In this document: one piece after another, positions 1-64,000 of the stretch
Position numbering within the stretch: position 1 is the stretch's first letter
How the letters are laid out: each line of letters opens with the position of its first letter
Origin: Halosegnis rubeus
GTDB lineage: Archaea; Halobacteriota; Halobacteria; Halobacteriales; Haloarculaceae
DNA length: 64,000 nucleotides
Reading direction: 5' to 3'
Assembly (NCBI RefSeq): GCF_009184545.1
Contig: NZ_QJOW01000001.1
Location: forward strand, 496,001 to 560,000
Translations under genes and position numbers: made by a program
Notes under the pieces: generated by a model
Database searches by the model: none
The model's input: the letters and a program-made list of their open reading frames with translations, nothing else
Told to the model about the DNA's origin: nothing

Positions 1-61
1 CGTCGAGCACCTCCTCCTCGCCGTACGACTGGTGAACGTCGGCGAACTCGAGCAGCGTCAC
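1..61 (-). CDS. amino-acid ABC transporter ATP-binding protein, N-terminal end only
   Basis: Partial gene running off the left edge. A GTG start at 61 overlaps the stop of the upstream permease gene in a GTGA arrangement. The 20 visible residues (beginning MTLLEFADVHQSYG) match the first strand of an ABC ATPase, which normally runs as L-x-F-x-x-V-x-x-x-Y-G before the Walker A region. Together with the overlapping permease this is the energising subunit of a polar amino-acid uptake system. The Walker motifs lie outside the window. Confidence 0.75.
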   Translation of the reverse strand, partial: MTLLEFADVHQSYGEEEVLD

Positions 62-735
62 CGGCCCTCACCTCCTGGAATCGCGAACCGTCGCCCGAGC
101 GCGTCGAGCGAGAGGTTCGTCGTCATCGTGAGGACGAAGTACACGGCCGAGATGGCGAGGAAGATCTCCAAGACGGCGGTGTTCCCCTGTTCGGTGAGAT
201 AGAGGTTCGTCCCGCGGGTGAGCAGCTCGCCCAGTCCGATGGCGTACGCCACGGAGGTGTCCTTCAGGACGATGGTGAACTCGTTTTGGAAGCCGGGAAT
301 CGACCGCCGAAGCGCCTGCGGGACGGTGACCCGTCGGATGGCGTCGAGCTTCGACATCCCGACCGACCGAGCCGCCTCCATCTGGCCGTCGCCGACCGAC
401 TGGAGCGCGCCGCGGAATATCTGTGACTGGTAGGCCGCGCTCCGAATCCCCAGTCCCAGCGCCGCTGCCCAGAACGCTGCTATCGTGAGCGGGAACAGGA
501 AGTAAAACGCCACGAGGATGATGACGATGGGCGTCCCGCGAACGAGGACGCCGGCGCGTTCGACGAGCCCGCGGCTGTAGCCGGAGCCGTACGTCTCGAT
601 GATGCCGGCCGGCAAGCCGAGCAGGAATCCGAGGACGACGCTCACGGCCGTCAGACAGACGGTGAACACCAGTCCCCACCCGAGGTACACCCAGTTCGCG
701 GCGATGTACTCCCACGCGCCAGACTGCAGCAGCAT
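58..735 (-). CDS. amino-acid ABC transporter permease (HisM/GlnP family)
   Basis: A 225-residue integral membrane protein of the usual size for a polar amino-acid permease. It has an N-terminal membrane helix, further hydrophobic segments, and the cytoplasmic EAA loop (EAARSVGMSKLDAIRRVTVP, about residues 120-140) that contacts the ATPase. The motif RGTPIVIILVAFYF near residue 66 is typical of HisMQ/GlnP. It would form the membrane channel with the downstream ATPase (4-bp overlap). The binding-protein gene just upstream is truncated, so this importer may lack its own substrate receptor. Substrate specificity cannot be read from the sequence. Confidence 0.9.
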   Translation of the reverse strand: MLLQSGAWEYIAANWVYLGWGLVFTVCLTAVSVVLGFLLGLPAGIIETYGSGYSRGLVERAGVLVRGTPIVIILVAFYFLFPLTIAAFWAAALGLGIRSAAYQSQIFRGALQSVGDGQMEAARSVGMSKLDAIRRVTVPQALRRSIPGFQNEFTIVLKDTSVAYAIGLGELLTRGTNLYLTEQGNTAVLEIFLAISAVYFVLTMTTNLSLDALGRRFAIPGGEGR

Positions 736-1142
736 TAGCTACCGAACCACTCTGCGGTCAGGTCCTCGTAGGTGCCGTCGTCGCGGACGGTCTGGAGTCC
801 CTCGTTGACGGCCGTCGTGAGGTCGTCGTCGTCCGTCCGCATCCCGAAGCCGTACTGCTCGTTCGTCTCGTAGATGAACGCCACCTCGACGGGTCGCTGA
901 TTGGCGAACGTGTCGCCTACCGGCTCGTCGATGACGATGGCGTCGATGTTGCCGTTCTCCAGGTCCTCGACCGCGAGCACGTAGTTGTCGTAGCTCGTGT
1001 AGTTCGACTCCTCGAGTTCGCCGTTGGCGATGAGCTCGTCCTGGATGGTCTCCTCACCGGTCGTCCCGGACTGTGCGCCCACCGGGCGGCCCGAGAGATC
1101 GCCGAGCTCCGACGCGGTGGACCGCTCGCCCTCGCTCGCGGA
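735..1142 (-). pseudogene. truncated amino-acid ABC transporter substrate-binding protein (C-terminal half)
   Basis: The open frame starts immediately after the maeB stop codon and in the same frame. It encodes about 135 residues that match only the second half of a family-3 solute-binding protein: ELGDLSGRPVGAQSGTTGE at the hinge and lobe 2, then the return strand (YGFGMRTDDDDLTTAVNEGL) and the conserved C-terminal helix ending in DLTAEWFGS. Full-length relatives have roughly 250-280 residues. The lipoprotein signal and lobe 1 are absent, and no start with upstream signals is visible; a GTG at 1082 is the only candidate I see. The stop overlaps the permease start by one base. A deletion that fused this gene behind maeB is the simplest explanation. 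Confidence 0.8.
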
Positions 1143-3389
1143 CTACTCTTCTTCCTGTGCGTCGACGACCGCCACGCCGGCGAGGTTGACGATGTCTTTG
1201 ACCTCGTCGCCGCGCTGGAGGACGTGGACCGGCTTGTCCATTCCGACGAGCATCGGACCGATGGCCTCCGCGCCGCCGAGCCGCTGGAGCAGCTTGTACG
1301 CGATGTTGCCGGCTTCCAGGTTCGGGAATACGAGCACGTTCGCCGGCTCGTCGAGGTCGGTGAACTCGTAGGTGTCTTCGAGCATCTCGCTGACGACGGC
1401 GGTATCTGCCTGCATCTCCCCGTCGACCGGGAAGTCGACGCTCGCGTCTGCACGGAGCGCGTCGGCGGCGTCGCGAATCCGTGCGGTCGCCTCGTTGCGG
1501 ACGGAACCGAAGTCGGAGTACGACAGCAGGGCCGCACGCGGCTCAACGTTGAACCGTCGAGCGAGTTCGGCAGTGCGTTTCGTCACTTCCTGAAGCACTG
1601 CGGTATCGGGGTCCTGATTGACCGTCGTGTCCGCACAGAACATGACGCGGTCTTTGAACGTGAGCATGTAGACGCCGGCGGCGTACTCCGCGCTGTCTGC
1701 CGTCCCGACGACCTGCAACGGCGCGCGAAGTGCCTCGGGGTAGTGGTGCATCAGCCCCGTCAACATCGCGTCGGCGTCGCCCATCTCCACCATCGTGCTA
1801 CCGAGGTAGTTGCCGTCTTTGATGAGTTCGCCGGCCTCTCGCCGAGTGATTCCCTTCCGCTGGCGAAGCTCGTGGAGGCGGTCGGCGTAGGGCGCGAGGT
1901 CGTGAGCGTCGGGGTCGACGATCTCCGGATCGAACTCCAGCCCGAGGTCGGCCGCAGTGCGACGGATCTCCTCGGCGTCGCCGATGAGCACCGGCTCGGC
2001 GATGCCCTGTTCGAGCAGCTGGTAGGCCGCGCGGATGATCTTCTCGTCGCCGCCCTCGGCGAGCACGACGCGCTTGGGGTCGGCCTTCGCCTTGTTGAGG
2101 ACGACGCGCATCATCTCACGTCCCTTCCCGAGGCGGGCCTCCAACTGCTCGCTGTAGCTGTCGAGGTCGAGGTCCTGTCTGGCTGCGCCCGACTCGATGG
2201 CCGCCTCAGCGACGGCCGGGGCGACTTCGAACAGGACACGTGGGTCGAGCGGCTTCGGAATCACGTAGTTCGGCCCGTAGCGAAGCGGCTCGTCGCCGTA
2301 CGCCTTCACGACGGCGTCGGGTACGTCCTGTCGAGCCAGCTCCGCGAGCGCTTCCGCGGCGGCGCGCTTCATCGGTTCGTTGATGTCGGTTGCGCGCACG
2401 TCGAGCGCGCCCCGGAACAGGAACGGGAACCCGAGCACGTTGTTCACCTGATTCGGGTAATCCGACCGGCCCGTCGCCATGATGACGGTGTCGTCGCGGG
2501 CGTTCTTGGCCTCCTCGTAGCCGATTTCGGGGTCGGGATTCGCCATCGCGAACACGGCCGGGTCGGCGGCCATCGACTGGACCATCTCCTCGGAGACGAT
2601 GCCGCCGACGGAGAGCCCGACGAACACGTCGGCCCCCGCCATCGCCCCGGCGAGGTCCTCGGCGTCGGTCTCGTTGGCGAACTCCTGTTTGTACTCGTTC
2701 ACGTCGTCGCGGTCGGGCGTAATCGGGCCGGAGGAGTCACACATCACGATGTTCTCCTTGCGTGCGCCCAGCGAGACGTAGAAGCGAGCGGTCGCGATAG
2801 CCGACGCGCCCGCTCCCGAAAAGACGATATTCAACTCGGAGATGTCCTTTCCGGTCACGTCACAGACGTTCAACAGGGCCGCCCCGGAGATGATGGCCGT
2901 GCCGTGTTGGTCGTCGTGGAAGACGGGGATATCCATCCGCTCGCGGAGCTCCTCCTCGATTTCGAAGCAGTCGGGCGCGGAGATGTCCTCGAGGTTGATG
3001 CCGCCGAACGTCGGCTCCATCGCGGCGACGCTCGTGATGATGTCCTGTGGGTCGTCCTGGTCGAGTTCGATGTCGAACACGTCGATGTCGGCGAATCGCT
3101 TGAACAGAACGCCCTTCCCCTCCATGACGGGTTTCGACGCCTGTGCCCCGATGTCACCCAGGCCGAGCACGGCGCTCCCGTTCGAGACGACGCCCACCAT
3201 GTTCCCTTTCGCGGTGTAGCGGAAGGCGTCGTCGTTGTTGGCGGCGATGTGGTTACACGGCGCGGCGACGCCCGGCGAGTAGGCCAGCGAGAGGTCTCGC
3301 TGGGTGTTCGTCGGCTTCGTCGTCGAAATCTCCACCTTGCCGGGCGGCTCCGACTCGTGATACTCCAACGCGTCCTCGTCTAATCCCAT
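1143..3389 (-). CDS. maeB: NADP-dependent malic enzyme with C-terminal phosphotransacetylase-like domain
   Basis: 748 residues from the ATG at 3389; a longer upstream frame exists but its N-terminal part is not protein-like. Residues 1 to about 410 are the malic enzyme domain: the N-terminal [12 protein letters not shown], the catalytic region [19 protein letters not shown], and the nucleotide-binding fold with [15 protein letters not shown]. The remainder is a phosphate acetyl/butyryl-transferase-like domain, as in MaeB hybrid enzymes, where it is usually regulatory (acetyl-CoA sensing) and not catalytic. The enzyme converts malate to pyruvate and CO2 with reduction of NADP. Its stop TAG is followed in frame by the truncated binding-protein gene. 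Confidence 0.95.
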
Positions 3390-3496
3390 GACACTCCCCC
3401 GCGTGGGGGCCTCAAAAATCCACCCGAAGCGGCATTCGTCAGGCGTCGAATCTCCCCGAGCGCGCCGGTTAAGTTTCCGCGGGCCTGACAACAGGT

Positions 3497-4294
3497 ATGC
3501 GATTCCGGAGACTCGCCGCGGGGACGGCGGTGCTCGTCGGGGTGACGATGGCGTTGGGAATCTTCACGGCGGCCGCTGGTGCCGGACTCACCTGCCAGAT
3601 GCGGTGGCCGCTGTGTGACGGGCCGCTCGGCGGGCTGTTTCCGGCGAACTGGCCGAGCTTTATCGAGTGGTTCCACCGGCTCATCGCGGGCGCGACCGGA
3701 CTGCCCGTACTCGCGACCGCGGTCCAGTCGTGGCGGACCGACCAGTCTTCGCGCGTCCGCTACGCCAGCACTGCCGTCCTCGCTATCCTCCCGATACAGG
3801 TCGTGCTCGGTGCGCTGACGGTGACCCAGTACGGAATCGCCGTGCTGTTTGCCCACTTCGCGACGCCGGTCCTCCTGTTTACGCTCTCGACGCTGACGGC
3901 CGCGTGGACCTACGAGTCGCAGGTCTCTCCCGTCACCGGTCGCCGTGTCGCGCTGCTCGCGCTTCCGTTCCTCGCGCTCGCCACGCTGCTCTCGCCGCGG
4001 TTCCTCGTCACGTTCACCGCACCGATTCAGGTGGTGTACAACGGACTGTTGCTCGCTGCCCTCGCCGGACTGCTCGCCGCGGCGGTCTGGATGGACGACC
4101 AGCGCGCGACGCAGTTCGCCACGGTCGGTTCGCTGCTCTCGGCCGCGATTCTCATCGTCGGCCGCCGCGCGTACGGTGACGCCATCGTCTATCTCATCGT
4201 CGTCGGACTGGTGGTCGTGTTCGGCTGTACGCTCCTCGCGGCCCGCGTCGGCGATACGGACCGACTGAGCCGGCGGCTCACGGAAACGAGTTAA
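3497..4294 (+). CDS. ctaA: haem A synthase-like protein (CtaA/COX15 family)
   Basis: 265 residues with about eight hydrophobic segments. The extracellular cysteine pair typical of CtaA appears as CQMRWPLCDG (residues 33-42). Histidines that could bind haem follow, in EWFHRLIAGATG and in LFAHFATPVLL. CtaA oxidises haem O to haem A for cytochrome oxidase. It is divergent from maeB and is followed by a perfect hairpin. No cytochrome oxidase genes are visible nearby, so the role rests on the family match. Confidence 0.85.
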   Translation: MRFRRLAAGTAVLVGVTMALGIFTAAAGAGLTCQMRWPLCDGPLGGLFPANWPSFIEWFHRLIAGATGLPVLATAVQSWRTDQSSRVRYASTAVLAILPIQVVLGALTVTQYGIAVLFAHFATPVLLFTLSTLTAAWTYESQVSPVTGRRVALLALPFLALATLLSPRFLVTFTAPIQVVYNGLLLAALAGLLAAAVWMDDQRATQFATVGSLLSAAILIVGRRAYGDAIVYLIVVGLVVVFGCTLLAARVGDTDRLSRRLTETS

Positions 4295-4302
4295 GAGAGA
4301 AC

Positions 4303-4323
4303 CTCGGCGGAGCTTCCGCCGAG
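4303..4323 (+). terminator. hairpin after ctaA
   Basis: Perfect 8-bp inverted repeat CTCGGCGG / CCGCCGAG with a 5-base loop, nine bases after the ctaA stop. There is no following T-run, so a role in termination or 3'-end stability is only inferred. Confidence 0.4.
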
Positions 4324-4481
4324 ATTCGCGGGTGCGTCCCCAGAGCCACGGTGATACCCGTCACCCCCCAGCAACGGGTATCGGAACGGCACCGGCAGGA
4401 CAGCCATGCGCCGTCTTGTGGCGTTTAGGACAAGCGTCGGAACGGTATTGAGCGGCGTGCCTACGTGCTTAGAGACGCCCA

Positions 4482-4492
4482 GTATTTATATA
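4482..4492 (+). promoter_or_regulatory. TATA box of the pterin dehydratase gene
   Basis: The A/T-only stretch GTATTTATATA, centred about 27 bases upstream of the ATG at 4514, is a canonical haloarchaeal TATA box. It predicts a transcript starting at or very near the start codon (leaderless) and supports choosing the 4514 ATG over upstream starts. Confidence 0.65.
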
Positions 4493-4513
4493 CTCACTCG
4501 CCGTTCTATACGT

Positions 4514-4792
4514 ATGGTAGAGCCGCTGTCTTCCGACGAAATCGACACACAGCTCCCCAACGAGTGGTCTCGTGAGGGTGACGAAATTGTCCGTCGCTTC
4601 GAGTTCGACAGCTACCTCGCCGGCGTCGGTTTCGCCGGCGGTGCTGGCGGGCTCGCGGAGGAGGCGTTCCACCACCCCACGATCACCATCGAGTGGCGCG
4701 AGGTCGAGGTGCGGTTGACCACCCACGACGCCGGTGGCATCACGAAAAAGGATATCGAGCTCGCACAGCGACTGGACGAACTGTACGAGTAA
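4514..4792 (+). CDS. 4a-hydroxytetrahydrobiopterin dehydratase (pterin-4a-carbinolamine dehydratase)
   Basis: 92 residues, the normal size for the PCD/DCoH family. The active-site signature HHPTITIEW is followed by VRLTTHDAGGITKKDIELA, matching the family pattern H-H-P ... L-T-T-H-D-x-G-G-[LI]-T-x-x-D. The enzyme dehydrates 4a-hydroxy-tetrahydropterin formed by aromatic amino-acid hydroxylases; in archaea its physiological partner is often unknown. The start is set by the TATA box about 27 bases upstream. Confidence 0.92.
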   Translation: MVEPLSSDEIDTQLPNEWSREGDEIVRRFEFDSYLAGVGFAGGAGGLAEEAFHHPTITIEWREVEVRLTTHDAGGITKKDIELAQRLDELYE

Positions 4793-4944
4793 GCCTCGAA
4801 ACCACCTTACTTCTCGACGTGCTATGACGGCCGTGCGGCGATGACGATACCGATACCCCCGCTCTGAGCCCCTTGTGACGACGGTGACACCCGAGCCGCA
4901 CACGCCCGACGCAAGACACTTACTCTCGAGCGCGTAGCGTCTGT

Positions 4945-5595
4945 ATGCTCCGTGGCGACGCGTACGACTACTGGCTCCTCGATTTAGACGGCACTCTCGT
5001 CGACGTGGAGGAGGGGTACATCCACGACGTGTTCGACGCCATCGGCGACCGACTCGGCTACGACTTCTCACAGGAGCAGGCGCAGATCCTCTGGCACGGG
5101 CTGGGCGGCTTCCGCAACGACCAACTGGCCCGGTGGAACATCGACCCCGACGCGTTCTGGGAGGCGTTTCACGCCGTTGAGGACGGGCAACGCCGCGCGG
5201 AACACACCTTCCTCTACTCCGACGCCGAGCACTTTGCCGACTACGACGGCCCGCTCGGGCTCATCACCCACTCCCAGCCGAGTCTCGCGAACCCGACGCT
5301 CGACCACCTCGACATCCGCGACTGGTTCGACACCGTAGTCTGTTGTTCGGACGATATCGGCTGGAAACCCGATCCTGCGCCCGTCGAGCGCGTGCTTTCC
5401 GACCTCGACGTAGAGAAGTCGGACGCGGGCGTGCTCGCCGGTGACGGCGCGACCGATATCGGCGCGGCGTGGAACACCGGACTCGACGGCATCCACGTCG
5501 AACGCCACGGCCACGACCGCCGCGGCATGTGCGTGCGCGGCGACTACCGCGTCTCCGACTTCGACGAACTGTTCGGCGCGTCCACACGCTCGTAG
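4945..5595 (+). CDS. HAD-superfamily hydrolase
   Basis: 216 residues with the HAD motifs in order: motif I LLDLDGTLVD (nucleophile Asp near residue 13), motif II threonine in GLITHSQPS, motif III lysine in DIGWKPDPAPVERVL, and motif IV GDGATDIGAAWNTG. This is the phosphoglycolate-phosphatase-like layout, so a small phosphoester is the likely substrate, but it cannot be named. Its 3' end overlaps the convergent moeA-type gene by 52 bp. Confidence 0.85.
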   Translation: MLRGDAYDYWLLDLDGTLVDVEEGYIHDVFDAIGDRLGYDFSQEQAQILWHGLGGFRNDQLARWNIDPDAFWEAFHAVEDGQRRAEHTFLYSDAEHFADYDGPLGLITHSQPSLANPTLDHLDIRDWFDTVVCCSDDIGWKPDPAPVERVLSDLDVEKSDAGVLAGDGATDIGAAWNTGLDGIHVERHGHDRRGMCVRGDYRVSDFDELFGASTRS

Positions 5596-7415
5596 CCCGC
5601 CAGCCCCTCGACCGATAGCCCACTGACCGCGTCTTCCAGCCGTGCTACCGCTGATTTCTCTGTCCGCGAAGGATTCACTACAACGTGCAGCCGCTGTGTT
5701 CCGAGCGGGACGAAGCCGAGGCCCACCCGCTCTGCCGTCGCGCGGAGTCCGACGCCCACGTCGGCCCGGCCGTCGATCACCTGCCGGGCCGGTGACTCGA
5801 CTCCCGGGCCGGTCGCGCCTACCGGCGCGTCGTCGGCCAGCGTCTCGAACGCGGCGTGCAGCCCCGTTCCCGACGCCTGTCTCACGAGTCGCACCTCGTC
5901 AGTCAGGTCGCCGATGTCGGTCACGTCCGCTGGATTCCCACGCGGGACCACCAGCCCCCACTCGCGGCTCCACGCGCCCATCGTCTCCCCTCCGGTGTCC
6001 TCCTCACTCGTGACGAGGAAATCCGGCACGTCGTCGCTGAGCCACGACCGGGCCGCCTGCTCGCCGCGCGCGAGATACCGAGGCGGCCGGCCGCGGTCGG
6101 GAGACACTGAATCGAGCAGTCGCGACACGCCCGGCCCGCTCGCGCCCATCCCCAACAGCGCCGGCGGGCGCACGTCTGGCGAGAACAGCTCGACGGTGAC
6201 GGACTCGCCGGCCGCGAGATACTGTGTCTCAGGAGCCATCGCCACGACGCCGTCGGCGTCCGTCAGCGAGGTGGTCGCCCCCGACCCCTTGTCGACGGGG
6301 TAGACGAGCCGGTCACCGCCGCCGTCGGTCGTGACGCCCACGGGAACGTATCGGAGCCGCCCCGGCTCGAACCGCTCCTCGACGGCCATCTCACCGGCGA
6401 GGGTGGCACGCTCCGGTTCCGGACGCCCGGCGGCCTCGCGTATCGCCGGCGCGACGAACACCCGGAACGTCGTCAGCGCGCTCACCGGGTATCCCGGTAG
6501 GCCGACGTACGCCCCCTCACCGAGTTCGCCGACGAGCAACGGCTTGCCCGGCTTGACGGCGACCCCGTGGACGAGTAGCTCGCCCGTCTCCTCGATGACG
6601 CGATACACCACGTCGACCGCACTCGCGGACGTTGACCCGGAAGAGAGCACGAGGTCACACTCCTCGCTGGCCCGTTCGAGCAGGTCGGCCATCGCGTCGA
6701 AGTCGTCGCCGACGTGCGGGTATCGCTTCGGCTCCCCGCCGGCTGCCGCGACTGCGGCGGCTATCGTCGGCGCGTTCACGTCGTGTATCTGGCCCGTGCT
6801 GCTGTCGAGCGGCTCTCCGACCGGCACCAGTTCGTCACCTGTCGAGATGATACCAACCGTCGGACGCGCCCGCACGGGGACCGACTCGATGCCCAGCGCG
6901 GCGAGCAGTCCCGTCTCGCGCGCGGTGAGTCGCGTCCCCGGCGGCAGCGCGCGATCACCGGCCGAGATGTCCGCCCCGGCGGGCATGATTCCCGACCCCG
7001 GCGTCAGAGCGGTCTGGACGAGTCTCACGTCTCCGTTCTCGTTCGTCTGTTCGACCATCACGACGGCGTCGGCTCCCGACGGCACGACCGCGCCGGTCGA
7101 AATCTGGACACACTCGCCCGGTCCGACAGTCCCGTCCGGCTCCTCGCCGGCGTGGACCGTCCCGACGGCCGGGAGCGAGACCGGATTCGTCTCGCTCGCG
7201 CCGGTCGTATCGCTCGCTCGGAGCGCGTAGCCGTCCACGCTCGCCCGGTCGAACCCCGGCACGTCGAGCGGAGCGTCGAGTCGCTCAGCGAGCACGCGCC
7301 CGCGGGCCTCGGAAAGCGGAACCTGCTTGATGCCGGGGTCGATACCCAGTCCGGCGACAATGTCTCGAAGCTCCTCGGGCGGCGTGAGCGTCCGGAACTG
7401 CTTGCGGTCGCTCAC
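5544..7415 (-). CDS. moeA: MoeA molybdopterin molybdenumtransferase fused to a PBP/LysR-substrate-binding-like domain
   Basis: 623 residues from a GTG at 7415 that overlaps the upstream moeA-like stop (GTGA). Residues 1 to about 410 are a standard MoeA: VPGFDRASVDGYALRA (the conserved S-x-D-G-Y-A), the MoCF-type SSGSTSASAVD and HGVAVKPGKPLLVG, then LPGYPVSAL. The C-terminal 200 residues are a periplasmic-binding-protein-like domain of the type fused to MoeA in archaea, perhaps a molybdate or cofactor sensor. The enzyme inserts molybdenum or tungsten into adenylated molybdopterin. It is co-transcribed with the degenerate paralogue upstream and convergent with the HAD gene. Confidence 0.92.
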   Translation of the reverse strand: MSDRKQFRTLTPPEELRDIVAGLGIDPGIKQVPLSEARGRVLAERLDAPLDVPGFDRASVDGYALRASDTTGASETNPVSLPAVGTVHAGEEPDGTVGPGECVQISTGAVVPSGADAVVMVEQTNENGDVRLVQTALTPGSGIMPAGADISAGDRALPPGTRLTARETGLLAALGIESVPVRARPTVGIISTGDELVPVGEPLDSSTGQIHDVNAPTIAAAVAAAGGEPKRYPHVGDDFDAMADLLERASEECDLVLSSGSTSASAVDVVYRVIEETGELLVHGVAVKPGKPLLVGELGEGAYVGLPGYPVSALTTFRVFVAPAIREAAGRPEPERATLAGEMAVEERFEPGRLRYVPVGVTTDGGGDRLVYPVDKGSGATTSLTDADGVVAMAPETQYLAAGESVTVELFSPDVRPPALLGMGASGPGVSRLLDSVSPDRGRPPRYLARGEQAARSWLSDDVPDFLVTSEEDTGGETMGAWSREWGLVVPRGNPADVTDIGDLTDEVRLVRQASGTGLHAAFETLADDAPVGATGPGVESPARQVIDGRADVGVGLRATAERVGLGFVPLGTQRLHVVVNPSRTEKSAVARLEDAVSGLSVEGLAGYERVDAPNSSSKSETR

Positions 7416-8572
7416 AGCTCCCACCGTTCGACGCTGACCGTCTCTCCGGCGTCGTACCCCTCGCTCGCATCGGGGACTGCGACCCAGCCGTCGGCGCTCG
7501 CGACGGTCGACCACTGTGTCGCCGCACCCGTCGCAATCGGGGTCGCCGTCTCGCCGTCGAGCGCTACCCGCGCGAAGGTGCGTTCGCCGGGCGCGGACGC
7601 CAGCTTCCCATCCAGTTGCGCCTCCGTCGTCGCTATCGTGGGAAGCGCGCCCCCGCCCCCGTGTTCGAGTGCGGGGCGCACGAGCTGTATCGCGGCGACG
7701 AGACTCCCGACCACCGTCCCGGGAACCGAGAGAACGGGCGTCCCCTCGATGACGCCGAGCGTCGTCGCTCGACCGGGAGCCACCGCGACGCCGTGGACGT
7801 GTCGTTCGCCGAGCGTGTCGACGACGCCGGGGACGACCGACTCGTTGCCGGCCTCCGTGCCGCCGACCGTGACGATGAGGTCACGCGTCAGGTCGCGCTG
7901 GAGCGCCGGCCGCACGGCGTATGATTCAGGGTCGACGGGGTCGCGCGCCTCCGGGTGGCCACCCCAGCGGGCAACGAGACCGGCGAGCGTCCGGCCCGTG
8001 GCGGTGACGCGCTCGGGTCGCCCGACCGGGACGACGCCGACCGTCGGCTTGACGTAGCAGGTGACGTTTCCATGGCCGGCTGTCGCGAGCGTGCCGAGGA
8101 GCGCCGGGGTCAGCCGCCCCCCCGCGGGAACGAGCAGGTCGCCGACCTCGATGTCGCTCCCTACGCCGGCGACGTGTTCACCCTCGGTGACGGGGGTCGT
8201 AATCGAGACTTCGCCGCCGGTCGTCTCGGCTGCCGCGCTCGGAACGACGGCCGTCGCGCCCTCCGGGAGTGGCTCGCCTGCCGAGACGGGCGTTGCTTCG
8301 TCTTCGTCGGGTGGGCCGGCGCTCTCGCGCAGTCGGACCGGCGTGTGCTCGCCCGCGTCGAGGGTCGCGCTCGCGTGGACAGCCACGCCCGCAGCCGTGG
8401 CTCGTTGCTCCGGTGGCGCGGGCTCGGTGGCGCGAGCGTCGCGCGCGATGACGCGCCCGTCCCCCCGAGCTAGCGGGAGCGTCGCCGTCTCCGTCGGTGC
8501 GGGGACGATATCCGCGAGGACCCGCCGGGCGTCGGCGAGCGAGGTGACGCGCTTGATTGCCGAATTGTGCAT
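7412..8572 (-). CDS. divergent MoeA paralogue (possibly non-catalytic)
   Basis: 386 residues, aligning along the whole MoeA body: DGRVIARDARA..., HGVAVAPGRATTLGVIEGTP, LSVPGTVVGSL. The D-G-Y-A active-site segment is replaced by the Ala-rich EQRATAAGVAVHA, and the catalytic loop S-G-G-x-S-x-G reads VGGTEAGNE. These losses suggest an accessory partner of the downstream intact MoeA and not a second enzyme. The ATG at 8572 is the first start that gives a MoeA-like N-terminus. The two genes form a tight operon. Confidence 0.85.
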   Translation of the reverse strand: MHNSAIKRVTSLADARRVLADIVPAPTETATLPLARGDGRVIARDARATEPAPPEQRATAAGVAVHASATLDAGEHTPVRLRESAGPPDEDEATPVSAGEPLPEGATAVVPSAAAETTGGEVSITTPVTEGEHVAGVGSDIEVGDLLVPAGGRLTPALLGTLATAGHGNVTCYVKPTVGVVPVGRPERVTATGRTLAGLVARWGGHPEARDPVDPESYAVRPALQRDLTRDLIVTVGGTEAGNESVVPGVVDTLGERHVHGVAVAPGRATTLGVIEGTPVLSVPGTVVGSLVAAIQLVRPALEHGGGGALPTIATTEAQLDGKLASAPGERTFARVALDGETATPIATGAATQWSTVASADGWVAVPDASEGYDAGETVSVERWEL

Positions 8573-8610
8573 ACCGACACACGGGGTGGCCGGCAGAAAA
8601 GTCGCTCGCG

Positions 8611-9441
8611 CTAGTCGAGCGTCGCCGCGGTGTCGATGCCGTAGACCGACTTCGGCGTCTCGACGTGTGCCTGCTCCATCGCCGCGTCGTAGCCGGCCTC
8701 GCGGAGCCACGTCATGCGCCGCGGGACGGTCTTCGGACCGAGCACCGCGCCCGGACGGTCCGGGTCGTCGATGAAATCCGTCTCCATGAGGAACGGCTCG
8801 CTCGACTCGGCCGCGGCTTCGAGCTCGTCTTTCCGGGAGATGACGCTCGCCGTCGCTCCCTCGATTGGTCCCTCGGAGTAGTGTTTGACCACCCGCTCGG
8901 CCGGCAGACCGGCGTCTGCGGCCCACGCTGCGATGTCGGGAAACGAGTCGCCACCTTCCGTGTGGAGTTGGACGGCACAGTCCCGTTCGGCACCGACCGC
9001 GAAGGCGTGACACATTACCTCGTTCGACGCCTCCCACACCGCGTCGGTCACGCCGTAGTGCGGCCGCCCGGACTTGATTGCGAGTGCCGTGCCGTCGGCG
9101 ACGTACTCGCCCGCCACGTCCAGTCCCGTCTGCATCAGGTCGCGGGCCGCTTCGGGGTCGTAGCCGCGGTCGAGCAACTGCGAGATGAGTCCGGGATGAA
9201 CGCCGAGGACCGGCCACGCGCGACCGGGGAGCTTCTCGCTCGCGCGTTCGGTCACCTCGACCGTGAGGTCGAACGTCTCCCGAAATCCGTCCTCACCGTC
9301 GACCTCGCCGACGAGGTGCCACGACGGCTTGTTGAGGACGAGCAAGTGGGTGCCGCCGGCGTTGGCGAAATCGTCCACCGCGTCGGCCCCTCGTCCGTTC
9401 ACCGGGTCGAGATGGAGATGATTGTCGAGAATCGGTTGCAC
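8611..9441 (-). CDS. TatD-related metal-dependent hydrolase
   Basis: 276 residues from a GTG at 9441. The N-terminal metal-binding signature DNHLHLD lies at residues 6-12, followed by PVLGVHPGLI, a histidine in QLHTEGG, VVKHYSE, and a late aspartate in LMETDFIDD. These are the TIM-barrel amidohydrolase/TatD metal ligands in order. The family contains DNases and other hydrolases; the archaeal subgroup has no firm substrate. An in-frame start at 9522 exists, but the preceding residues do not look conserved. Confidence 0.85.
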   Translation of the reverse strand: MQPILDNHLHLDPVNGRGADAVDDFANAGGTHLLVLNKPSWHLVGEVDGEDGFRETFDLTVEVTERASEKLPGRAWPVLGVHPGLISQLLDRGYDPEAARDLMQTGLDVAGEYVADGTALAIKSGRPHYGVTDAVWEASNEVMCHAFAVGAERDCAVQLHTEGGDSFPDIAAWAADAGLPAERVVKHYSEGPIEGATASVISRKDELEAAAESSEPFLMETDFIDDPDRPGAVLGPKTVPRRMTWLREAGYDAAMEQAHVETPKSVYGIDTAATLD

Positions 9442-9564
9442 ACCGGCGCTTCGATGGCCGTCGCCGAAAACACTCCGGGTCACGACTGCGACCCGTCGCG
9501 CGAGTCTCCCGGGGTAGAACACGTGGCCAAACGCATATACCGATTCGTCGTGTCCACACGCCGT

Positions 9565-9960
9565 ATGAGTAGCAGCTCAGTACTCGGTATCGCCCCGCTC
9601 CAGAGCGACGCCACGACGGGTGTCAGTGTCGTGTTCTTGCTGATTCTACTCGCGTTGACCGCCGTCATCATCGCCGGCGGCTGGAAGATGCTCGCGAAAG
9701 CCGGCGAACCCGGCTGGGGCGTCATCGTCCCCATCTACAACACGTACCTGTTCTTCAAGATTGGTGGCAACTCCGGCTGGTGGCTGTTGGCGCTCTTCGT
9801 CCCGCTCGTCAACCTCTATGCCCTCTACAGGATGTCGAGTGGAATCTCGGAGGCGTTCGGGCAGGGTGCGGGATTCACCGTCGGACTATTCCTCTTGCCG
9901 GGTATCTTCCACGCGATTCTCGGCTTCGGCGACTACCGGTATCGGGGGCGACCGAACTGA
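9565..9960 (+). CDS. small membrane protein resembling DUF5684
   Basis: 131 residues with four hydrophobic segments. The motif AGEPGWGVIVPIYNTYLFFK, followed by GGNSGWWLLALFVP and a C-terminal FGDYRYRGR, is the pattern of DUF5684-like membrane proteins, sometimes found fused to signal peptidase I in bacteria. A TATA-like CATATAC about 28 bases upstream of the ATG supports this start. Function unknown. Confidence 0.8.
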   Translation: MSSSSVLGIAPLQSDATTGVSVVFLLILLALTAVIIAGGWKMLAKAGEPGWGVIVPIYNTYLFFKIGGNSGWWLLALFVPLVNLYALYRMSSGISEAFGQGAGFTVGLFLLPGIFHAILGFGDYRYRGRPN

Positions 9961-9961
9961 C

Positions 9962-10990
9962 TCAGACGCCGACGATGACGCTCGTCGCGCCGAGCGTCTC
10001 GGCGACCACCCAGCCGACGAAGGCGAGATAGGCGGCGGCGAGCAGATACGCCTCCCCGCCCGTGAGGGTGAGGTCAGTCCGGAGGACGGTAAAGAGGAGA
10101 ATCGTCGCCACGGTCAACACGCCGAACATCGGTGCGGCGACGGCGAACGAGATCGGCGCGGTTCCCGCGATGAGGACGCCGACCGGAATCGCGACGAGCA
10201 GATCGAAGGTGTTCGAGCCGAGGACGTTGCCGAGGCTGGTGATGCCGTCACCGCCGCGGGCGGCCCGCACGCTGACGAGCGCGTCCGGGAGACTCGTCGC
10301 AGCGGCCAGAATCGTCACGCCGGCGAGGAACTCCGGAATTCCGAAGCTGGCGTTCAACACCTCGATTGCCCCCACGAGCGACTCAACGCCGAGGAGAATA
10401 AAGCCGAGTCCGAGCGCCAACAACCCCCAACTCCGCCACGCGTCGATGTCGTCGACGCGCTCGGCCTCGTGGTCGCTCACGTCCTGCCACTGGATGAATA
10501 GATACAGTCCGTACAGCGCGAGCGGAATCGCGGCCAGCGGACGAGTGACCTGTCCCCCCAGCCGGCTCACCTCCGTTGGGTAGTAGATGACGCCGAGCGC
10601 GAAGGTGATAACGAGCGCGGAGACGGCAATCATGTAAAACTGGGCTTCCTTGTAGACTATAGTGCGATCGGCCGAGACCGGGCCGTCGGCGATGACGCCG
10701 GCGAGCGCCGGAATCACGAGGATGTTGAAGATGGCGGAGCCGACGATGGCCCCGACGCCCATCGAGAAGGAGTCGCTGAGCGCGGTAATGACGACGCTCG
10801 CCAGTTCCGGAAAGCTGGAGCCGACGGCGACGACCACTGACCCCTGCACGACCGCCGGCAGTCCGTAGTATGCTGCGAGCTCGTCCGCAGAGCGCTCGAG
10901 CCAGCCGCTTCCCAGCCAGATGATGGCCGTCGTGACGGCGATGACGAGCGCGGCGGCGGGCGGCGTCGCCGGCACGAGTCCGAAGAACAT
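9962..10990 (-). CDS. sodium/calcium exchanger family protein (CaCA antiporter)
   Basis: 342 residues, about ten membrane helices, with the two inverted alpha repeats of the CaCA family. Repeat 1 has VAVGSSFPELASVV with GAIVGSAIFNILV; repeat 2 has ATSLPDALVSVRAARGG with GNVLGSNTFDLLV. The acidic residue in each repeat (E of FPELA, D of LPDAL) would bind the cation. It probably exchanges Ca2+ for Na+ or H+. The gene ends one base after the neighbouring convergent gene. Confidence 0.92.
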   Translation of the reverse strand: MFFGLVPATPPAAALVIAVTTAIIWLGSGWLERSADELAAYYGLPAVVQGSVVVAVGSSFPELASVVITALSDSFSMGVGAIVGSAIFNILVIPALAGVIADGPVSADRTIVYKEAQFYMIAVSALVITFALGVIYYPTEVSRLGGQVTRPLAAIPLALYGLYLFIQWQDVSDHEAERVDDIDAWRSWGLLALGLGFILLGVESLVGAIEVLNASFGIPEFLAGVTILAAATSLPDALVSVRAARGGDGITSLGNVLGSNTFDLLVAIPVGVLIAGTAPISFAVAAPMFGVLTVATILLFTVLRTDLTLTGGEAYLLAAAYLAFVGWVVAETLGATSVIVGV

Positions 10991-11020
10991 ACGCTGTCGT
11001 GGTCGCTCGCGGAGAAAAGT

Positions 11021-11449
11021 CTACTCTGTTTCGCCGAGTGTCACGTGTGCGTGGGCGGCGTTCGCGAGCGCGTCCGACCGCCCGTGTTCGCCCGGCGCGA
11101 GCGCGACCGTCCGGAGCCCGTGACGGTTTGCAACCTCGACGGCCGGTTTGAAGTCAGTATCACGCGACACCACGACGACGGTGTCGAGTTCGCCGCTCGC
11201 GACGAACTCGGTCATGTCGACGGCGAGTTTCACGTCCACGTCCCCGCTGGTGACTGTCACCTCGAAGCCGCGGGCCTCGGCGGCGCGAATCAGCTCCGGC
11301 GGTGCCCCCTCATCCAGATACAGCCGTTTCACGCCGAGTCGGCCCTCCTCATCTGCCGTGTCGCGAATCTCGTCGAGGTCCACGTCGAACTCCTCGCGGA
11401 AGACGTTCGGGCCGTCGACGAAGACGCCGACCCGCGCTGGCTCGTCCAT
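11021..11449 (-). CDS. NYN domain (PIN-like) endoribonuclease-type protein
   Basis: 142 residues forming a single NYN/LabA-like domain. The acidic catalytic positions are visible: FVDGPNVF near the N-terminus, DVDVKLAVDM in the middle and VSRDTDFKPAV towards the end. The family contains metal-dependent RNases; the substrate is unknown. The gene stands alone, 30 bp from the convergent exchanger start. Confidence 0.85.
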   Translation of the reverse strand: MDEPARVGVFVDGPNVFREEFDVDLDEIRDTADEEGRLGVKRLYLDEGAPPELIRAAEARGFEVTVTSGDVDVKLAVDMTEFVASGELDTVVVVSRDTDFKPAVEVANRHGLRTVALAPGEHGRSDALANAAHAHVTLGETE

Positions 11450-11505
11450 ACCGTCGGTTCACGCCGAGCGGCAAACCGCTATCGATGGCCCCCCAGTCTT
11501 TTTAA

Positions 11506-11551
11506 CTGAAAGTAGGCGCTAAGCCCCCTCCCTGCTCGCGCTTACTTTCAG
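11506..11551. repeat. inverted repeat with 9-bp arms in the NYN-gcvT gap
   Basis: CTGAAAGTA (11506-11514) and TACTTTCAG (11543-11551) are perfect inverted arms. A looser GGCGC/GCGC pairing extends inwards, and the loop carries a C-rich run (AAGCCCCCTCCCTG). T-rich and A-rich flanks surround it. It could be a transcription or RNA-stability hairpin, or a short mobile relic (MITE/PATE-like). It lies in a 241-bp space between divergent genes. Confidence 0.5.
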
Positions 11552-11690
11552 CTAAATAAACGTACCGTCACGCTCTCGGAGTGTGGTTCACCGGCTGAGC
11601 GGCGTACTGAGGTGCGTAGGTGACAGCCTGTCGGATACACTCGCAACCGGGAACCGAACGTATTAACGCTCGGCGCGAAACCGTCGATGT

Positions 11691-12788
11691 ATGGCCCTTC
11701 AAACGCCGCCGTTGCGTGCGGTGCACGCCGACCGTGGCGCGAAATTCACCGAGTTCGGCGGCTGGGACATGCCCGTCGAGTTCGACGGTATCCAGACCGA
11801 GCACGCGGCCGTCCGAAACGCGGCCGGACTGTTCGATGTCTCCCACATGGGCGAAATCGAAGTGTCCGGTCCCGACGCGACGGAACTGATGAACCGACTC
11901 ACGAGCAACAACGTGGCCGCCCTCGACGCGGGCGAGGCACAGTACGCCGCCATCACGACCGGGGACGGCACGATGCTCGACGACACCGTCGTCTACTTGC
12001 TCCCCGACGGCGAGACGTACCTCTTCGTCCCGAACGCGGGCGGTGACGACGACATTTTCGACCGCTGGGTCGCCCACCGAGACCGGTGGGACCTCGACGC
12101 GTCAGTCGAGAACGCGACAGAGGAGTACGCCATGTTCGCGCTCCAAGGTCCCGAGGCGGTTTCGGTCGCGGACGACCTCGCGGACGAGCATCTCGGCGGT
12201 CTCTCGCGGTTCACGGCGACGAACGCGACGCTCGCCGGGGCGGAGTGTCTCGTCGCCCGCACCGGCTACACCGGAGAGGACGGCGTCGAACTCCTGCTTT
12301 CACAGACAGATGCCGAGTCCGTCTGGAACGACATCGCCGACACCGGCGATGGATCGGTCCAGCCGTGTGGACTCGGCGCGCGCGACACCCTCCGCATCGA
12401 GGCGGGATTCCTGCTCGCGGGGCAGGATTTCCACCCGGAGACGGACCCGCGTACGCCGTTCGAGGCGGGTATCGGCTTCGCGGTCGACCTCGACACCGAG
12501 TTCGTCGGCCGTGACGCACTCGCCGACGCGACCGATCCCGACGAGCAGTTCACCGGCTTCAAACTCACCGAGCGGGGCGTCCCGCGGCACGGCTACGATA
12601 TCGTCAACACCGACAACCACGTCGTCGGCACGGTCACCTCGGGTACGATGAGCCCGACGCTCGGTGAGCCACTCGGGATGGGGTATCTCCCGATCGAGTA
12701 CGCCGACCCGGGGACGAACCTGCGGGTTGTCGTCCGCGGCAGCCAGAAAGACGCCCGCGTCCAGCAGCTTCCATTTTACAAACCATGA
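11691..12788 (+). CDS. gcvT: glycine cleavage system aminomethyltransferase (T protein)
   Basis: 365 residues, normal size. It begins with [20 protein letters not shown] and contains [31 protein letters not shown] and [18 protein letters not shown], all diagnostic of GcvT. The protein takes the aminomethyl group from lipoylated GcvH and gives methylene-tetrahydrofolate (or the archaeal equivalent) plus ammonia. The sequence TATTAAC about 27 bases upstream of the ATG is the probable TATA box. Its stop overlaps the gcvH start (ATGA). Confidence 0.96.
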
Positions 12789-13165
12789 GCTTCGACATCG
12801 ACACCGACTGTCGCTACCTGGAATCACACGAGTGGGTCCGTCCGGACGGAGACACCGCTCGAATCGGCATCACCGACTTCGCACAGGACGAACTCGGCGA
12901 CGTGGTGTTCGTCGAACTGCCGAGCGAGGGCGACGACGTGACGAGAGACGCCGAGTTCGGCGTCGTGGAATCCATCAAGGCGGTTTCGGATCTCTACGCG
13001 CCCGTCTCCGGTGAGGTCGTCGCCGTGAACGAACGGCTGTTCGACGAGCCGGAACTCGTCAACGACGACCCCTTCGGCGACGGCTGGATGCTGGAGGTCG
13101 CCTACGAGGAGTCGGACTTCGATGGCCTGCTCACGGCCAAAGAGTACCGCGACCAGACCGAGTAA
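12785..13165 (+). CDS. gcvH: glycine cleavage system H protein
   Basis: 126 residues. The lipoylation site lysine is in [18 protein letters not shown] (near residue 63), preceded by the usual [19 protein letters not shown]. This is the mobile lipoyl carrier linking the P, T and L proteins. It overlaps gcvT by 4 bp, so it is translationally coupled. A 293-bp gap separates it from gcvPA. Confidence 0.97.
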
Positions 13166-13335
13166 CGACTCGCTTCCCTTCGCTGCCGTGTGTGGCGAAC
13201 AGACGGCTACCTACGCGCGACGGGACGCCGTACTACCGTCTCGGCCGTCGCGGGCGACTCGTCAGAGCATCGCCGAGGTTGGTGCGGCTTCCCCCTTGAA
13301 CACTCACACGAGCGCGCGAGTATCGCCTGAATCAA

Positions 13336-13355
13336 CCACGTTCGTGGATATATCC
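13336..13355 (+). promoter_or_regulatory. palindromic promoter candidate upstream of gcvPA
   Basis: Two abutting palindromes sit in the gcvH-gcvPA gap: CCACG-TT-CGTGG (13336-13347) and the perfect GGATATATCC (13346-13355). The second contains a TATA box. A start site about 25 bases downstream would leave a leader of roughly 80 nt before gcvPA. The rest of the 13166-13458 gap shows no gene apart from an 8-codon ATG frame (13436-13462) that overlaps the gcvPA start. Confidence 0.4.
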
Positions 13356-13458
13356 CCTATTCTGTCGTCCAGTGTAGCCGCAAACGTGTCGACGAAATCG
13401 GGGGTATCAAGAGTCGGGAGCCGTTACAGTGGACAATGACAGACGCGGAGGGTTCTCG

Positions 13459-14787
13459 ATGAGCGGTAGCCCGTATGCACCCCACACGGCGAGTGAGACG
13501 ACCGCGATGCTGGACGCCATCGGCGTCGACAGCGAGGAGGCGCTGTTCGACATTCCCGAGTCGGTTCGGTTCGACGGCGAGTTCGGTATCGACGCGAAGA
13601 GCGAACAGGCCGCCCGCCGTGCGGTGGCGTCGACACTGGCCGACAACGACGACCTGACCGAGTTCCTCGGTCGCGGCCACTACGACCACTACGTCCCGTC
13701 CGTTGTCGACCACCTCGCCGACCGCTCGGAGTTCATCACCTCCTACACGCAGTACCAACCGGAGGTCGCACAGGGATTCCTGCAGGCGCTGTTCGAGTAC
13801 CAGTCCATGCTCGTCGAGCTGACGGGGCTTGAGGTGGCGAACTGCTCGATGTACGACGCCGCCACGGCTCTCGGTGAGGCCGCCACGCTCGCCGAGCGGC
13901 TGCGCTCGATCTCTGGCACGCGCGTGCTCGTTCCCGACCTGTTACACGAGGGTCGCCGCGGCGTCCTCGACAACTACGTCGCCGGCAGTGACCTTACAGT
14001 CGAGACGTATCCGACGGCGGACGGAAACGTCGACCGCGAAGCGCTCACGGAACAGGTCGACGAGACGACCGCGATGGTGTACGCGGAAAACCCGACCGTC
14101 CGAGGCACCATCGAGGAAGGACTCGATACCGTCGGCGACCTCGCCGACGAACACGACGCACTGTTCACGCTCGGAACCGACATCGTCGCGCTCGCACTCC
14201 TGGAAGAGCCGGCGAGCGTCGGTGCAGACGTGGTCGTCGGCGACGGGAGCGCGCTCGGACTCGGCTCCGCGTACGGCTTCGGACTCGGACTGTTCGCCTG
14301 CCGCGGCGACCGCGAGCTCCTCCGGCAGGTGCCTGGCCGACTCGTCGGTGCGAGCGAGGACAGCGACGACCGCCGCGCGTACACGCTGACGCTCCAGACG
14401 CGCGAACAGCATATCCGCCGGGAGCGGGCCACCTCGAATATCTGCTCGAATCAGGCGTGGGTCGCGCTCCGAACGGCGATGCACGTCGCCTCCCTCGGCC
14501 CGGATGGTCTCGTGGAGTTGGCGAACGACAGCGTTCGCCGCGCCCGCGAGACAGCCGGCCGGTTGGATGAACTCACAGGGGTACAGGCACCGGTCCACGA
14601 CCGCCATCACTTCCGCGAGTTCGTCGCGCGGGTCGACCAGCCGGCCGAGGCAATCGCCGCCGACCTCGAAGCCGAGGGATACGCTGTCCACGCCGTGGGC
14701 GACCACGAGATACAGGTCTGCGTGACGGAGGCGAACGAGCAGGCCCTCGACGGTTTCGTCGCGGCCGTCTCGGAGGTGGTTCGGTGA
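13459..14787 (+). CDS. gcvPA: glycine dehydrogenase (decarboxylating) subunit 1
   Basis: 442 residues from the ATG at 13459. This is the N-terminal half of the split P protein: [10 protein letters not shown] at the start, [38 protein letters not shown], and the C-terminal [19 protein letters not shown]. It pairs with GcvPB, which carries the PLP lysine, to decarboxylate glycine. An upstream GTG at 13429 is possible, but the ATG gives the conserved N-terminus. The last codons overlap the gcvPB start (GTGA). Confidence 0.96.
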
Positions 14788-16247
14788 GCCGCCAACAAGA
14801 GCGCCCCGACGAGCAGTCGGAGACGCTCACCTTCGAGCAGGCGTCGTGGGTCGACCCCGACGGCGACCGCTACGAGCCGCTGTTGTCGGAGAAAGGCTCC
14901 GAGACCGTCGAGGTGGACTCCGAGCTTCCCGACGACCTGACTCGTGATTCGCTGGAACTCCCGAACCCCTCCGAGCCGGAGCTCGCGCGCCACTACACCC
15001 GGCTCTCGGAGATGAACTACGGCGTCGAATCCGGTCCGTTCCCGCTCGGCTCCTGCACGATGAAGTACAACCCGAAGTTCACCGAGGACCTCGCGGCGCG
15101 GGCGGACGCCTCGATACATCCCGACCGCTCCGAGCGGAGCACACAGGGGACACTCGGTCTCTTACATGAACTGCAGACGTATCTCGGCGACATCGGCGGG
15201 ATGGACGCTGTCACCCTCCAGCCACCGGCTGGTGCGGCGGGTGAGTTCACCGGAATCCTCGTCGCGAAGTCGTACCACGAGGCGAACGGCGACGAGCGCA
15301 GCGAGGTCATCATCCCGGAGTCGGCCCACGGAACGAACTTCGCAACCGCAGCGATGGCCGGCTACGACGTGGTCTCGCTCCCGTCGAACGAGGCGGGCCG
15401 CGTCGACACCGAGGCGCTAGAGGCAGCACTTTCGGAGGAGACGGCCGCGCTCATGTTGACGAATCCGAACACGCTCGGCCTGTTCGAGCGCGACATCGAG
15501 GAAATCGCCGAGATGGTCCACGACGTTGGCGGCATCCTCTACTACGACGGCGCGAACCTGAACGCCCTGCTCGGGCGTGCGCGACCCGGAGACATGGGCT
15601 TCGACGTCATGCACTACAACGTCCACAAGACGTTCGCCACGCCACACGGCGGTGGTGGCCCGGGAGCCGGTCCGGTCGGCGTCACCGAGGAGCTCCGGGA
15701 GTTCCTGCCAGACCCACACGTCCGCGCGACCGACACCGGCTACGAGACGCACACGCCGGACAACTCGATCGGAAAGGTCCACGGCTACGACGGCAACTGG
15801 CTCGTTCTCCTGAAGGCTCACGCTTACATCACCCGCCTCGGGGACGCGGGACTCGCCGACGCGAGCGCGAAGGCCGTCCTCAACGCCAACTATCTAGCAG
15901 AGCAGATCGACTACGAAATTCCGTTCGGCCCGTTCCACCACGAGTTCGTCGCGTCCGCGGGCGAGCAGGATGCCGCCGACGCCGCAAAGCGAATGCTCGA
16001 TTTCGGCGTCCACCCCCCGACGACGAAGTGGCCCGAAATCGTCCCCGAGGCGCTGATGACCGAGCCGACCGAAATCGAGTCGAAACGCACCCTCGACCAG
16101 CTCGCGGCGGCGTTCAACGCCGCGAGCGCGAGCGACACCGACACCATCGAGCACGCGCCGAGCCGCACCGCTGCCGGGCGAATCGACCAGACTAGCGCGG
16201 CACGAAACCCGCGACTGTCGTGGCAGGCGCTCGACGACGAAGAGTAG
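14784..16247 (+). CDS. gcvPB: glycine dehydrogenase (decarboxylating) subunit 2
   Basis: 487 residues from a GTG overlapping the gcvPA stop. [16 protein letters not shown] and the PLP-binding lysine in [19 protein letters not shown] (about residue 286) identify the C-terminal half of glycine decarboxylase. With GcvPA it releases CO2 from glycine and passes the aminomethyl group to GcvH. Four bases separate its stop from that of the convergent zinc-ribbon gene. Confidence 0.97.
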
Positions 16248-16251
16248 TCGC

Positions 16252-16428
16252 TTACGCGGCGTTCGTATCGACGGCGACATCGCCGTTCGCGATGCGCACG
16301 AAGCCGTACTCGCAGTCGGGGCAGTGCCACTTCGCCTTCGTGCCGAGGTGGACCTTCATCGCGGCCGCACGATAGAACGTCTTCTCCTCGCCACACTCCG
16401 GGCAGTCGCGGTCGAGTTCGAGGCTCAT
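16252..16428 (-). CDS. small zinc-ribbon protein (possibly DUF7838)
   Basis: 58 residues from the ATG at 16428. Two CxxC knuckles (CPECGE near residue 9 and CPDCEYGFV near residue 36) form a zinc ribbon, a common haloarchaeal small-protein type. A TATA-like element (TTTATC on this strand, 16483-16488) lies upstream. A 5-codon ATG frame (16442-16425) ends over the start codon. Function unknown; nucleic-acid or protein binding is the usual guess. Confidence 0.75.
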   Translation of the reverse strand: MSLELDRDCPECGEEKTFYRAAAMKVHLGTKAKWHCPDCEYGFVRIANGDVAVDTNAA

Positions 16429-16608
16429 ACCCGTATTCTCATCGCCGGCCACCTGAACGTACCGGATTCTGGTGTCGGAGCTGATAAACTCTATTCGGGG
16501 ATACGAAAACCGCAGTCCAGTAGTTGAGACTGGCTGACTCAATGCACACGGTTTCGATCGGCTCCGCCGGTGTCTGATTTATTGACGCCCGCCGTCGAAT
16601 CCGTGGGT

Positions 16609-16641
16609 ATGCACGCCGTAATCAGGTCGGTTTCCACGTGA
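16609..16641 (+). CDS. possible 10-residue leader ORF overlapping the next gene start
   Basis: ATG at 16609 encodes MHAVIRSVST and stops at a TGA that overlaps the GTG start of the DoxX-like gene (GTGA). A TATA box (TTTATT, 16578-16583) predicts transcription starting within a few bases of this ATG, so the micro-ORF would be the first thing translated on a leaderless transcript. Translational coupling is inferred. The alternative is a frameshifted N-terminus of the main gene. Confidence 0.35.
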   Translation: MHAVIRSVST

Positions 16642-17072
16642 GCCGGGATACTCGCTTTGCTAATCGTGTCGCGACCATCGACCGGCTTCCACTCGCGCGC
16701 GCTGCACTCGCCGCAGCGATTACGCTCGCCGGTGTTCACAAACTCGTTGCGCCGGCACCGTGGGACGCGATGGTCGTCCAGTCGTGGGCCGACACGCTGT
16801 TACCCGTCTCGACTCGGACGTGGACACTCGCAAACGCGGTCGGGGAGCTACTCGTCGGGCTACTGCTGTTCACTACCCGCTACACCGCACCGCTCGCAGC
16901 GTTCGTGTTCCTCTCGCTGTCGGGCACGCTCTGTTACATCGCGCTCGCCGCGGTGACCGGCGCGAACGTCGGAATCGGGACCGAACTGCTCGTCATCATC
17001 GCGATTCACGACATCGGGTTGGCGGGACTTGCGGCCCGGGTCACGCTCGATGCACTCACACGCGACTCTTAA
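16638..17072 (+). CDS. DoxX-like membrane protein
   Basis: 144 residues, four hydrophobic helices: AALAAAITLAGVHKLVAP, LANAVGELLVGLLLF, AAFVFLSLSGTLCYIALAAV, and ELLVIIAIHDIGLAG. The F/V-x-G-x-x-K-L pattern after helix 1 resembles DoxX/DoxD-type proteins. The GTG start is preceded by a short coupled reading frame. It overlaps the convergent VOC gene by 17 bp. Function unknown. Confidence 0.65.
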   Translation: MSRDTRFANRVATIDRLPLARAALAAAITLAGVHKLVAPAPWDAMVVQSWADTLLPVSTRTWTLANAVGELLVGLLLFTTRYTAPLAAFVFLSLSGTLCYIALAAVTGANVGIGTELLVIIAIHDIGLAGLAARVTLDALTRDS

Positions 17073-17448
17073 GTTCGACCCGATAGCCGAACGGGTCGCG
17101 AACGTACACCGCGCCCGCGACGCCCGTCGCGCCGAGTGGCGAATCGAGTTCCTTCTCGATATCGACGCCGGCCTCCGTAAGCTGTGATTTTACCGTCTCG
17201 ATGTCCTCCTCGACGACGATACAGAGGTGGTCGTAGTTCACCGCCGCCTGTGGCTCGAAGTCGTCGGTCGGCCAGAGATGGACAACGCCCGTCGCGGAGA
17301 GCCGCACGTCGAAGAAGGGCTTTTCGCCCGCCTCGTAGAGGTCGTCCTCGATTGTGAAGCCGAGCTTTTGCTCGTAGAACTCCCGTGCCGGCTGTTTCCC
17401 GTCGGCCGGGACGTTCAGGTTCACGTGGTCGATGTGGCTCGCCTGCAT
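17056..17448 (-). CDS. VOC-family (glyoxalase/dioxygenase fold) protein
   Basis: 130 residues with one complete VOC fold of two beta-alpha-beta3 modules: HIDHVNLNVPADGKQPAREF at the N-terminus, YDHLCIVVEED in the middle and YVRDPFGYRVELKS at the end. The metal-ligand positions (H near residue 8, H in YDHL, E in VELK) are present. The reaction cannot be assigned; lactoylglutathione lyase or ring-cleaving relatives are possible. Confidence 0.8.
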   Translation of the reverse strand: MQASHIDHVNLNVPADGKQPAREFYEQKLGFTIEDDLYEAGEKPFFDVRLSATGVVHLWPTDDFEPQAAVNYDHLCIVVEEDIETVKSQLTEAGVDIEKELDSPLGATGVAGAVYVRDPFGYRVELKSRV

Positions 17449-17537
17449 ACCCGTGTTTGGGACGCGCCGGCAGAAAAGCTGTTCCGGCGTGGTCAGCGTG
17501 GGTGCGAATTAAACCGCCGGCGGTCGTACCCCGAGTC

Positions 17538-18074
17538 ATGAAGGTGTACACCGGCCGCGGTGACGAGGGAATGACCGACCTCCGGGACATGTCGCGCGTC
17601 TCGAAGACAAGTTTCCGCATCGAGGCGTACGGCACCGTCGACGAGGCGAACTCAGCTATCGGCGTGCTCCGACCCTCGGGCTACGACGACGTGGACGAAC
17701 AGCTCCGTGAGATCCAAAATCACCTCCACATCGTACAGGCGGACCTCGCAACGCCAGACCCGGAAGACGAGGACACGCCACACCTCCAGCCGGAACACAC
17801 CGAGTGGCTGGAGGAGCTTATCGACGGTTACGACGACGAACTGGAGCCGCTGGAGTCGTTCATCCTCCCGAGCGGGAGCGACGTGGGCGCACGGCTCCAC
17901 CAGGCCCGCGCCATCTGTCGACGCGCCGAGCGCCGGTGTGTCGACCTCGCCGGCGACGAGCCGATCAACGCCGAGGTCGTCGCGTACCTGAACCGGCTCT
18001 CCGACGCGCTGTTCGTCCTCGCGCGTGTCGTGAACGCACGCGACGGCATCGAAGAGGAATCGCCGCAGTACTGA
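17538..18074 (+). CDS. cob(I)alamin adenosyltransferase, PduO type
   Basis: 178 residues. The N-terminal ATP-binding motif is KVYTGRGDEGMTDL; SFRIEAYGTVDEANSAIGVL follows, and the C-terminal RAICRRAERRCVDLAG and YLNRLSDALFVLARVVN are the PduO/MMAB signatures. The enzyme adds the 5'-deoxyadenosyl group to reduced cobalamin. A propionyl-CoA carboxylase is encoded in the same window, consistent with a B12-dependent methylmalonyl-CoA route, although no mutase is visible here. Confidence 0.95.
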   Translation: MKVYTGRGDEGMTDLRDMSRVSKTSFRIEAYGTVDEANSAIGVLRPSGYDDVDEQLREIQNHLHIVQADLATPDPEDEDTPHLQPEHTEWLEELIDGYDDELEPLESFILPSGSDVGARLHQARAICRRAERRCVDLAGDEPINAEVVAYLNRLSDALFVLARVVNARDGIEEESPQY

Positions 18075-18089
18075 GCTACCGAAGCGTAG

Positions 18090-18097
18090 TTCTTAAG
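18090..18097 (+). promoter_or_regulatory. TATA box of tRNA-Val
   Basis: TTCTTAAG, about 27-34 bases upstream of the first tRNA base, is placed as expected for an archaeal tRNA promoter. Confidence 0.5.
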
Positions 18098-18123
18098 CAT
18101 AGCCACGGGGTACGAACGAGTAC

Positions 18124-18198
18124 GGGTTGGTGGTCTAGTCCGGTTATGACACCTCCTTCACACGGAGGAAGCCGGCGGTTCAAATCCGCCCCGACCCA
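18124..18198 (+). tRNA. tRNA-Val(CAC)
   Basis: 75-nt cloverleaf. Acceptor GGGTTGG pairs with CCGACCC (one G-T). The anticodon arm CCTCC-TTCACAC-GGAGG gives anticodon CAC. The T-arm is GGCGG-TTCAAAT-CCGCC, with discriminator A and no encoded CCA. The gene is intact. Its last 14 bases plus one are repeated at 30835-30849, marking it as the attachment site of an integrated element. Confidence 0.95.
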
Positions 18199-18199
18199 T
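18185..18199 (+). repeat. left attachment repeat (attL core)
   Basis: 15 bp, TCCGCCCCGACCCAT, comprising the 3' T-stem and acceptor strand of tRNA-Val plus one base. Identical to 30835-30849. Confidence 0.85.
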
Positions 18200-18722
18200 A
18201 CGCGGCACGTACGGATTGTATTCGACTGTATTCCTCGGTTTTAGGCCTTCTAACCGAAGAATCTGTTATATCGACGTAGATTTCGAGGTCGTGAATCCAT
18301 TCGGTCGTTGCACGCGGAGACCCTCCGTATAGCGATCCGGTTATTGACAACGGTTGCTCATATATAAACGTGGGTGCTGATGGGTGGCTCTGGAGCGCGC
18401 AAGAACTGCCCGTGGACTTGGCCTTCCCGATGGGCAGTTGCTGTCTGGTACGGACAGCCCTACGACCTCGTACGCGTCTTCAAGATCAGTTGGCGTGCGC
18501 CCTGACCAGTGGACTTCGGTTCGGGGAGGCGGCATCATACTCACGGTTCAAATGCCCACGGAGCGGTGCGTGGGCGACCCCCTCGGATTCCCTCACGACC
18601 AATTCGTTAAACTCGACGCGGTACTCTTCGCGTCCCGCGCGGATTCTCGTCTATGTTCCAACTGAGAAGAGGCTGGAAGTCACAATCCTTCACCCGGGGG
18701 ATTCCGACGGTATAGAGGCTTG
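18200..18722 (+). other. non-coding left end of the element, possible structured RNA
   Basis: No convincing gene. A strong TATA box (TATATAAA, 18360-18367) is followed by three perfect stem-loops: AACTGCCC/GGGCAGTT (18404-18439), immediately GCTGTC/GACAGC (18440-18458), then GCCCACG/CGTGGGC (18554-18575). Short reading frames on both strands lack a start and family resemblance. A structured transcript is possible; degenerate coding remnants are the alternative. Confidence 0.35.
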
Positions 18723-18776
18723 TTGTAAACTAAAATGCGGAAGATCTTTTAACTGTTAAGACAATATAGTTTACAA
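18723..18776 (+). promoter_or_regulatory. operator-like inverted repeat around the AbiE-like promoter
   Basis: Perfect 10-bp arms TTGTAAACTA (18723-18732) and TAGTTTACAA (18767-18776), with a 34-bp spacer that contains the TATA-like TTTTAA (18747-18752). The second arm ends two bases before the ATG. This fits autorepression by the winged-helix protein encoded next, as known for AbiEi antitoxins. Confidence 0.65.
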
Positions 18777-18778
18777 AG

Positions 18779-19735
18779 ATGCTTACGAAGGCCGGGCTCG
18801 CTATTCTAGACGTACTGAGTCTCGGGGGGGATGTAACCGCACAAGAGCTGGCTGTAGAAACCGGGTATAGTCGCAAGCAGGTCTACCGCGTCGTTGACGA
18901 CTTACTCGACAAAGGGGTACTGGACGAGTCCAGAGCGCAGCACAATCAGCGTGTCCTGCGCGCCTCTGATGATCCGATTGTCGAAGCGTACCGGGACCTG
19001 ACATCGAACCTCGGGCACGTGGACTGGGCGGACCTCCTCTCACCGGCCACGATACAGGTCTGCTGGTACCTTGATGAACCACGCCGCATCACCACGATCG
19101 CTGACCGATTAGGAATTACGCGACAGGCTGTCCACAAGGCGTTATCCCCGTTGAAGAACCGAGCGATGCTCGCTCCCGCCGGCCCAGAGTACGCACTCGC
19201 CGACGACCTTCACCCCTTACTCGAATTCGCCAACACCGTCGTCAGGCATGGCCACCGCAACCGTGTTCGGCGACTCGCGCCCAGTGCCACAATTGCGTGG
19301 TATGACCCGAAACGCGCGCTCGTCCAAGTACAAACCTCCGAAGACACGGAGAAACTCCAGAACGCCGACGACTGGGACGTGACTGGATTAGCGGAATTCC
19401 AAGCGTACGGCCTGCAGTTCTTCCTTGCAGGAGAACCCGCCTTCTGGTACGCGCCAGACGACGATCTCACCCTTGCAGACATCGTTTGCCATACGCTCGT
19501 CCTCAACACTGACTCCCGACGCGTGAGCTACGCGATGCTGCTCATCGAACAGGAACGAATCGAACAGGAAACACTCACCGAGACTGCGACTTGGTACGGT
19601 CTGGACTCAATGATACCCCGGATGTATCGTCTCATAGACGAAGGCACCGACGCCGACGATGAGATGGAGGCGGGAAGTCCCTTGCCGAGTGCTCAAGAAT
19701 ACGCGGCGCTGAAAGATCAGTATGGAGTCGTATAA
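18779..19735 (+). CDS. winged-helix regulator, AbiEi-like putative antitoxin
   Basis: 318 residues. Two winged-helix units are visible: residues about 1-60 (VTAQELAVETGYSRKQVYRV) and about 98-150 (ITTIADRLGITRQAVHKAL), followed by a longer alpha/beta region of unknown fold. It sits exactly upstream of a nucleotidyltransferase (TAA then ATG with no spacer), the gene order of AbiE-type toxin-antitoxin or abortive-infection pairs. A perfect inverted repeat flanks its promoter, consistent with autoregulation. The sequence is not close to bacterial AbiEi, so the assignment rests on context and domain type. Confidence 0.7.
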   Translation: MLTKAGLAILDVLSLGGDVTAQELAVETGYSRKQVYRVVDDLLDKGVLDESRAQHNQRVLRASDDPIVEAYRDLTSNLGHVDWADLLSPATIQVCWYLDEPRRITTIADRLGITRQAVHKALSPLKNRAMLAPAGPEYALADDLHPLLEFANTVVRHGHRNRVRRLAPSATIAWYDPKRALVQVQTSEDTEKLQNADDWDVTGLAEFQAYGLQFFLAGEPAFWYAPDDDLTLADIVCHTLVLNTDSRRVSYAMLLIEQERIEQETLTETATWYGLDSMIPRMYRLIDEGTDADDEMEAGSPLPSAQEYAALKDQYGVV

Positions 19736-20611
19736 ATGACCGTCTTCAGCGGCGAGGAGGCCATCAAGACGTTTCTTGCCGAGTTTGACGAGTGGCTCTC
19801 AGAATCGGTGGACGTGTACCTCCTTGGCGGGTCTGCAATGACAGTTCGGGGGCTGAAAGATCAAACCGAAGATATCGACTTGGCTCTCGGCGTGCCAACC
19901 GAATTCGAACACGTCTATCACGCCCTTCGAGAACAAGGGTTTCAGGTGACGGGTGAGCCGACCGCGTCATTCGAAGGGGTCGGAAAAACGGTTGAGCTCT
20001 ACCATCCCGACCGCGGGTTTCGGGTTGACTTGTTCGAGCAACAGGTTGTCGGGAAAGTCTGGATCACAGAGGGCATGCACGATCGGGCGGACGAGTTCTG
20101 GACAGGGGAACGTGCAACGGCGTACGTGCTCGCTGATGAGGATTTGTTCTTGTTGAAGGCAGTGTCCGGCGGCGACTTAGGAGCTGGCAGACGACGCGAC
20201 ATTGAGGATATGCGGACGTACGCGCAGCGTGGACTCGCCTACGAAGTGATCCTCAACGAGATTGAGGAACAGCGCCCGTTCAATACGGGGTCAATTGAAG
20301 CGACGCATATCCGTAATCAATCTCATCCGTTATTTACTATCGAGGTGGCTGTACAGTCGCTTTCCGGGCTGCCATCCTCGTTTACAGATCGCGTGTCGGA
20401 GTTCGCAACCGAATTCGAAGTTGAGTACGGTATCTTGGAAGCGGTCGATGAGGGTCTTCGGAGTCCACGCGCGATCAGCGAACGTGTTCTTTCGAACGTC
20501 CGAGAGCTCTCCGTTGGCGACGAGGAGGCGGTGTCTGCTGGGATCGATCGTCTCGTCGAAAAGGAAATTCTTGACCGAGAAGGGGATACTGTTCACCCCT
20601 CGTCCAACTAA
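19736..20611 (+). CDS. nucleotidyltransferase, AbiEii/DUF6036-like putative toxin
   Basis: 291 residues. The polymerase-beta fold nucleotidyltransferase motif is visible: VYLLGGSAMTVRGLKDQ (G-G-S) followed by TEDIDLALG with the D-x-D pair, and a third acidic residue in RVDLFEQ. The C-terminal about 80 residues (YGILEAVDEGLRSPRAISER...) look like a winged helix. Related proteins act as toxins that modify tRNA or protein, or remain uncharacterised. It is directly fused in the operon to the winged-helix gene, which would act as antitoxin and repressor. Confidence 0.75.
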   Translation: MTVFSGEEAIKTFLAEFDEWLSESVDVYLLGGSAMTVRGLKDQTEDIDLALGVPTEFEHVYHALREQGFQVTGEPTASFEGVGKTVELYHPDRGFRVDLFEQQVVGKVWITEGMHDRADEFWTGERATAYVLADEDLFLLKAVSGGDLGAGRRRDIEDMRTYAQRGLAYEVILNEIEEQRPFNTGSIEATHIRNQSHPLFTIEVAVQSLSGLPSSFTDRVSEFATEFEVEYGILEAVDEGLRSPRAISERVLSNVRELSVGDEEAVSAGIDRLVEKEILDREGDTVHPSSN

Positions 20612-20661
20612 CTCGCTGCTTTCGAATCTCTCAGTGACGGCACTGGGATGAGGATGGCAAG

Positions 20662-20747
20662 CGTTCGGCAGTACGTCTCTGGGTACGTACTTGTGCACAT
20701 CCATGTGTACGTCCACAAGTACGTGTGTACGTACATTCTGCCGAACG
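20662..20747. repeat. 86-bp nested inverted repeat
   Basis: Outer arms CGTTCGGCA (20662-20670) / TGCCGAACG (20739-20747), middle arms GTACGT (20671-20676) / ACGTAC (20729-20734), inner arms GTACTTGTG (20687-20695) / CACAAGTAC (20714-20722), with many extra GTAC tetramers. It is non-coding and lies between the nucleotidyltransferase and the convergent ATPase gene. Possible roles: bidirectional terminator, recombination or replication site, or recognition site for an element-encoded nuclease. No other gene is evident in 20612-20953 except the doubtful small frame at 20794. Confidence 0.6.
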
Positions 20748-20793
20748 TTAGTACTCCCAGCGGAGATCCGATATCGAGGTACTGATAGCGATC

Positions 20794-20967
20794 ATGGACG
20801 GAACGCGACCAGAACCAACCTACGTATTAACAATCCAATCCAGCGGTGTAGTGCCGTGGGATTTCCTCGTCTCCGGACGGGGGAACATGTTCGTCTCGTT
20901 CATTTGTTGGTTGTTCGTCGTATATACGTTCCCTTGGATTAGTAGCGAAGCACTCAGGACGGCGTGA
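20794..20967 (+). CDS. doubtful 57-residue ORF with one hydrophobic segment
   Basis: Begins MDGTRPEPTYVLTI and contains FVSFICWLFVVYTFPW, a possible membrane helix. It overlaps the end of the convergent ATPase gene by 14 bp. A TATA-like element is not obvious and I recognise no family. It may be chance. Confidence 0.2.
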   Translation: MDGTRPEPTYVLTIQSSGVVPWDFLVSGRGNMFVSFICWLFVVYTFPWISSEALRTA

Positions 20968-22345
20968 GTAGGTCGTCGATGTCCGCTACGCTGAACAGGG
21001 ACCATGAGTCGTCGAGTTGTGCTTCGAGTCCGTCGACGAACCCGTTTTTCGAGAACAGGGCGAACTGCTCATCTCGATTCGACGGTCCCCATCGGACGTT
21101 CTCCGCCTTTGCTCGCAGGCTCTCGACGAGGTCTTCCCCGACCGGATCCGTCGTCCACTTACATTCGGCGAGGAGGACTCGGTCGTCGTTCGGTGCCAGC
21201 CCGACGATATCGATCTCCTCTTGTCCGTACCACCAGCGACCGACTTCGGAGTACGGTTCGAATGCGCCACGTCGAATCCCTTCCCAGACGACTTCTTGGC
21301 ATACGTCCTCGAACGTGGTTGCGACGTGCGTTGGGAGGTCCGGTTCAATCGTCCCCTCGTACACGATTTCCGGTGCTTCCTCGATACTGGATCGATGCGG
21401 CTCGACATACCGAAACCAGAACCGAAGGAACTCGTCCGCAACTCGGTACCGTGACCGCTTCGATTTCTTCCCCGAGGCCGTGACTGGGACATCTCGTTCG
21501 ATGAGGCGGAGGCGGCGAAGTGTCTGTAGGTACTTCGAGAGCGGTCCCGGATCGATTCCCGTTGTGCCGGAGATTTCGTTCGGTGTTGTATGGCCCAGTG
21601 CGACTGCTTCGAGGATGCTCATGTACCGGGCTGGGTTTCGGAGCTCGGTGCGCAGGAGGAACTCGGGCTCGTTATACAGTACCGCAGATGGTGATAGGAC
21701 GTGTGATCGAATGTTCGCCGCGAGCGACTGGTCGTAGTCGAACAGCGTGAGGTACATCGGGGTACCACCCGTGACGGCATACGAGCGAACCGCGTCCCTG
21801 AAGTCGTACGAGATGACCTCTCGGGCCTGTTGAAACGAGAACGGCGTTACGTCGAGTTGGGCCGTTTGTCGCCCGTACAGTGGGCTCTCGTGCCCCAGGA
21901 TCTCTGACTCCATCGTGCTCACGCTCGACCCACAGAGCACCAGCATCGAGTCCGTCCCATCAAGCTCCTGGTCAACGAACGCTTGTACGTACGACGGGAG
22001 CGAGTCGTTCTCTTCGACGAGATACGGGAACTCGTCGATGACGACGACAAGATCCTCTCGCTGGAGGTTCTCCCCGAGGTATTCGAACGCTTCGTCCCAA
22101 CTGTCGATTCGCGGGACGCGCTCATCGAAGTAATCCGCAACTTGCTCAAGGAACTTCTCGCGCTGTCGATGCTCGGCTTCCTGCGCGGCAAGGAAGTACA
22201 TGTGGGGACGGTCAGCACAGAATTCTTTGAGGAGTTCCGTTTTCCCAACCCGACGCCGGCCATAGACGACAACGAAGTCCGAACCGGGGGACTCCACCGC
22301 AGCGGTGAGTGTATCGAGTTCTTCCTCCCGGTCGTAGAAGGTCAT
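20954..22345 (-). CDS. archaeal AAA ATPase with C-terminal DUF234 nuclease-like domain
   Basis: 463 residues. The AAA domain has Walker A GRRRVGKTELL (about residue 30) and Walker B LVVVIDEFPYL (about residue 100). A winged helix follows (ISGTTGIDPGPLSKYLQTLR, near residue 260). The C-terminal DUF234 region has EEIDIVG ... LLAECKW, the D-x(n)-E-x-K pattern of restriction-endonuclease-fold proteins. Such ATPases are common on archaeal mobile elements and have been linked to toxin-antitoxin or defence functions without proof. It follows the helicase operon by 154 bp and has its own upstream A/T-rich sequence with a repeated GATAATGA, so it may be transcribed separately. Confidence 0.88.
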   Translation of the reverse strand: MTFYDREEELDTLTAAVESPGSDFVVVYGRRRVGKTELLKEFCADRPHMYFLAAQEAEHRQREKFLEQVADYFDERVPRIDSWDEAFEYLGENLQREDLVVVIDEFPYLVEENDSLPSYVQAFVDQELDGTDSMLVLCGSSVSTMESEILGHESPLYGRQTAQLDVTPFSFQQAREVISYDFRDAVRSYAVTGGTPMYLTLFDYDQSLAANIRSHVLSPSAVLYNEPEFLLRTELRNPARYMSILEAVALGHTTPNEISGTTGIDPGPLSKYLQTLRRLRLIERDVPVTASGKKSKRSRYRVADEFLRFWFRYVEPHRSSIEEAPEIVYEGTIEPDLPTHVATTFEDVCQEVVWEGIRRGAFEPYSEVGRWWYGQEEIDIVGLAPNDDRVLLAECKWTTDPVGEDLVESLRAKAENVRWGPSNRDEQFALFSKNGFVDGLEAQLDDSWSLFSVADIDDLLTPS

Positions 22346-22499
22346 ACTTAGGATAATGATTACTGCGATAATGACTTAACAATTCGGGTAGCCACTGGAG
22401 TGATTCTCGCACTGCAACCAAGACACCGAACCTGACGAGGGATACAGGCGAGATGGGAACTGGATCTGCGGGAAATTGTTTTCGCGTGGTGTCGACGAT

Positions 22500-25400
22500 T
22501 CACTCCTCGAACCCGGGACCGACGGTAAACGAGGCCGGCGCGCAGGGAAGTTGGTTGTGCTGACACCACCGGCAGTGCTCGCCCGAAGTGTACCGACTGA
22601 ACGAGAACTCAGCAATATCGTTCATCGACGACGTCACGTCATCTCTGACTGCTTCCAGATCACTTTCGCTGAATGTTCGGGATTCAACTTTTGGACCGAT
22701 GTCTCCGACATAGGCGTATCCCGCACGTGCTACAGGTCCATCGTACAGGTCACGGCACGCTAACAGGTAGATTGGGAGTTGTTTGTCGTCCTGTAGGTCG
22801 CGGTGGCGTTCGGTCGCCTTGTAGTCGATGACGACCAGTTCGTCGTCAGGCGTCCGGTAGACGGCGTCAATGTAGCCGACGAGTTCGTGCCCATCGATAT
22901 CGAGTTCGAACTCTCGCTCCGCGTCGATGATCTCGTAACTGGGGAGATCTAACTCGAAGTACCGGTCGATGCATTGTTTTGCCGCCGGGAGCGCGTCCTC
23001 AGCGCGGCGCTGACTGGCGAGTCGCTCGCAGATCTCGTACCACTCTTTACGGCGTTTCACATCTTGATTTGCAGCTTGCTCGGCGGTGTCGTGGAACAAC
23101 AACCCGATTGTACGTTGCGACACGCCATCACCGGCGTCGCTTGTGGTCTCTTGGTAATCGGGGAACGCGTTGACCACGTAGTCCAGGTAGTGGCTCCGCG
23201 GGCATTCCTCGTAGGCGGCCAGCGACGTGTAGCTGTGCGAGAGCGGCGGCGACGGTGCCGACGGGCCAGTCAGCGACGTCACTTGGAGTGTCTCTCGCTC
23301 GACGCTCGGTGAGAGATCTCCGTTGAGAGTGGCTGTTGCGAAGTCTAGGACGCGGTCGCGCGCAGCTTCGACTGCGAGTTCTTCGCCGTCGTGATTGACG
23401 GTCCCACCAACATCGCCGACTGTCTCGCTGGCCAGTGTGTCAGTCCAGTTTGCCGTCTCGTCCGGGAGACACTCTTGGACGTCCCTCCAGAGCGGGAGGT
23501 GTCCTCGCTTTGGCTGCCATGGGATTTGAGATGGAAGCATTTCGTCAACAATCTCTGAAACAGAGTTCTCGCCCTCACCGTTGTCGTCTTCTTCGCTGCC
23601 ACCCTGCAGGACGAGGGCGTCTTCGGCACGCGTGATCCCGACGTGGAACACGCGGCGGGTCTCACGAGCATCCCGCTCGACGAAGTCCTGCGCGAACGCT
23701 GCTTCCGCACCATCCGAGAGGCTGGTTTCGAGCGCGTCGTACGTACGTGAGCTCGGGGCCCATTCATCAGCCGTGATTTGCGGGATGAGGACAACCGGGA
23801 AGTCTAGGCCCTTGCTTTTGTGGATGGTCATCACGTTGACCGCGTCGTCAGCGACGTCCGGCTGACTCGTGGGTGTGGTGCCACTCTCGTCGAACAGGGA
23901 GTCGTAGTGTTCCAGCGAGTCGATGAACTCCGGGGTGAGCGGTGGTTGGACGGCACTATCCCCGTACTGTTCGATGACGTCCTCCAGCTGGGCGAGGTCT
24001 CGGCGTTCCTGTTCGCTGAGGTACCACTCGATGTTCGTGATGTCCGTGAGTTCGCGGTACAGGTGACTGAGCGACGCCGAGTCGCGGAGTTCGAGTAGTT
24101 CCGTGGCATGCTCGCGGGCTTCTGCGACGCGCTCAGGCTCCTCGAACTCGTCGAGCGGCGTCTCCCGGAGTGTGTCCACGAGCGGATCGTCGCCCGCGTT
24201 GAGCGTGCGAAGGTCTGCGTCGCACACACGGTAACGCATCAGGAGGACGCGATTCCAGCTTACCTCGTCTTCGGGGCGTGCGAGTGCCTTCAGGTAGGCA
24301 GTGACGGTTCCGACGCCGACTGATTCCGTGGCAAGATCGCCAGCAACCTGGTACGGGATGCCAGCATCTTCGAACTCGTCGATAACGGGTGTGGCGTGGT
24401 CGTTCTTCCGAACGAGTAACGCGATGTCGCCTGGATCGTACGTCTCATCGAGGTTGTCTGCTGCACCAGTCAGTAAATTCTGTACGACAGTACGAAGTTG
24501 GGCTGCACCGTCCGAGTCGTCGTCTTCGTCCGGTAGTTCGACGGTAGCGACGGTGTCCCCGTCGTACGCGGGTTCGTCGACGCGAGTGAGTGTCTTGTGC
24601 CGTTCACGGTGGTTGAGTTTCTGAATCGCCTCGTTCGCTAGGTTGAGAATCGGCTGACGGGAGCGGAAGTTCTCCTCCAGCGGTTCGTCCGTGAGCGCCG
24701 CAAACGCGCGGTCGAGTTCGTCGGTGATGTTGGCGACGTTCGCGCCGCGCCATTCGTAGATCGCCTGATCGTCGTCCCCGACGACGAACAGATTATCGTC
24801 GGTAACGAGTGACGTGACGAGGTCGAACTGGAGGCGATCCGTGTCTTGGAACTCGTCGCAGAATACGTAGTCCCACCGCTCGGCGATTTCCTCACCAACC
24901 GGCGAGTCCATCAGGGCAGCTGTCTCGACCACCAGGCCGTCGAAGTCAATGAGATTTCGCTCGTCCAGTTCTCGTTCGTACGCAGCGTACCCTGCGGTGA
25001 GATCTCGGGCAGCAAGACAGTCGGAAACAAACGAGTCGAGGTGGTCCGTGAGTTCAAGATCCAGATTGTCTGGGATCCCTTTCGGAGCACCGCTTGCGTA
25101 CCCTCCGAACAGGTACTTCGGGAGTTTGTACGCGTTGTCTGGCAGGTTACGCTCGCCATCTTCGTGGGCCTCGAACGCGGTTTCAAGCGCAGCACACAGA
25201 TCGACGAGCCGGTCGAGGAAATCCCGAGCACTGGCTTCGATCCCGTCCGTTCCCAATGCATCGCGTTCCGCGGCGAACTCATCGCGCACATCGGGAAGTG
25301 AGTCCAGCACGCTCGACACGGACCGGCCGCCGAGATTATCGCTGGCAATCGTTTCGATGCGTTCCGGCAGGTCGGCGAGATCGTAGACGCGGTCGGCGGG

Positions 25401-25955
25401 CCCGAGGAACGCGTCGATGTCGGCTGGCGAGATGCCGCTGCGCTTCATCGACCCGATAAAGCTGAGCAGCTTCGACGCAGCTCCGGACGCGTACCCGTCG
25501 CTGCCGTACACGTTGGGTTTGACCGACCGGTACTCGATGTCGTCCAAAACATCCAGCACGATAGCGTACTTCTCGGCGTCCGTGGCGACCTCGAAGTCCG
25601 GGTCGATCCCGGCTTCGTAGGCGTAGTCAGTGAGAATCTCGTTACAGATCGAGTGGTACGTGTACGCGTCGATGTCGTACCCCGCTGTCCCGAGTTTCGC
25701 GTTAAGCTTCTCCCGCATCGAGTCCGCCGCGTTGTTCGTGAACGTCAACGCGAGAATCCGGTCCGGCGAGACGTCTTCCTCGTCGATGAGGTGCTCGATC
25801 TTCCGCACCATCGTGAACGTCTTGCCCGTTCCTGCTCCTGCGAGCACACGCATCGGGTACGCATCGGAGTTGATGATTGTCCGCTGTTGAGGCTCTGGGG
25901 ACACGTCTTCTTCCGGCACCGGGAACCAAGACGGGTACTCGGACTCGTCGCTCAT
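22500..25955 (-). CDS. UvrD/AddA-like helicase fused to a C-terminal Fe-S RecB-type nuclease
   Basis: 1151 residues. All SF1A motifs are present: Walker A AGAGTGKTFTM (about residue 40), motif II FCDEFQDT, motif III VGDDDQAIYEWRGA, motif IV EENFRS, motif V VMTIHKSKGLDFPVV and motif VI VGITRAEDAL. From about residue 950 a PD-(D/E)XK domain follows: YEECPRSHYLDY, HDTAEQA, LVGYIDAVY with ELVVIDYKA, and CRWCQHNQLPC. The four cysteines would hold a 4Fe-4S cluster as in AddB/Cas4. This is the active motor-nuclease of a RecBCD/AddAB-like complex. Its start overlaps the end of the preceding nuclease gene by 4 bp. Confidence 0.92.
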   Translation of the reverse strand: MSDESEYPSWFPVPEEDVSPEPQQRTIINSDAYPMRVLAGAGTGKTFTMVRKIEHLIDEEDVSPDRILALTFTNNAADSMREKLNAKLGTAGYDIDAYTYHSICNEILTDYAYEAGIDPDFEVATDAEKYAIVLDVLDDIEYRSVKPNVYGSDGYASGAASKLLSFIGSMKRSGISPADIDAFLGPADRVYDLADLPERIETIASDNLGGRSVSSVLDSLPDVRDEFAAERDALGTDGIEASARDFLDRLVDLCAALETAFEAHEDGERNLPDNAYKLPKYLFGGYASGAPKGIPDNLDLELTDHLDSFVSDCLAARDLTAGYAAYERELDERNLIDFDGLVVETAALMDSPVGEEIAERWDYVFCDEFQDTDRLQFDLVTSLVTDDNLFVVGDDDQAIYEWRGANVANITDELDRAFAALTDEPLEENFRSRQPILNLANEAIQKLNHRERHKTLTRVDEPAYDGDTVATVELPDEDDDSDGAAQLRTVVQNLLTGAADNLDETYDPGDIALLVRKNDHATPVIDEFEDAGIPYQVAGDLATESVGVGTVTAYLKALARPEDEVSWNRVLLMRYRVCDADLRTLNAGDDPLVDTLRETPLDEFEEPERVAEAREHATELLELRDSASLSHLYRELTDITNIEWYLSEQERRDLAQLEDVIEQYGDSAVQPPLTPEFIDSLEHYDSLFDESGTTPTSQPDVADDAVNVMTIHKSKGLDFPVVLIPQITADEWAPSSRTYDALETSLSDGAEAAFAQDFVERDARETRRVFHVGITRAEDALVLQGGSEEDDNGEGENSVSEIVDEMLPSQIPWQPKRGHLPLWRDVQECLPDETANWTDTLASETVGDVGGTVNHDGEELAVEAARDRVLDFATATLNGDLSPSVERETLQVTSLTGPSAPSPPLSHSYTSLAAYEECPRSHYLDYVVNAFPDYQETTSDAGDGVSQRTIGLLFHDTAEQAANQDVKRRKEWYEICERLASQRRAEDALPAAKQCIDRYFELDLPSYEIIDAEREFELDIDGHELVGYIDAVYRTPDDELVVIDYKATERHRDLQDDKQLPIYLLACRDLYDGPVARAGYAYVGDIGPKVESRTFSESDLEAVRDDVTSSMNDIAEFSFSRYTSGEHCRWCQHNQLPCAPASFTVGPGFEE

Positions 25956-26854
25956 CGTTGCACCTCCGTGGACAGTCGGTCAGCACACATCTCTCGATAG
26001 TCGCAGTCCGGGCACGCCTCCTCAGTAATAAGGTCGAGCGGTTCCGGCTCGTACGTCTCACCCGTGATACCATCGTGGGCCTCCCGGATGAGCGCCCAAA
26101 TCGTGTCGTAGTGGTTCTCGTAGATTTCCGTGGTTTCCCGAGGCCAGCCACGCGCGGACACGTCGTATCCGTTCGGGGTGCTCTCGAACGACGTGCTGTT
26201 GAGGATCCCGTAGAAACTGAACCGAACCTCCATCCCGTCCTCATAGAACGGTTCGTTCTTCACGCCTTCGACGTATGTCGCCGTCTGGAACGCGTTCCGG
26301 ACCCGCTTCGGTTCGTGGGCTTCTCCGTCGAAATGGTCGCCAAGGTACTCGGCCGTCCCCGACGAAAGAACCCCGTCCGTGTTCCGCTTGTAGTCGAAAA
26401 TGTGCAGCCCGTCATCAGTCCGGACGACGTTGTCAGCTTTCCCGTGGAGTTCTCGACCATCCACTTCGCACTCCACCCAACATTCCGTGGCGACCGAGTA
26501 ACGAGCGTGCTCGATCCCGTCACCGCCGTCCGGATCGAAGAACGACGCGATGGCAGCGCGATTCTCAGCTCGCTGGTATTCCTGATGCGCAGCGGATTCG
26601 TAGTCATCCGGGGTACTGTGTTCGTCCCACTTCGCATCGAAAACCTCCATCGCCCGGTTGTGTATCGTCTCCGGGTCGTCATCGCGGTCAGTCGCATCAC
26701 ACACGGCCTCGATAGTCTCGTGGTAGATCGTTCCTTGGTTGAGATACAGTTCTGTACGGTCCGGCGCGTTCACGTCTTGCGCGTAGCGGTAGTCGTACAG
26801 CCGCGGACACGTCGCGTAGTTCGCTAACCGCGACGGGGAGAGCGACGAACTCAT
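25952..26854 (-). CDS. stand-alone PD-(D/E)XK nuclease, Cas4/RecB-like, Fe-S type
   Basis: 300 residues forming one RecB-family nuclease: N-terminal SRLANYATCPRLYDYRYAQD (first Cys), H in GTIYHETIEA, D in GKADNVV, the catalytic D-Y-K in LHIFDYKRNTDG, Q in FQTATYVEG, and C-terminal CPDCDYREMC. The 1+3 cysteine layout matches Cas4 and the AddB nuclease domain. Overlaps of 4 bp on both sides place it between the inactive helicase-like and active helicase genes, so it probably acts in one complex with them. There are no cas genes or repeats nearby, so Cas4 itself is unlikely. Confidence 0.9.
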   Translation of the reverse strand: MSSSLSPSRLANYATCPRLYDYRYAQDVNAPDRTELYLNQGTIYHETIEAVCDATDRDDDPETIHNRAMEVFDAKWDEHSTPDDYESAAHQEYQRAENRAAIASFFDPDGGDGIEHARYSVATECWVECEVDGRELHGKADNVVRTDDGLHIFDYKRNTDGVLSSGTAEYLGDHFDGEAHEPKRVRNAFQTATYVEGVKNEPFYEDGMEVRFSFYGILNSTSFESTPNGYDVSARGWPRETTEIYENHYDTIWALIREAHDGITGETYEPEPLDLITEEACPDCDYREMCADRLSTEVQR

Positions 26855-28908
26855 CGCCGCACCTCCCCGTTAGCGAATTCAACACGTGCACGCAACGCTT
26901 CTCGGAGCTCGTCTCCTCGGGAGCCGCTTTGTTCGAGCAGGTCCTGAATCTCTCCGAGTTCCGCTTCGACCTCGCCAAGCGACACCGTCACGTCCTGACT
27001 GTTCGCGCGGCGCACCTCCGCGAGCGCGTCGTCAACCCGCGACAACAGGTACTGCTCCGCCGCTTGCTCACTCGTAATGTGTGGCTCATCGGCCTCGGTC
27101 ACCCACGGAAGCTCCTCATACGCCGCTGTGAGGAACCGCGATGCCTGCGTACGCTCTTCGAGCGCTGTGTCTTCGTACTCGTAGAGACAACAGTAGAGCC
27201 GGTCTGTCGCCGCGCCAGCACCGACAGCCAACCGTCGCCGCGCGTGCTCCGTGTGGTACTGCGCGAACGGTCGTCCTGACGCTGTCGACGTCGTCGGGAA
27301 CGTCGCATCCACATCCGCTCCATCGAGTTCCGTTACACCCGGATAGTCCGGCATCGACGCGACTCGCTCGCTCGGGAACAACCGTGTCAGGAACGGGTCG
27401 CCTGGGTACTCACTGTCGACGAGATTCACGAGAAAGACCGCGCGGAACGACTCGTTCTTGATCGCTTGCAAGTGATCGACGCGGACGCCGCCGTCGAGAT
27501 CCGTCGCGCTCGTCTGATTCTGCTGCGGTGCGTACTCGTGGGCGCGTTCGAGCATCTTCTTGAACGACTCCCACGTCGCATCCACGAACTCGGTCTCTTC
27601 GAGGAACTCGGCCATGCGGAACGCCCGCCGGACGTTCCCGAACTGCGCCCGTGCATCCAACGGGGCCGCCCGTTCCGCGATCCGCTCTTTCAACCCAGCG
27701 TCTGTCGCCCACCAGTGAATCGTGTCTTCGAGACTCTCCGTCTCGCTGACTCGGTTCAAGCGGTCCGTATCGAGTTCCGGACCGTGGTCGGGTCCATCAT
27801 CTTCATCGTCGGCAAGATACCGAACGGCAGCGAGGAGTTCCCGAATCGCGGGGTCGTCACCGAACCCCGTGACAGTTGTCGATTCCGTCGGAATCCCGGT
27901 GCCTTCGAACGCTTCGATAATGTCCGTCACAGCACTACCGCTTTGGTTCGTGGCGACAGCGATGTCGTCGTACCCCCAGTCCGGCTGCACGACGAGCTCT
28001 TCAATCTCGTTCGCAATCTCAGCGAGTTGTTCGTCACTGGAGTCTGTAGCGAGGACGGACACCGACCCGGCTTCTGGATCTTCCGGGACCGTTTCTTCGG
28101 CGAAATAGGCTGCCGTCACAGCTGGTCGCGTCGACGGCGTCCCCGATGCCCCACATCGGGATTCGCTGAACGAGACGTAGTCCGTGACTGGCCCTGTCTC
28201 AACCCACGTCCGGCGTACACTCGCGTTCTCCTCGGCAACACAGACGAGCTCGCAGTCTCCCGCGAGCGCGTCGAGATACGCGCGATCAAGCGGGAAGAAC
28301 TCCTCAAACTCGACCGCGAGCACCGCGTCGAAATCAACGACGTCGCCGCGGGCATCCCCGGTGAGGACATCGAGCGCTTCCGAGATGAGTTGCCCGCGTT
28401 CCATGTGCCCGTGCTCGGCGAGCCACGCGTGGAACGCGTCGAGCGCAGCCGTGATGTCACGGAGTTCCGGAGTCTCGTCAGGCCTGACCGTCTGCCAGGA
28501 GATCGTACCCATCACCGCATCCACGTCCTCGATGAACGACGGCTGTGCAGACGCGCGTTGGAGGTACTCCGTTTCCCACTCGTAGTCTGCGAGGAACCGG
28601 TACAGGAGTTCCCGCCGCAGGGCGTCGGAGAGAATGACGCGGTCATCGGTCTGGTTGAGGACATCAGTCGCGTGCACCACCGACGACGTCACGTACGGCG
28701 TCGCCGCGCCCGGCAGTTCCTCACCTAACGCTTCACGGAACGTGTCCGCGCTCGTCGGCGCACCGGTGATGACGAGCACATCCTCAGAATCGTGCTCGTC
28801 GAGAAGCATTCGGTATTCGTTTCGCGCTGTCCGTTCGACGTTTTCGGCCCCGAACGGTACCGTGACTAACGTCCCGTCGAACTGCTGGTAAACAGATGAT
28901 AGTGACAC
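26851..28908 (-). CDS. AddB-like protein with an inactivated UvrD-type helicase fold
   Basis: 685 residues from the GTG at 28908; an ATG at 28986 would add 26 residues, but the codons there are A/T-rich and unlike the gene, and a TATA-like TCTAATTATC lies just inside that stretch. The layout follows AddB: an N-terminal VTVPFGAENVERTARNEY where Walker A should be but without G-K-T, VDFDAVLAVEFEEFFPLDRAYL in place of motif II, VRVDHLQAIKNESFRAVFLV in place of motif V, and RRRLAVGAGAATDRLYCCLY in place of motif VI. Unlike bacterial AddB it ends without a nuclease domain; that function sits in the next gene. It would be the scaffold or recognition subunit of the complex. Confidence 0.75.
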   Translation of the reverse strand: MSLSSVYQQFDGTLVTVPFGAENVERTARNEYRMLLDEHDSEDVLVITGAPTSADTFREALGEELPGAATPYVTSSVVHATDVLNQTDDRVILSDALRRELLYRFLADYEWETEYLQRASAQPSFIEDVDAVMGTISWQTVRPDETPELRDITAALDAFHAWLAEHGHMERGQLISEALDVLTGDARGDVVDFDAVLAVEFEEFFPLDRAYLDALAGDCELVCVAEENASVRRTWVETGPVTDYVSFSESRCGASGTPSTRPAVTAAYFAEETVPEDPEAGSVSVLATDSSDEQLAEIANEIEELVVQPDWGYDDIAVATNQSGSAVTDIIEAFEGTGIPTESTTVTGFGDDPAIRELLAAVRYLADDEDDGPDHGPELDTDRLNRVSETESLEDTIHWWATDAGLKERIAERAAPLDARAQFGNVRRAFRMAEFLEETEFVDATWESFKKMLERAHEYAPQQNQTSATDLDGGVRVDHLQAIKNESFRAVFLVNLVDSEYPGDPFLTRLFPSERVASMPDYPGVTELDGADVDATFPTTSTASGRPFAQYHTEHARRRLAVGAGAATDRLYCCLYEYEDTALEERTQASRFLTAAYEELPWVTEADEPHITSEQAAEQYLLSRVDDALAEVRRANSQDVTVSLGEVEAELGEIQDLLEQSGSRGDELREALRARVEFANGEVRR

Positions 28909-29051
28909 GGAATCGACCCTCGGATAATTAGAAACGTTGGTTGATTCTGTGATAAGAGTACTCCTAATTCCGCTATTTCTCTCCATCTACTCGCGCAGTT
29001 TGTCGGCAAAGCGTCTATACCTCCGTGTTGAGTTGTCCGGAGATGATGGTA

Positions 29052-29557
29052 TGACTGAGACAGATGACTTGCGGCGGGAATTGAAGACGTTTACACGCCG
29101 GTGGGAGCAACTCACCGCGGTTCCCGAGACACCTCGCTTGCTGATGGACGTGATCGAATACTCGTTAGGAACGCAACGGAAGGCCGAGGTGTACATCAAC
29201 CGGCTCTTCGCATATTTCCTCGACCCGGAGCAGCCCCACCGAATGAACGCGGAATTTCTCCGCGTATTTCTCAATGGCCTACCCGACACGTGTGGATTCG
29301 AGGAAGATATCCACGATCTCTCCGACGTTGTCGTCGACGATCAAGTACGGCTCACTGAGCAGGTCGACGGAAACACAGTGTCGTCAGGATTTGTCGACTT
29401 AGTCCGTAGTTCACCGTCTTCGATTTTCCAGGCGAACGGTTCCTCGCGATCGAGTCCCCGCTTCCGCAGCATCTGTCCGTCCAATCGCAACGACATCACC
29501 AGCTCGTCCCCGTACTCAACGGCCTGTTCGCGGCTCAGTACGATGTTATCGAAATAG
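29052..29557 (+). pseudogene. N-terminal fragment of a PD-(D/E)XK superfamily nuclease
   Basis: Begins MTETDDLRRELKTFTRRW. INRLFAYFLDPEQPHRMNAE, FLRVFLNGL and an acidic EEDIHDLSDVVVDDQVRL follow, as in the haloarchaeal PD-(D/E)XK family with the Y-F-L-D-P-x-x-P-H signature. The part that should contain the catalytic D and E-x-K is missing. After about 29360 this frame becomes Ser/Arg-rich and non-haloarchaeal, while the opposite strand becomes coding-like. Interpreted as a gene cut by a recombination junction. Confidence 0.6.
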
Positions 29558-29625
29558 CTGTTTCCGTTTGACTTGGACGTAGCCCACTCTACAGACCAAT
29601 CGGGGTTGAGGTCGGTTAATGACAT
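29341..29625 (-). CDS. small hypothetical protein, probably 3'-truncated
   Basis: 94 residues, beginning MSLTDLNPDWSVEWATSKSN with acidic, haloarchaea-like composition (VLSREQAVEYGDELVMSL, DREEPFAWKIEDGELR). The last dozen residues (PSTCSVSRT) run into the antisense of the nuclease fragment and look non-native. I do not recognise the family. It lies between the nuclease remnant and the integrase. Confidence 0.5.
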   Translation of the reverse strand: MSLTDLNPDWSVEWATSKSNGNSYFDNIVLSREQAVEYGDELVMSLRLDGQMLRKRGLDREEPFAWKIEDGELRTKSTNPDDTVFPSTCSVSRT

Positions 29626-29757
29626 AGTCGGAAAGGAGTCGCAGGGGCAGAAGAATCCGTGTGATTCTCACACTACTTCGAGGGCAGCGTGTGCATCCAA
29701 GCAGACACGAGGTTCGTCACTCGAAAAATAGAAGCGATTCGCTAGTCGGTCCTCGTC

Positions 29758-30849
29758 TCAGATCTCATCGAGGTAGCCGCGGCGCTGCTCCAGCTTCACC
29801 TCCGCGGACCGTTTGTCGTAGTGCTTGTCGAGCACCTTCCGGCTCACGTTCATCCGGTCACTAACCACGTCAATCGGCACGTCTTCCGTGAGGAAGTGCG
29901 TGATACTCCCGCGACGAATCGCGTGCGGGCTAACTGCCTCGGCACACTTCCTCTCGATTCCCCGGTTGCAGTCAGGACACGGCTCGTCGATATAGCACGG
30001 CGCGGTGATCTTGTTGATTTTTCGACGGAGCGTTCCTCGACACATCCGTCCATGTTCTGTTGTCAGCAAGGGCTCCCTGCCGTATTCGTCGGTGATGTCG
30101 TACCGGAATGTATCGACGTGGTCTTTGAGTAACTCCGTCACTTCGGCAGACATCGCTACGAATCGTTCGCCGCTCTTTCCGTTTTTCAACGTCGTCCCCT
30201 GCTCGGGCCGATGAACGAGTTCGACACGTTTCTCGTCGAAGTTTACGTCAGTCAGATCGACGGAGTAGGCAGCCCCCATTCGCATTCCGGTTTCCCAAAG
30301 GAATGCGAGTAGGACGTAATGCATTGAGGCGTACTCGTACCGCGAGAGGTATGCGAGAAGCTTCTCTGCTCGCTCCGCCTCAAGGATTTTTTCGCTACTC
30401 TGTTGGCTGCGCCGGACGCGCGGGATCATCAGCTTCGAGTAGAGGCTCTCCGGAACCGCCTCTACCGAGCCTGCCCACTTGAGAAAGACACGGAAGCCCG
30501 ACATCATATTCTTCATCGTGAGTGCGTTGATATCATCATCGTCAGCCAGCCAGAGCCGGTACCGTTGGATGTCCCGACCTGATAGGTCGTTCAGGTTGTC
30601 GATATCCTCCTCGTCACACCATTCCAAGAAGTGCTTCATCCGGTAGCGGTGATTCTGGACAGTCGAGTCTGTACAGTCTGTTGCCTTGTGTTCGAGGAAC
30701 AGCTTGGTTCCCGTTTTGGGATCAAGCGGTTCGAGATCGTCTTGGTCCGTGGTCACAGTTTTCACGGACCGCCTGTAGAGGGCCTCTATATCGCGTGAAC
30801 GGCGGCGAACGGTCCGTACGTGGCTCGCTCCACGTCCGCCCCGACCCAT
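29758..30849 (-). CDS. tyrosine recombinase / integrase of the element
   Basis: 363 residues from the ATG at 30849. N-terminal SAM-like DNA-binding domain (LFLEHKATDCTDSTVQNHRY...), then the catalytic domain with R in ETGMRMGAAYSVDL, the H-x-x-R box in SPHAIRRGSITHF, and the nucleophile Tyr in LDKHYDKRSAE. A cysteine cluster (CYIDEPCPDCN ... RKC) between them is a zinc insert seen in haloarchaeal integrases. The first five codons are the attachment core itself, so this start codon belongs to att; an upstream frame to 30900 is outside the element. Integration places the gene behind chromosomal sequence in place of its own circular-form upstream sequence. Confidence 0.92.
   Translation of the reverse strand: MGRGGRGASHVRTVRRRSRDIEALYRRSVKTVTTDQDDLEPLDPKTGTKLFLEHKATDCTDSTVQNHRYRMKHFLEWCDEEDIDNLNDLSGRDIQRYRLWLADDDDINALTMKNMMSGFRVFLKWAGSVEAVPESLYSKLMIPRVRRSQQSSEKILEAERAEKLLAYLSRYEYASMHYVLLAFLWETGMRMGAAYSVDLTDVNFDEKRVELVHRPEQGTTLKNGKSGERFVAMSAEVTELLKDHVDTFRYDITDEYGREPLLTTEHGRMCRGTLRRKINKITAPCYIDEPCPDCNRGIERKCAEAVSPHAIRRGSITHFLTEDVPIDVVSDRMNVSRKVLDKHYDKRSAEVKLEQRRGYLDEI
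30835..30849 (-). repeat. right attachment repeat (attR core) overlapping the integrase start
   Basis: 15 bp identical to the 3' end of tRNA-Val plus one base. On the minus strand it reads ATGGGTCGGGGCGGA, which is the start codon and next four codons of the integrase. Confidence 0.85.
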
Positions 30850-30896
30850 GACCGTTTTCAGAGCGAAATCAACACCAGCTAGTCGCCATACCTTCC

Positions 30897-31553
30897 TCAC
30901 TCGCCGAATGGGCCGTCGCCGAGCAGTTCCTCCAGACTCTCTCCGTCGTCGGTCGGTGGCGAGGAGTCGACCGGGTCGTCCGGAGATGTCGACGCGCTGG
31001 TATCGGGCAGCACTTCGATGACGGTGTCGTCGTGGTCAGCCGCTGCGAGGATGTCGCCGACAGCGGCTCCCGGGAGTTCCACCGACAGGAGAGAGACGAC
31101 GCCGGCGGCCGCGCCGAGGTCTCGACAGTCGGCCGCTGCGCGGTGGGCACGTACCATCGCAGCCAACTGTTCGTCGGTAACGTTGAGCGTCGGCTTCAGC
31201 TCTCGCCACCGCTCGGCCGGGAAGACGACGGTGACGAGTTCATCGTTGACGTACACCGGCGTCACGAGAGTCCCGTCGGCGGCCGTCGCGGCGGTGAGCC
31301 AGCGGCCCAACGCGGCGCGATTTCGCTGTGTCCACCGGTGGAGTCCATCCAGCAGTCGGACGAGCGAGGGCTCACCGTCGGCGGTCTCGTCGTAGACGGC
31401 TGTTTCACGGGCTCGCTCGACTGCTTCCGGCGGGATGGGGGCGGCAAACGGCTCGACCGTGGCTCCCGGCTCCGGAGTTGACTCCGGCGTCGAACGGTCG
31501 GAAAACTGGTCGCGGACTCGGTCCGTGAGACGAGTGAGTCGTGAGTCAGCCAT
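30897..31553 (-). CDS. conserved haloarchaeal protein of unknown function
   Basis: 218 residues from the ATG at 31553. The central part (VRLLDGLHRWTQRNRAALGR ... GTLVTPVYVNDELVTVVFPAERW) is ordered; the C-terminal 40 residues are acidic and Pro/Ser-rich. It begins the chromosome on the far side of the integrated element. I do not recognise a family. No membrane segment or metal motif is visible. Confidence 0.6.
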   Translation of the reverse strand: MADSRLTRLTDRVRDQFSDRSTPESTPEPGATVEPFAAPIPPEAVERARETAVYDETADGEPSLVRLLDGLHRWTQRNRAALGRWLTAATAADGTLVTPVYVNDELVTVVFPAERWRELKPTLNVTDEQLAAMVRAHRAAADCRDLGAAAGVVSLLSVELPGAAVGDILAAADHDDTVIEVLPDTSASTSPDDPVDSSPPTDDGESLEELLGDGPFGE

Positions 31554-31686
31554 CTGTGGGGGGGGTCGCGTCGCCGCGAGATATTTCAGCACGGAAACAG
31601 TCGAATAAATGTGTTGCGATAACTGTGTCCTGTCACAGACAACAGCCGACGCAAACTCCAAGCGTGTCTGCGCGTATACCATACGT

Positions 31687-33030
31687 ATGCGGTCCATTCC
31701 GACACCACCTGACGCTGGTGTCATCGACGCGGTACGGTTCGGCACCGACACGTTCCGGTATCTCGGCGGTATCCAGACCCGGTACGACGACGCGCTCCAG
31801 ATTCCGATTCCGACGCGACCGCCGCTGGTCATCGTGACGAATCCGACGCTGGCGCGTGACCTGCTCTCGCGACCCGACGACTTCGGACGGGTCCCCGCCC
31901 GCGAGACGGACTCGCTCATCGCCTCACAAGGGCTCGTTCAAAGCGAGGGCGAACTGTGGGAACAGCAACGCTCCGTCGTCGCACCGGCCTTCTCCGGACG
32001 GCAGGTCGCGGCGTACGCCGACACCGTCGGCAGACGCGTCGAGGCGCTCGCCGAGGAGTGGGCCGACCGCGACGACGACGATATCGACCTCCACCGCGAG
32101 ATGACGACGCTCACGGTCCGGGTCGCGACCGAGGTGTTACTCGGCAAGGACATCGGCCGCGAACGCGCCGTCGAGTTTCACGAGTGGATGGCGGTCGCCG
32201 GCGAGGAACTGGAGTTCGGCATCGACATCGCGACGCCGGAGTGGCTGCCGACGCGGGTCTCTCCAGCGTTCCGTGAGGCCGCGGCCAACATCCGCGGGCT
32301 CGCAGAGGACATGATCAAGGACCGTCGCGAGTCGCTCGCGAACGGCGAGCACACTGGGCCGCCGGACATGCTCACTATCCTCATCCAGCGCGAGGACGAT
32401 CCTGACGTGGAGTATCCCGAAAACCAGATTCGCGACGAGGTGGCGACGTTCCTCATCGCGGGCCACGAGACGACCGCTTTGAGCCTCACCTACACGCTCG
32501 CGCTGCTGTCTGACAACTCCGACGTTCGCGACGCGGTTCGCACGGAGGCGCGAGAGGTCATTGGGGACGGCCCGCTCGACCACGACGACGTGGACCGGCT
32601 TCCGGCGACCCAGCGCGCGTACAACGAGTCGCTCCGGCTGTATCCGCCGGCGTGGGGGGTGTTCCGGCAGGCAAACCATACGACCGACCTCGGTGACTAC
32701 GACGTGCCCGACGGCGCAGCGACCATCGTCCCGCTGTGGTCGATTCACCGCGACGCCCGCTACTTCGAGTCGCCGGACACCTTCGACCCGAGTCGGTGGG
32801 AGCGCCGTGGGCCGACCAGCGTCGACGCCTACTTCCCCTTCTCGACCGGGCCACACGCCTGTATCGGACGAAGCTTCGCGCTCTCGGGGGCGACGCTCGC
32901 ACTCGCGCGGCTCGTCGCCGACTTCGACGTGGACGTTGCTTCGGGCGCGCTCGACGACCTCCGGCTCACGCCGACGCTGCGCCCGCGCGAGGGCGTCCCG
33001 GCGACTGTCTCGACGCCCGACGACAGGTAG
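31687..33030 (+). CDS. cytochrome P450
   Basis: 447 residues from the ATG at 31687. The I-helix oxygen-binding motif is IAGHETTALSL, the K-helix E-x-x-R is NESLRLYPPAW, and the haem-binding loop is PFSTGPHACIGRSFA with the axial Cys near residue 398. The order and length are normal for a soluble archaeal CYP. The substrate is unknown, and no ferredoxin or reductase gene is adjacent. The protein starts close to its N-terminal PTPPDAGVIDAV without a membrane anchor. Confidence 0.95.
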   Translation: MRSIPTPPDAGVIDAVRFGTDTFRYLGGIQTRYDDALQIPIPTRPPLVIVTNPTLARDLLSRPDDFGRVPARETDSLIASQGLVQSEGELWEQQRSVVAPAFSGRQVAAYADTVGRRVEALAEEWADRDDDDIDLHREMTTLTVRVATEVLLGKDIGRERAVEFHEWMAVAGEELEFGIDIATPEWLPTRVSPAFREAAANIRGLAEDMIKDRRESLANGEHTGPPDMLTILIQREDDPDVEYPENQIRDEVATFLIAGHETTALSLTYTLALLSDNSDVRDAVRTEAREVIGDGPLDHDDVDRLPATQRAYNESLRLYPPAWGVFRQANHTTDLGDYDVPDGAATIVPLWSIHRDARYFESPDTFDPSRWERRGPTSVDAYFPFSTGPHACIGRSFALSGATLALARLVADFDVDVASGALDDLRLTPTLRPREGVPATVSTPDDR

Positions 33031-33066
33031 TGCGAGTTAACAGCCGGCGGCGAGTTACATCGGCCG

Positions 33067-34093
33067 ATGGGGAGTGATATCGGGGGTGACGGACTGCGGC
33101 GGTGGTTGCTCGTCACCGGCAACCGGCGGGCCGTGACCGGCTTTCTCGTCGTCTCGCTGTACGTCGCGATGTTCCCGCTCAGCATGTTCGACCAGGCCGG
33201 CGTCAATCCGATCTTCGGTGAGCGAAGCTCCGTCGCCGCTCTGTTGAACACGCTGCTGTCGGGCGTCATCCTGCTCGTCTCCGTCGTCGTCTCGATCGCC
33301 TCCCTGTTCACTTCACAAGAGCTGTCGCCCGTCGGCCGTCAGCGCGAGCGCGTCGACTCTTCCCACGAGTTCCGCTACGAGACGGAGGCGGTACTCGACC
33401 GCGAAGTCAGCCCCGTCCGGCCGAGCGCGTTCCTCCGAGCGATTACGCAGGCGGTCCTCCAGCGGGCACAGGAGATCCGCGACAGTATCGACGGCGACGA
33501 GTACGTCAAGCCGGTCGATGAGAACTCCGACGGATTACAGGCGCGCATCGACGAGTACGTCGACCGCGTCGCCGACGACACCGAACGGGTGAACCAGACG
33601 CTCGGCAGCGACGACACCGACACGTTCGGCATGCTACTTGCTGCACTGGAGTACAACTACGCCGAGCATCTGTACGCCATCCGGCGGCTCCAGTCCCACT
33701 ACGACGACCAGCTTCACCGACGAGACGGCCGAACTCATCGACGAACTCGAGGACGCGCTCAGATTCTTCCTCACCGCTCTGGAGTAGTTCAAGTCGCTGT
33801 ATCTCGAACGGGAGTTCTCGAACCTGACCAAAGACCTTATTTACGTCTCCTTGCCGACGATCGTGGTCGTCTCGTACGCCATCTTGGCCGTCGACCTCGA
33901 GGCTATCACCGGAACGGCGTTCGGTCTCTCGTACATCCTGCTGTTTGCGGGCGCGGCCTACTCGCTCGCGCTCACGCCGTTCGTCGTCCTGACGGCGTAC
34001 GTGCTCCGGGTGGCGACGGTCGCCCGCAACACCGTCTCCTCTGGGCCGTTCATTCTGGCACACGAGGAGGCGGACGTCGAAACGAAAGAGTAG
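33067..34093 (+). pseudogene. haloarchaeal membrane protein gene broken by a frameshift and an amber codon
   Basis: Frame 1 (from 33067) encodes two N-terminal helices (FLVVSLYVAMFPLSMF, LLSGVILLVSVVVSIASLF) and a long soluble helical part ending near YNYAEHLYAIRRLQSHYDD at about 33710. The natural continuation (FTDETAELIDELEDALRFF) is in the +1 frame, then meets TAG at 33785-33787 where a residue such as Gln is expected, and continues with FKSLYLEREFSNLTKDL and two more helices to 34093. Two independent lesions favour a true pseudogene over one sequencing error. Function unknown. Confidence 0.75.
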
Positions 34094-34105
34094 CCGCGAG
34101 ACCGT

Positions 34106-34978
34106 TTACAGGAAGTCTTCGATGTGGTCTGCGACCTCGTCCGGGGTGTCGCCGACCGGGACGCCCGCGTCGTTGAGCGCCTGAATCTTCGACTCTGCTG
34201 TTCCAGCGCCGCCGCCGCCGGAGACGATTGCGCCGGCGTGGCCCATGCGCTTGCCCGGCGGTGCCGTACGACCGGCGATGAAGCCGGCTACCGGCGTGTC
34301 CATGTGCTCGCCGATGAAGCGGGCGGCCTCCTCCTCGTCTTCGCCGCCGATCTCACCGCACATCGCGACCGCCTTCGTGTCGGGGTCGTTCTCGAAGTGC
34401 TCCAGCGCGTCGACGAAGTCCGTCCCGATGATGGGGTCGCCGCCGATGCCGATGGCGGTGGTCTGACCGATACCGCGCTGCGTGAGATTATCGACGACCT
34501 GGTAGGTCAGGGTGCCGGAGCGGGAGACGAGCCCCACGTCACCGTCCGAGAAGATGTTGCCCGGCAGGATGCCGAGCTTCGCTTCGCCCGGCGTGATGAT
34601 GCCCGGACAGTTCGGGCCGATGAGCTGCGTGTCGACCTCGCTGAGTCGCTTGTTCACCATGGCCATGTCCTGTTGCGGGATTCCCTCGGTGATGGCGACC
34701 ACGAGGTCGACCGGCGAGTCGAGCGCCTCCATCACGGCGTCGGCCGCGAACGCCGGCGGGACGAAGACGACTGCCGCGTTGGCGTCCTCCTCGCGGGCCG
34801 CGCCGCGGACGGTGTCGTACACCGGGATGCCGTCGACTTCCTGTCCGCCCTTGCCGGGGACCGCGCCGGCGACGACGTTCGTGCCGTACGCCGTCATCTG
34901 GCCGGTGTGGAACTTCCCTTCACCGCCGGTGATGCCCTGTACCACTACGCGCGTATCGTCGTCGACTAGAATGCTCAT
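34106..34978 (-). CDS. sucD: succinyl-CoA synthetase alpha subunit (ADP-forming type)
   Basis: 290 residues. The Rossmann CoA-binding part has [23 protein letters not shown], and the phosphohistidine loop is [18 protein letters not shown] near residue 249. It forms succinyl-CoA synthetase of the citric acid cycle with SucC, which lies directly upstream with a 4-bp ATGA overlap. Confidence 0.97.
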
Positions 34979-36117
34979 TGTTCTTCCTCCGCGTACTCGA
35001 CCGCTCGCTGGACGGCCGAATCCAGCGTCGATTCCACCGTCACGAGGTCGGTGTTGAGAATCTCCATCCCCTCCTCGGCGTTCGTGCCGGCGAGTCGGAC
35101 GACCACCTTCTTCGGAATCTCGTCGAAGGATTCGAGCGCCTCGTTGATTCCCTTCGCCACCTCGTCGCCGCGGGTGATGCCGCCGAAGATGTTGAACACG
35201 ACCGAATCGACGTTCTCGTCGGAAAAGACCATGTCCAGTGCGTTCGCGACGCGTTCCGCCTTCGCACCGCCGCCGATGTCGAGGAAGTTCGCCGGCGACC
35301 CCCCGTAGTAGTCCACGAGGTCGAGCGTCGTCATCACGAGTCCGGCACCGTTACCGATGATGCCGACGTTGCCCGACAGGCGGACGTAATCGAAGCCGTA
35401 GTCGTTGGCCTTGGCTTCGAGTTCGTCCCCTGCGGCCTCGTCTTCCATCTCGGCGAGGTCCGGGTGTCGGAACAGCGCGTCCTCGTCGATGTTCATCACG
35501 GCATCTGCACAGACGACCTCGTCGTCTGCCGTAATCATGACGGGGTTGACCTCGATTTCGGTCGCGTCCTTCTCGTCCCAGAGGTCATACAGCGTGGTGA
35601 GGACGTTCGCCACGTCCATCGCCACGTCCTTGTCGACGCCGGCCTCAAAGACGGCCTCCCGGGCCTGGTACGGCTGGATACCGAAGGCGGGGTCGATGTG
35701 GACCCGCTCGATAGCCTCGGGAGTCTCCTCGGCGACCTCCTCGATGTTGACGCCACCCTGCGTGGAGACCATCGCCACCGGTTTGCCGACGGTGCGGTCC
35801 ATCGTCACACCGACGTACAGTTCGTTGACGAAGTCGACGGCGCTCTCGACGAGCACCTTGTCGACGTGGAGTCCCTTGAGGTCCATGCCGAGAATCGCGT
35901 CGGCGGCCTCTCGCGCCTCCTCGTCGTTGTCGACCAGCTTGATGCCGCCGGCCTTGCCGCGCCCGCCGACCTGTACCTGTGCCTTGACCGCGACCGGATA
36001 GCCGATGTCGTTGGCTGCGTCGACGACCTCGTCGGTCGTCTCTGCGAGCGTCGACTCCGGAACCGGGAGCCCAGCGTCGGCGAAGACGCCCTTCGCCTGA
36101 TACTCGTGAAGTTTCAT
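34975..36117 (-). CDS. sucC: succinyl-CoA synthetase beta subunit
   Basis: 380 residues. The ATP-grasp N-terminus is [20 protein letters not shown] with [19 protein letters not shown]. The C-terminal CoA-ligase part has [18 protein letters not shown] and [16 protein letters not shown]. Complete and of usual length. It is the first gene of the sucCD operon. Confidence 0.97.
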
Positions 36118-36195
36118 CTACCGAGCGAGGATTCTACCGACGCGGAGTTAGTAGTATCGAAACGCAAGTGAGAGGGCGTCGCGTGGGACCGCGTC

Positions 36196-37164
36196 TCAGT
36201 CGTCGCCCGTCGCGCCCGCGTCCGCGCCACCCTCGATGTGGACCAACTCCTCGACGGGCGGAATCTCCGCGGTCGTGTCGGTGATAATCTCGATGCGGCG
36301 GGCCACCTTCTCGCTGGCGTACTCGACGAGCGCGTTCGGGTCGATCCCGCCCTCGCCGCCGCCGGAGGCGTTCGGGTCCGGGCCGACGGCCTCGGCGACG
36401 AGCGGCAACAGGTCAGACAGCGTCTCGTTCACGATGTTCGGGTCGACGCCCGCCTCGACGAGGTCCTGTACCTCGTGCATCCCGAAGCCGACGTGGCGAC
36501 CCTCGTCGCTCCGGATGTAGCTGATGCCCTCGACTAACCCTTCGAGGTGGAGGTTCCCCTCCGCGCCGAGGTCCGGACCCGATGGGGAGTACGCCGCCTG
36601 AATCCCGTAGTAGCCGGTCTGTGCGAGCACCGACTCCACGGCCAGATGGTAGTGGCAGTACGCCTCTACGAGCGCCTCGTCGGAGTCGTCTTCGAGGAGA
36701 TTGTGCATCGCGGTCTCGGTGCGGTCGAACAGCTCCTCGTAGCCGTCGCGGAAGTAGCGCTCGTCCGTCGGCGCGGTCACCTCGAACCCCTTCGCCTCGG
36801 CGACGGGGTCGATGACATCTCGCCAGTAGCGGTCGAAGAAGGCGGTGTGCTTCGCCTCCTCGTAGATCTGCGTCGTCACGAACATCTGCTTCTCGATGCT
36901 GTCGAGCCGCATGCACAGCGGCGCGAGGTCCTCGGTGACGGCCTCCTCGCCGGCTCCGAAGGCGGCTAGCGTCCCGCGAAGCCCGTCGAACAGCGGCTCG
37001 GTGATTTCACTCTCGGTGAGTCGCTCGCGGTCCTGTTCGAGCAGCTCGTCGGCGATGTCCTCGTAGGGGTCCCAGTGTCGGTAGACGGCGTTGCGGAAGT
37101 ACCCCGAGGCGAACGAGTCGGGGTCGAGACGGTGCGCCCGCGTGTTGTCGCTGTATCGGCTCAT
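36196..37164 (-). CDS. R2-like ligand-binding oxidase (ribonucleotide reductase R2 family)
   Basis: 322 residues with the ferritin-like di-metal ligands in order: E in EKQMFVTTQIYEEAKHTAFF (E plus E-x-x-H), E in HYHLAVESVLAQTGYY, and E-x-x-H in YIRSDEGRHVGFGM. No radical-transfer C-terminus and no large subunit nearby, so R2lox (Mn/Fe cofactor) is more likely than a class I NrdB. Its substrate is unknown. A Fur-core-like palindrome lies at the promoter position. Confidence 0.85.
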   Translation of the reverse strand: MSRYSDNTRAHRLDPDSFASGYFRNAVYRHWDPYEDIADELLEQDRERLTESEITEPLFDGLRGTLAAFGAGEEAVTEDLAPLCMRLDSIEKQMFVTTQIYEEAKHTAFFDRYWRDVIDPVAEAKGFEVTAPTDERYFRDGYEELFDRTETAMHNLLEDDSDEALVEAYCHYHLAVESVLAQTGYYGIQAAYSPSGPDLGAEGNLHLEGLVEGISYIRSDEGRHVGFGMHEVQDLVEAGVDPNIVNETLSDLLPLVAEAVGPDPNASGGGEGGIDPNALVEYASEKVARRIEIITDTTAEIPPVEELVHIEGGADAGATGDD

Positions 37165-37185
37165 ACCCCTGGGTTCGGGTACGTC

Positions 37186-37196
37186 ATGATAATCAT
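37186..37196 (-). promoter_or_regulatory. palindrome at the R2lox promoter resembling an iron-regulator core
   Basis: ATGATAATCAT is a perfect palindrome about a central base, 22-32 bases upstream of the R2lox start, where the TATA box should be. It is identical to the core of the bacterial Fur box. Two DtxR-type regulators are encoded elsewhere in the window. Metal control of R2lox is inferred. Confidence 0.4.
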
Positions 37197-37273
37197 TGTG
37201 GAACTTGCTACCGATTCACAAGAGTTTCTGTCGCGCGCCGTTCCCGTCGGCTCTTCGGCCGCGTAGACCCTGC

Positions 37274-37942
37274 TCACAGACGGGCCTGTGGCATAATCTG
37301 TGGGTGGTCGGCGACGACGCCGTCGACGCCCCACGATTCGAGCGCGGCGGCGTCGTCCTGACAGCCGACGCCCCACGCGTTGACGCAGAATCCCTCGTTG
37401 TGTGCGGTGGCGACGAGCCAGCCGTCACACGTCTCGACCGTGGGATTCAGATACGAGCAGTCGGTCTCGCGGGCGAACTCCAAGCCGACCTCGGCGTCGC
37501 CGTCGAACCGGTAGGCGCGGGGCACCCCGGGCGCGATGCCGCGACACCCTTCGAGTTCGTGGGCGATACCCGACGAGACAGTGACGTGCACGTCGGCGCG
37601 GTCGGCGAGCCGGAGCACGTCGTGGGCCAGTCCAATCTCGTGGAGGTCGAGGGTGACGCCGACAGAGGCCGGCACGGCCTGGAGCATCGCGTCCAGCGTC
37701 GGAATCTGCTCCTTGCCGAGGACGGTCAACGACTGTAGCTCCGAGAGGGTGTGGCGACACACCGCTCCGGTGCCGTCGGTGACGCGGTCGACGGTCGGGT
37801 CGTGGATGGCAACGAGCTCGCCAGAGTCACACCGTCGCACGTCGATGGTGACTTCGTCTGCCCGGCGGCTTGCACGTTCGACGGCCGAGATCGTGTTCTC
37901 GGGGGCGGTCGCAGCGAATCCGCGGTGTGCGATGAGCCGCAT
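37274..37942 (-). CDS. glycerophosphodiester phosphodiesterase family protein
   Basis: 222 residues from the ATG at 37942. GDPD motifs: LIAHRGFAATAPENTISA (catalytic His), VTIDVRRCDSGELVAIHDPT (metal-binding acid and His), and VTLDLHEIG. The third-strand acid pair usually written E-x-D appears as D-x-R (TIDVR), a small variation. Hydrolysis of glycerophosphodiesters, perhaps from archaeal lipids, is the likely function. Confidence 0.88.
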   Translation of the reverse strand: MRLIAHRGFAATAPENTISAVERASRRADEVTIDVRRCDSGELVAIHDPTVDRVTDGTGAVCRHTLSELQSLTVLGKEQIPTLDAMLQAVPASVGVTLDLHEIGLAHDVLRLADRADVHVTVSSGIAHELEGCRGIAPGVPRAYRFDGDAEVGLEFARETDCSYLNPTVETCDGWLVATAHNEGFCVNAWGVGCQDDAAALESWGVDGVVADHPQIMPQARL

Positions 37943-38112
37943 CTTACCAGTGAGCACGTCCAGAGACGTAAATGGGTGTCGGAGAAATCGGTGGATTCGC
38001 GACCGCTCGAAACAGAATACACCGCAAACTAGTTTTGAGTTGCAGAAAAATCTATACGTATTCGCTGACACGCCGACGAACGCTTTTGCCCCGGTCGGCC
38101 GAACGGGACGTC

Positions 38113-39066
38113 ATGCGCGCCGTCCGCTATCACGAGCACGGAGGACCAGAACAGCTAGCCGTCGAGGACGTTGAGCGACCCGAACCCGCCGCGGACGAAC
38201 TCCTCGTCCGCGTCTCGACCGCCGGTGTCAATCCCGTCGATACCTACTTCCGGGAAGGGAGCTATCCGGTCCCGGAGCTGCCGTGGATTCCCGGCTCTGA
38301 CGCCGTCGGCGAGGTTGTCTCGGTCGGCAGCGACGTGACCGACTACGAGACGGGCCAGCGCGTCTACGCGACCGGGCTCGGACGAACTACGCCGGGCGCG
38401 TGTGCAGAGTACGCGGCCGTCTCGACCGACCTCGCCGCGCCGCTCCCCGACGGCGTCGGCGACGCCGAGGCTGCGGCCCTCGCGCTGGTCGGTACGACCG
38501 CGTGGCAGGCGTTCGTCCACCACGGAGACATCACGCCCGGCGACGAGGTGCTCGTCCACGGGGCAAACGGCGGGGTCGGCCACGTCGCCGTGCAGCTGGC
38601 CCGCGCGATGGGCGCAGACGTGACGGCGACGGCGAAGCCGCCGTACCACGACGAGGTGGAGCGACTCGGCGCGTCGACGGTGTTGGATTACGCGCGCGGC
38701 GACCTCGCGAGTGCGCTCGCAGACGCGTGCGAGCCGTCGCTCGTCCTCGGGACCGTGGTCGACCGCACCATCGAGACTGACGCGGAGGTGCTCGCTCCCG
38801 GCGGGCGTATCGTCGCCATCGGCAACACGGAGCCGACGGTCGCGTTCCCGATGGGACCGGGGAAAGGGAAGGATATCCGACTCCAGGCGATGTCGATGTT
38901 CAACACGCCGGACACGAGCACAGTCCTGTCGCGGCTCGCCGGCATGGTGGCGCGAGGCGATATCGAGCCGGTCGTCGCGCGCGAGTACGCACTCGACGAC
39001 ATTGAGGACGCACACCGCGACGTGCTCGCCGAGTCGGTGCTCGGGAAACTCGTCGTCCGGCCCTAA
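38113..39066 (+). CDS. NADPH:quinone oxidoreductase (zinc-independent MDR family)
   Basis: 317 residues. GroES-like N-terminal domain (MRAVRYHEHGGPEQLAVEDV, AGVNPVDTYFREG), then the Rossmann fold with VLVHGANGGVGHVAVQLARA, and a C-terminal EYALDDIEDAHRDVLAES. No catalytic-zinc cysteines. Resembles QOR / zeta-crystallin. Its stop overlaps the stop of the convergent gene. Confidence 0.9.
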   Translation: MRAVRYHEHGGPEQLAVEDVERPEPAADELLVRVSTAGVNPVDTYFREGSYPVPELPWIPGSDAVGEVVSVGSDVTDYETGQRVYATGLGRTTPGACAEYAAVSTDLAAPLPDGVGDAEAAALALVGTTAWQAFVHHGDITPGDEVLVHGANGGVGHVAVQLARAMGADVTATAKPPYHDEVERLGASTVLDYARGDLASALADACEPSLVLGTVVDRTIETDAEVLAPGGRIVAIGNTEPTVAFPMGPGKGKDIRLQAMSMFNTPDTSTVLSRLAGMVARGDIEPVVAREYALDDIEDAHRDVLAESVLGKLVVRP

Positions 39067-39710
39067 GAAAAGTCGACGTAAGAGGTGTCCTCGCCGACGT
39101 TGTCCTTGCCGGGCGTGGGTGCCTCGTCCGCGACGGTCGCGGGGTCGGCCGGTTCGAGCGCGGCGATGGCGTAGTAGCTCGCGCCTTCGGGAATGTAGAC
39201 GTTCAACCCCAGGTCGCGCTTCTCGCCGGGACCGACCTCGAACTCCCGGGACTCCACCTTCCAGATGGCGCGGTCGTACTCGTCGTAGAAGGCCAGTGAC
39301 ACCATCGCGTCCGAGCGCTCGCCGTTGTTGACGAGCTGTCCGTGGAGGGTCGCCTCGCCGGTCGCCTCCACGTCTGCCGTCTCGCCGTCGCGTTCGAGCC
39401 GACCGTTCGCGATGTGGAGGGTGCGCGACGACTCCCTCCGTGCGTGTCTGTAGTTCGCGAACCGGTTTTGAATCGTCTTGGCCCACATCTCGGCGTCGTC
39501 GTCGACGTATATCAACAGCGAGTCGATGAGATGCTCCAGCTCCTGAACCTGCGTCTCGCGGCTGTCGGGGTCACGTGCGGCCAGCTCGTCGAGCCCCTCG
39601 TGAATCTCGTCGATGTAGCCGTGTGCTTCGGCGTCGTCGGTCCGGTTCTCGACGCGGTCGAGCACCTCACCGAAGTCGATGATCGGCGGGAGTTGCCGCT
39701 GTGCACTCAT
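39063..39710 (-). CDS. conserved haloarchaeal protein of unknown function
   Basis: 215 residues from the ATG at 39710. The N-terminal half is helical (VLDRVENRTDDAEAHGYIDE, LEHLIDSLLIYVDDDAEMW); the C-terminal half looks like an all-beta domain (GEATLHGQLVNNGERSDAMV, WKVESREFEVGPGEKRDLGL) reminiscent of a CARDB/Ig-like adhesive fold. No catalytic motif. I do not recognise the family. It overlaps the quinone oxidoreductase stop by 4 bp. Confidence 0.7.
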   Translation of the reverse strand: MSAQRQLPPIIDFGEVLDRVENRTDDAEAHGYIDEIHEGLDELAARDPDSRETQVQELEHLIDSLLIYVDDDAEMWAKTIQNRFANYRHARRESSRTLHIANGRLERDGETADVEATGEATLHGQLVNNGERSDAMVSLAFYDEYDRAIWKVESREFEVGPGEKRDLGLNVYIPEGASYYAIAALEPADPATVADEAPTPGKDNVGEDTSYVDFS

Positions 39711-39804
39711 ACCCGAAAATAGGGACGCGCGCGCCAAATAGCTTACAGGCCAGTCGGCTCTCGGTCCCGGAAACCCTTTTTCGTCTCCCCTCACAGCACG
39801 GACA

Positions 39805-41352
39805 ATGACAATGGACGACAAGCGGGACGAGCTCCGGGAGCGCAAGGAGGAAGCCCGCAAGGGCGGCGGACAAGAGCGTATCGACCGCCAGCACGAGAAG
39901 GGGAAGCTCACCGCGCGCGAACGCGTCGAGTATTTCCTCGACGACGGCACCTTCCAGGAGTTCGACATGCTCCGGGAACACCGCTCGAGTAACTTCGACA
40001 TGGACGAGACGAAGATTCCGGGCGACGGTGTCGTCACCGGCTACGGCGACGTGGACGGCCGGAAGGTGTTCGTCTTCGCGCACGACTTCACGGTGTTTGG
40101 CGGCTCGCTGGGCGAGGTGTTCGCCCAGAAGGTGTGTAAGGTGATGGACCGCGCCATCGAGACGGGCGCACCCATCGTCGGCCTGAACGACTCCGCGGGC
40201 GCACGGATTCAGGAGGGAATCGACTCGCTTGCCGGCTATGCCGACATCTTCCACCGCAACCAGAAGGCCTCGGGGGTCGTGCCCCAACTGTCGGCCATCA
40301 TGGGACCGTGTGCCGGTGGTGCGGTCTACTCGCCCGCCATCACCGATTTCATCCTGATGGTCGAGGAGACGAGCCACATGATGATCACCGGTCCAGACGT
40401 GATCGAGACGGTCACTGGCGAGGAGGTAACCTTCGAGGAGCTGGGCGGCGCGGGCGTCCACACCTCGGAGTCGGGGGTCGCCGACTTCGCCGCCATCGAC
40501 GAAGAGGCCGGTCTCGACACGCTCCAGCGGCTCCTCTCGTATCTCCCGCAAAACAACATGGAAAATCCCCCCCGCGTCGAGCCGTGGGACGACCCGGACC
40601 GAGACGCCGACGTGACCGGCATCGTTCCCGACGAGCCACAGAAGCCGTACGACATGGTGGACGTCATCGAGGGGACGATGGACGAGGGGAGCTTCTTCGA
40701 GGTGGCGGAGGCGTACGCCCGGAACCTCGTCACCGGGTTCGCCCGACTCGACGGCCGCTCGGTCGGCATCGTCGCGAACCAGCCGCGATTTAACGCCGGG
40801 ACGCTCGACATCCAGTCGTCCCAGAAGGGCGCGCGGTTCGTCCGCTTTTGTGACGCGTTCAACATCCCCATCGTGACGCTCGTGGACGTGCCCGGCTTCA
40901 TGCCCGGCAAGGACCAGGAGCACGGCGGCATCATCAAACACGGCGCGAAACTGCTGTACGCGTTCTCCGAGGCGACCGTCCCGCTGATGACGGTCATCAC
41001 GCGGAAGGCGTACGGCGGGGCCTACGACGTGATGGCCTCGAAGCATCTGGAGGCCGACGTGAACTACGCGTGGCCGACGGCCGAAATCGCCGTGATGGGA
41101 CCACAGGGCGCGGTCAACATCCTCTATCGCGAGGAACTCGAAGATGCGACCGACGTGGAGGCGCGTCGCCAACAGCTCATCGACGAGTACCGCGATGCGT
41201 TCGCGAACCCGTACACGGCAGCCGAGCGCGGCTTCGTGGACGACGTGCTCGAACCCGAAGAGACCCGCCGCCGGCTCATTGCCGACCTGGAGATGCTCTC
41301 GGGCAAGCGCAAATCGAACCCCGACCGCAAACACGGTAACATCCCGCTGTGA
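39805..41352 (+). CDS. pccB: propionyl-/acyl-CoA carboxylase carboxyltransferase subunit
   Basis: 515 residues. The carboxyltransferase N-lobe starts with [20 protein letters not shown] and has [20 protein letters not shown] and [13 protein letters not shown]. The C-lobe has [35 protein letters not shown] and [11 protein letters not shown]. It transfers carboxylate from biotin to propionyl-CoA. It is followed, with overlapping stop and start, by the small PccX subunit; the biotin carboxylase pccA is 4.5 kb downstream. Confidence 0.95.
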
Positions 41353-41588
41353 ACCCCGATTTCGTCCCCGAGTCAGCAGACGAGGAGGAGGCCGCCGCTA
41401 TCGTCGCGGCCGTCTCTGCACACCTCGCCGCCGAGGAGAGCGAGGAAGAAGAATCGGTCGAGACGTGGGACGGCAAGCGGTGGGCATTCGCCGCCCGGAC
41501 CGAGGCCGTCACCGGGCGCGCGGTGCGACCGAGCGACGGCACGCCCACGGACGCGTGGACCGCGGCCGGCCGTGGCGACCGCCTCTAG
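41349..41588 (+). CDS. pccX: small acyl-CoA carboxylase subunit (PccX-like)
   Basis: 79 residues from a GTG overlapping the pccB stop. Acidic helix [20 protein letters not shown], then [17 protein letters not shown]. The W-x-G-K/R-x-W-x-x-x-x-R motif is characteristic of small acyl-CoA carboxylase subunits; in Haloferax mediterranei PccX is needed for propionyl-CoA carboxylase activity. Its stop overlaps the convergent GMC gene stop (CTAG). Confidence 0.85.
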
Positions 41589-43174
41589 TCTCGAATCAGG
41601 TCAGCCGCCTTCTCCGCAATCGCGTACGTCGGCGCGTTCGTGTTCCCGCTCGTCAGCGTCGGCATCACGCTCGCGTCGACGACGCGTAGCCCCTCAACGC
41701 CGTGGACGGTGAGTTCGTCGTCCACGACGGCCATGCCGTCCTCGCCCATCTTGCAGGTGCCGACCGGGTGGTAGACCGTGTGGGCGTGTTCGCGGATCGA
41801 CTCCAGAATCTCCTCGTCGGTCTGGGCGTCGGGACCCGGCGTGAGTTCGCGCTCGCTCAACTCGGCGAGCGGCCCCTCGGAGACGATGTCGCGAACGGCA
41901 CGAATCCCGGCGACGAGCGTCTCGCGGTCGCGTTCCGTGGCGAGATAATTGGGGTCGATTTCGGGCGCAGTGAAACCGCTCGGGGAGTCGAGCCGGATTT
42001 CGCCGCGGCTCTCGGGGTTCACCTGCGTCACGGCGAGCGCGAAGGCGTTGTCGACCGGCGGCTCGGCGAAGCCGTGGTCGAAGAAGTAGCCCGGCCCGAA
42101 GTGGAACTGCACGTCCGGCTTCCCGTCGGCGTGTTCGGTGTGGATGAACCCGCCCGCCTCGGCGACGTTCGAGGTGAGCGGCCCGCGCTTGAGGAGGAAC
42201 CACTTCGCGACGTTGCGGAGCCGTTCGGCGTTTTCCAGGGTGTCTGTCGTCGATGTCTCGAACGTCGTGGGGGCAAACAGGTGGTCCTGCAGATTCTGGC
42301 CGACGCCCGGCGAATCGTGAACGACCTCGATACCGTGGTCGGTGAGGTGGTCGGCCGGTCCGACACCCGACAGCATCAGGAGCTTCGGGCTGTCGATGGC
42401 TCCCGCCGAGAGCACGACCTCTTCGGTGGCGTCGGCGACGAGCCGACGGCCGTCGTGGTGGTACTCGACACCCGTCGCCTGCGTGCCGTCGAACCGGACG
42501 CGGCTCACCTGCGCTCTGGTCGTGGCAGTCAGGTTCGGGCGGTCGAGGACGGGCTTCAGATAGGCGTCGGCGGAACTGTGGCGCGCGCCGCCCTTCTGGG
42601 TGACGTGGTACTGGCCGACGCCGGCCTGCTGGCTCCCGTTGAAGTCGGGGTTGTGCTCATAGCCCGCTTCCACGGCCGACTGGACGAACGCCTCCGAGAG
42701 GGGACGCGGCGAGCGCACGTCCGTGACGTTGAGTTCGCCCTCGGTGCCGTGGTACGCGGCGTCGAGCCGGTCGCTGTCGGCGTGTTCACCGCGCTTGAAG
42801 TGCGGGAGCAGGTCGTCGTACCCCCAGCCGTCGTTGCCCGCCGCTGCCCACCCGTCGTAGTCGTCGGGATGACCGCGGATGTAGATCATCGCGTTGATAG
42901 AACTCGACCCGCCGAGCGTCCGGCCGCGGGGCCAGTAGAGCTCCCGGTCGTGAAGCGCCGACTGTGGCGTCGTCGTGTAATCCCAGTCGTACTCGCCCTT
43001 GAACAGGTCGGAGAAGCCGGCCGGAATTCGGATGTTCCGGTCGTCGTCTGGGCCACCGGCCTCGAGCAGCAGGACGGTCGTCTCGGGGTCGGCCGAGAGT
43101 CGGTTCGCGAGCAGACAGCCTGCGGAGCCAGCGCCGACGATGATGTAGTCGTAGGTCGCAGTTCGTGTTGGCAT
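41585..43174 (-). CDS. GMC-family oxidoreductase (choline dehydrogenase-like)
   Basis: 529 residues from the ATG at 43174. FAD-binding [23 protein letters not shown] signature 1 [18 protein letters not shown], signature 2 [20 protein letters not shown], and the catalytic pair in [10 protein letters not shown] (His) and [18 protein letters not shown] (Asn). Oxidises an alcohol, perhaps choline or another alcohol. There is no betaine aldehyde dehydrogenase nearby, so the substrate is open. Confidence 0.93.
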
Positions 43175-43264
43175 AGCTACGTCTGTGTAGCCGAGAGGAT
43201 AGGCATTGTCCCGATGCGGCCGAGACGACGACAGATTGATGTGACGTGTCACACCACAGCGTGT

Positions 43265-44209
43265 ATGCGCGCAGACGAGCCTCACCCCGACGTACAGCAG
43301 ATTCTCGCAGCCGTCGAGGCGGCCGACACACAGCCTCTTGCGAAGTACGGCGACCCCGACGTTGCCCGCGAGGTCTCCGCCCGGATGCGGGCCGACGCCG
43401 ACGGTCCCGACCTTGCGAGCGTCGAGAACCGTACTGTCCCGGGCCCGGACGGCGACATCGAGATTCGCATCTATCGGCCCGACACCGACGGTCCGGTGCC
43501 GACGGTCGCGTACTTCCACGGCGGCGGCTGGGTCATCGGCGACCTGGAGAGCCACGACCTCGTCTGCCGGCACCTCGCGCGCGAGTCGGGGTGTGTCGTC
43601 GTCGCGACCCACTACCGGCGCGCGCCGGAACACCCGTATCCGGCGGCGTTCGAGGACAGTTACGCCGTGCTCGAATGGCTCGCCACCAATCCAGACGAGA
43701 CCGGCGGCGACGGCCGACTCGCGGTGGCTGGCGACAGTGCGGGCGGGAATCTGGCTGCCGCCGCCACCCTCCGTGCACGCGACGAGGACGGTCCCGACAT
43801 CGACTACCAACTGCTCGTCTACCCGTCCGTCACGCAGACGACCGACTGGGACTCTCGCGAGCAGAACAAGGAGGGGTATTACCTGACTGAACCGGACATG
43901 GAGTGGTTCGGCGAGAGCTACTTCCACACCGCCACCGACGACGACCCGTACGCCCACCCGTTGCACGCCGACTCGCACGCCGACCTCCCGCCGGCGACCG
44001 TCGTCACGGCCGGCTTCGACCCGATTCGCGACGAGGGAATCGCCTACGCCGAGACGCTCGAAGACGCGGGCGTCGCCGTCGAACACCACCACTATCCGGA
44101 GATGATTCACGGCTTCTACAGCATGCTCGCCGGACAGGCGAACCTGGAGGCGGGCCACGACGCCATCGGAAAAAGTGGGGCGGACCTGCGGGCCGCCTTC
44201 GAGCTGTAA
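43265..44209 (+). CDS. alpha/beta hydrolase, HSL-type esterase
   Basis: 314 residues. The oxyanion hole is YFHGGGWVIGD, the nucleophile elbow VAGDSAGGNLAAA (Ser near residue 160), the acid in VTAGFDPIRDEG and the His in EMIHGFYSM. This is the hormone-sensitive-lipase (family IV) esterase pattern, with normal length. It is divergent from the GMC gene. The substrate is probably a short-chain ester. Confidence 0.93.
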   Translation: MRADEPHPDVQQILAAVEAADTQPLAKYGDPDVAREVSARMRADADGPDLASVENRTVPGPDGDIEIRIYRPDTDGPVPTVAYFHGGGWVIGDLESHDLVCRHLARESGCVVVATHYRRAPEHPYPAAFEDSYAVLEWLATNPDETGGDGRLAVAGDSAGGNLAAAATLRARDEDGPDIDYQLLVYPSVTQTTDWDSREQNKEGYYLTEPDMEWFGESYFHTATDDDPYAHPLHADSHADLPPATVVTAGFDPIRDEGIAYAETLEDAGVAVEHHHYPEMIHGFYSMLAGQANLEAGHDAIGKSGADLRAAFEL

Positions 44210-44219
44210 CGACGCGGCG

Positions 44220-45794
44220 CTACTCGTCGGTCAGCTTGTACTTCTGAATCTTTCCAGACGCGGTTCGTGGTAGTTCGGCGACGAACTCCACCTCGCGTGG
44301 GTGTTTGTACGGCGCGATGTTGTCGAGCGAGAACTGCTGTATCTCGTCGGCCGTCATACCCGGATTCTCCGGGTCGCCGTTAGCGGGGACGACGAACGCC
44401 TTCACGGTCTCGTTGCGCCGTTCGTGGGGGATTCCCACGACGGCAGCCTCCCGAACCGACTCGTGTTCCGCGAGCAGGTTCTCCACCTCGCTCGGGTAGA
44501 CGTTGTAGCCGGCCGTCACGATGACGTGTTTCTTCCTGTCGACGATTTCGTAGTATCCCTCCTCGTCGCGGCGACCGATGTCGCCGGTGCGGAAGAAGCC
44601 GGCGTCGGTGAACGCCTGCTCGTTCGCCTTCGGTCGGTTGTGGTACCCCTCCATCACCTGCGGGCCGCGGACAAGAATCTCTCCCGTCTCGCCCAGCGGT
44701 ACCTCGTCGCCGTTGGAGTCGACGATACGGCAGTCGGTGTGACGAAGCGGTTGGCCGACGGTCCCGTGGCGCGGACCAAAGAGCGAGCCGACCTGCGTGT
44801 GAGTCGAGCCGGTCGTCTCGGTCAGTCCGTACCCTTCCTTGATGGCGACCTTGGCAGTCTCCTCGAAGGCGTCCTGCACCGCGCCCGTCAGCTTCGCGCC
44901 ACCCTCCGAGGCGGTGACGAGCGACGAGAGGTCGTAATCGCCGAAGCTGTCGTCGTCGACCATGTCGGCGTACATGGCCGTGACGCCGATGAACGAGGAG
45001 ATCTCCTCTCGTTCGATGGTTGCCATCGCCTCCTTGGCGTCCCAGTTGGCCGCACTCCGGATGTAGAGGGTGCCGCCGCGGGCGAGCGGCTGGAGCGCCG
45101 TGTGGACGAAGCCGGTGATGTGATACAGCGGCAGCCAGACGAGGCTGTTCTCCTCGTCGGGCGTGAGGTCGTCGGACCGGACGGCAATCGTCGTGAGCAG
45201 CTGTGCGCGGATGTTGTCGTGGGTGAGTCGGACCCCCTTCGGCTCGCCGGTCGTGCCGGAGGTGTACGGCAGCGAGGCGATGGCGTCACCGTCCACATCA
45301 ACCGTGGTCGGCTCTCCGCGCACGTCGTCGAAGTGGGTGTCGCCCTCGGGAACGGCGTCGCGGTCACCCACCGTGATGACGGCGGGGTCGTTGTCGATTT
45401 CGGCGATCGCCTCGCCGAGATGCTCGCGCAGGGCGACGTGGGTGACGACGGCCGCGGCGTCCGTATCCGTGAGCTGGTGGACGAGCTCGCGCGAGCGATA
45501 CTGCGGATTGACCGGCGAGACGGGAGAGCCGGCCCGGAAACAGCCCAGCGACGCGATGACGTACTGGGGACAGTTGGGGAGATACAGCATCACCGGCTCT
45601 GTTTCCGCAACGCTGAGCTCGCGGAGTCCGCCGGCGAAGGCGCTGCTGACTGCCTGTAGCTCCTCGTGTGTCACTTCCTCGCCGTGGGATTCGAGCGCGG
45701 GCGCGTCACCGCGAACGGTCGCCGTCTTGTCGTACATCCGAGCGACGTTGCCGCCGTGAATGGTGTCGCCGAAGGTGTCCAGATCGAGATGCAT
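44220..45794 (-). CDS. AMP-forming acyl-CoA ligase
   Basis: 524 residues from the ATG at 45794. P-loop-like [50 protein letters not shown] and the C-terminal catalytic lysine in [12 protein letters not shown]. This is the ANL family, long- or medium-chain type. Placed between pccX and pccA together with an esterase, it may feed fatty or branched acids into the CoA pool. The gene is divergent from pccA. Confidence 0.93.
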
Positions 45795-45884
45795 ACCAGA
45801 GTAGCCTCTTGGGCCTATGGTAAATGTTGTCCATCGACACGAGGGACCGACAGAGTAAGGTGGACTCCGGGGGCAACCTCGTGC

Positions 45885-47717
<1,833 letters not shown>

Positions 47718-47893
47718 CTCGCGACTCCGTTCTCGCCGGACGCTCTTGAACCGGTACCCCCGGCTGTGTTGAGTACGAACCAAGCCACTCGCCCACACGA
47801 CACGATCCATGTTTGTGTATACTTACTCGGAATATAGCGGCGAGGCTACGCACAACCACGGTACTTTTCTCCTGTCGCCGGAACACTCTGGTA

Positions 47894-49351
47894 ATGACGC
47901 GGGAGCTCTCTGGGCCGCGCGAGAAGTGTGGCGTCGTCGGCGTGTCGCTCGCCGACCGCGCCGCAGCACGTCCCCTCTACTACGCACTGTACGCGCTCCA
48001 GCATCGCGGGCAGGAGTCGGCCGGCATCGTCACCCACGACGGCTTCCAACAGCACGACCACGTCGAGATGGGGCTGGTCGGAGACGCCTTCGATGAGTCG
48101 GACATCGACGGGTTGGCTGGCGATGTCGGTATCGGCCACGTCCGGTATCCCACGGCGGGGAGCGTCGACACCTCCTGTGCACAACCCTTCTCCGTCTCGT
48201 TTAAGTCCGGCTCGCTCGGCTTATCGCACAACGGGAACCTCGTCAACGCCGGCGAGATTCGCGACGAACTCGCGGGCGAGGGCCACGCGTTCACCTCAGA
48301 CGGCGACACCGAGGTCATCGCACACGACCTCGCGCGGAACCTCCTCGAATCCGACCTCGTGCGCGCCGTCAAGCGGACGATGGAACGCATCCACGGCTCC
48401 TACGCGCTGACGATCACCCACGACGACACTGTGCTCGGGGTGCGCGACCCCGAGGGGAACCGCCCGCTGTGCATCGGGAAGCTGGACGACGGCTACATCC
48501 TCGCGAGCGAGTCGGCCGCTATCGACGTGCTCGACGGCGAACTCGTGCGCGACGTGCGCCCGGGCGAACTCGTCGTGCTCGACGACGGCGGGGGTGGCTT
48601 CGAGTCCTACCAGCTCGTCCAACAGGACCAGACGGCACACTGTTTTTTCGAGCACGTCTACTTCGCGCGCCCGGACTCGCGCATCGACGGCCAGCTCGTC
48701 TACGACGTGCGCCGCGAACTCGGCCGGAAGCTCTGGGAGGAGTCGGGCGTCGATTCGGACGTGGTGATGCCGGTGCCCGACTCCGGGCGGGCGTTCGCGT
48801 CGGGCTACGCCGAGGCCGCACAGGACGACGGCGCGGGCGTCGAGTTCGCCGAGGGGCTGATGAAGAACCGCTACGTCGGGCGCACGTTCATCATGCCGAC
48901 ACAGGACGTCCGCGAGCGCGCGGTCCGACTGAAGCTGAATCCGATTCGCGACGTGGTCGAGGGGAAGACGGTCACCGTCATCGATGACTCTATCGTCCGC
49001 GGAACCACGTCCCGGCAGTTAGTCGAACTACTGCGCGACGTGGGGGCCGAGGAGGTGAACTTCCGGGTCGGCGCGCCGGCCATCATCGCGCCCTGCTACA
49101 TGGGTATCGACATGGCGACCCGCGAGGAACTCATCGCGGCCGACCGGTCGACCGAGGAGATCCGCGACGAAGTCGGGGCCGATTCCCTCTCGTATCTCTC
49201 AATCGACGCGGTCGCCGCCGCGCTCGACGCCAGCGACGTGGACCTCTGTCTCGGCTGTGTTACCGGCGAGTACCCGTACGATATCGATGGCGAGCCGACG
49301 GACCGCGACGTGGAGCGGCCGAACATCGGGACCGCGCTCGCCGACGACTGA
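47894..49351 (+). CDS. purF: amidophosphoribosyltransferase
   Basis: 485 residues from the ATG at 47894. The Ntn nucleophile is Cys12 in REKCGVVGVS, so an 11-residue propeptide should be removed, as in the Bacillus-type enzyme. The PRPP loop is VTVIDDSIVRGTTS. The cysteines at HCFFEHVYF, APCYMGIDM and LCLGCVTGEYP match the 4Fe-4S ligand set. It catalyses the first step of purine synthesis. A TATA-like TACTTTT lies about 27-30 bases upstream of the ATG. Confidence 0.96.
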   Translation: MTRELSGPREKCGVVGVSLADRAAARPLYYALYALQHRGQESAGIVTHDGFQQHDHVEMGLVGDAFDESDIDGLAGDVGIGHVRYPTAGSVDTSCAQPFSVSFKSGSLGLSHNGNLVNAGEIRDELAGEGHAFTSDGDTEVIAHDLARNLLESDLVRAVKRTMERIHGSYALTITHDDTVLGVRDPEGNRPLCIGKLDDGYILASESAAIDVLDGELVRDVRPGELVVLDDGGGGFESYQLVQQDQTAHCFFEHVYFARPDSRIDGQLVYDVRRELGRKLWEESGVDSDVVMPVPDSGRAFASGYAEAAQDDGAGVEFAEGLMKNRYVGRTFIMPTQDVRERAVRLKLNPIRDVVEGKTVTVIDDSIVRGTTSRQLVELLRDVGAEEVNFRVGAPAIIAPCYMGIDMATREELIAADRSTEEIRDEVGADSLSYLSIDAVAAALDASDVDLCLGCVTGEYPYDIDGEPTDRDVERPNIGTALADD

Positions 49352-49395
49352 CTCGCCGCGCAGAACGTTTTAGGCACACGGAAAAAAGGCCGTGT

Positions 49396-49440
49396 ATGCG
49401 CGCCCCCCGAGCACTCACGCTGCGACCGACCCGGCCATGA
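49396..49440 (+). CDS. possible 14-residue leader ORF overlapping the DtxR-like gene start
   Basis: ATG at 49396 encodes MRAPRALTLRPTRP and its TGA overlaps the ATG of the regulator gene (ATGA at 49437-49440). The TATA-like TTTTAGG at 49368-49374 predicts transcription starting at this ATG. A regulatory coupled leader peptide is inferred; an N-terminal extension of the main gene from GTG 49392 in another frame is the alternative. Confidence 0.35.
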   Translation: MRAPRALTLRPTRP

Positions 49441-49811
49441 GCCGGTCGCTGTATCTGTTGGCCCTCTACATCACGGAACACGAGGGGTCGGCTCCCGTCT
49501 CGTCGGGAACCGTCGCGGAGCGGACCGACCGGACCGCCGGCACCGTGACCGAGGCGTTTCACGACCTCGCGGCGACGAAACTCGTCGAGTATGAACCCCA
49601 CGAGGGTGCGGCGTTGACCGACGCGGGATACGACCGCGCACAGCAGCTTCACGAGACGTACGTCACGCTCTCGTGGTTCTTTCGAGACGTACTCGAACTG
49701 CCGGAGTACGAACAGGAAGCGATGGAGATGGCGGGTGCCGTCAGCCCCACCGTCGCACGACGACTCGCGGCGACGCTACTCGAGGAGCCGTCTCAAAACG
49801 GCGGCGAGTAG
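49437..49811 (+). CDS. DtxR/TroR-like metal-dependent transcriptional regulator
   Basis: 124 residues from the ATG at 49437. A winged helix (residues about 5-60: VSSGTVAERTDRTAGTVTEA) is followed by a dimerisation helix region HETYVTLSWFFRDVLELPEY and QEAMEMAGAVSPTVARRL, the layout of DtxR-family regulators without an FeoA domain. The H and E residues that bind the metal are partly present. It probably controls Mn or Fe homeostasis genes. The 3' end overlaps the convergent Nfu-like gene by 19 bp. Confidence 0.7.
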   Translation: MSRSLYLLALYITEHEGSAPVSSGTVAERTDRTAGTVTEAFHDLAATKLVEYEPHEGAALTDAGYDRAQQLHETYVTLSWFFRDVLELPEYEQEAMEMAGAVSPTVARRLAATLLEEPSQNGGE

Positions 49812-50119
49812 TCGGTGTACTCGTCCATCTCCTCCATCTCCTCGGTCTTGTCCGGCATGACTGCCGCGCGCGGACCGCTGGTCCGGCGCACGTTCACGGT
49901 CTCGATGTCGCTGACGTGGTCCGGTAGCCGTTCACGGATGGCTTTCATCGTCATCGGTGCAATCCCACAGCCCGAACAGGCCCCGCCGATGGCGACGGTG
50001 ACCTCACCGGCCTCCTCGTCCACGTCTTCGATTTCGAAGTGACCGCCGTGGTCCTGAATCTGTGGGACGTTGCTCTGCAGGTAGTTCCGCGTCCGTCGTT
50101 CGAGGCTTTCAGCACTCAT
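49793..50119 (-). CDS. NifU C-terminal-domain (Nfu-like) Fe-S protein
   Basis: 108 residues from the ATG at 50119. VPQIQDHGGHFEIEDVDEEA and VAIGGACSGCGIAPMTMKAI contain the Nfu C-x-x-C pair that binds a 4Fe-4S cluster. The C-terminal 25 residues are acidic and Met-rich. It probably delivers Fe-S clusters. TTTATTACATATCC on the minus strand upstream is a likely promoter. Confidence 0.9.
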   Translation of the reverse strand: MSAESLERRTRNYLQSNVPQIQDHGGHFEIEDVDEEAGEVTVAIGGACSGCGIAPMTMKAIRERLPDHVSDIETVNVRRTSGPRAAVMPDKTEEMEEMDEYTDYSPPF

Positions 50120-50159
50120 ACACCCGTCAATACGCACGGATATGTAATAAATGTGCCTT

Positions 50160-50269
50160 GTTTGGCGGACCTAAAAATCGGCTACGCGGGCGTTTAGGGC
50201 GCTCTAAAGGAGATATTCTTTGGACGGCCAAATTTCCTCTCAGAATATGGACTGTTTTGGCCGGCCAAA
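50160..50269. repeat. repeated TTTGG-CGG-CCAAA palindromes
   Basis: Perfect 14-bp palindrome TTTGGCCGGCCAAA at 50256-50269, a near copy TTTGGACGGCCAAA at 50219-50232 (37 bp centre to centre), and a half-like TTTGGCGGACCTAAA at 50161-50175. They lie between the stop of the VOC gene and the Nfu-like promoter. They could be operator sites, or hairpins of the VOC transcript end. Confidence 0.5.
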
Positions 50270-50278
50270 CTTTTCGAC

Positions 50279-50629
50279 TCAGATTTCGGGTGTTTCGTGT
50301 TCGAACGTCTGGATTTCGACGGTGCGTCCGTCGGGGTCGGCGGCGAAAAACTGGTAGATGTCGTATTGGTCGTTGTAGTGTGGCTCCTCGCGAACCGCCT
50401 CGCCCAGTCGGTCGTGCATCGTCTCGACCGCTGTGCGCGTCTCGTAGACGAAGGTGAGGATACCCTCGGTTTCGGTCTCGTCGGCGTCACAGAAGCCGAA
50501 CCGGAACCCCTCGTGGCTGAGAATCGTACAGCCGGGCTGTTCGAGCCACACCGAGGCGTCCACGCGATTGAGATACCACTCCACGAGCCGGTCGCGTCCG
50601 GTCGTCCCGAAGAAGACGATGCCTGCCAT
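50279..50629 (-). CDS. VOC-family (glyoxalase-like) protein
   Basis: 116 residues from the ATG at 50629. One glyoxalase-type fold: MAGIVFFGTTGRDRLVEWY, FRFGFCDADETETEGILTF, and the C-terminal YQFFAADPDGRTVEIQTFEH with the glutamate ligand position. No clear full metal site. Function unknown. Confidence 0.8.
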   Translation of the reverse strand: MAGIVFFGTTGRDRLVEWYLNRVDASVWLEQPGCTILSHEGFRFGFCDADETETEGILTFVYETRTAVETMHDRLGEAVREEPHYNDQYDIYQFFAADPDGRTVEIQTFEHETPEI

Positions 50630-50660
50630 GTGCCGCGTTCGCCGGCGCGGCTGAAGAATC

Positions 50661-51431
50661 CTACCGACCGATGGTGCCCTGTCGCGTAACTTCGGCGTCG
50701 GGGTTGATGGTGAACGCGACGACGATACTCTCCTCGGTGGCGGCCGCCGAGAGCGAGCCGTCGCCGGTGTAGAGACCGCTCTCGGCCTCGGTGAACGTCT
50801 CGCCGCCCGCGTCGAGTTCTCCCTCGAAGACGTAGAAGTAGGTGTCACGACCCCCGGCCGTCGGAATCTCTACCGTCGCGCCCTCGCCGATGCGCGCGTC
50901 GTAGAGGTCGACCTCGTTGCGGACGAACAGCGGCGCGTCGGTCCCCTCCGGTCCGAACAGGTGTCGCCACTCGTTTTCCACGGGATCGGGAATCGGCTCG
51001 TGTTGGATGTTCGGCTCCATGTTCAGGGTGTGCGGGCGGACGAATATCTGGAGCATCCGGAGGGGCGGGTCCTCGGGGTTGGTGCGCTCCTCGTGCCAGA
51101 ACTCGCGGCCGGCGTTCATCACCATCAGGTGGTCGCTGTCGGTGACGAGCACGTTGTCGTCGCCGTCGTCGTGGCGCATCACGCCCGCCGGCACCCACGA
51201 GATGATGTCCTCGTTGCGGTGTGGGTGCATCCCGATGAGCGTGTCCGGGTCCATGAACGATTCTACGACCGTCGAGAGCGGGCCGTAGCCGTGGTCCTCG
51301 TGGTCGGGGTGGTTCCGGCCGGGGAAGTTGAAGTGGATCCTGAATTTCCCCTGATTTTGCGTCACGTTCGTCCGCGTGGCCTTGTAGAGACCGGCGGCGG
51401 CTTCTCGGTCTGCTTCGGCGTCGAGACTCAT
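50661..51431 (-). CDS. pirin family (bicupin) protein
   Basis: 256 residues from the ATG at 51431. The metal-binding cupin segment is GMHPHRNEDIISWVPAGVMR, followed by MNAGREFWHEERTNPEDPPL and the C-terminal cupin FYVFEGELDAGGETF. Pirins include quercetin dioxygenases and redox-sensing cofactors; the archaeal role is not settled. Confidence 0.88.
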   Translation of the reverse strand: MSLDAEADREAAAGLYKATRTNVTQNQGKFRIHFNFPGRNHPDHEDHGYGPLSTVVESFMDPDTLIGMHPHRNEDIISWVPAGVMRHDDGDDNVLVTDSDHLMVMNAGREFWHEERTNPEDPPLRMLQIFVRPHTLNMEPNIQHEPIPDPVENEWRHLFGPEGTDAPLFVRNEVDLYDARIGEGATVEIPTAGGRDTYFYVFEGELDAGGETFTEAESGLYTGDGSLSAAATEESIVVAFTINPDAEVTRQGTIGR

Positions 51432-51485
51432 GTCAACGGGGTACGCCACAGACGGATATACGTCCACCGTCGTCACCTGCCAACG

Positions 51486-52046
51486 TCAGTAGACGATGTA
51501 CAAGAGCACGTAGACGACGTTCCCGAGGACGAAGGAGACGACCCACAACGCGGCAGCGACCCGTGCGACCTGCTTGTGCCGGGTGTCGAACACCTCCGTG
51601 ATTGGGCGCGTCGCGGCCAGCAGAAACACGTAGTAGAGCAGCGGCACACAGACGACGGCGAGCAGGATGTGGACCGCGAGCAACGGCAGATACAGATACT
51701 GCTCGACGGCGGCCGGGCCGGGGAACGACGCCGGCCCCTGTATCGTCACCTTGTACAGATACAGGACGAGAAAGCCCGCAAACAAAAAAAGCGAGACGAC
51801 CATGAGCCGGCGGTGGCGCTCGTAGTCGCCCCGACGGGAGGCCGTCACGCCGGCGACGATGGTTACGATAGCGAGCGTCGAGAGCACCGCGTTCACGTGG
51901 GGAATCGCGTCGAAGACGGCGTCGGGCGCGACCGGCAACAGCGCTCGGGGAATCGCACCCAGCGCTGCCCCGAAGACGAGCGCGAGCGAGACGACGCTGA
52001 GAACGGCGGTCCACTCTCTGACCCGACCGCGGACGACCCTCTGCAT
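51486..52046 (-). CDS. DUF420-family membrane protein
   Basis: 186 residues with five hydrophobic helices. Conserved polar residues lie in PHVNAVLSTLAIVTIVAG, YERHRRLMVVSLFLFAGFL and LAVHILLAVVCVPLL; the His positions are typical of DUF420. Related proteins assist haem-copper oxidase assembly, which would fit the CtaA-like gene at 3.5 kb, but the link is only functional. Confidence 0.85.
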   Translation of the reverse strand: MQRVVRGRVREWTAVLSVVSLALVFGAALGAIPRALLPVAPDAVFDAIPHVNAVLSTLAIVTIVAGVTASRRGDYERHRRLMVVSLFLFAGFLVLYLYKVTIQGPASFPGPAAVEQYLYLPLLAVHILLAVVCVPLLYYVFLLAATRPITEVFDTRHKQVARVAAALWVVSFVLGNVVYVLLYIVY

Positions 52047-52147
52047 ACCGGACAGTCGGAGCCGAGTAGCAAAAGCCGTGGCGCTCTCGTCGGGGGTGTC
52101 ACTCCGCTAGCACAGGGGATTATACCGGCCGGTCTCGTCGTTCCGGT

Positions 52148-52515
52148 ATGCCAAACCGGGGGATCTGTTAGAGAAGTTGGCGACGGAGTCGGGTGTGGGA
52201 CTGCGAACCTGTCTGGAGTACCGTGAAGGGGCGATGAAGTTCCTCTACCGGCGTGAGGGTATCGACGGCGACGAGGCTCGCGACCGCGCACGCCGGCTTC
52301 AGGAGCTGTATCGCGCGGAGAGCAACCCCGCCGACAAGGGTGGACTCACCGGTCACGGAAGACTGCGTGGTTCGGTCCACTACTTCGAGGACCTCCTCGT
52401 GTTGACGCTGCCGGCAGACGACGACCCGACGTTCGGCTTCTCGGTCGGTCTCGACGTGGGCAGTGACCTCACGCAGTTCCTCGACAGCTGTCGAGAGACG
52501 CTGTTTGTGGAGTGA
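52148..52515 (+). CDS. conserved haloarchaeal protein (possibly DUF7522), start probably shifted by an indel
   Basis: From 52177 the frame encodes an ordered protein: GLRTCLEYREGAMKFLYRRE, HYFEDLLVLTLP, FGFSVGLDVGSDLTQFLDSC. Upstream residues in the same frame (DLLEKLA) look native, but no ATG or GTG is present; only a TTG at 52177. The ATG at 52148, about 25 bases after a TATA box (GGATTATACC), is in the wrong frame unless the G5 run at 52158-52162 gains one base. Either an indel or a TTG start; function unknown. Confidence 0.6.
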
Positions 52516-52650
52516 GCCGCCTGTACTAAAGAGTCGCGTCCGCGCTGCAGGACAACGCAGTCGCTCGTGAGTGTAGCGTCGATAGGATGATGCGTGGGTG
52601 CTGTCTCTGCGACGAGCACCCGCACTGTGGTGGCGGACGCCACCGGGCAG

Positions 52651-52735
52651 TGCGTGGGACCGGATTTGAACCGGCGGACCTCTACAGGACAGCGCCCTCA
52701 ACGCTGCGCCGTTGGCCTAGCTTGGCTACCCACGC
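52651..52735 (-). tRNA. tRNA-Leu(GAG)
   Basis: 85-nt class II tRNA. Acceptor GCGTGGG pairs with CCCACGC, discriminator A. The anticodon arm CAGCG-TTGAGGG-CGCTG gives anticodon GAG. A long variable arm (TCCTGTAGAGGTCC) and T-arm CCGG-TTCAAAT-CCGG follow. No intron and no encoded CCA. Confidence 0.95.
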
Positions 52736-52840
52736 ACGCTGTGTGCATTCCAGCGTACTGCGGTGGCATACAAAAGGAAAGCGATTCTCCCCGGCCGGGG
52801 GACGAGCGATTGAAGTAGCCGCTGTGAGTTATTAGACGGT

Positions 52841-53362
52841 ATGGCGAAGTACTCGACGGGCGGTGTCGGCTCCGACGACGCCGACAGCTGTGAACTCTGC
52901 GGGAAGGAGGGCGTCTCGCTCACCGACGAGACCGTCGCTGGCGCGCGCCTGCAGGTCTGTAGTGACTGTTCACAACACGGGGAACAGGGCGGCAAGACAC
53001 AACGCGAGACGGAGGGTCGCGACGAGGCCAGCCCCGGCGACGACACGACCGACCGCCGGCGCAAGGCAGCGCAAAACGCCGCGCGCATGGCCGACGCCAA
53101 CGCCGTCGACTCCTCGCGCTGGGAGCAGGGCACCGACTACGAGGACGACCCGCTCCCGTATCTGGTGAGCGATTACGGCGACGTGATGTCCGAGGCGCGA
53201 CAGGCCGCCGGTCTCCAGACGAGTGAGCTCGCGGGCGAACTCGGCGTCACCGAGGCCGACGTGCTCGCGGTCGAACAGGGCCGGGCGAATCGGGCGAACA
53301 TTCCCGGGTCGCTCATCGAGGCCATCGAGGAACGGCTCAACGTCCAACTCTCCGACGAGTAG
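52841..53362 (+). CDS. mbf1: archaeal multiprotein bridging factor 1 homologue
   Basis: 173 residues. N-terminal zinc ribbon with CELCGKEG and CSDCSQHG, a basic/acidic linker, then an XRE-type helix-turn-helix near residues 105-160 ([38 protein letters not shown]). This is the domain order of archaeal MBF1, a general transcription/translation co-factor. Confidence 0.92.
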
Positions 53363-53412
53363 GTCGGTCGCGTCGAACGGGCAACTTTTGCGAGCACGCG
53401 ACAAGGACAGGT

Positions 53413-54540
53413 ATGGACCTCACCACGGAACAGCGCGCCATCCGCGACACCGTCCGGAAGTTCGCCCGCGAAGAGGTGCGCCCCACCGCTCAGGAGGCCG
53501 ACGAGACTGAGACCTTCCCCGAGGACGTGTGGGACGGGCTCGCCGATATCGACCTGACCGCGCTCACCGTCCCCGAGGAGTACGGCGGGCTCGACGTCGA
53601 CGGTCTCACCTACGCCGTCGTGAACGAGGAACTCGCCCACGGGCAGTTGGCGGTCGCGACCGCGCTTTCGGTCCACTGTCTCGCCACCTCCTGTCTGGCG
53701 ACGTTCGGCGACGAGACGCAAAAAGAGCGATTCCTCCCCGAGATGGCCGACGGCCGTCCGGTGGGGTGTTTCGCACTCTCGGAGCCACACGCCGGCTCGA
53801 ATCCGGCCGACATGAGCACGCAGGCCCGCCGCGAGGGTGACGAGTACGTCATCGACGGCGAGAAGCAGTGGATTACGAACGGGGAGCGTGGTGAGGTGGT
53901 CATCCTCTTCGCGAAGACCGACCGCGACGATTCCCGGAGCGTGACGCAGTTCGTCGTTCCCAAGTCGACCGACGGCGTCGCCGTCGGCAAGAAAGAAGAG
54001 AAGCTCGGCCTTCGCGGGTCGGACACGACGACCCTCTCGTTCGACGGTGCGCGCATCCCGGCCGAGTACCGACTCACCGAGGAGGGGCGCGGGCTGTCGG
54101 CGGCGCTCTCGATTCTGACCGGCGGGCGCGTCGGCATCGCCGCACAGGCCGTCGGCGTGGCACAGGCCGCCCTCGACGCGGCGCGGTCGTACGCGCAAGA
54201 CCGCGAGCAGTTCGACGGACCGATCGCCGACATCCAGTCGATTCGCCACAAGCTCGCACAGATGCGCACCGACACACAGGCCGCCCGGCTGCTCACCCGC
54301 GACGCTGCCCGCAGGTTGGACGACGACGAGCCGCCGGCCGAGGCCGCCTCGATGGCGAAGCTGCGCGCCAGCGAGACGGCCGTCGACGTAGCAAACGAGG
54401 CCGTCCAGATCCACGGCGGCTACGGTTACACGACCGATTTCCCCGTCGAGCGGTTCTACCGGGACGCCAAGATCACGACCATCTACGAGGGCACCTCACA
54501 GATTCAGCGCACAGTCATCGCCCGGGAGCTGTTGGAGTGA
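53413..54540 (+). CDS. acyl-CoA dehydrogenase
   Basis: 375 residues. [20 protein letters not shown] at the N-terminus, [15 protein letters not shown] for FAD binding, [11 protein letters not shown], and the C-terminal catalytic glutamate in [19 protein letters not shown]. It introduces the first double bond in acyl-CoA oxidation. A HAD gene overlaps its stop. Substrate length is unknown. Confidence 0.96.
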
Positions 54541-55061
54541 TGGCGGTCGTCTACGACCTCGACGGGACCGTCGTCGACCTCGCTGTCGACTGGGCCGCGG
54601 TGACTGACGACTGCGTTACGCTCCTCGACGAGCGGGGTGTCTCGTTCGCGTACGAGACACTCTGGGGCGTGTACGAACGCGCCCGCGAGACGGGACACCT
54701 CGACGCCGTCGAGGAGATTATCGCCGGACACGAACGTGAGGGTGCACGCGCGAGCGAGCGGCTCGCCTGTGCGGACCTGCTGGCGCGTGACGCGCCGGTC
54801 GCGGTCTGTTCGCTCAACAGCCAGCGCGCCTGCGAGATCGCCCTCGACACGCACGGGCTCGCCAACCACGCTCCCGTCGTCGTCGGGCGCGATTCCGTCT
54901 CGACCGAGAAGCCGGACCCAGAACCGCTCCGCGTGGCTATCGAGCGACTCGGCGTCGATCCCGAGACGGTCACCTTCGTCGGGGACGGCGAGCGCGACGA
55001 GGTGACGGCAGACCGCGCGGGCGTCGAGTTCGCGTACGTCGACGAGTGGCTGCACGCGTAG
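54540..55061 (+). CDS. HAD-superfamily hydrolase
   Basis: 173 residues; the start ATG overlaps the acyl-CoA dehydrogenase stop (TGATG). HAD motifs: VVYDLDGTVVDL, VCSLNSQRACE in place of motif II, STEKPDPEPLRVAIE with the lysine, and TFVGDGERDEVTADRAG. The cap domain is short. A phosphatase-like activity is likely; the substrate is unknown. Confidence 0.85.
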   Translation: MAVVYDLDGTVVDLAVDWAAVTDDCVTLLDERGVSFAYETLWGVYERARETGHLDAVEEIIAGHEREGARASERLACADLLARDAPVAVCSLNSQRACEIALDTHGLANHAPVVVGRDSVSTEKPDPEPLRVAIERLGVDPETVTFVGDGERDEVTADRAGVEFAYVDEWLHA

Positions 55062-55062
55062 C

Positions 55063-55299
55063 TTACTCCTCGACGTTGCGGCGCGCGTAGACGTAGACGC
55101 ACGTCGCCGTCACGAACCAGACGAGCGCGCCGACTCTGATTGCGAACTCCGCCCACGCGCCCCACGAAGACAGCTCGAAGAACAGCGAAGCGAGCGCGAC
55201 GACGGGTGCACCGACGACGATGGTCGTGACGAAGGTGACCTGCATCACCCATCCGAAATCGACACCGTCGGTCTCGTACGTCTCAACGCGCTCTGGCAC
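55063..55299 (-). CDS. small membrane protein resembling DUF5822
   Basis: 78 residues with two hydrophobic segments: VMQVTFVTTIVVGAPVVALA and FAIRVGALVWFVTATCVYVY. The motif DFGWVMQVTF at the N-terminus is characteristic of the haloarchaeal family. Function unknown. It is convergent with the HAD gene, one base apart. Confidence 0.7.
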   Translation of the reverse strand: MPERVETYETDGVDFGWVMQVTFVTTIVVGAPVVALASLFFELSSWGAWAEFAIRVGALVWFVTATCVYVYARRNVEE

Positions 55300-55338
55300 A
55301 CCTCGGAAAAGACGGACGAGCAGGTAAGCGGTTTCGGT

Positions 55339-56121
55339 CTACTCTCCGCTGAAGTATGCGCTTCCGGAGCCGAAGAACGCCTCGTAGCCCGCCTCGTAGT
55401 CGTCGGTCGTCGTCAAGCCGGCGATGCGGTCGGCCTCGCGGTCCAACTGCTCGCCCAGCCCGTGGTCGAAACTCGTCTGGAGCAGGGCTTTGGTCTCGGC
55501 GTACGCCTGCGTCGGGCCGGCGGCGAGGGTCTCCGCCTCCGTCGCGAGTCGCTCGTCGAACTCACTGTCGGGCACCGTCTCCGTGACGAGTCCGAGCTCC
55601 TCGGCTTCTGACGCCCCGACCGGCTCGTTCCGGAGCGCGATGCGTTGGGCGTCACGAAGCCCGACCAGCCGCGGGAGGAAGTACGAGGAGCCGCCGTCCG
55701 CGGAGAGTCCGATAGCCGGATACGCGAACTGGAACCGCGCGCTCGTGGACATGATGACGATATCACCCACGAGCGCCGTGCCGATACCGCCACCGGCGAC
55801 GACGCCGTTGACACCACAGACGACCGGCTTCGGCGCACCGGCGAGCGTCTCCACGAACTCGTGTAACGACGCTGCCAGCGACCCGATGGCCGGCTCGTCG
55901 CGCTCGTCACCCTCCAGCGTCGTCAGGTCCGCGCCGGTGTTGAAGACGCCGCCGACGCCAGTGAAGACGAGACACCGCACGTCGTCGTCGCTCGCCAACT
56001 CGACTGCGCCCTCGTGGAGCGCGGCTGCGCTTGCAGCGTCCATCGCGTTGTTCGCGCCCGGCCGGTCGAAGACGAGTCGGCCGACAGCTCCCTCGCGTTC
56101 GATACGCACTGAATCTGCCAT
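55339..56121 (-). CDS. enoyl-CoA hydratase/isomerase, PaaG-like
   Basis: 260 residues of the crotonase fold. The oxyanion-hole helix is PVVCGVNGVVAGGGIGTALV, and the second site GLSADGGSSYFLPRLVG has the D-G-G-S-S-x-x-L-P-R pattern of PaaG-type isomerases in place of the two-glutamate site of hydratases. It may act with the nearby acyl-CoA dehydrogenase. Confidence 0.9.
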   Translation of the reverse strand: MADSVRIEREGAVGRLVFDRPGANNAMDAASAAALHEGAVELASDDDVRCLVFTGVGGVFNTGADLTTLEGDERDEPAIGSLAASLHEFVETLAGAPKPVVCGVNGVVAGGGIGTALVGDIVIMSTSARFQFAYPAIGLSADGGSSYFLPRLVGLRDAQRIALRNEPVGASEAEELGLVTETVPDSEFDERLATEAETLAAGPTQAYAETKALLQTSFDHGLGEQLDREADRIAGLTTTDDYEAGYEAFFGSGSAYFSGE

Positions 56122-56206
56122 ACTCGCCCCTCTCGGGCCGGCGGGATAACTGTGGTGAGAGGTGAGGATGCAGGCGATTTAAGCCGCCCTGCGACTGTCT
56201 GCGTGT

Positions 56207-57559
56207 ATGGACTACGACGTCGTCATCGTCGGCGGTGGCCCGGCCGGCTCCGCTGCCGGCCACGCCGCCGCACGCGAGGGCGCGAACGCGCTCGTCATCG
56301 AGAAAGGGGTGCCACGCGCCGACCGCGAGCAGCTCGGTCCCGACTCCACCGACGCCGCCGGCATCCTCGACTACTGGGTCGAACTGATGGACGTAGACGA
56401 GCCGATTCCCGACCGCGTCAAACACCGCGAACTCTCCGGTGCGGACTTCATCTCCCCGAACGAGTCGGTCGCGCTCAACTCGACTGGCATCGACAGCGAC
56501 TACCCCAACTTCGGGTTCACCATGCACCGCGCCCGGTTCGACGACTGGCTCCGCGAGCGGAGCGAAACAGCCGGCGCAGAGTACCGGGTCGGCAACGGCG
56601 TCCGCGAGGTCGACACCCACCTGACGGGCGAGCCGTCCCACACCGTCACCCTCCGTGACGGCTCCGAGTACACGACGCGATATCTCGTCCTCGCTGACGG
56701 CCCACAGCGCACGATCACCGGGCAGGTGCTCGACCCCCTACTCCCGGGCGGCGAGTTCGACCGGATGGCAACCCAGCGCGCCAACCACATCGCCTACCAG
56801 GAGTACCGGGAGATTCCCGAGGAGCTGCTCGAACACGACCGCATCAAGTTCTGGTGGGGCCACATGCCCGGTCACACCGCCTACCCGTGGGTGTTCCCGA
56901 ACGACGGCCAGGTCGCCCGCGTCGGCCTGACGATGCCCATCGGGATGGACATCGAAGACGTGCGCGAGCGAGACAGCTATCCCTTACTTTCCTCCGAGGA
57001 CGACCGCATCCCGCAGGGTGGCACGTACATCGAGCGCCTGCTCGAGCACGTCTACCCGAACTACGACCTCGATGACTTCCCGATTGTCGAGGACCGGGGC
57101 AAGACGAACGGCACCGAGACGTACCCGATCTCCTCGACGCGGCCGATCGAGTCGCCGACGGCCGCGAACATCGCTGTCGCCGGCGGCGCGATGGGGACGA
57201 CGAGCGCGTTCCACGAGGGCGGTGACCACGTCGCCGTCCGGACGGGTGCGATTGCTGGCCGCCTCGCCGCCCGGGGGACGCTGCGCGCGTACAACAACGA
57301 GTGGAACCACGCCATCGGCGACGAACTCCGGCGCAACGTCGCGATGGGTGACATCGTGGCCGACAACACGCCCGCCGACTGGGACCGCATCTTCCGGCTC
57401 GTCGACGCGGTGCTCCCCGAGGACGGCTTCTACGACAACCGCGACGTGCTCACCAACGGCGTGACGGGCGCGAAGCTGTTGGCCAGCTACAAGTGGGCGA
57501 AGTTCGGCCTCCGCGACCGCCGGTACGCCCAGATTTGCGAAGCGGAGTACGCCGTGTAA
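56207..57559 (+). CDS. geranylgeranyl-reductase-family FAD oxidoreductase
   Basis: 450 residues. FAD Rossmann motif VVIVGGGPAGSAAGHAAARE, LVLADGPQRTITG in place of the GD motif, and IAVAGGAMGTTSAFHEGGDH near residue 325 for flavin contact. The family includes digeranylgeranylglycerophospholipid reductase and related saturases of isoprenoid chains. The motif variants suggest a paralogue and not the main lipid enzyme. TTTAAG about 27 bases upstream of the ATG is the likely TATA box. Confidence 0.85.
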   Translation: MDYDVVIVGGGPAGSAAGHAAAREGANALVIEKGVPRADREQLGPDSTDAAGILDYWVELMDVDEPIPDRVKHRELSGADFISPNESVALNSTGIDSDYPNFGFTMHRARFDDWLRERSETAGAEYRVGNGVREVDTHLTGEPSHTVTLRDGSEYTTRYLVLADGPQRTITGQVLDPLLPGGEFDRMATQRANHIAYQEYREIPEELLEHDRIKFWWGHMPGHTAYPWVFPNDGQVARVGLTMPIGMDIEDVRERDSYPLLSSEDDRIPQGGTYIERLLEHVYPNYDLDDFPIVEDRGKTNGTETYPISSTRPIESPTAANIAVAGGAMGTTSAFHEGGDHVAVRTGAIAGRLAARGTLRAYNNEWNHAIGDELRRNVAMGDIVADNTPADWDRIFRLVDAVLPEDGFYDNRDVLTNGVTGAKLLASYKWAKFGLRDRRYAQICEAEYAV

Positions 57560-57570
57560 ACTACCCCACC

Positions 57571-57765
57571 CTACTCGCTCACGGTTTCGCCGTTCGCTTC
57601 GTTGAGGGTGGGGCTTTCGCGTGGACTCCCGTTCTGGCCTTCATAGGCAGGCTCGTACTCGCCGTTCACGTTCAACATCCCGCGATTCAAGCGCACGTCT
57701 ACGGGTGCGCCTCCGCCCGACGACGTTTGCGCCGCGCGGAGATACTTCAGACCGATGTTCTTCTG
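57571..57765 (-). pseudogene. tnpB C-terminal tail fragment
   Basis: 64 residues plus stop in an unbroken frame: [36 protein letters not shown], ending [15 protein letters not shown]. This is the tail that normally follows the zinc finger in haloarchaeal TnpB proteins. Confidence 0.8.
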
Positions 57766-57767
57766 CT

Positions 57768-57902
57768 CAGGTAAATCCCGAGTACACCTCCCAACGGTGT
57801 TCCAAGTGCGGGACGACGCTCCGCGAGAACCGCCAGACGCAAGAGCGGTTCTGTTGCCAGAAGTGTGGCTACGAAGTGAACGCCGACTATAACACGGCGT
57901 GA
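57768..57902 (+). pseudogene. tnpB zinc-finger fragment, inverted
   Basis: Encodes [20 protein letters not shown] and [16 protein letters not shown], i.e. the two C-x-x-C pairs of the TnpB zinc ribbon and the catalytic D of NADYN. It lies on the strand opposite to the other two pieces. It would join seamlessly to the tail (A-K-N-I-G) if flipped. Confidence 0.8.
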
Positions 57903-58405
57903 AGATAGAACTCGCCGTCTCGGTAGTGCAGCTCTGCGCCCGTCACTTCGTAGTCGTCGTTGAATAGATACTCCGAGTGGGGTGTCTCGCGGCTCTCGTC
58001 AGGAAGAACGTACTCGGCAGTGATGCGTCCTTCAACGGTTGAGAGTGTGGCGTGGTCGTCGTTGAACGTCGCACACCGCTTGTCGTAGACAAGCGTCGGC
58101 GCGGAGAAGTTCGGCTTTCCCGCATAGTCACCGTGCTTCCAACGCGCGACGACGCCCTTCACCGCTTCGGCGGCCTTGTTGCGGGCGTTCTGGACGAGGT
58201 TCGCTTGGAGCCTCGTTTCGGCCCGCACGTCGTCGTAGGTTTCGCGTTGAAGTTCGGCTTTGCTCGTCGTCTTGTACTCGTCTTGCCACGCGTGGTCTAC
58301 GACGTAGTTAGCGGCCCACAGGAACTCGGAGATGGTTTCGTGGAGAAGGTCGGCGTCGCTGTCGGCCACGTCGAGTTTGACGGGGACAGTGCGACGTACC
58401 TCCAT
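57887..58405 (-). pseudogene. tnpB N-terminal half
   Basis: 172 residues, beginning MEVRRTVPVKLDVADSDADL and continuing with the helical N-terminal domain and WED part ([27 protein letters not shown]). After FYLH the frame reads three foreign residues and stops at the inversion boundary (about 57893-57899). RuvC motifs are lost, so it cannot be an active nuclease. Confidence 0.85.
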
Positions 58406-58917
58406 CCGTACGTCAGATGTAGGCCACTGTCTTTATACTACTAACGGCTTGTGAGGGAGTCGGCCAGCCATCGAGCTTGGGGAGCGTAGTACCGGGTCGG
58501 TTTCCTCTCCGACCTACTCGCTCGCTACGCTCGCTCCCTGAGGTCGGAGGCTCCACCTTGCATTACGCTGAACAGCCCGAAACTGGTATCCGTCTCTGTA
58601 TCCCAGTACGGACGCACGCCTTTAGTCCCCACCCAGAGGCCGCACCAGCGCGCGATGACGCGGTGGAGAACCCGGGCGTGCGACACGGGCCACGCCACGC
58701 GTGGCCGAACGCAGAGCCGGCGTGAGCCGGCGACAGGGACTGGCCCCACCTACAGGGGCGCGCCCCACACGAGGGTTAGCCAATCGACGCGGCACGCCGC
58801 CACGGGATGAGATTGGTCGTTAGTGTTTGGGGCGACATCACACTCGTGAACCGCCGGCTCGTGTTCCCGGTTGGGCTGAACAGGGGGAGTCAACTTCGGC
58901 GACCACGTACTGTTGCT
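58406..58917. other. non-coding stretch between tnpB and the kinase, with a hairpin
   Basis: About 510 bases without a convincing gene. A perfect inverted repeat CTCCGACCT (58507-58515) / AGGTCGGAG (58541-58549) encloses a GCTCGC-rich loop. TTTATAC at 58432-58438 is a TATA-like element for tnpB or a neighbour. The rest looks like old insertion-element flank. Confidence 0.45.
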
Positions 58918-60303
58918 GTGAGATGGTCCACCGACGAACACGGAGGAGAGCCGACTGCACAGCAGCTACTCCGGGCAATCACCGGTGGACCGAACGCGAC
59001 GCTGGTCGTCGACTAGACGGAGACGATCCACTTCGCCGGCGGCGGCGTGGAGTCGCTGTTCGGCTACACCCCCGAGGAACTCATCGGTGAGTCGGTCGAA
59101 CTGCTCGTCCCCGCGGAGTTCACCGACCAACACCACGCGGCGATGGCCCGCTATCTCGACACCGGGACGCGACACCTCGACTGGGACGGCGTCGGACTGG
59201 TCGCACAACACCGCGACGGCCACACCGTGCCGGTGGACGTGTCGCTGAGCGATACGGAAACGGAGTCGGGTCGCCTGCTCGCGGCGACGTTCCGCACGCA
59301 GTCGAGCCGCGAGAGCAGCGAGCGGTTCGATACGCACCGTGCCTTCTCGGCGTCCGTCTTTGAGAACGTCAACGACGCCGTCATCGTCGCCACCCCCGAC
59401 GGTGAGGTGCTTGACGCGAATCCGGCGACGAGTGACCTACTGAGACGCGACTACGCCGACCTCGTCGCCACGCCGGTGTTCGAACTGCTCGGCGACGAGA
59501 ACACCGAATTCGGGCTGGCGGTCCCGTTCGAGGACGGCGATTCGGCCGAGGTGACGGTCGAGCGGGGCGACGGCGACCGCGTCGTCCTCGACCTCTCGGT
59601 CGCCGATATCATGCACGAGGGAGAGACGGCGTATCTCCTCACGGGTCGTGATGTCACCGACCGCGTCGACCGCGAGGAGGAGCTGGCGAGACAAAACGAG
59701 CGGCTCGACCGATTCACCAGCATCGTGAGCCACGACCTCCGGAATCCGCTCTCCGTCGCACACGCCAACGCCCACCTCGTCGCCGACGACCGGACCGAGT
59801 ACATCGACGACGTACTCGACGGGCTCCGCGACATGAGCGACCTCATCGACGACCTGCTCACGCTCGCGCGCAACGGTGAGATACTCCGGGAGCGCGAGCC
59901 GGTCACACTGGAGTCGGTCGCACGCGACGCGTGGGACTCGGTCGACCGCGAAGGGGACGTGACGCTCGAACTCGACGGCGACACCGTGGTTGAGGGTGAC
60001 CCGGACCGCATCGAACAGGCGCTCGTGAACCTGTTCGCCAATGCCGTCACTCACGGCCGCGCCGACGCGACCGAGCCGCTCACCGTCACCGTCGGCACGA
60101 CGGACGACGGCTTCTACGTCGCCGACGACGGCGTCGGCATCCCCGCCGAGAGCGCCGACAAGGTGTTCGAACACGGCCACACGACAGCTGAGCAGGGTAC
60201 CGGCTACGGGCTTTCCATCGTCAGCGAGATTATCGGGGCTCACGGCTGGGGGATTTCGCTCGCCGACGCGGAGACAGGGACGCGCTTCGAGGTTCGGACC
60301 TAA
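58918..60303 (+). pseudogene. PAS-domain histidine kinase with an amber codon near its 5' end
   Basis: A GTG at 58918 opens a native-looking N-terminus (STDEHGGEPTAQQLLRAITG) that meets TAG at 59014-59016 in the middle of the first PAS strand (LVVD then TETIHFAGGG). From the GTG at 59047, 418 residues continue in the same frame: PAS 1 (SLFGYTPEELIGESVELLVP), PAS 2 (VNDAVIVATPDGEVLDANPA), HisKA with H in SIVSHDLRNPLSVAH, N-box NLFANAVTHG and G1 box VADDGVGIP. A truncated but possibly functional kinase could start at 59047. No response regulator is adjacent. Confidence 0.65.
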
Positions 60304-60968
60304 ACGGTCGCCTCGCTTGCCGGAACCGTCTCGATGAGCCGAGCGATCTCCTGTGGGAGCGACTGCTCGCCGGCGTCGGTCGCGACCGTCACCATCCCGA
60401 ACGGAGCCACGCCGAGCACGTCGAGCCGTTCGCCCGGTTCGACGCCGGCGTCGGCGAGATACCGGAGCTCCTCGTCGCCCTGGTGACGGATGCGACGGAC
60501 GATGAGCGTCTCCCCCTCGCTCGCGCCGTCGAGCCGGCGGGTCGAGTCGCTCTCGGGTAGTTCGAGCTCTCGGTTCGGAATCGGGTCGCCGTGGGGGTCG
60601 GCCTCGGGGTTCCCGAGCGCGGCCTCGATGCGGTCGGTCAGCTCCGCAGAGACGTGGTGTTCGAGCCGGTCCGCCTCGTCGTGCACGTCGGCCCAGTCGT
60701 AATCCAGCGTCTCCGTCAGGAACGACTCCAGCAGGCGGTGGTGTCGGAGGATTTCGAGGGCGACGACCTCCCCTTCGTCGGTGAGTCGGACGCCCTTGTA
60801 CTTCTCGTGGTCTGCGAGCCCGCGCTCTTCGAGCTTCTGGAGCATGCTCGACACCGTCGGCGGTGTCACGTCGAGATACTCCGCGAGTGCGGAGGTGGCG
60901 ACACGCTCGTCCGGCTCTTCGAGCGTGTATATCGCCTTGATGTAATCCTCCATGACCGCACTGAGCAT
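60300..60968 (-). CDS. DtxR-family metal-dependent regulator with FeoA-like domain
   Basis: 222 residues from the ATG at 60968 (an ATG at 60977 is possible; the TATA-like CTTAAC favours the inner one). Winged helix with TSALAEYLDVTPPTVSSMLQ, dimerisation part with HHRLLESFLTETLDYDW and E-A-D-R-L-E-H-H metal ligands, and a C-terminal SH3/FeoA-like domain (VEPGERLDVLGVAPFGMVTV). It lies directly behind the broken ZIP transporter gene, so Fe/Mn/Zn control of that transporter is likely. Confidence 0.92.
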   Translation of the reverse strand: MLSAVMEDYIKAIYTLEEPDERVATSALAEYLDVTPPTVSSMLQKLEERGLADHEKYKGVRLTDEGEVVALEILRHHRLLESFLTETLDYDWADVHDEADRLEHHVSAELTDRIEAALGNPEADPHGDPIPNRELELPESDSTRRLDGASEGETLIVRRIRHQGDEELRYLADAGVEPGERLDVLGVAPFGMVTVATDAGEQSLPQEIARLIETVPASEATV

Positions 60969-61005
60969 ACGCGACATAGCGTGGTCCGTGTGTTAAGTCC
61001 TCCTC

Positions 61006-61844
61006 TCAGGCCAGCGCGATGTCGAGCGAAAGCATGAGCAAGAGCCCGACCATCGTGCCGAGCGTGACCGTCCGGTCGTGGCCGTGGTCGTGAGTCTGGG
61101 GGACGATGTCGTTCACGATGACATACAACATCCGGCCGGCGGCAAAGCCCATCGCGTACGGAAGCAGCGGCTCGGCGACGGTGACTGCGGCCGCTCCGAA
61201 GACCGCGATGGGAATCTCGACGGCCCCGGGCGCAGCCCGGTGACGCAGGCGTACCACAGCGAGCCGAGACCGGCGTTGCGGGCCGCGACCGCGACGGCAA
61301 AGCCCTCCGGAATGTTCTGGGTGCCGATGGCAATCATCAGCGGGATGGTGTCACTGAGGTTCCCGCTGCCGAAGCCGACGCCGACCGCCAGTCCCTCCGG
61401 CATGTTGTGGAGCGTGATGGCGATGATGAAGACGACGACTCCCGCGAGCCGGCCGGACGAGTAATCAATTTCGTGTGGCGAGGAGACGCCGGACTCGGCC
61501 ATCAGCGCTGCTTCGCCCGTCTTTCCGGTGATGAGCCGCTGGACGTACGGTACCCAGTAGCCGCTCACGGCGAGAAATCCAACCCCGAGCACGAAGCCGA
61601 TGCTCGTCGTCAACAGATTACCGTACTGCTCGATGGCCGGAATGAGGAGGCTGGTGAACGCGGCCGCGACCATGACGCCACCGGCGAAGCCGAGCGAGGT
61701 GTCGAGACCCTTCTGTGAGGGGTTTCGCCAGACGAGAATCAGCAGCGCGCCGACGAGATTCATCCCTGCGATGACCAGCCCGCCCACCAGTCCCCAGACG
61801 ACGCGGTTCTCGCCGAACAGCTGGACGAACTGCGATTCTATCAT
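61006..61844 (-). pseudogene. ZIP-family metal transporter gene with a one-base frameshift
   Basis: From 61844 the frame encodes a ZIP transporter to LGSLWYACVTGL: helices near the start, then AITLHNMPEGLAVGVGFGSG and AIGTQNIPEGFAVAVAARNA, the H-N-x-P-E-G metal site. The remaining helices (VEIPIAVFGAAAVTVAEPLL, MGFAAGRMLYVIVNDIVPQT) are in another frame. Adding one base to the C4/G4 run at 61224-61227 restores a 279-residue protein. Sequencing error or real mutation. Confidence 0.8.
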
Positions 61845-61961
61845 CGCTGCCCCGCCGTGGTCGAACCGGTGTCCATCTACCGTCGAATCCCCGTTCGGAC
61901 ATTCAACCTACCGGTCACACGCGTGCGGTCGGCTTTTCATCATGCGCGCCGAGGCTCGGGT

Positions 61962-63233
61962 ATGAACGTCCAAGCGGTCGCCGATTTATCGCCCGACGAG
62001 CGGGCCGCGCTGTTCGACCGAGACGCCGGCGTCGCCGCCGCCCGCGACACCGCCCGCGACATCGTCGAACGCGTCCGCACCGAGGGTGACGTGGCGCTGC
62101 GTGAGTACGCCGAGGAGTTCGACGGCGTCTCCGTCGGCAACGTCGACATCACCGACGAAGTCGAACGCGCCGCCGACCGACTCGACGACGATCTGCTCGC
62201 CCACATCGAGACCGCCGCCGCCAACATCCGCGAGTTCCACGAGGCTCAGCGTCCGGACAACTGGACGGGAGAGTTCGACGGCCGCGAGCTCGGCCGGCGG
62301 TATCGCCCGCTCGAACGCGTCGGGGCGTACGTCCCCGGCGGGACCGCGGCCTACCCATCCTCGGCACTGATGGGTGTCATCCCGGCGAAGGTGGCCGGCG
62401 TCGACCACGTCGCCGTCGCCACTCCCCCCGCAGCGGAGCTGAACGACGCGACGCTGGCGGCCATCCACGCCGCCGATGCTGACGCCGTGTATCAGGCCGG
62501 CGGGGCACAGGCGATTGCCGCGCTCGCGTACGGGACCGAGTCCGTCTCGAGCGTCGAGAAGATCGTCGGTCCCGGCAATCGGTTCGTCACCGCGGCGAAG
62601 GCCGAGGTGCGCGAGGACTGTGAAATCGATTTCCTCGCCGGTCCCTCCGAGGTGCTTGTCATCGCCGACGAGACGGCAGACCCCGCCGTCGTCGCCTCCG
62701 ACCTCGTCGCACAGGCGGAACACGACCCGAACGCCTCCGTCGTCGCCGTGACGCCCGACGAGTCCCTTGCAGGCGACATCGCCGCGGAGTGTGAGCGACA
62801 GGCCCCAGAGCGCGACCGCAGGGACGTGATTCAGGAGGCGCTCGACAACGACGCCTCCGGCGTGTTCACCGCGCGGTCGATGTCCGAGGCCGTGCTGTTT
62901 GCCGGCGAGTACGCGGCCGAACACCTCTCGATTCAAGCGGAAAACGACGAGGAGCTGCTCGACCGCATCGAGGCCGGCGGGAGCGTGTTTCTCGGCCCGT
63001 TTTCCCCGGTCGCGGCGGGCGATTACGCCGCCGGCCCGAACCACGTCCTCCCGACGGGCGGGCTGGCGAAGACGACCGGCGGTCTCTCCGTCGACCACTT
63101 CCTCGTCTCACAGACGGTCCAGCGGCTCGACCGCGACGCCCTCGCTGACATCTCTGAGACGGTCACGACGCTGGCCGAAACCGAGGGGCTGGAGGCACAC
63201 GCCGAGAGCGTTCGCAAGCGGTTCGAGGAGTAG
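61962..63233 (+). CDS. hisD: histidinol dehydrogenase
   Basis: 423 residues from the ATG at 61962. VGAYVPGGTAAYPSSALMGV, VEKIVGPGNRFVTAAKAEV, DFLAGPSEVLVIAD and AQAEHDPNAS (catalytic Glu and His) are the HisD signature. It oxidises L-histidinol to histidine in two NAD-dependent steps with zinc. A T-rich element (GGCTTTTCAT) about 27 bases upstream suggests a leaderless transcript. Confidence 0.97.
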   Translation: MNVQAVADLSPDERAALFDRDAGVAAARDTARDIVERVRTEGDVALREYAEEFDGVSVGNVDITDEVERAADRLDDDLLAHIETAAANIREFHEAQRPDNWTGEFDGRELGRRYRPLERVGAYVPGGTAAYPSSALMGVIPAKVAGVDHVAVATPPAAELNDATLAAIHAADADAVYQAGGAQAIAALAYGTESVSSVEKIVGPGNRFVTAAKAEVREDCEIDFLAGPSEVLVIADETADPAVVASDLVAQAEHDPNASVVAVTPDESLAGDIAAECERQAPERDRRDVIQEALDNDASGVFTARSMSEAVLFAGEYAAEHLSIQAENDEELLDRIEAGGSVFLGPFSPVAAGDYAAGPNHVLPTGGLAKTTGGLSVDHFLVSQTVQRLDRDALADISETVTTLAETEGLEAHAESVRKRFEE

Positions 63234-63282
63234 CCGTCGCTCGCCGGTCAATAAATGAAAGAAGTCGATTGAGGACTGTAGC

Positions 63283-63477
63283 TTAGTTGCGGACGAGGTT
63301 CGTCGCGCGCGGGCCCTTGTCTGCCTGTTCGATTTCGAACTCCACGTCCGTCCCCTCTTCGAGGTCCGGGCCGCCGACATCCTCCATGTGGAAGAACACG
63401 TCGTCGTCAGAGTCGTCAGTCTCGATGAAACCGTAGCCGCCAGTGTCGTTGAAGAAGTCAACCGTACCGTTTACCAT
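63283..63477 (-). CDS. cspA: cold-shock protein
   Basis: 64 residues from the ATG at 63477. OB-fold with RNP1 TGGYGFIETD and RNP2 DVFFHMEDV; acidic surface as expected in halophiles. A nucleic-acid chaperone. A TATA-like CTTAAC about 30 bases upstream sets the start. Confidence 0.95.
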   Translation of the reverse strand: MVNGTVDFFNDTGGYGFIETDDSDDDVFFHMEDVGGPDLEEGTDVEFEIEQADKGPRATNLVRN

Positions 63478-63719
63478 TACATCAATACACAGTCCCGAGC
63501 CACGGTTAAGGGTTGGCATTCGTCCGACTGCGTGTCAGACGAACACACGAATGGAACTCGAAGCACGATTTTGGTGGACATATGTTTCGACACGTCGGCT
63601 CTTGGCAGGATTCTCGACCGTACGGTCGGGAGCCGTCGCGCTCGTGGTGGATACGCGGATTCGCGACACATGACGGACGCGCCACTGTTTCACGGTACAC
63701 ACTCTCACGACAGAGGACG

Positions 63720-64000
63720 CTACTCCAGTGGTTCGGCGGCGTCCTGCTTCAGGAGTGGCTCGACGTTCTCGGCGGGGAGGTCCACGATGTCCTCGGCCGA
63801 GAGGTCGTACGAGCGTTCGTCCACGCCGAACACCTCACCCACGTCACGCGTGATGCGGACGGTAGTGCGGTCGACGCTCGGCGACTCGCCGGACTCGTCA
63901 GCGGCGGCAGTGTCGTCCGCACCGGCGGCATCGGCCGTCGTGCGCGTGGCGGGCGTGCGGTCGCCCGCGGCCGCCTCGGAACCGGTGTCGTCGCCATCGC
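63720..64000 (-). CDS. GINS complex subunit (Gins51-like), C-terminal part
   Basis: Partial gene entering from the right edge. The last about 93 residues are an acidic Ala-rich linker, then VRITRDVGEVFGVDERSYDL and LPAENVEPLLKQDAAEPLE, the small B domain at the C-terminus of archaeal GINS. It functions with MCM and GAN/Cdc45 at the replication fork. The gap 63478-63719 holds no other gene I can support. Confidence 0.75.
   Translation of the reverse strand, partial: DGDDTGSEAAAGDRTPATRTTADAAGADDTAAADESGESPSVDRTTVRITRDVGEVFGVDERSYDLSAEDIVDLPAENVEPLLKQDAAEPLE

What the first reader, a model, noticed from the sequence alone, without database searches (positions are those of the whole stretch)
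18723..20611. AbiE-like winged-helix/nucleotidyltransferase pair with a perfect operator-like repeat
Two genes with no spacer encode a double winged-helix protein and a D-x-D nucleotidyltransferase with a C-terminal winged helix. Perfect 10-bp inverted arms bracket the TATA box just before the first ATG. This matches AbiEi/AbiEii architecture and its negative autoregulation, yet the winged-helix protein has a long unknown C-terminal part and is not an obvious AbiEi. It may be an archaeal-specific toxin-antitoxin type.
Basis: partly seen in the sequence, partly recalled or inferred. Interest (0 to 1): 0.6.

Follow-up and report, generated by a model that had tools for sequence, protein, structure and literature searches.

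The report
Archaeal MenT-like toxin–antitoxin candidate with conserved operator
A mobile two-gene module, common in salt-loving archaea but unnamed, pairs a DNA-binding protein with an enzyme folded like a tuberculosis growth-stopping toxin; the comparative evidence suggests a poison-and-antidote switch that represses itself, though nobody has tested it.

Summary
Gene A (18779-19735) has two winged helices plus a 120-aa HVO_2833_C domain (PF24271). Gene B (19736-20611, no spacer) is a DxD nucleotidyltransferase with a C-terminal winged helix. Perfect 10-bp arms bracket the TATA box.

It is built like AbiE but is not AbiE: neither protein matches the AbiEi or AbiEii Pfam models, and a canonical abiEi-abiEii pair lies elsewhere in the same genome. 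B folds most like MenT1 (Z 12.5), keeps MenT1's phospho-acceptor threonine without exception, and sits in the DUF6036 neighbourhood.

New evidence:
- A occurs in 124 of 194 haloarchaeal genomes, B in 96. Every intact B I could check lies directly behind an A, also in other Halobacteriota families.
- A survives alone in 29 genomes. B is broken beside an intact A 19 times, the reverse once.
- The TATA-centred dyad recurs in four clades with different sequences.
- Natural A-B fusions exist, one in this genome.
- The pair moves between genera as a 93-98% identical cassette.

Best reading: a mobile NTase toxin (B) with an autorepressing antitoxin (A). Toxicity, DNA binding and neutralisation are untested. 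A new variant of a known kind.

The parts
18521..20903 (.). mobile cassette: segment 93-98% identical in other genera with unrelated flanks (right edge about 20734-20747 in some, 20903 in others)
   Evidence: blastn of the window against loci L204-L208 and L239; edges read
18522..18534 (+). CGGGGAGGCGGCA, 3' end sequence of tRNA-Phe at the left edge of the cassette
   Evidence: in L204 and L205 the cassette begins inside an intact tRNA-Phe(GAA) gene, 6726-6799
18723..18732 (+). left operator arm TTGTAAACTA
   Evidence: clade-wide symmetry and covariation
18747..18752 (+). TATA-like TTTTAA, on the dyad axis 18749.5
   Evidence: sequence; promoter role inferred
18767..18776 (+). right operator arm TAGTTTACAA, 2 nt before the start codon
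18779..19735 (+). gene A: predicted autorepressor/antitoxin, 318 aa
18779..18970 (+). A winged helix 1 (residues 1-64)
19037..19198 (+). A winged helix 2 (residues 87-140)
19280..19732 (+). A C-terminal domain (residues 168-318, contains PF24271), predicted toxin-neutralising part
   Evidence: PF24271 E 5.7e-51; role inferred
19736..20611 (+). gene B: MenT1-like / DUF6036-like nucleotidyltransferase, predicted toxin, 291 aa
19748..20290 (+). B nucleotidyltransferase core (residues 5-185; GG, T44-x-D46-x-D48, D98, K141, R152, D155, D158)
   Evidence: invariant columns; fold
20375..20605 (+). B C-terminal winged helix (residues about 214-290)

Best explanation
A horizontally mobile toxin-antitoxin module. 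Gene A is the antitoxin and autorepressor: its two tandem winged helices bind a dyad whose half-sites have an outer and an inner element about one helical turn apart. The dyad is centred on the TATA box and reaches to 2 nt before the start codon, so bound A should block the basal transcription factors of its own (near-)leaderless promoter. Gene B is the toxin: a MenT1-like nucleotidyltransferase that most likely transfers nucleotides to tRNA or another RNA and stops translation when free. The C-terminal PF24271 domain of A neutralises B, most likely by direct contact (natural A-B fusions), possibly by promoting phosphorylation of the invariant active-site Thr44, the residue that aligns with MenT1 Thr39. 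When A is depleted (loss of the element, infection or stress) repression lifts and B is freed. Shown by computation here: pairing, operator conservation, asymmetric loss, fold, catalytic motif, mobility. Inferred: DNA binding, toxicity, neutralisation, substrate, trigger.
For: B lies directly behind A: 84 adjacent pairs with A full-length and 9 fusions among 154 loci; at genome level both 95, A only 29, B only 1 of 194, the single B-only genome holding a 60-residue fragment; the pairing persists in other Halobacteriota families. Asymmetric decay: B broken beside intact A 19 times (non-redundant), A broken beside intact B once (L048, whose genome has an intact close A; binomial p 4e-5), and B losses are scattered over the tree. 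Solo A is under purifying selection (median dN/dS 0.17), so A itself is not toxic. Operator conserved in four clades. B: best PDB fold MenT1 8an4, Z 12.5, 178 of 189 residues, rmsd 3.3, Foldseek E 7.6e-6 to the MenAT1 complex, and the only relevant PDB sequence hit is MenT1, E 0.007. Thr44 invariant. Mobility: near-identical cassette in several genera and 91 haloarchaeal plasmid records. AbiEi precedent: autorepression through promoter inverted repeats (PMC3985639).
Against: No experiment. Several equally good fold neighbours of B are not toxins (LnuA Z 11.5, TM1012 11.9, ANT(2'') 11.0). A alone in 29 genomes may mean that A has its own regulatory job. The C-terminal domain of A has no detectable relation to a known antitoxin domain. 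Some broken B genes may be assembly errors, and solo and broken loci sit in mobile regions where decay is common.
Confidence: 0.66

Rival explanations
1. Regulator plus resistance or housekeeping enzyme: B is a non-toxic nucleotidyltransferase acting on a small molecule (as LnuA or ANT(2'')) or on RNA, and A is a ligand-sensing repressor whose C-terminal domain binds the inducer.
For: LnuA and ANT(2'') are close fold neighbours (Z 11.5 and 11.0). A resembles MarR/ArsR-type regulators in its N-terminal part and the operator blocks the promoter. A persists alone.
Against: MenT1 and the MenAT1 complex are the best fold and sequence hits. Intact B was never found without A although enzymes of this kind need no linked regulator. 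B is preferentially destroyed while A is kept. A single-chain A-B fusion is odd for a repressor that must leave its enzyme.
Confidence: 0.15
2. Pure autoregulated defence effector: B is an antiviral nucleotidyltransferase activated by infection and A its sensor-repressor; not an addiction module.
For: The closest relatives sit directly before an N6-methylase and a PLD-family restriction nuclease; in the window the next gene is a PDC-S27 candidate defence ATPase and then UvrD/PD-(D/E)XK genes.
Against: Other subfamilies sit on plasmids and integrative elements beside an ArdC-like gene (my reading), TFB and PCNA genes rather than defence genes. TA and defence roles are not exclusive (AbiE is both).
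Confidence: 0.12
3. Roles reversed as in HEPN/MNT: the nucleotidyltransferase B is the antitoxin that modifies A.
For: In HEPN/MNT the nucleotidyltransferase is the antitoxin (PMC7641770, abstract).
Against: A has no HEPN or nuclease domain and survives intact without any B in 29 genomes under purifying selection.
Confidence: 0.03

Closest known systems
MenAT (M. tuberculosis MenT1/MenA1, MenT3/MenA3)
   Same: B has the MenT1 fold (Z 12.5) and the invariant T-x-D-x-D whose Thr aligns with MenT1 T39; two-gene module with antitoxin and toxin.
   Different: B carries an extra C-terminal winged helix absent from the MenT1 match (aligned to residue about 210); A is not shown to be related to any MenA; toxicity and tRNA modification untested.
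AbiE type IV toxin-antitoxin system (AbiEi/AbiEii, DUF1814)
   Same: Regulator-first bicistron, winged-helix regulator that by inference binds long inverted repeats over its promoter (S. agalactiae: perfect 11-bp arms, N27 spacer, PMC3985639), pol-beta-type nucleotidyltransferase; distant profile similarity of B to AbiEii (score 29.9 against at most 15.9 for shuffles).
   Different: No PF08843, PF13338 or PF09407 match; GG-to-DxD spacing 13 instead of 15 and no motif II arginine; two winged helices instead of one; PF24271 C-terminal domain; a genuine AbiE pair co-exists in the genome.
DUF6036 nucleotidyltransferases (PF19502) and HVO_2833_C proteins (PF24271)
   Same: 22 of 32 B homologues match PF19502 (best E 1.4e-9); public plasmid records call the 32%-identical relatives 'DUF6036 family nucleotidyltransferase'; A matches PF24271 strongly.
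   Different: The window's own B does not reach PF19502; neither family has an assigned function, and the records annotate the two genes separately (hypothetical protein; MarR-family regulator) without linking them.

Membership tests
AbiE (type IV TA) | toxin of the AbiEii/DUF1814 family (PF08843) | tested here: not met
   no match for B or any of 32 homologues at E 0.01; the separate AbiEii gene of the same genome scores E 2.5e-42
AbiE (type IV TA) | antitoxin with AbiEi winged helix and AbiEi C-terminal domain (PF13338, PF09407) | tested here: not met
   no match among the 25 best families for A whereas the genome's real AbiEi passes both cut-offs; C-terminal domains not alignable above shuffles in a meaningful way
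AbiE (type IV TA) | motif II arginine and GG-x15-DhD spacing specific to DUF1814 (PMC3985639) | tested here: not met
   GG-x13-DID and no conserved arginine in motif II in 32 homologues
AbiE (type IV TA) | bicistronic, antitoxin gene first | tested here: met
AbiE (type IV TA) | autoregulation through inverted repeats in the promoter | tested here: inconclusive
   conserved dyad on the TATA box; binding and repression not testable here
MenAT / NTase toxins | MenT-type nucleotidyltransferase fold | tested here: met
   MenT1 Z 12.5, 178 of 189 residues; sequence E 0.007
MenAT / NTase toxins | active-site Ser/Thr two residues before the first Asp of DxD (phospho-acceptor T39/S78, PMC11375011) | tested here: met
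   Thr44 invariant in 32 homologues, also in fusions and in the methanogen-side relatives read
MenAT / NTase toxins | growth inhibition relieved by the cognate antitoxin | not testable with these tools
   needs expression in cells
DUF6036 (PF19502) | Pfam gathering score | tested here: inconclusive
   window B has no hit; 22 of 32 homologues hit at E 0.01 or better, and L184, L188 and the fusion L004 pass the cut-off
HEPN/MNT | HEPN-domain partner | tested here: not met
   no HEPN match among the families listed for A; partner is winged helix plus PF24271

The most novel reading that the evidence does not exclude
Probability: 0.22. Interest if true: 0.72.

Novelty: new variant of a known kind. 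Interest (0 to 1): 0.52.

Why it matters
PF24271 is found in about two thirds of the haloarchaeal genomes sampled, has no assigned function, and the two genes are annotated apart. If the reading is right it names one of the commonest toxin-antitoxin modules of haloarchaea, gives the HVO_2833_C domain a function, adds a third kind of antitoxin to the MenT/AbiEii-like nucleotidyltransferases, and offers a test of whether antitoxin-induced toxin phosphorylation (MenAT1, MenAT3) reaches archaea. The operator, with arms that change between clades while staying symmetric, is a clean system for the evolution of repressor specificity in archaea.

Tried and rejected
AbiE membership: rejected by Pfam tests with a positive control from the same genome. 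Homology of the A C-terminal domain to the AbiEi C-terminal domain: the best hhalign register pairs the expected helices but the score (14.7) barely exceeds column shuffles (up to 13.3); not claimed. PDB search with that domain alone: one weak hit, ANT(6)-Ib, E 0.096; not claimed. A mixed alignment for modelling the natural fusion smeared A rows into B and was dropped. The count of structure pairs on A8 had the brackets in the wrong columns and is disregarded; the symmetry test replaces it. Viral contigs and phage records: no relative of B in either, none of A in phage records. HVO_2833 and DUF6036 are absent from the paper library. A second att copy of the tRNA-Phe end that would bound a full integrative element was not found in the window.

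Full report
What is in the sequence. Gene A (18779-19735) and gene B (19736-20611) are co-directional with no spacer. A combines two winged helices with the Pfam domain HVO_2833_C (PF24271, E 5.7e-51); its AlphaFold model is very confident (pLDDT 95.1). B is a nucleotidyltransferase with a C-terminal winged helix (model pLDDT 88). The perfect arms TTGTAAACTA / TAGTTTACAA (18723-18732, 18767-18776) flank TTTTAA, and the right arm ends 2 nt before the ATG, which implies a leaderless or nearly leaderless transcript (inference from the usual distance between TATA box and start in haloarchaea).

Distribution and linkage. PF24271 occurs in 124 of 194 haloarchaeal genomes, patchily, up to six copies. 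The window's B finds relatives in 96 of the same genomes. Both occur in 95, A alone in 29, B alone in one, where the hit is a 60-residue fragment. In 154 loci fetched around A or B hits I count 84 adjacent pairs with A full-length, 9 fused genes, 33 full-length solo A and 21 (19 non-redundant) with intact A and a truncated, frameshifted or interrupted B. A broken A beside an intact B was seen once in mid-contig (L048): it has lost the N-terminal winged helix but keeps the C-terminal domain, and its genome has another close A. Two broken B genes have no A nearby (L120, L136). In other Halobacteriota families 12 of the 14 matches inspected still have A directly upstream (L181, L182, L184, L186-L194); the two without are fragments (L195, L196).

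Reading of the asymmetry. B is lost or broken many times on the A tree (scattered 'frag' and 'none' labels), while A stays intact and under purifying selection whether paired (dN/dS 0.15-0.31) or solo (median 0.17). B is also under purifying selection where present (0.09-0.20). A is therefore not harmful alone and B is not kept alone: the pattern of antitoxin and toxin. The alternative, that B simply needs A, is not excluded by this alone.

The operator. In the window's clade the upstream region is symmetric about -29.5 (51% paired outside the central 16 bp, against 27% for other axes), and exchanging halves among sequences lowers the match (269 against 236.9 +- 8.2, none of 5000). Three other clades are symmetric about -27.5: TGTAACACTACTCGAAACTT-N10-AAGTTTCGTACTATGTTACA (57% against 22%), TTGCAAAATACCGAA..TTCGCTAGTATGCAA (49% against 22%) and a fourth with 70% against 25%. 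A smaller clade (5 representatives) showed none. Half-sites have an inner element (offset 8-12) and an outer one (18-25), about one helical turn apart, which would suit two winged helices per protomer; that assignment is inference. The arms lie around the TATA box and at or before the inferred start, so this is a DNA operator rather than an RNA hairpin.

What B is. Sequence searches link B only weakly to named families: NTP_transf_5 below cut-off for the window protein, DUF6036 for 22 of 32 homologues, MenT1 as best PDB sequence (E 0.007). By fold the best match is MenT1 (8an4, Z 12.5, rmsd 3.3, 178 of 189 residues), then the MenAT1 complex, TM1012, LnuA, ANT(2''), MenT3 and MenT4; ranks 1-6 are nearly tied. 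The catalytic signature is invariant, including Thr44 two residues before Asp46, which the alignment puts on MenT1 Thr39, the auto-phosphorylation site induced by MenA1 (PMC11375011).

Why it is not AbiE. AbiE is defined by a DUF1814 toxin and an AbiEi-family antitoxin (PMC3985639). Neither is met, while the same genome has a textbook AbiEi/AbiEii pair (G000:C9, L162). B has distant profile similarity to AbiEii, well above shuffles, as expected within the pol-beta superfamily. So it works like AbiE or MenAT in outline but is a separate lineage with a different antitoxin.

Fusions. Nine loci, one clade, encode A and B as one chain of 549-553 aa, one of them in this genome (L004). A and B therefore probably act in contact, which favours neutralisation by binding over the non-interacting type IV model.

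Mobility and context. The stretch 18521 to about 20747 or 20903 is 93-98% identical in Halosimplex, Halorussus, Halovenus, Haloplanus and Salinibaculum with unrelated left flanks. In L204 and L205 it starts inside the 3' end of tRNA-Phe; the window keeps the last bases of that tRNA next to a different gene, tRNA-Val at 18124-18198. In five of these relatives the next genes are an N6-adenine methylase and a PLD-type nuclease, a probable restriction-modification system. In other subfamilies the pair sits on plasmids or integrative elements. Solo A genes sit tail to tail with an Mrr-like gene, VapBC, PadR-like or methylase genes (names are my reading of the translations).

Best explanation and limits. 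A mobile nucleotidyltransferase toxin-antitoxin module with an autorepressing antitoxin, confidence about 0.66. Shown: linkage, asymmetric loss, operator conservation, fold, motif, mobility. Inferred: which is toxin, the mode of neutralisation, the target, the trigger.

Noticed in passing
window 20662-20747: 42-nt near-palindrome just behind gene B; relatives carry one to several extra copies of a roughly 30-nt unit GTACGTCTCTGGGTACGTACTTGT (a variable tandem repeat) inside it, and it marks the right edge of the shared cassette in several genera.
   Followed up: partly
window 18124-18198 and 18522-18534: tRNA-Val(CAC) gene, then 320 bp later an orphan 13-nt tRNA-Phe 3' end at the left edge of the cassette; in L204 and L205 the same edge lies in an intact tRNA-Phe, and L208 has tRNA-Phe plus a second copy of its 3' end.
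   Followed up: partly
window 20954-22345 (-): AAA ATPase plus DUF234 protein matching the PADLOC candidate defence family PDC-S27 (E 1.6e-58), convergent with gene B.
   Followed up: no
window 22500-28986 (-): Three overlapping genes: UvrD-type helicase with PD-(D/E)XK domain, a second PD-(D/E)XK nuclease and a 711-aa protein without Pfam match; looks like an AddAB-type helicase-nuclease set.
   Followed up: no
L204 9255-15162, L205 8968-13873: N6-adenine methylase and PLD-family (NgoFVII-like) nuclease directly behind the pair in the closest relatives: a probable restriction-modification system travelling with it.
   Followed up: partly
L006 and 14 similar loci: A stable clade of solo A genes without B, tail to tail with a convergent Mrr-like restriction-endonuclease gene; A may have acquired a separate regulatory role there.
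   Followed up: no
L004 637-2295 (G000:C6) and 8 relatives: Single-gene A-B fusions of 549-553 aa, highly conserved among themselves (mostly 81-97% to L004).
   Followed up: partly

Follow-up and report, generated by a model that had tools for sequence, protein, structure and literature searches.

We found that the integrase gene (int) of a 12.65-kb haloarchaeal element seated at tRNA-Val(CAC), within the 64,000-nucleotide stretch of Halosegnis rubeus DNA analysed here (the window), most likely starts at GTG 30756 and not inside the attachment core, and that the core and the 78 nt that follow it are, judging from the alignments, most likely noncoding attP arm DNA. A sequence-only reading of this region had taken the att core for the first five integrase codons and thus for the source of the start codon, a claim contradicted by homologues with in-frame stops, by a conserved start 93 nt inside the core and by the noncoding character of the arm between them. 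The same reading had held that recombination swaps the int promoter while keeping the start codon; here the exchange of upstream DNA stands (a left arm of ~190 bp against host DNA), the start codon in the core does not, and a promoter in the exchanged DNA is something that we only infer. Its description of the DNA upstream of int, chromosomal in the integrated state and the element's left end in the circle, was borne out by the layout and by conserved left ends in 10 relatives. For those parts of our explanation that rest on comparison, namely the start codon, the arms and the layout, our confidence is high.

The 15-bp repeat TCCGCCCCGACCCAT occurs in exactly two copies in the window (18185-18199 and 30835-30849), and on the minus strand the second copy gives ATGGGTCGGGGCGGA, which falls in frame with a tyrosine integrase reading of 363 codons. 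Insertion at tRNA-Val is supported by a genome of the same genus (G004), because there ~1 kb separates the tRNA from the counterpart of the host gene at 30897-31553, as against a spacing of 12.6 kb in the window; G004 is 98% identical to the window in the tRNA-Val flank and 89% identical over the host sequence, and host DNA homologous to the latter is present in G002 as well. The host gene lies on the same strand as int (Table 1), and read-through from it into the integrated int is possible. The geometry of the homologues is like that of the window, with int reading inward from attR and the tRNA at the opposite end. In G002 and G005, both of the same genus (loci L206-L209), other integrase elements occupy this tRNA-Val(CAC), with longer tRNA duplications of up to 34 nt, which makes it an integration hotspot. 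At L183, L187, L191 and G407:C25:50513-50534 an extra copy of the tRNA-Val 3' end stands on the host side, ~100-165 nt upstream of the int-side core, which suggests tandem insertions or the scars of earlier ones. No relative turned up in a scan of viral contigs.

Table 1. Coordinates of the attachment region, the integrase gene and neighbouring features in the window
Feature	Position	Strand	Basis
Integration target, tRNA-Val (CAC)	18124..18198	+	ARAGORN
attL core: tRNA 3' end (14 nt) plus T	18185..18199	+	Exact repeat
Left arm (P arm) of attP, conserved noncoding; upstream of int in the circular form only	18200..18390	-	Alignment of 11 left ends
CACGTACGGA, inverted-repeat partner of 30813-30822; flanking the core in attP	18206..18215	+	Sequence
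TATA-like box GTTTATATAT at the outer edge of the left arm, in the int direction; candidate int promoter in the circle	18360..18369	-	Consensus scan
Tyrosine integrase, predicted 332 aa from GTG 30756	29758..30756	-	Pfam PF00589; start by alignment with the conserved ATG of homologues
Right arm (P' arm), core to int start, most likely noncoding; fixed length in homologues	30757..30834	-	Flat substitution rates and in-frame stops
TCCGTACGTG, inverted-repeat partner of 18206-18215	30813..30822	+	Sequence
attR core; its antisense reading ATGGGTCGGGGCGGA is distinct from the conserved int start	30835..30849	-	Exact repeat and homologue alignment
Host gene, ending 48 bp before the attR core	30897..31553	-	ORF; homologous host DNA in G004 and G002

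The integrase matches the tyrosine recombinase catalytic domain (PF00589, E 1.5e-12), and its frame runs from the stop at 29758 past the core up to GTG 30900; because the frame is open upstream to that point, the open reading frame alone does not mark the core ATG as a start. A search of 391 genomes of the class yielded 26 close homologues, and starts were compared across 30 loci, made up of the window, the homologues from this search and others found earlier. In 19 of the 30 (18 homologues and the window) the core occupies a fixed register, 93 nt before a conserved start, GTGAnAACnATGAnCACGGAC. The window codon that aligns with this conserved ATG is GTG 30756, and the replacement of ATG by GTG is a point against the start that we favour. 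Between the core and the conserved start, 11 of the 19 aligned loci have in-frame stops, typically a TAA at codon 25 and often one immediately 3' of the core, and most loci outside the 93-nt register likewise carry in-frame stops. The loci L154 and L157 are near-identical in this region, yet codon 25 is TAC in one and TAA in the other.

Substitution patterns agree with a conserved start downstream of the core. Over the 78 nt that follow the core, pairwise substitution rates at the three codon positions are flat (0.435/0.429/0.477), as against 0.26/0.22/0.475 after the conserved start and 0.23/0.19/0.51 further in. Translation of int from the core ATG, with excision and integration swapping the promoter and the start codon kept, is in our estimation very improbable. 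Such an ATG is indeed present and in frame, and no stop interrupts the reading between core and start in the window or in its three nearest relatives (77-79% identical); however, 26 codons of right-arm composition would be open by chance 46% of the time, the core of one homologue (L027) is without any start codon, and in the open-frame four-member clade itself third positions account for 41% of substitutions in the arm versus 67% in the coding part, a share with P ~3e-6 on the assumption of equal coding constraint in the arm, the pairs not being independent. Because of the in-frame stops and the flat codon-position rates, the open clade included, we read the right arm as noncoding and the core as not supplying the start codon. 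The open frame between core and start may still give rise to a minor longer Int product in the window and its three closest relatives. Residues 1-31 of the longer reading resemble those of L025 (MGxGG...TxRRR), and we considered this as coding conservation and rejected it: the same DNA motif, CCTTCGnCGCCG, is kept in homologues despite stops and changes of frame.

Read in antisense, the 3' end of a tRNA that has discriminator A73 and C72 opens with TG. The base before this TG in the core ATG lies outside the tRNA and is mostly A or G in the aligned homologues. Because the spacing from core to start is 93 nt, or 31 x 3, an NTG in the core is automatically in frame, and the core ATG is probably an incidental extension of the open reading frame. 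Both features, the antisense TG and a spacing divisible by three, allow gene callers to extend int into att; the start assigned here is thus likely the correction of a gene-start error, and of one that can recur in annotation. In the wider family, 31 integrase genes are preceded by 15 nt or more of tRNA-derived sequence. Since an in-frame open start lies inside that stretch in only 5 of these 31, an att shortly before int is common among haloarchaeal integrases and a start codon in the core is not.

What recombination exchanges can be read from the element's two ends. The left ends of 11 elements (the window and 10 relatives) are alike for ~190 nt and then diverge abruptly, and from these alignments the attP of the clade would consist of a left arm of ~190 bp, a core of 14-15 bp and a right arm of 78 bp, placed immediately 5' of int. 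The conserved arms of these haloarchaeal attP sites thus far exceed the 15-bp repeat. In the window a 10-bp inverted repeat, TCCGTACGTG/CACGTACGGA, stands on both sides of the core. Integration replaces the left arm by host DNA upstream of int and retains the core and right arm, leaving at least 93 nt upstream of int identical in the integrated and circular states. At the element's left end (18200-18260) the tRNA strand is rich in T, and this stretch may replace the tRNA terminator displaced by integration. Conservation of the left arm could alternatively reflect sites bound by Int or by a directionality factor, or a tRNA terminator.

We tentatively propose that int in this haloarchaeal clade has its promoter in the conserved 190-bp left end, directed across attP, and that integration itself would disconnect int from it. 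In the circle, at least part of int transcription would start in the left arm and cross attP; after integration, with the left arm gone and host DNA in its place, int would depend on weak or host-derived read-through. Such switching would promote integration once the element has entered a cell and hold int at a low level from then on. The candidate is a TATA-like box (Table 1) whose position is kept in most relatives, 158-189 nt upstream of the core in the circle, as weak matches of ambiguous orientation; it has a poor BRE, is without a CGAAA element and scores higher on the opposite strand in 4 of 11 loci. As a promoter it would imply a leader of ~230 nt, a length seldom seen in Haloferax volcanii (PMC4983044). 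Neither the right arm nor the DNA that precedes the integrated int in the window contained a TATA-like box scoring above shuffled controls.

It is quite possible, alternatively, that the int promoter lies within the right arm (30757-30834), in which case topology would be without effect on transcription and the left arm would hold only recombination sites and the tRNA terminator. The right arm is conserved and accompanies int in both states, a weak ATATAG precedes GTG 30765 by 26 nt, Hfx. volcanii transcripts are as a rule leaderless (PMC4983044), and the tRNA strand of the left arm is rich in T, as expected of an archaeal terminator. However, the right arm is GC-rich (AT 0.32-0.39), its sequence rises nowhere above the shuffled controls for a TATA-like box, and the ATATAG is missing from the aligned relatives, so we did not retain it as a leaderless promoter.

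A further explanation, which would fit either promoter position but which we think rather unlikely, is autoregulation at an attP that overlaps the regulatory region, with Int and a directionality factor binding beside the start codon and repressing int in the manner of KplE1 intS, for which there is precedent (PMC2951348). A conserved block, GGGTCCGTGAnAAC, adjoins the start codon and resembles TCCGTACGTG of the left arm, which speaks for this reading; against it, the N-terminal stretch before the SAM-like domain is ~22 aa, which is short for an arm-binding domain.

The element also carries several other genes. Three overlapping genes on the minus strand (22500-28986) encode a UvrD-like helicase of 1151 aa with a PD-(D/E)XK nuclease and GajB/AddA-like matches, a second PD-(D/E)XK protein, of 300 aa, and a protein of 711 aa that faintly matches UvrD_C; from these matches the group looks like an AddAB-like or defence-type cargo operon. 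On the plus strand (18779-20611), an HTH regulator with an HVO_2833_C domain precedes a protein that weakly matches nucleotidyltransferases; the two may form an AbiE-like toxin-antitoxin pair. At 20954-22345 (minus strand) lies an archaeal ATPase with DUF234, which has a strong match to the PADLOC candidate PDC-S27.

The integrase is 39-41% identical to the SNJ2 and HHPV4 integrases over 98-99% of the protein (versus SNJ2, 39.0% over 99% of the query), above the level of at least 30% identity over 60% of the protein that defines the SNJ2 type (PMC8371274), and on this identity together with its catalytic domain it is classed, by sequence, as an SNJ2-type tyrosine integrase. SNJ2-type att sites at tRNA 3' ends are very short, 13-14 nt (PMC8371274), and the att here is likewise a very short one at a tRNA 3' end, as in the haloarchaeal pleolipoviruses SNJ2 and HHPV4. 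In SNJ2, however, attP is on the downstream side of int, and a replication operon and the attP-spanning orf26 are put together on circularisation (PMC13107129), whereas attP of the window element lies upstream of int. The SNJ2 integration module, with orf2 and orf3 directly upstream of int and attP downstream, was not found around the window integrase; the attR core and the host gene stand upstream of it instead. In suicidal SSV-type integrases att lies within the coding sequence and integration splits the gene (PMC8371274). The window element resembles these in being archaeal, in its tRNA target and in an attP that touches the integrase gene region, but its integrase coding sequence stays whole, with the core 93 nt before the conserved start. 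Because the SSV-type domain PF16795 (Phage_integr_3) is not among the Pfam matches of the integrase and att lies outside the coding sequence, the integrase is not of the suicidal SSV type.

Integration-dependent int promoters and overlap of att with the int promoter are already known in bacteria. At KplE1 intS, att and the int promoter overlap, an arrangement said to be widespread among tRNA-associated integrases (PMC2951348), and the window element is alike in that its attachment region adjoins the int 5' end; KplE1 is bacterial, and its promoter and repression by IntS and TorI have been measured, whereas the window element is known from its anatomy. ICEKp1, ICEclc and ICEEc1 use different int promoters in the integrated and the excised state (PMC13023037). 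As in these ICEs, att lies between int and the upstream DNA, the far end of the element forms the int upstream region in the circle, and recombination replaces the DNA upstream of int, the left end in the circle giving way to host DNA on integration. In ICEKp1, ICEclc and ICEEc1, however, the tRNA lies directly upstream of int, the tRNA promoter drives the integrated int, and the promoters have been demonstrated; in the window the tRNA is at the other end, 12.6 kb off and pointing into the element, no tRNA promoter reads into the integrated int, and it is host DNA from downstream of the tRNA that precedes int, as known from the layout. The left-arm promoter, if true, would give archaea a counterpart to the ICE promoter switch, with int passed on to host read-through and not to a tRNA promoter, and the conserved attP arms offer a defined target for asking whether archaeal elements couple integrase expression to topology.
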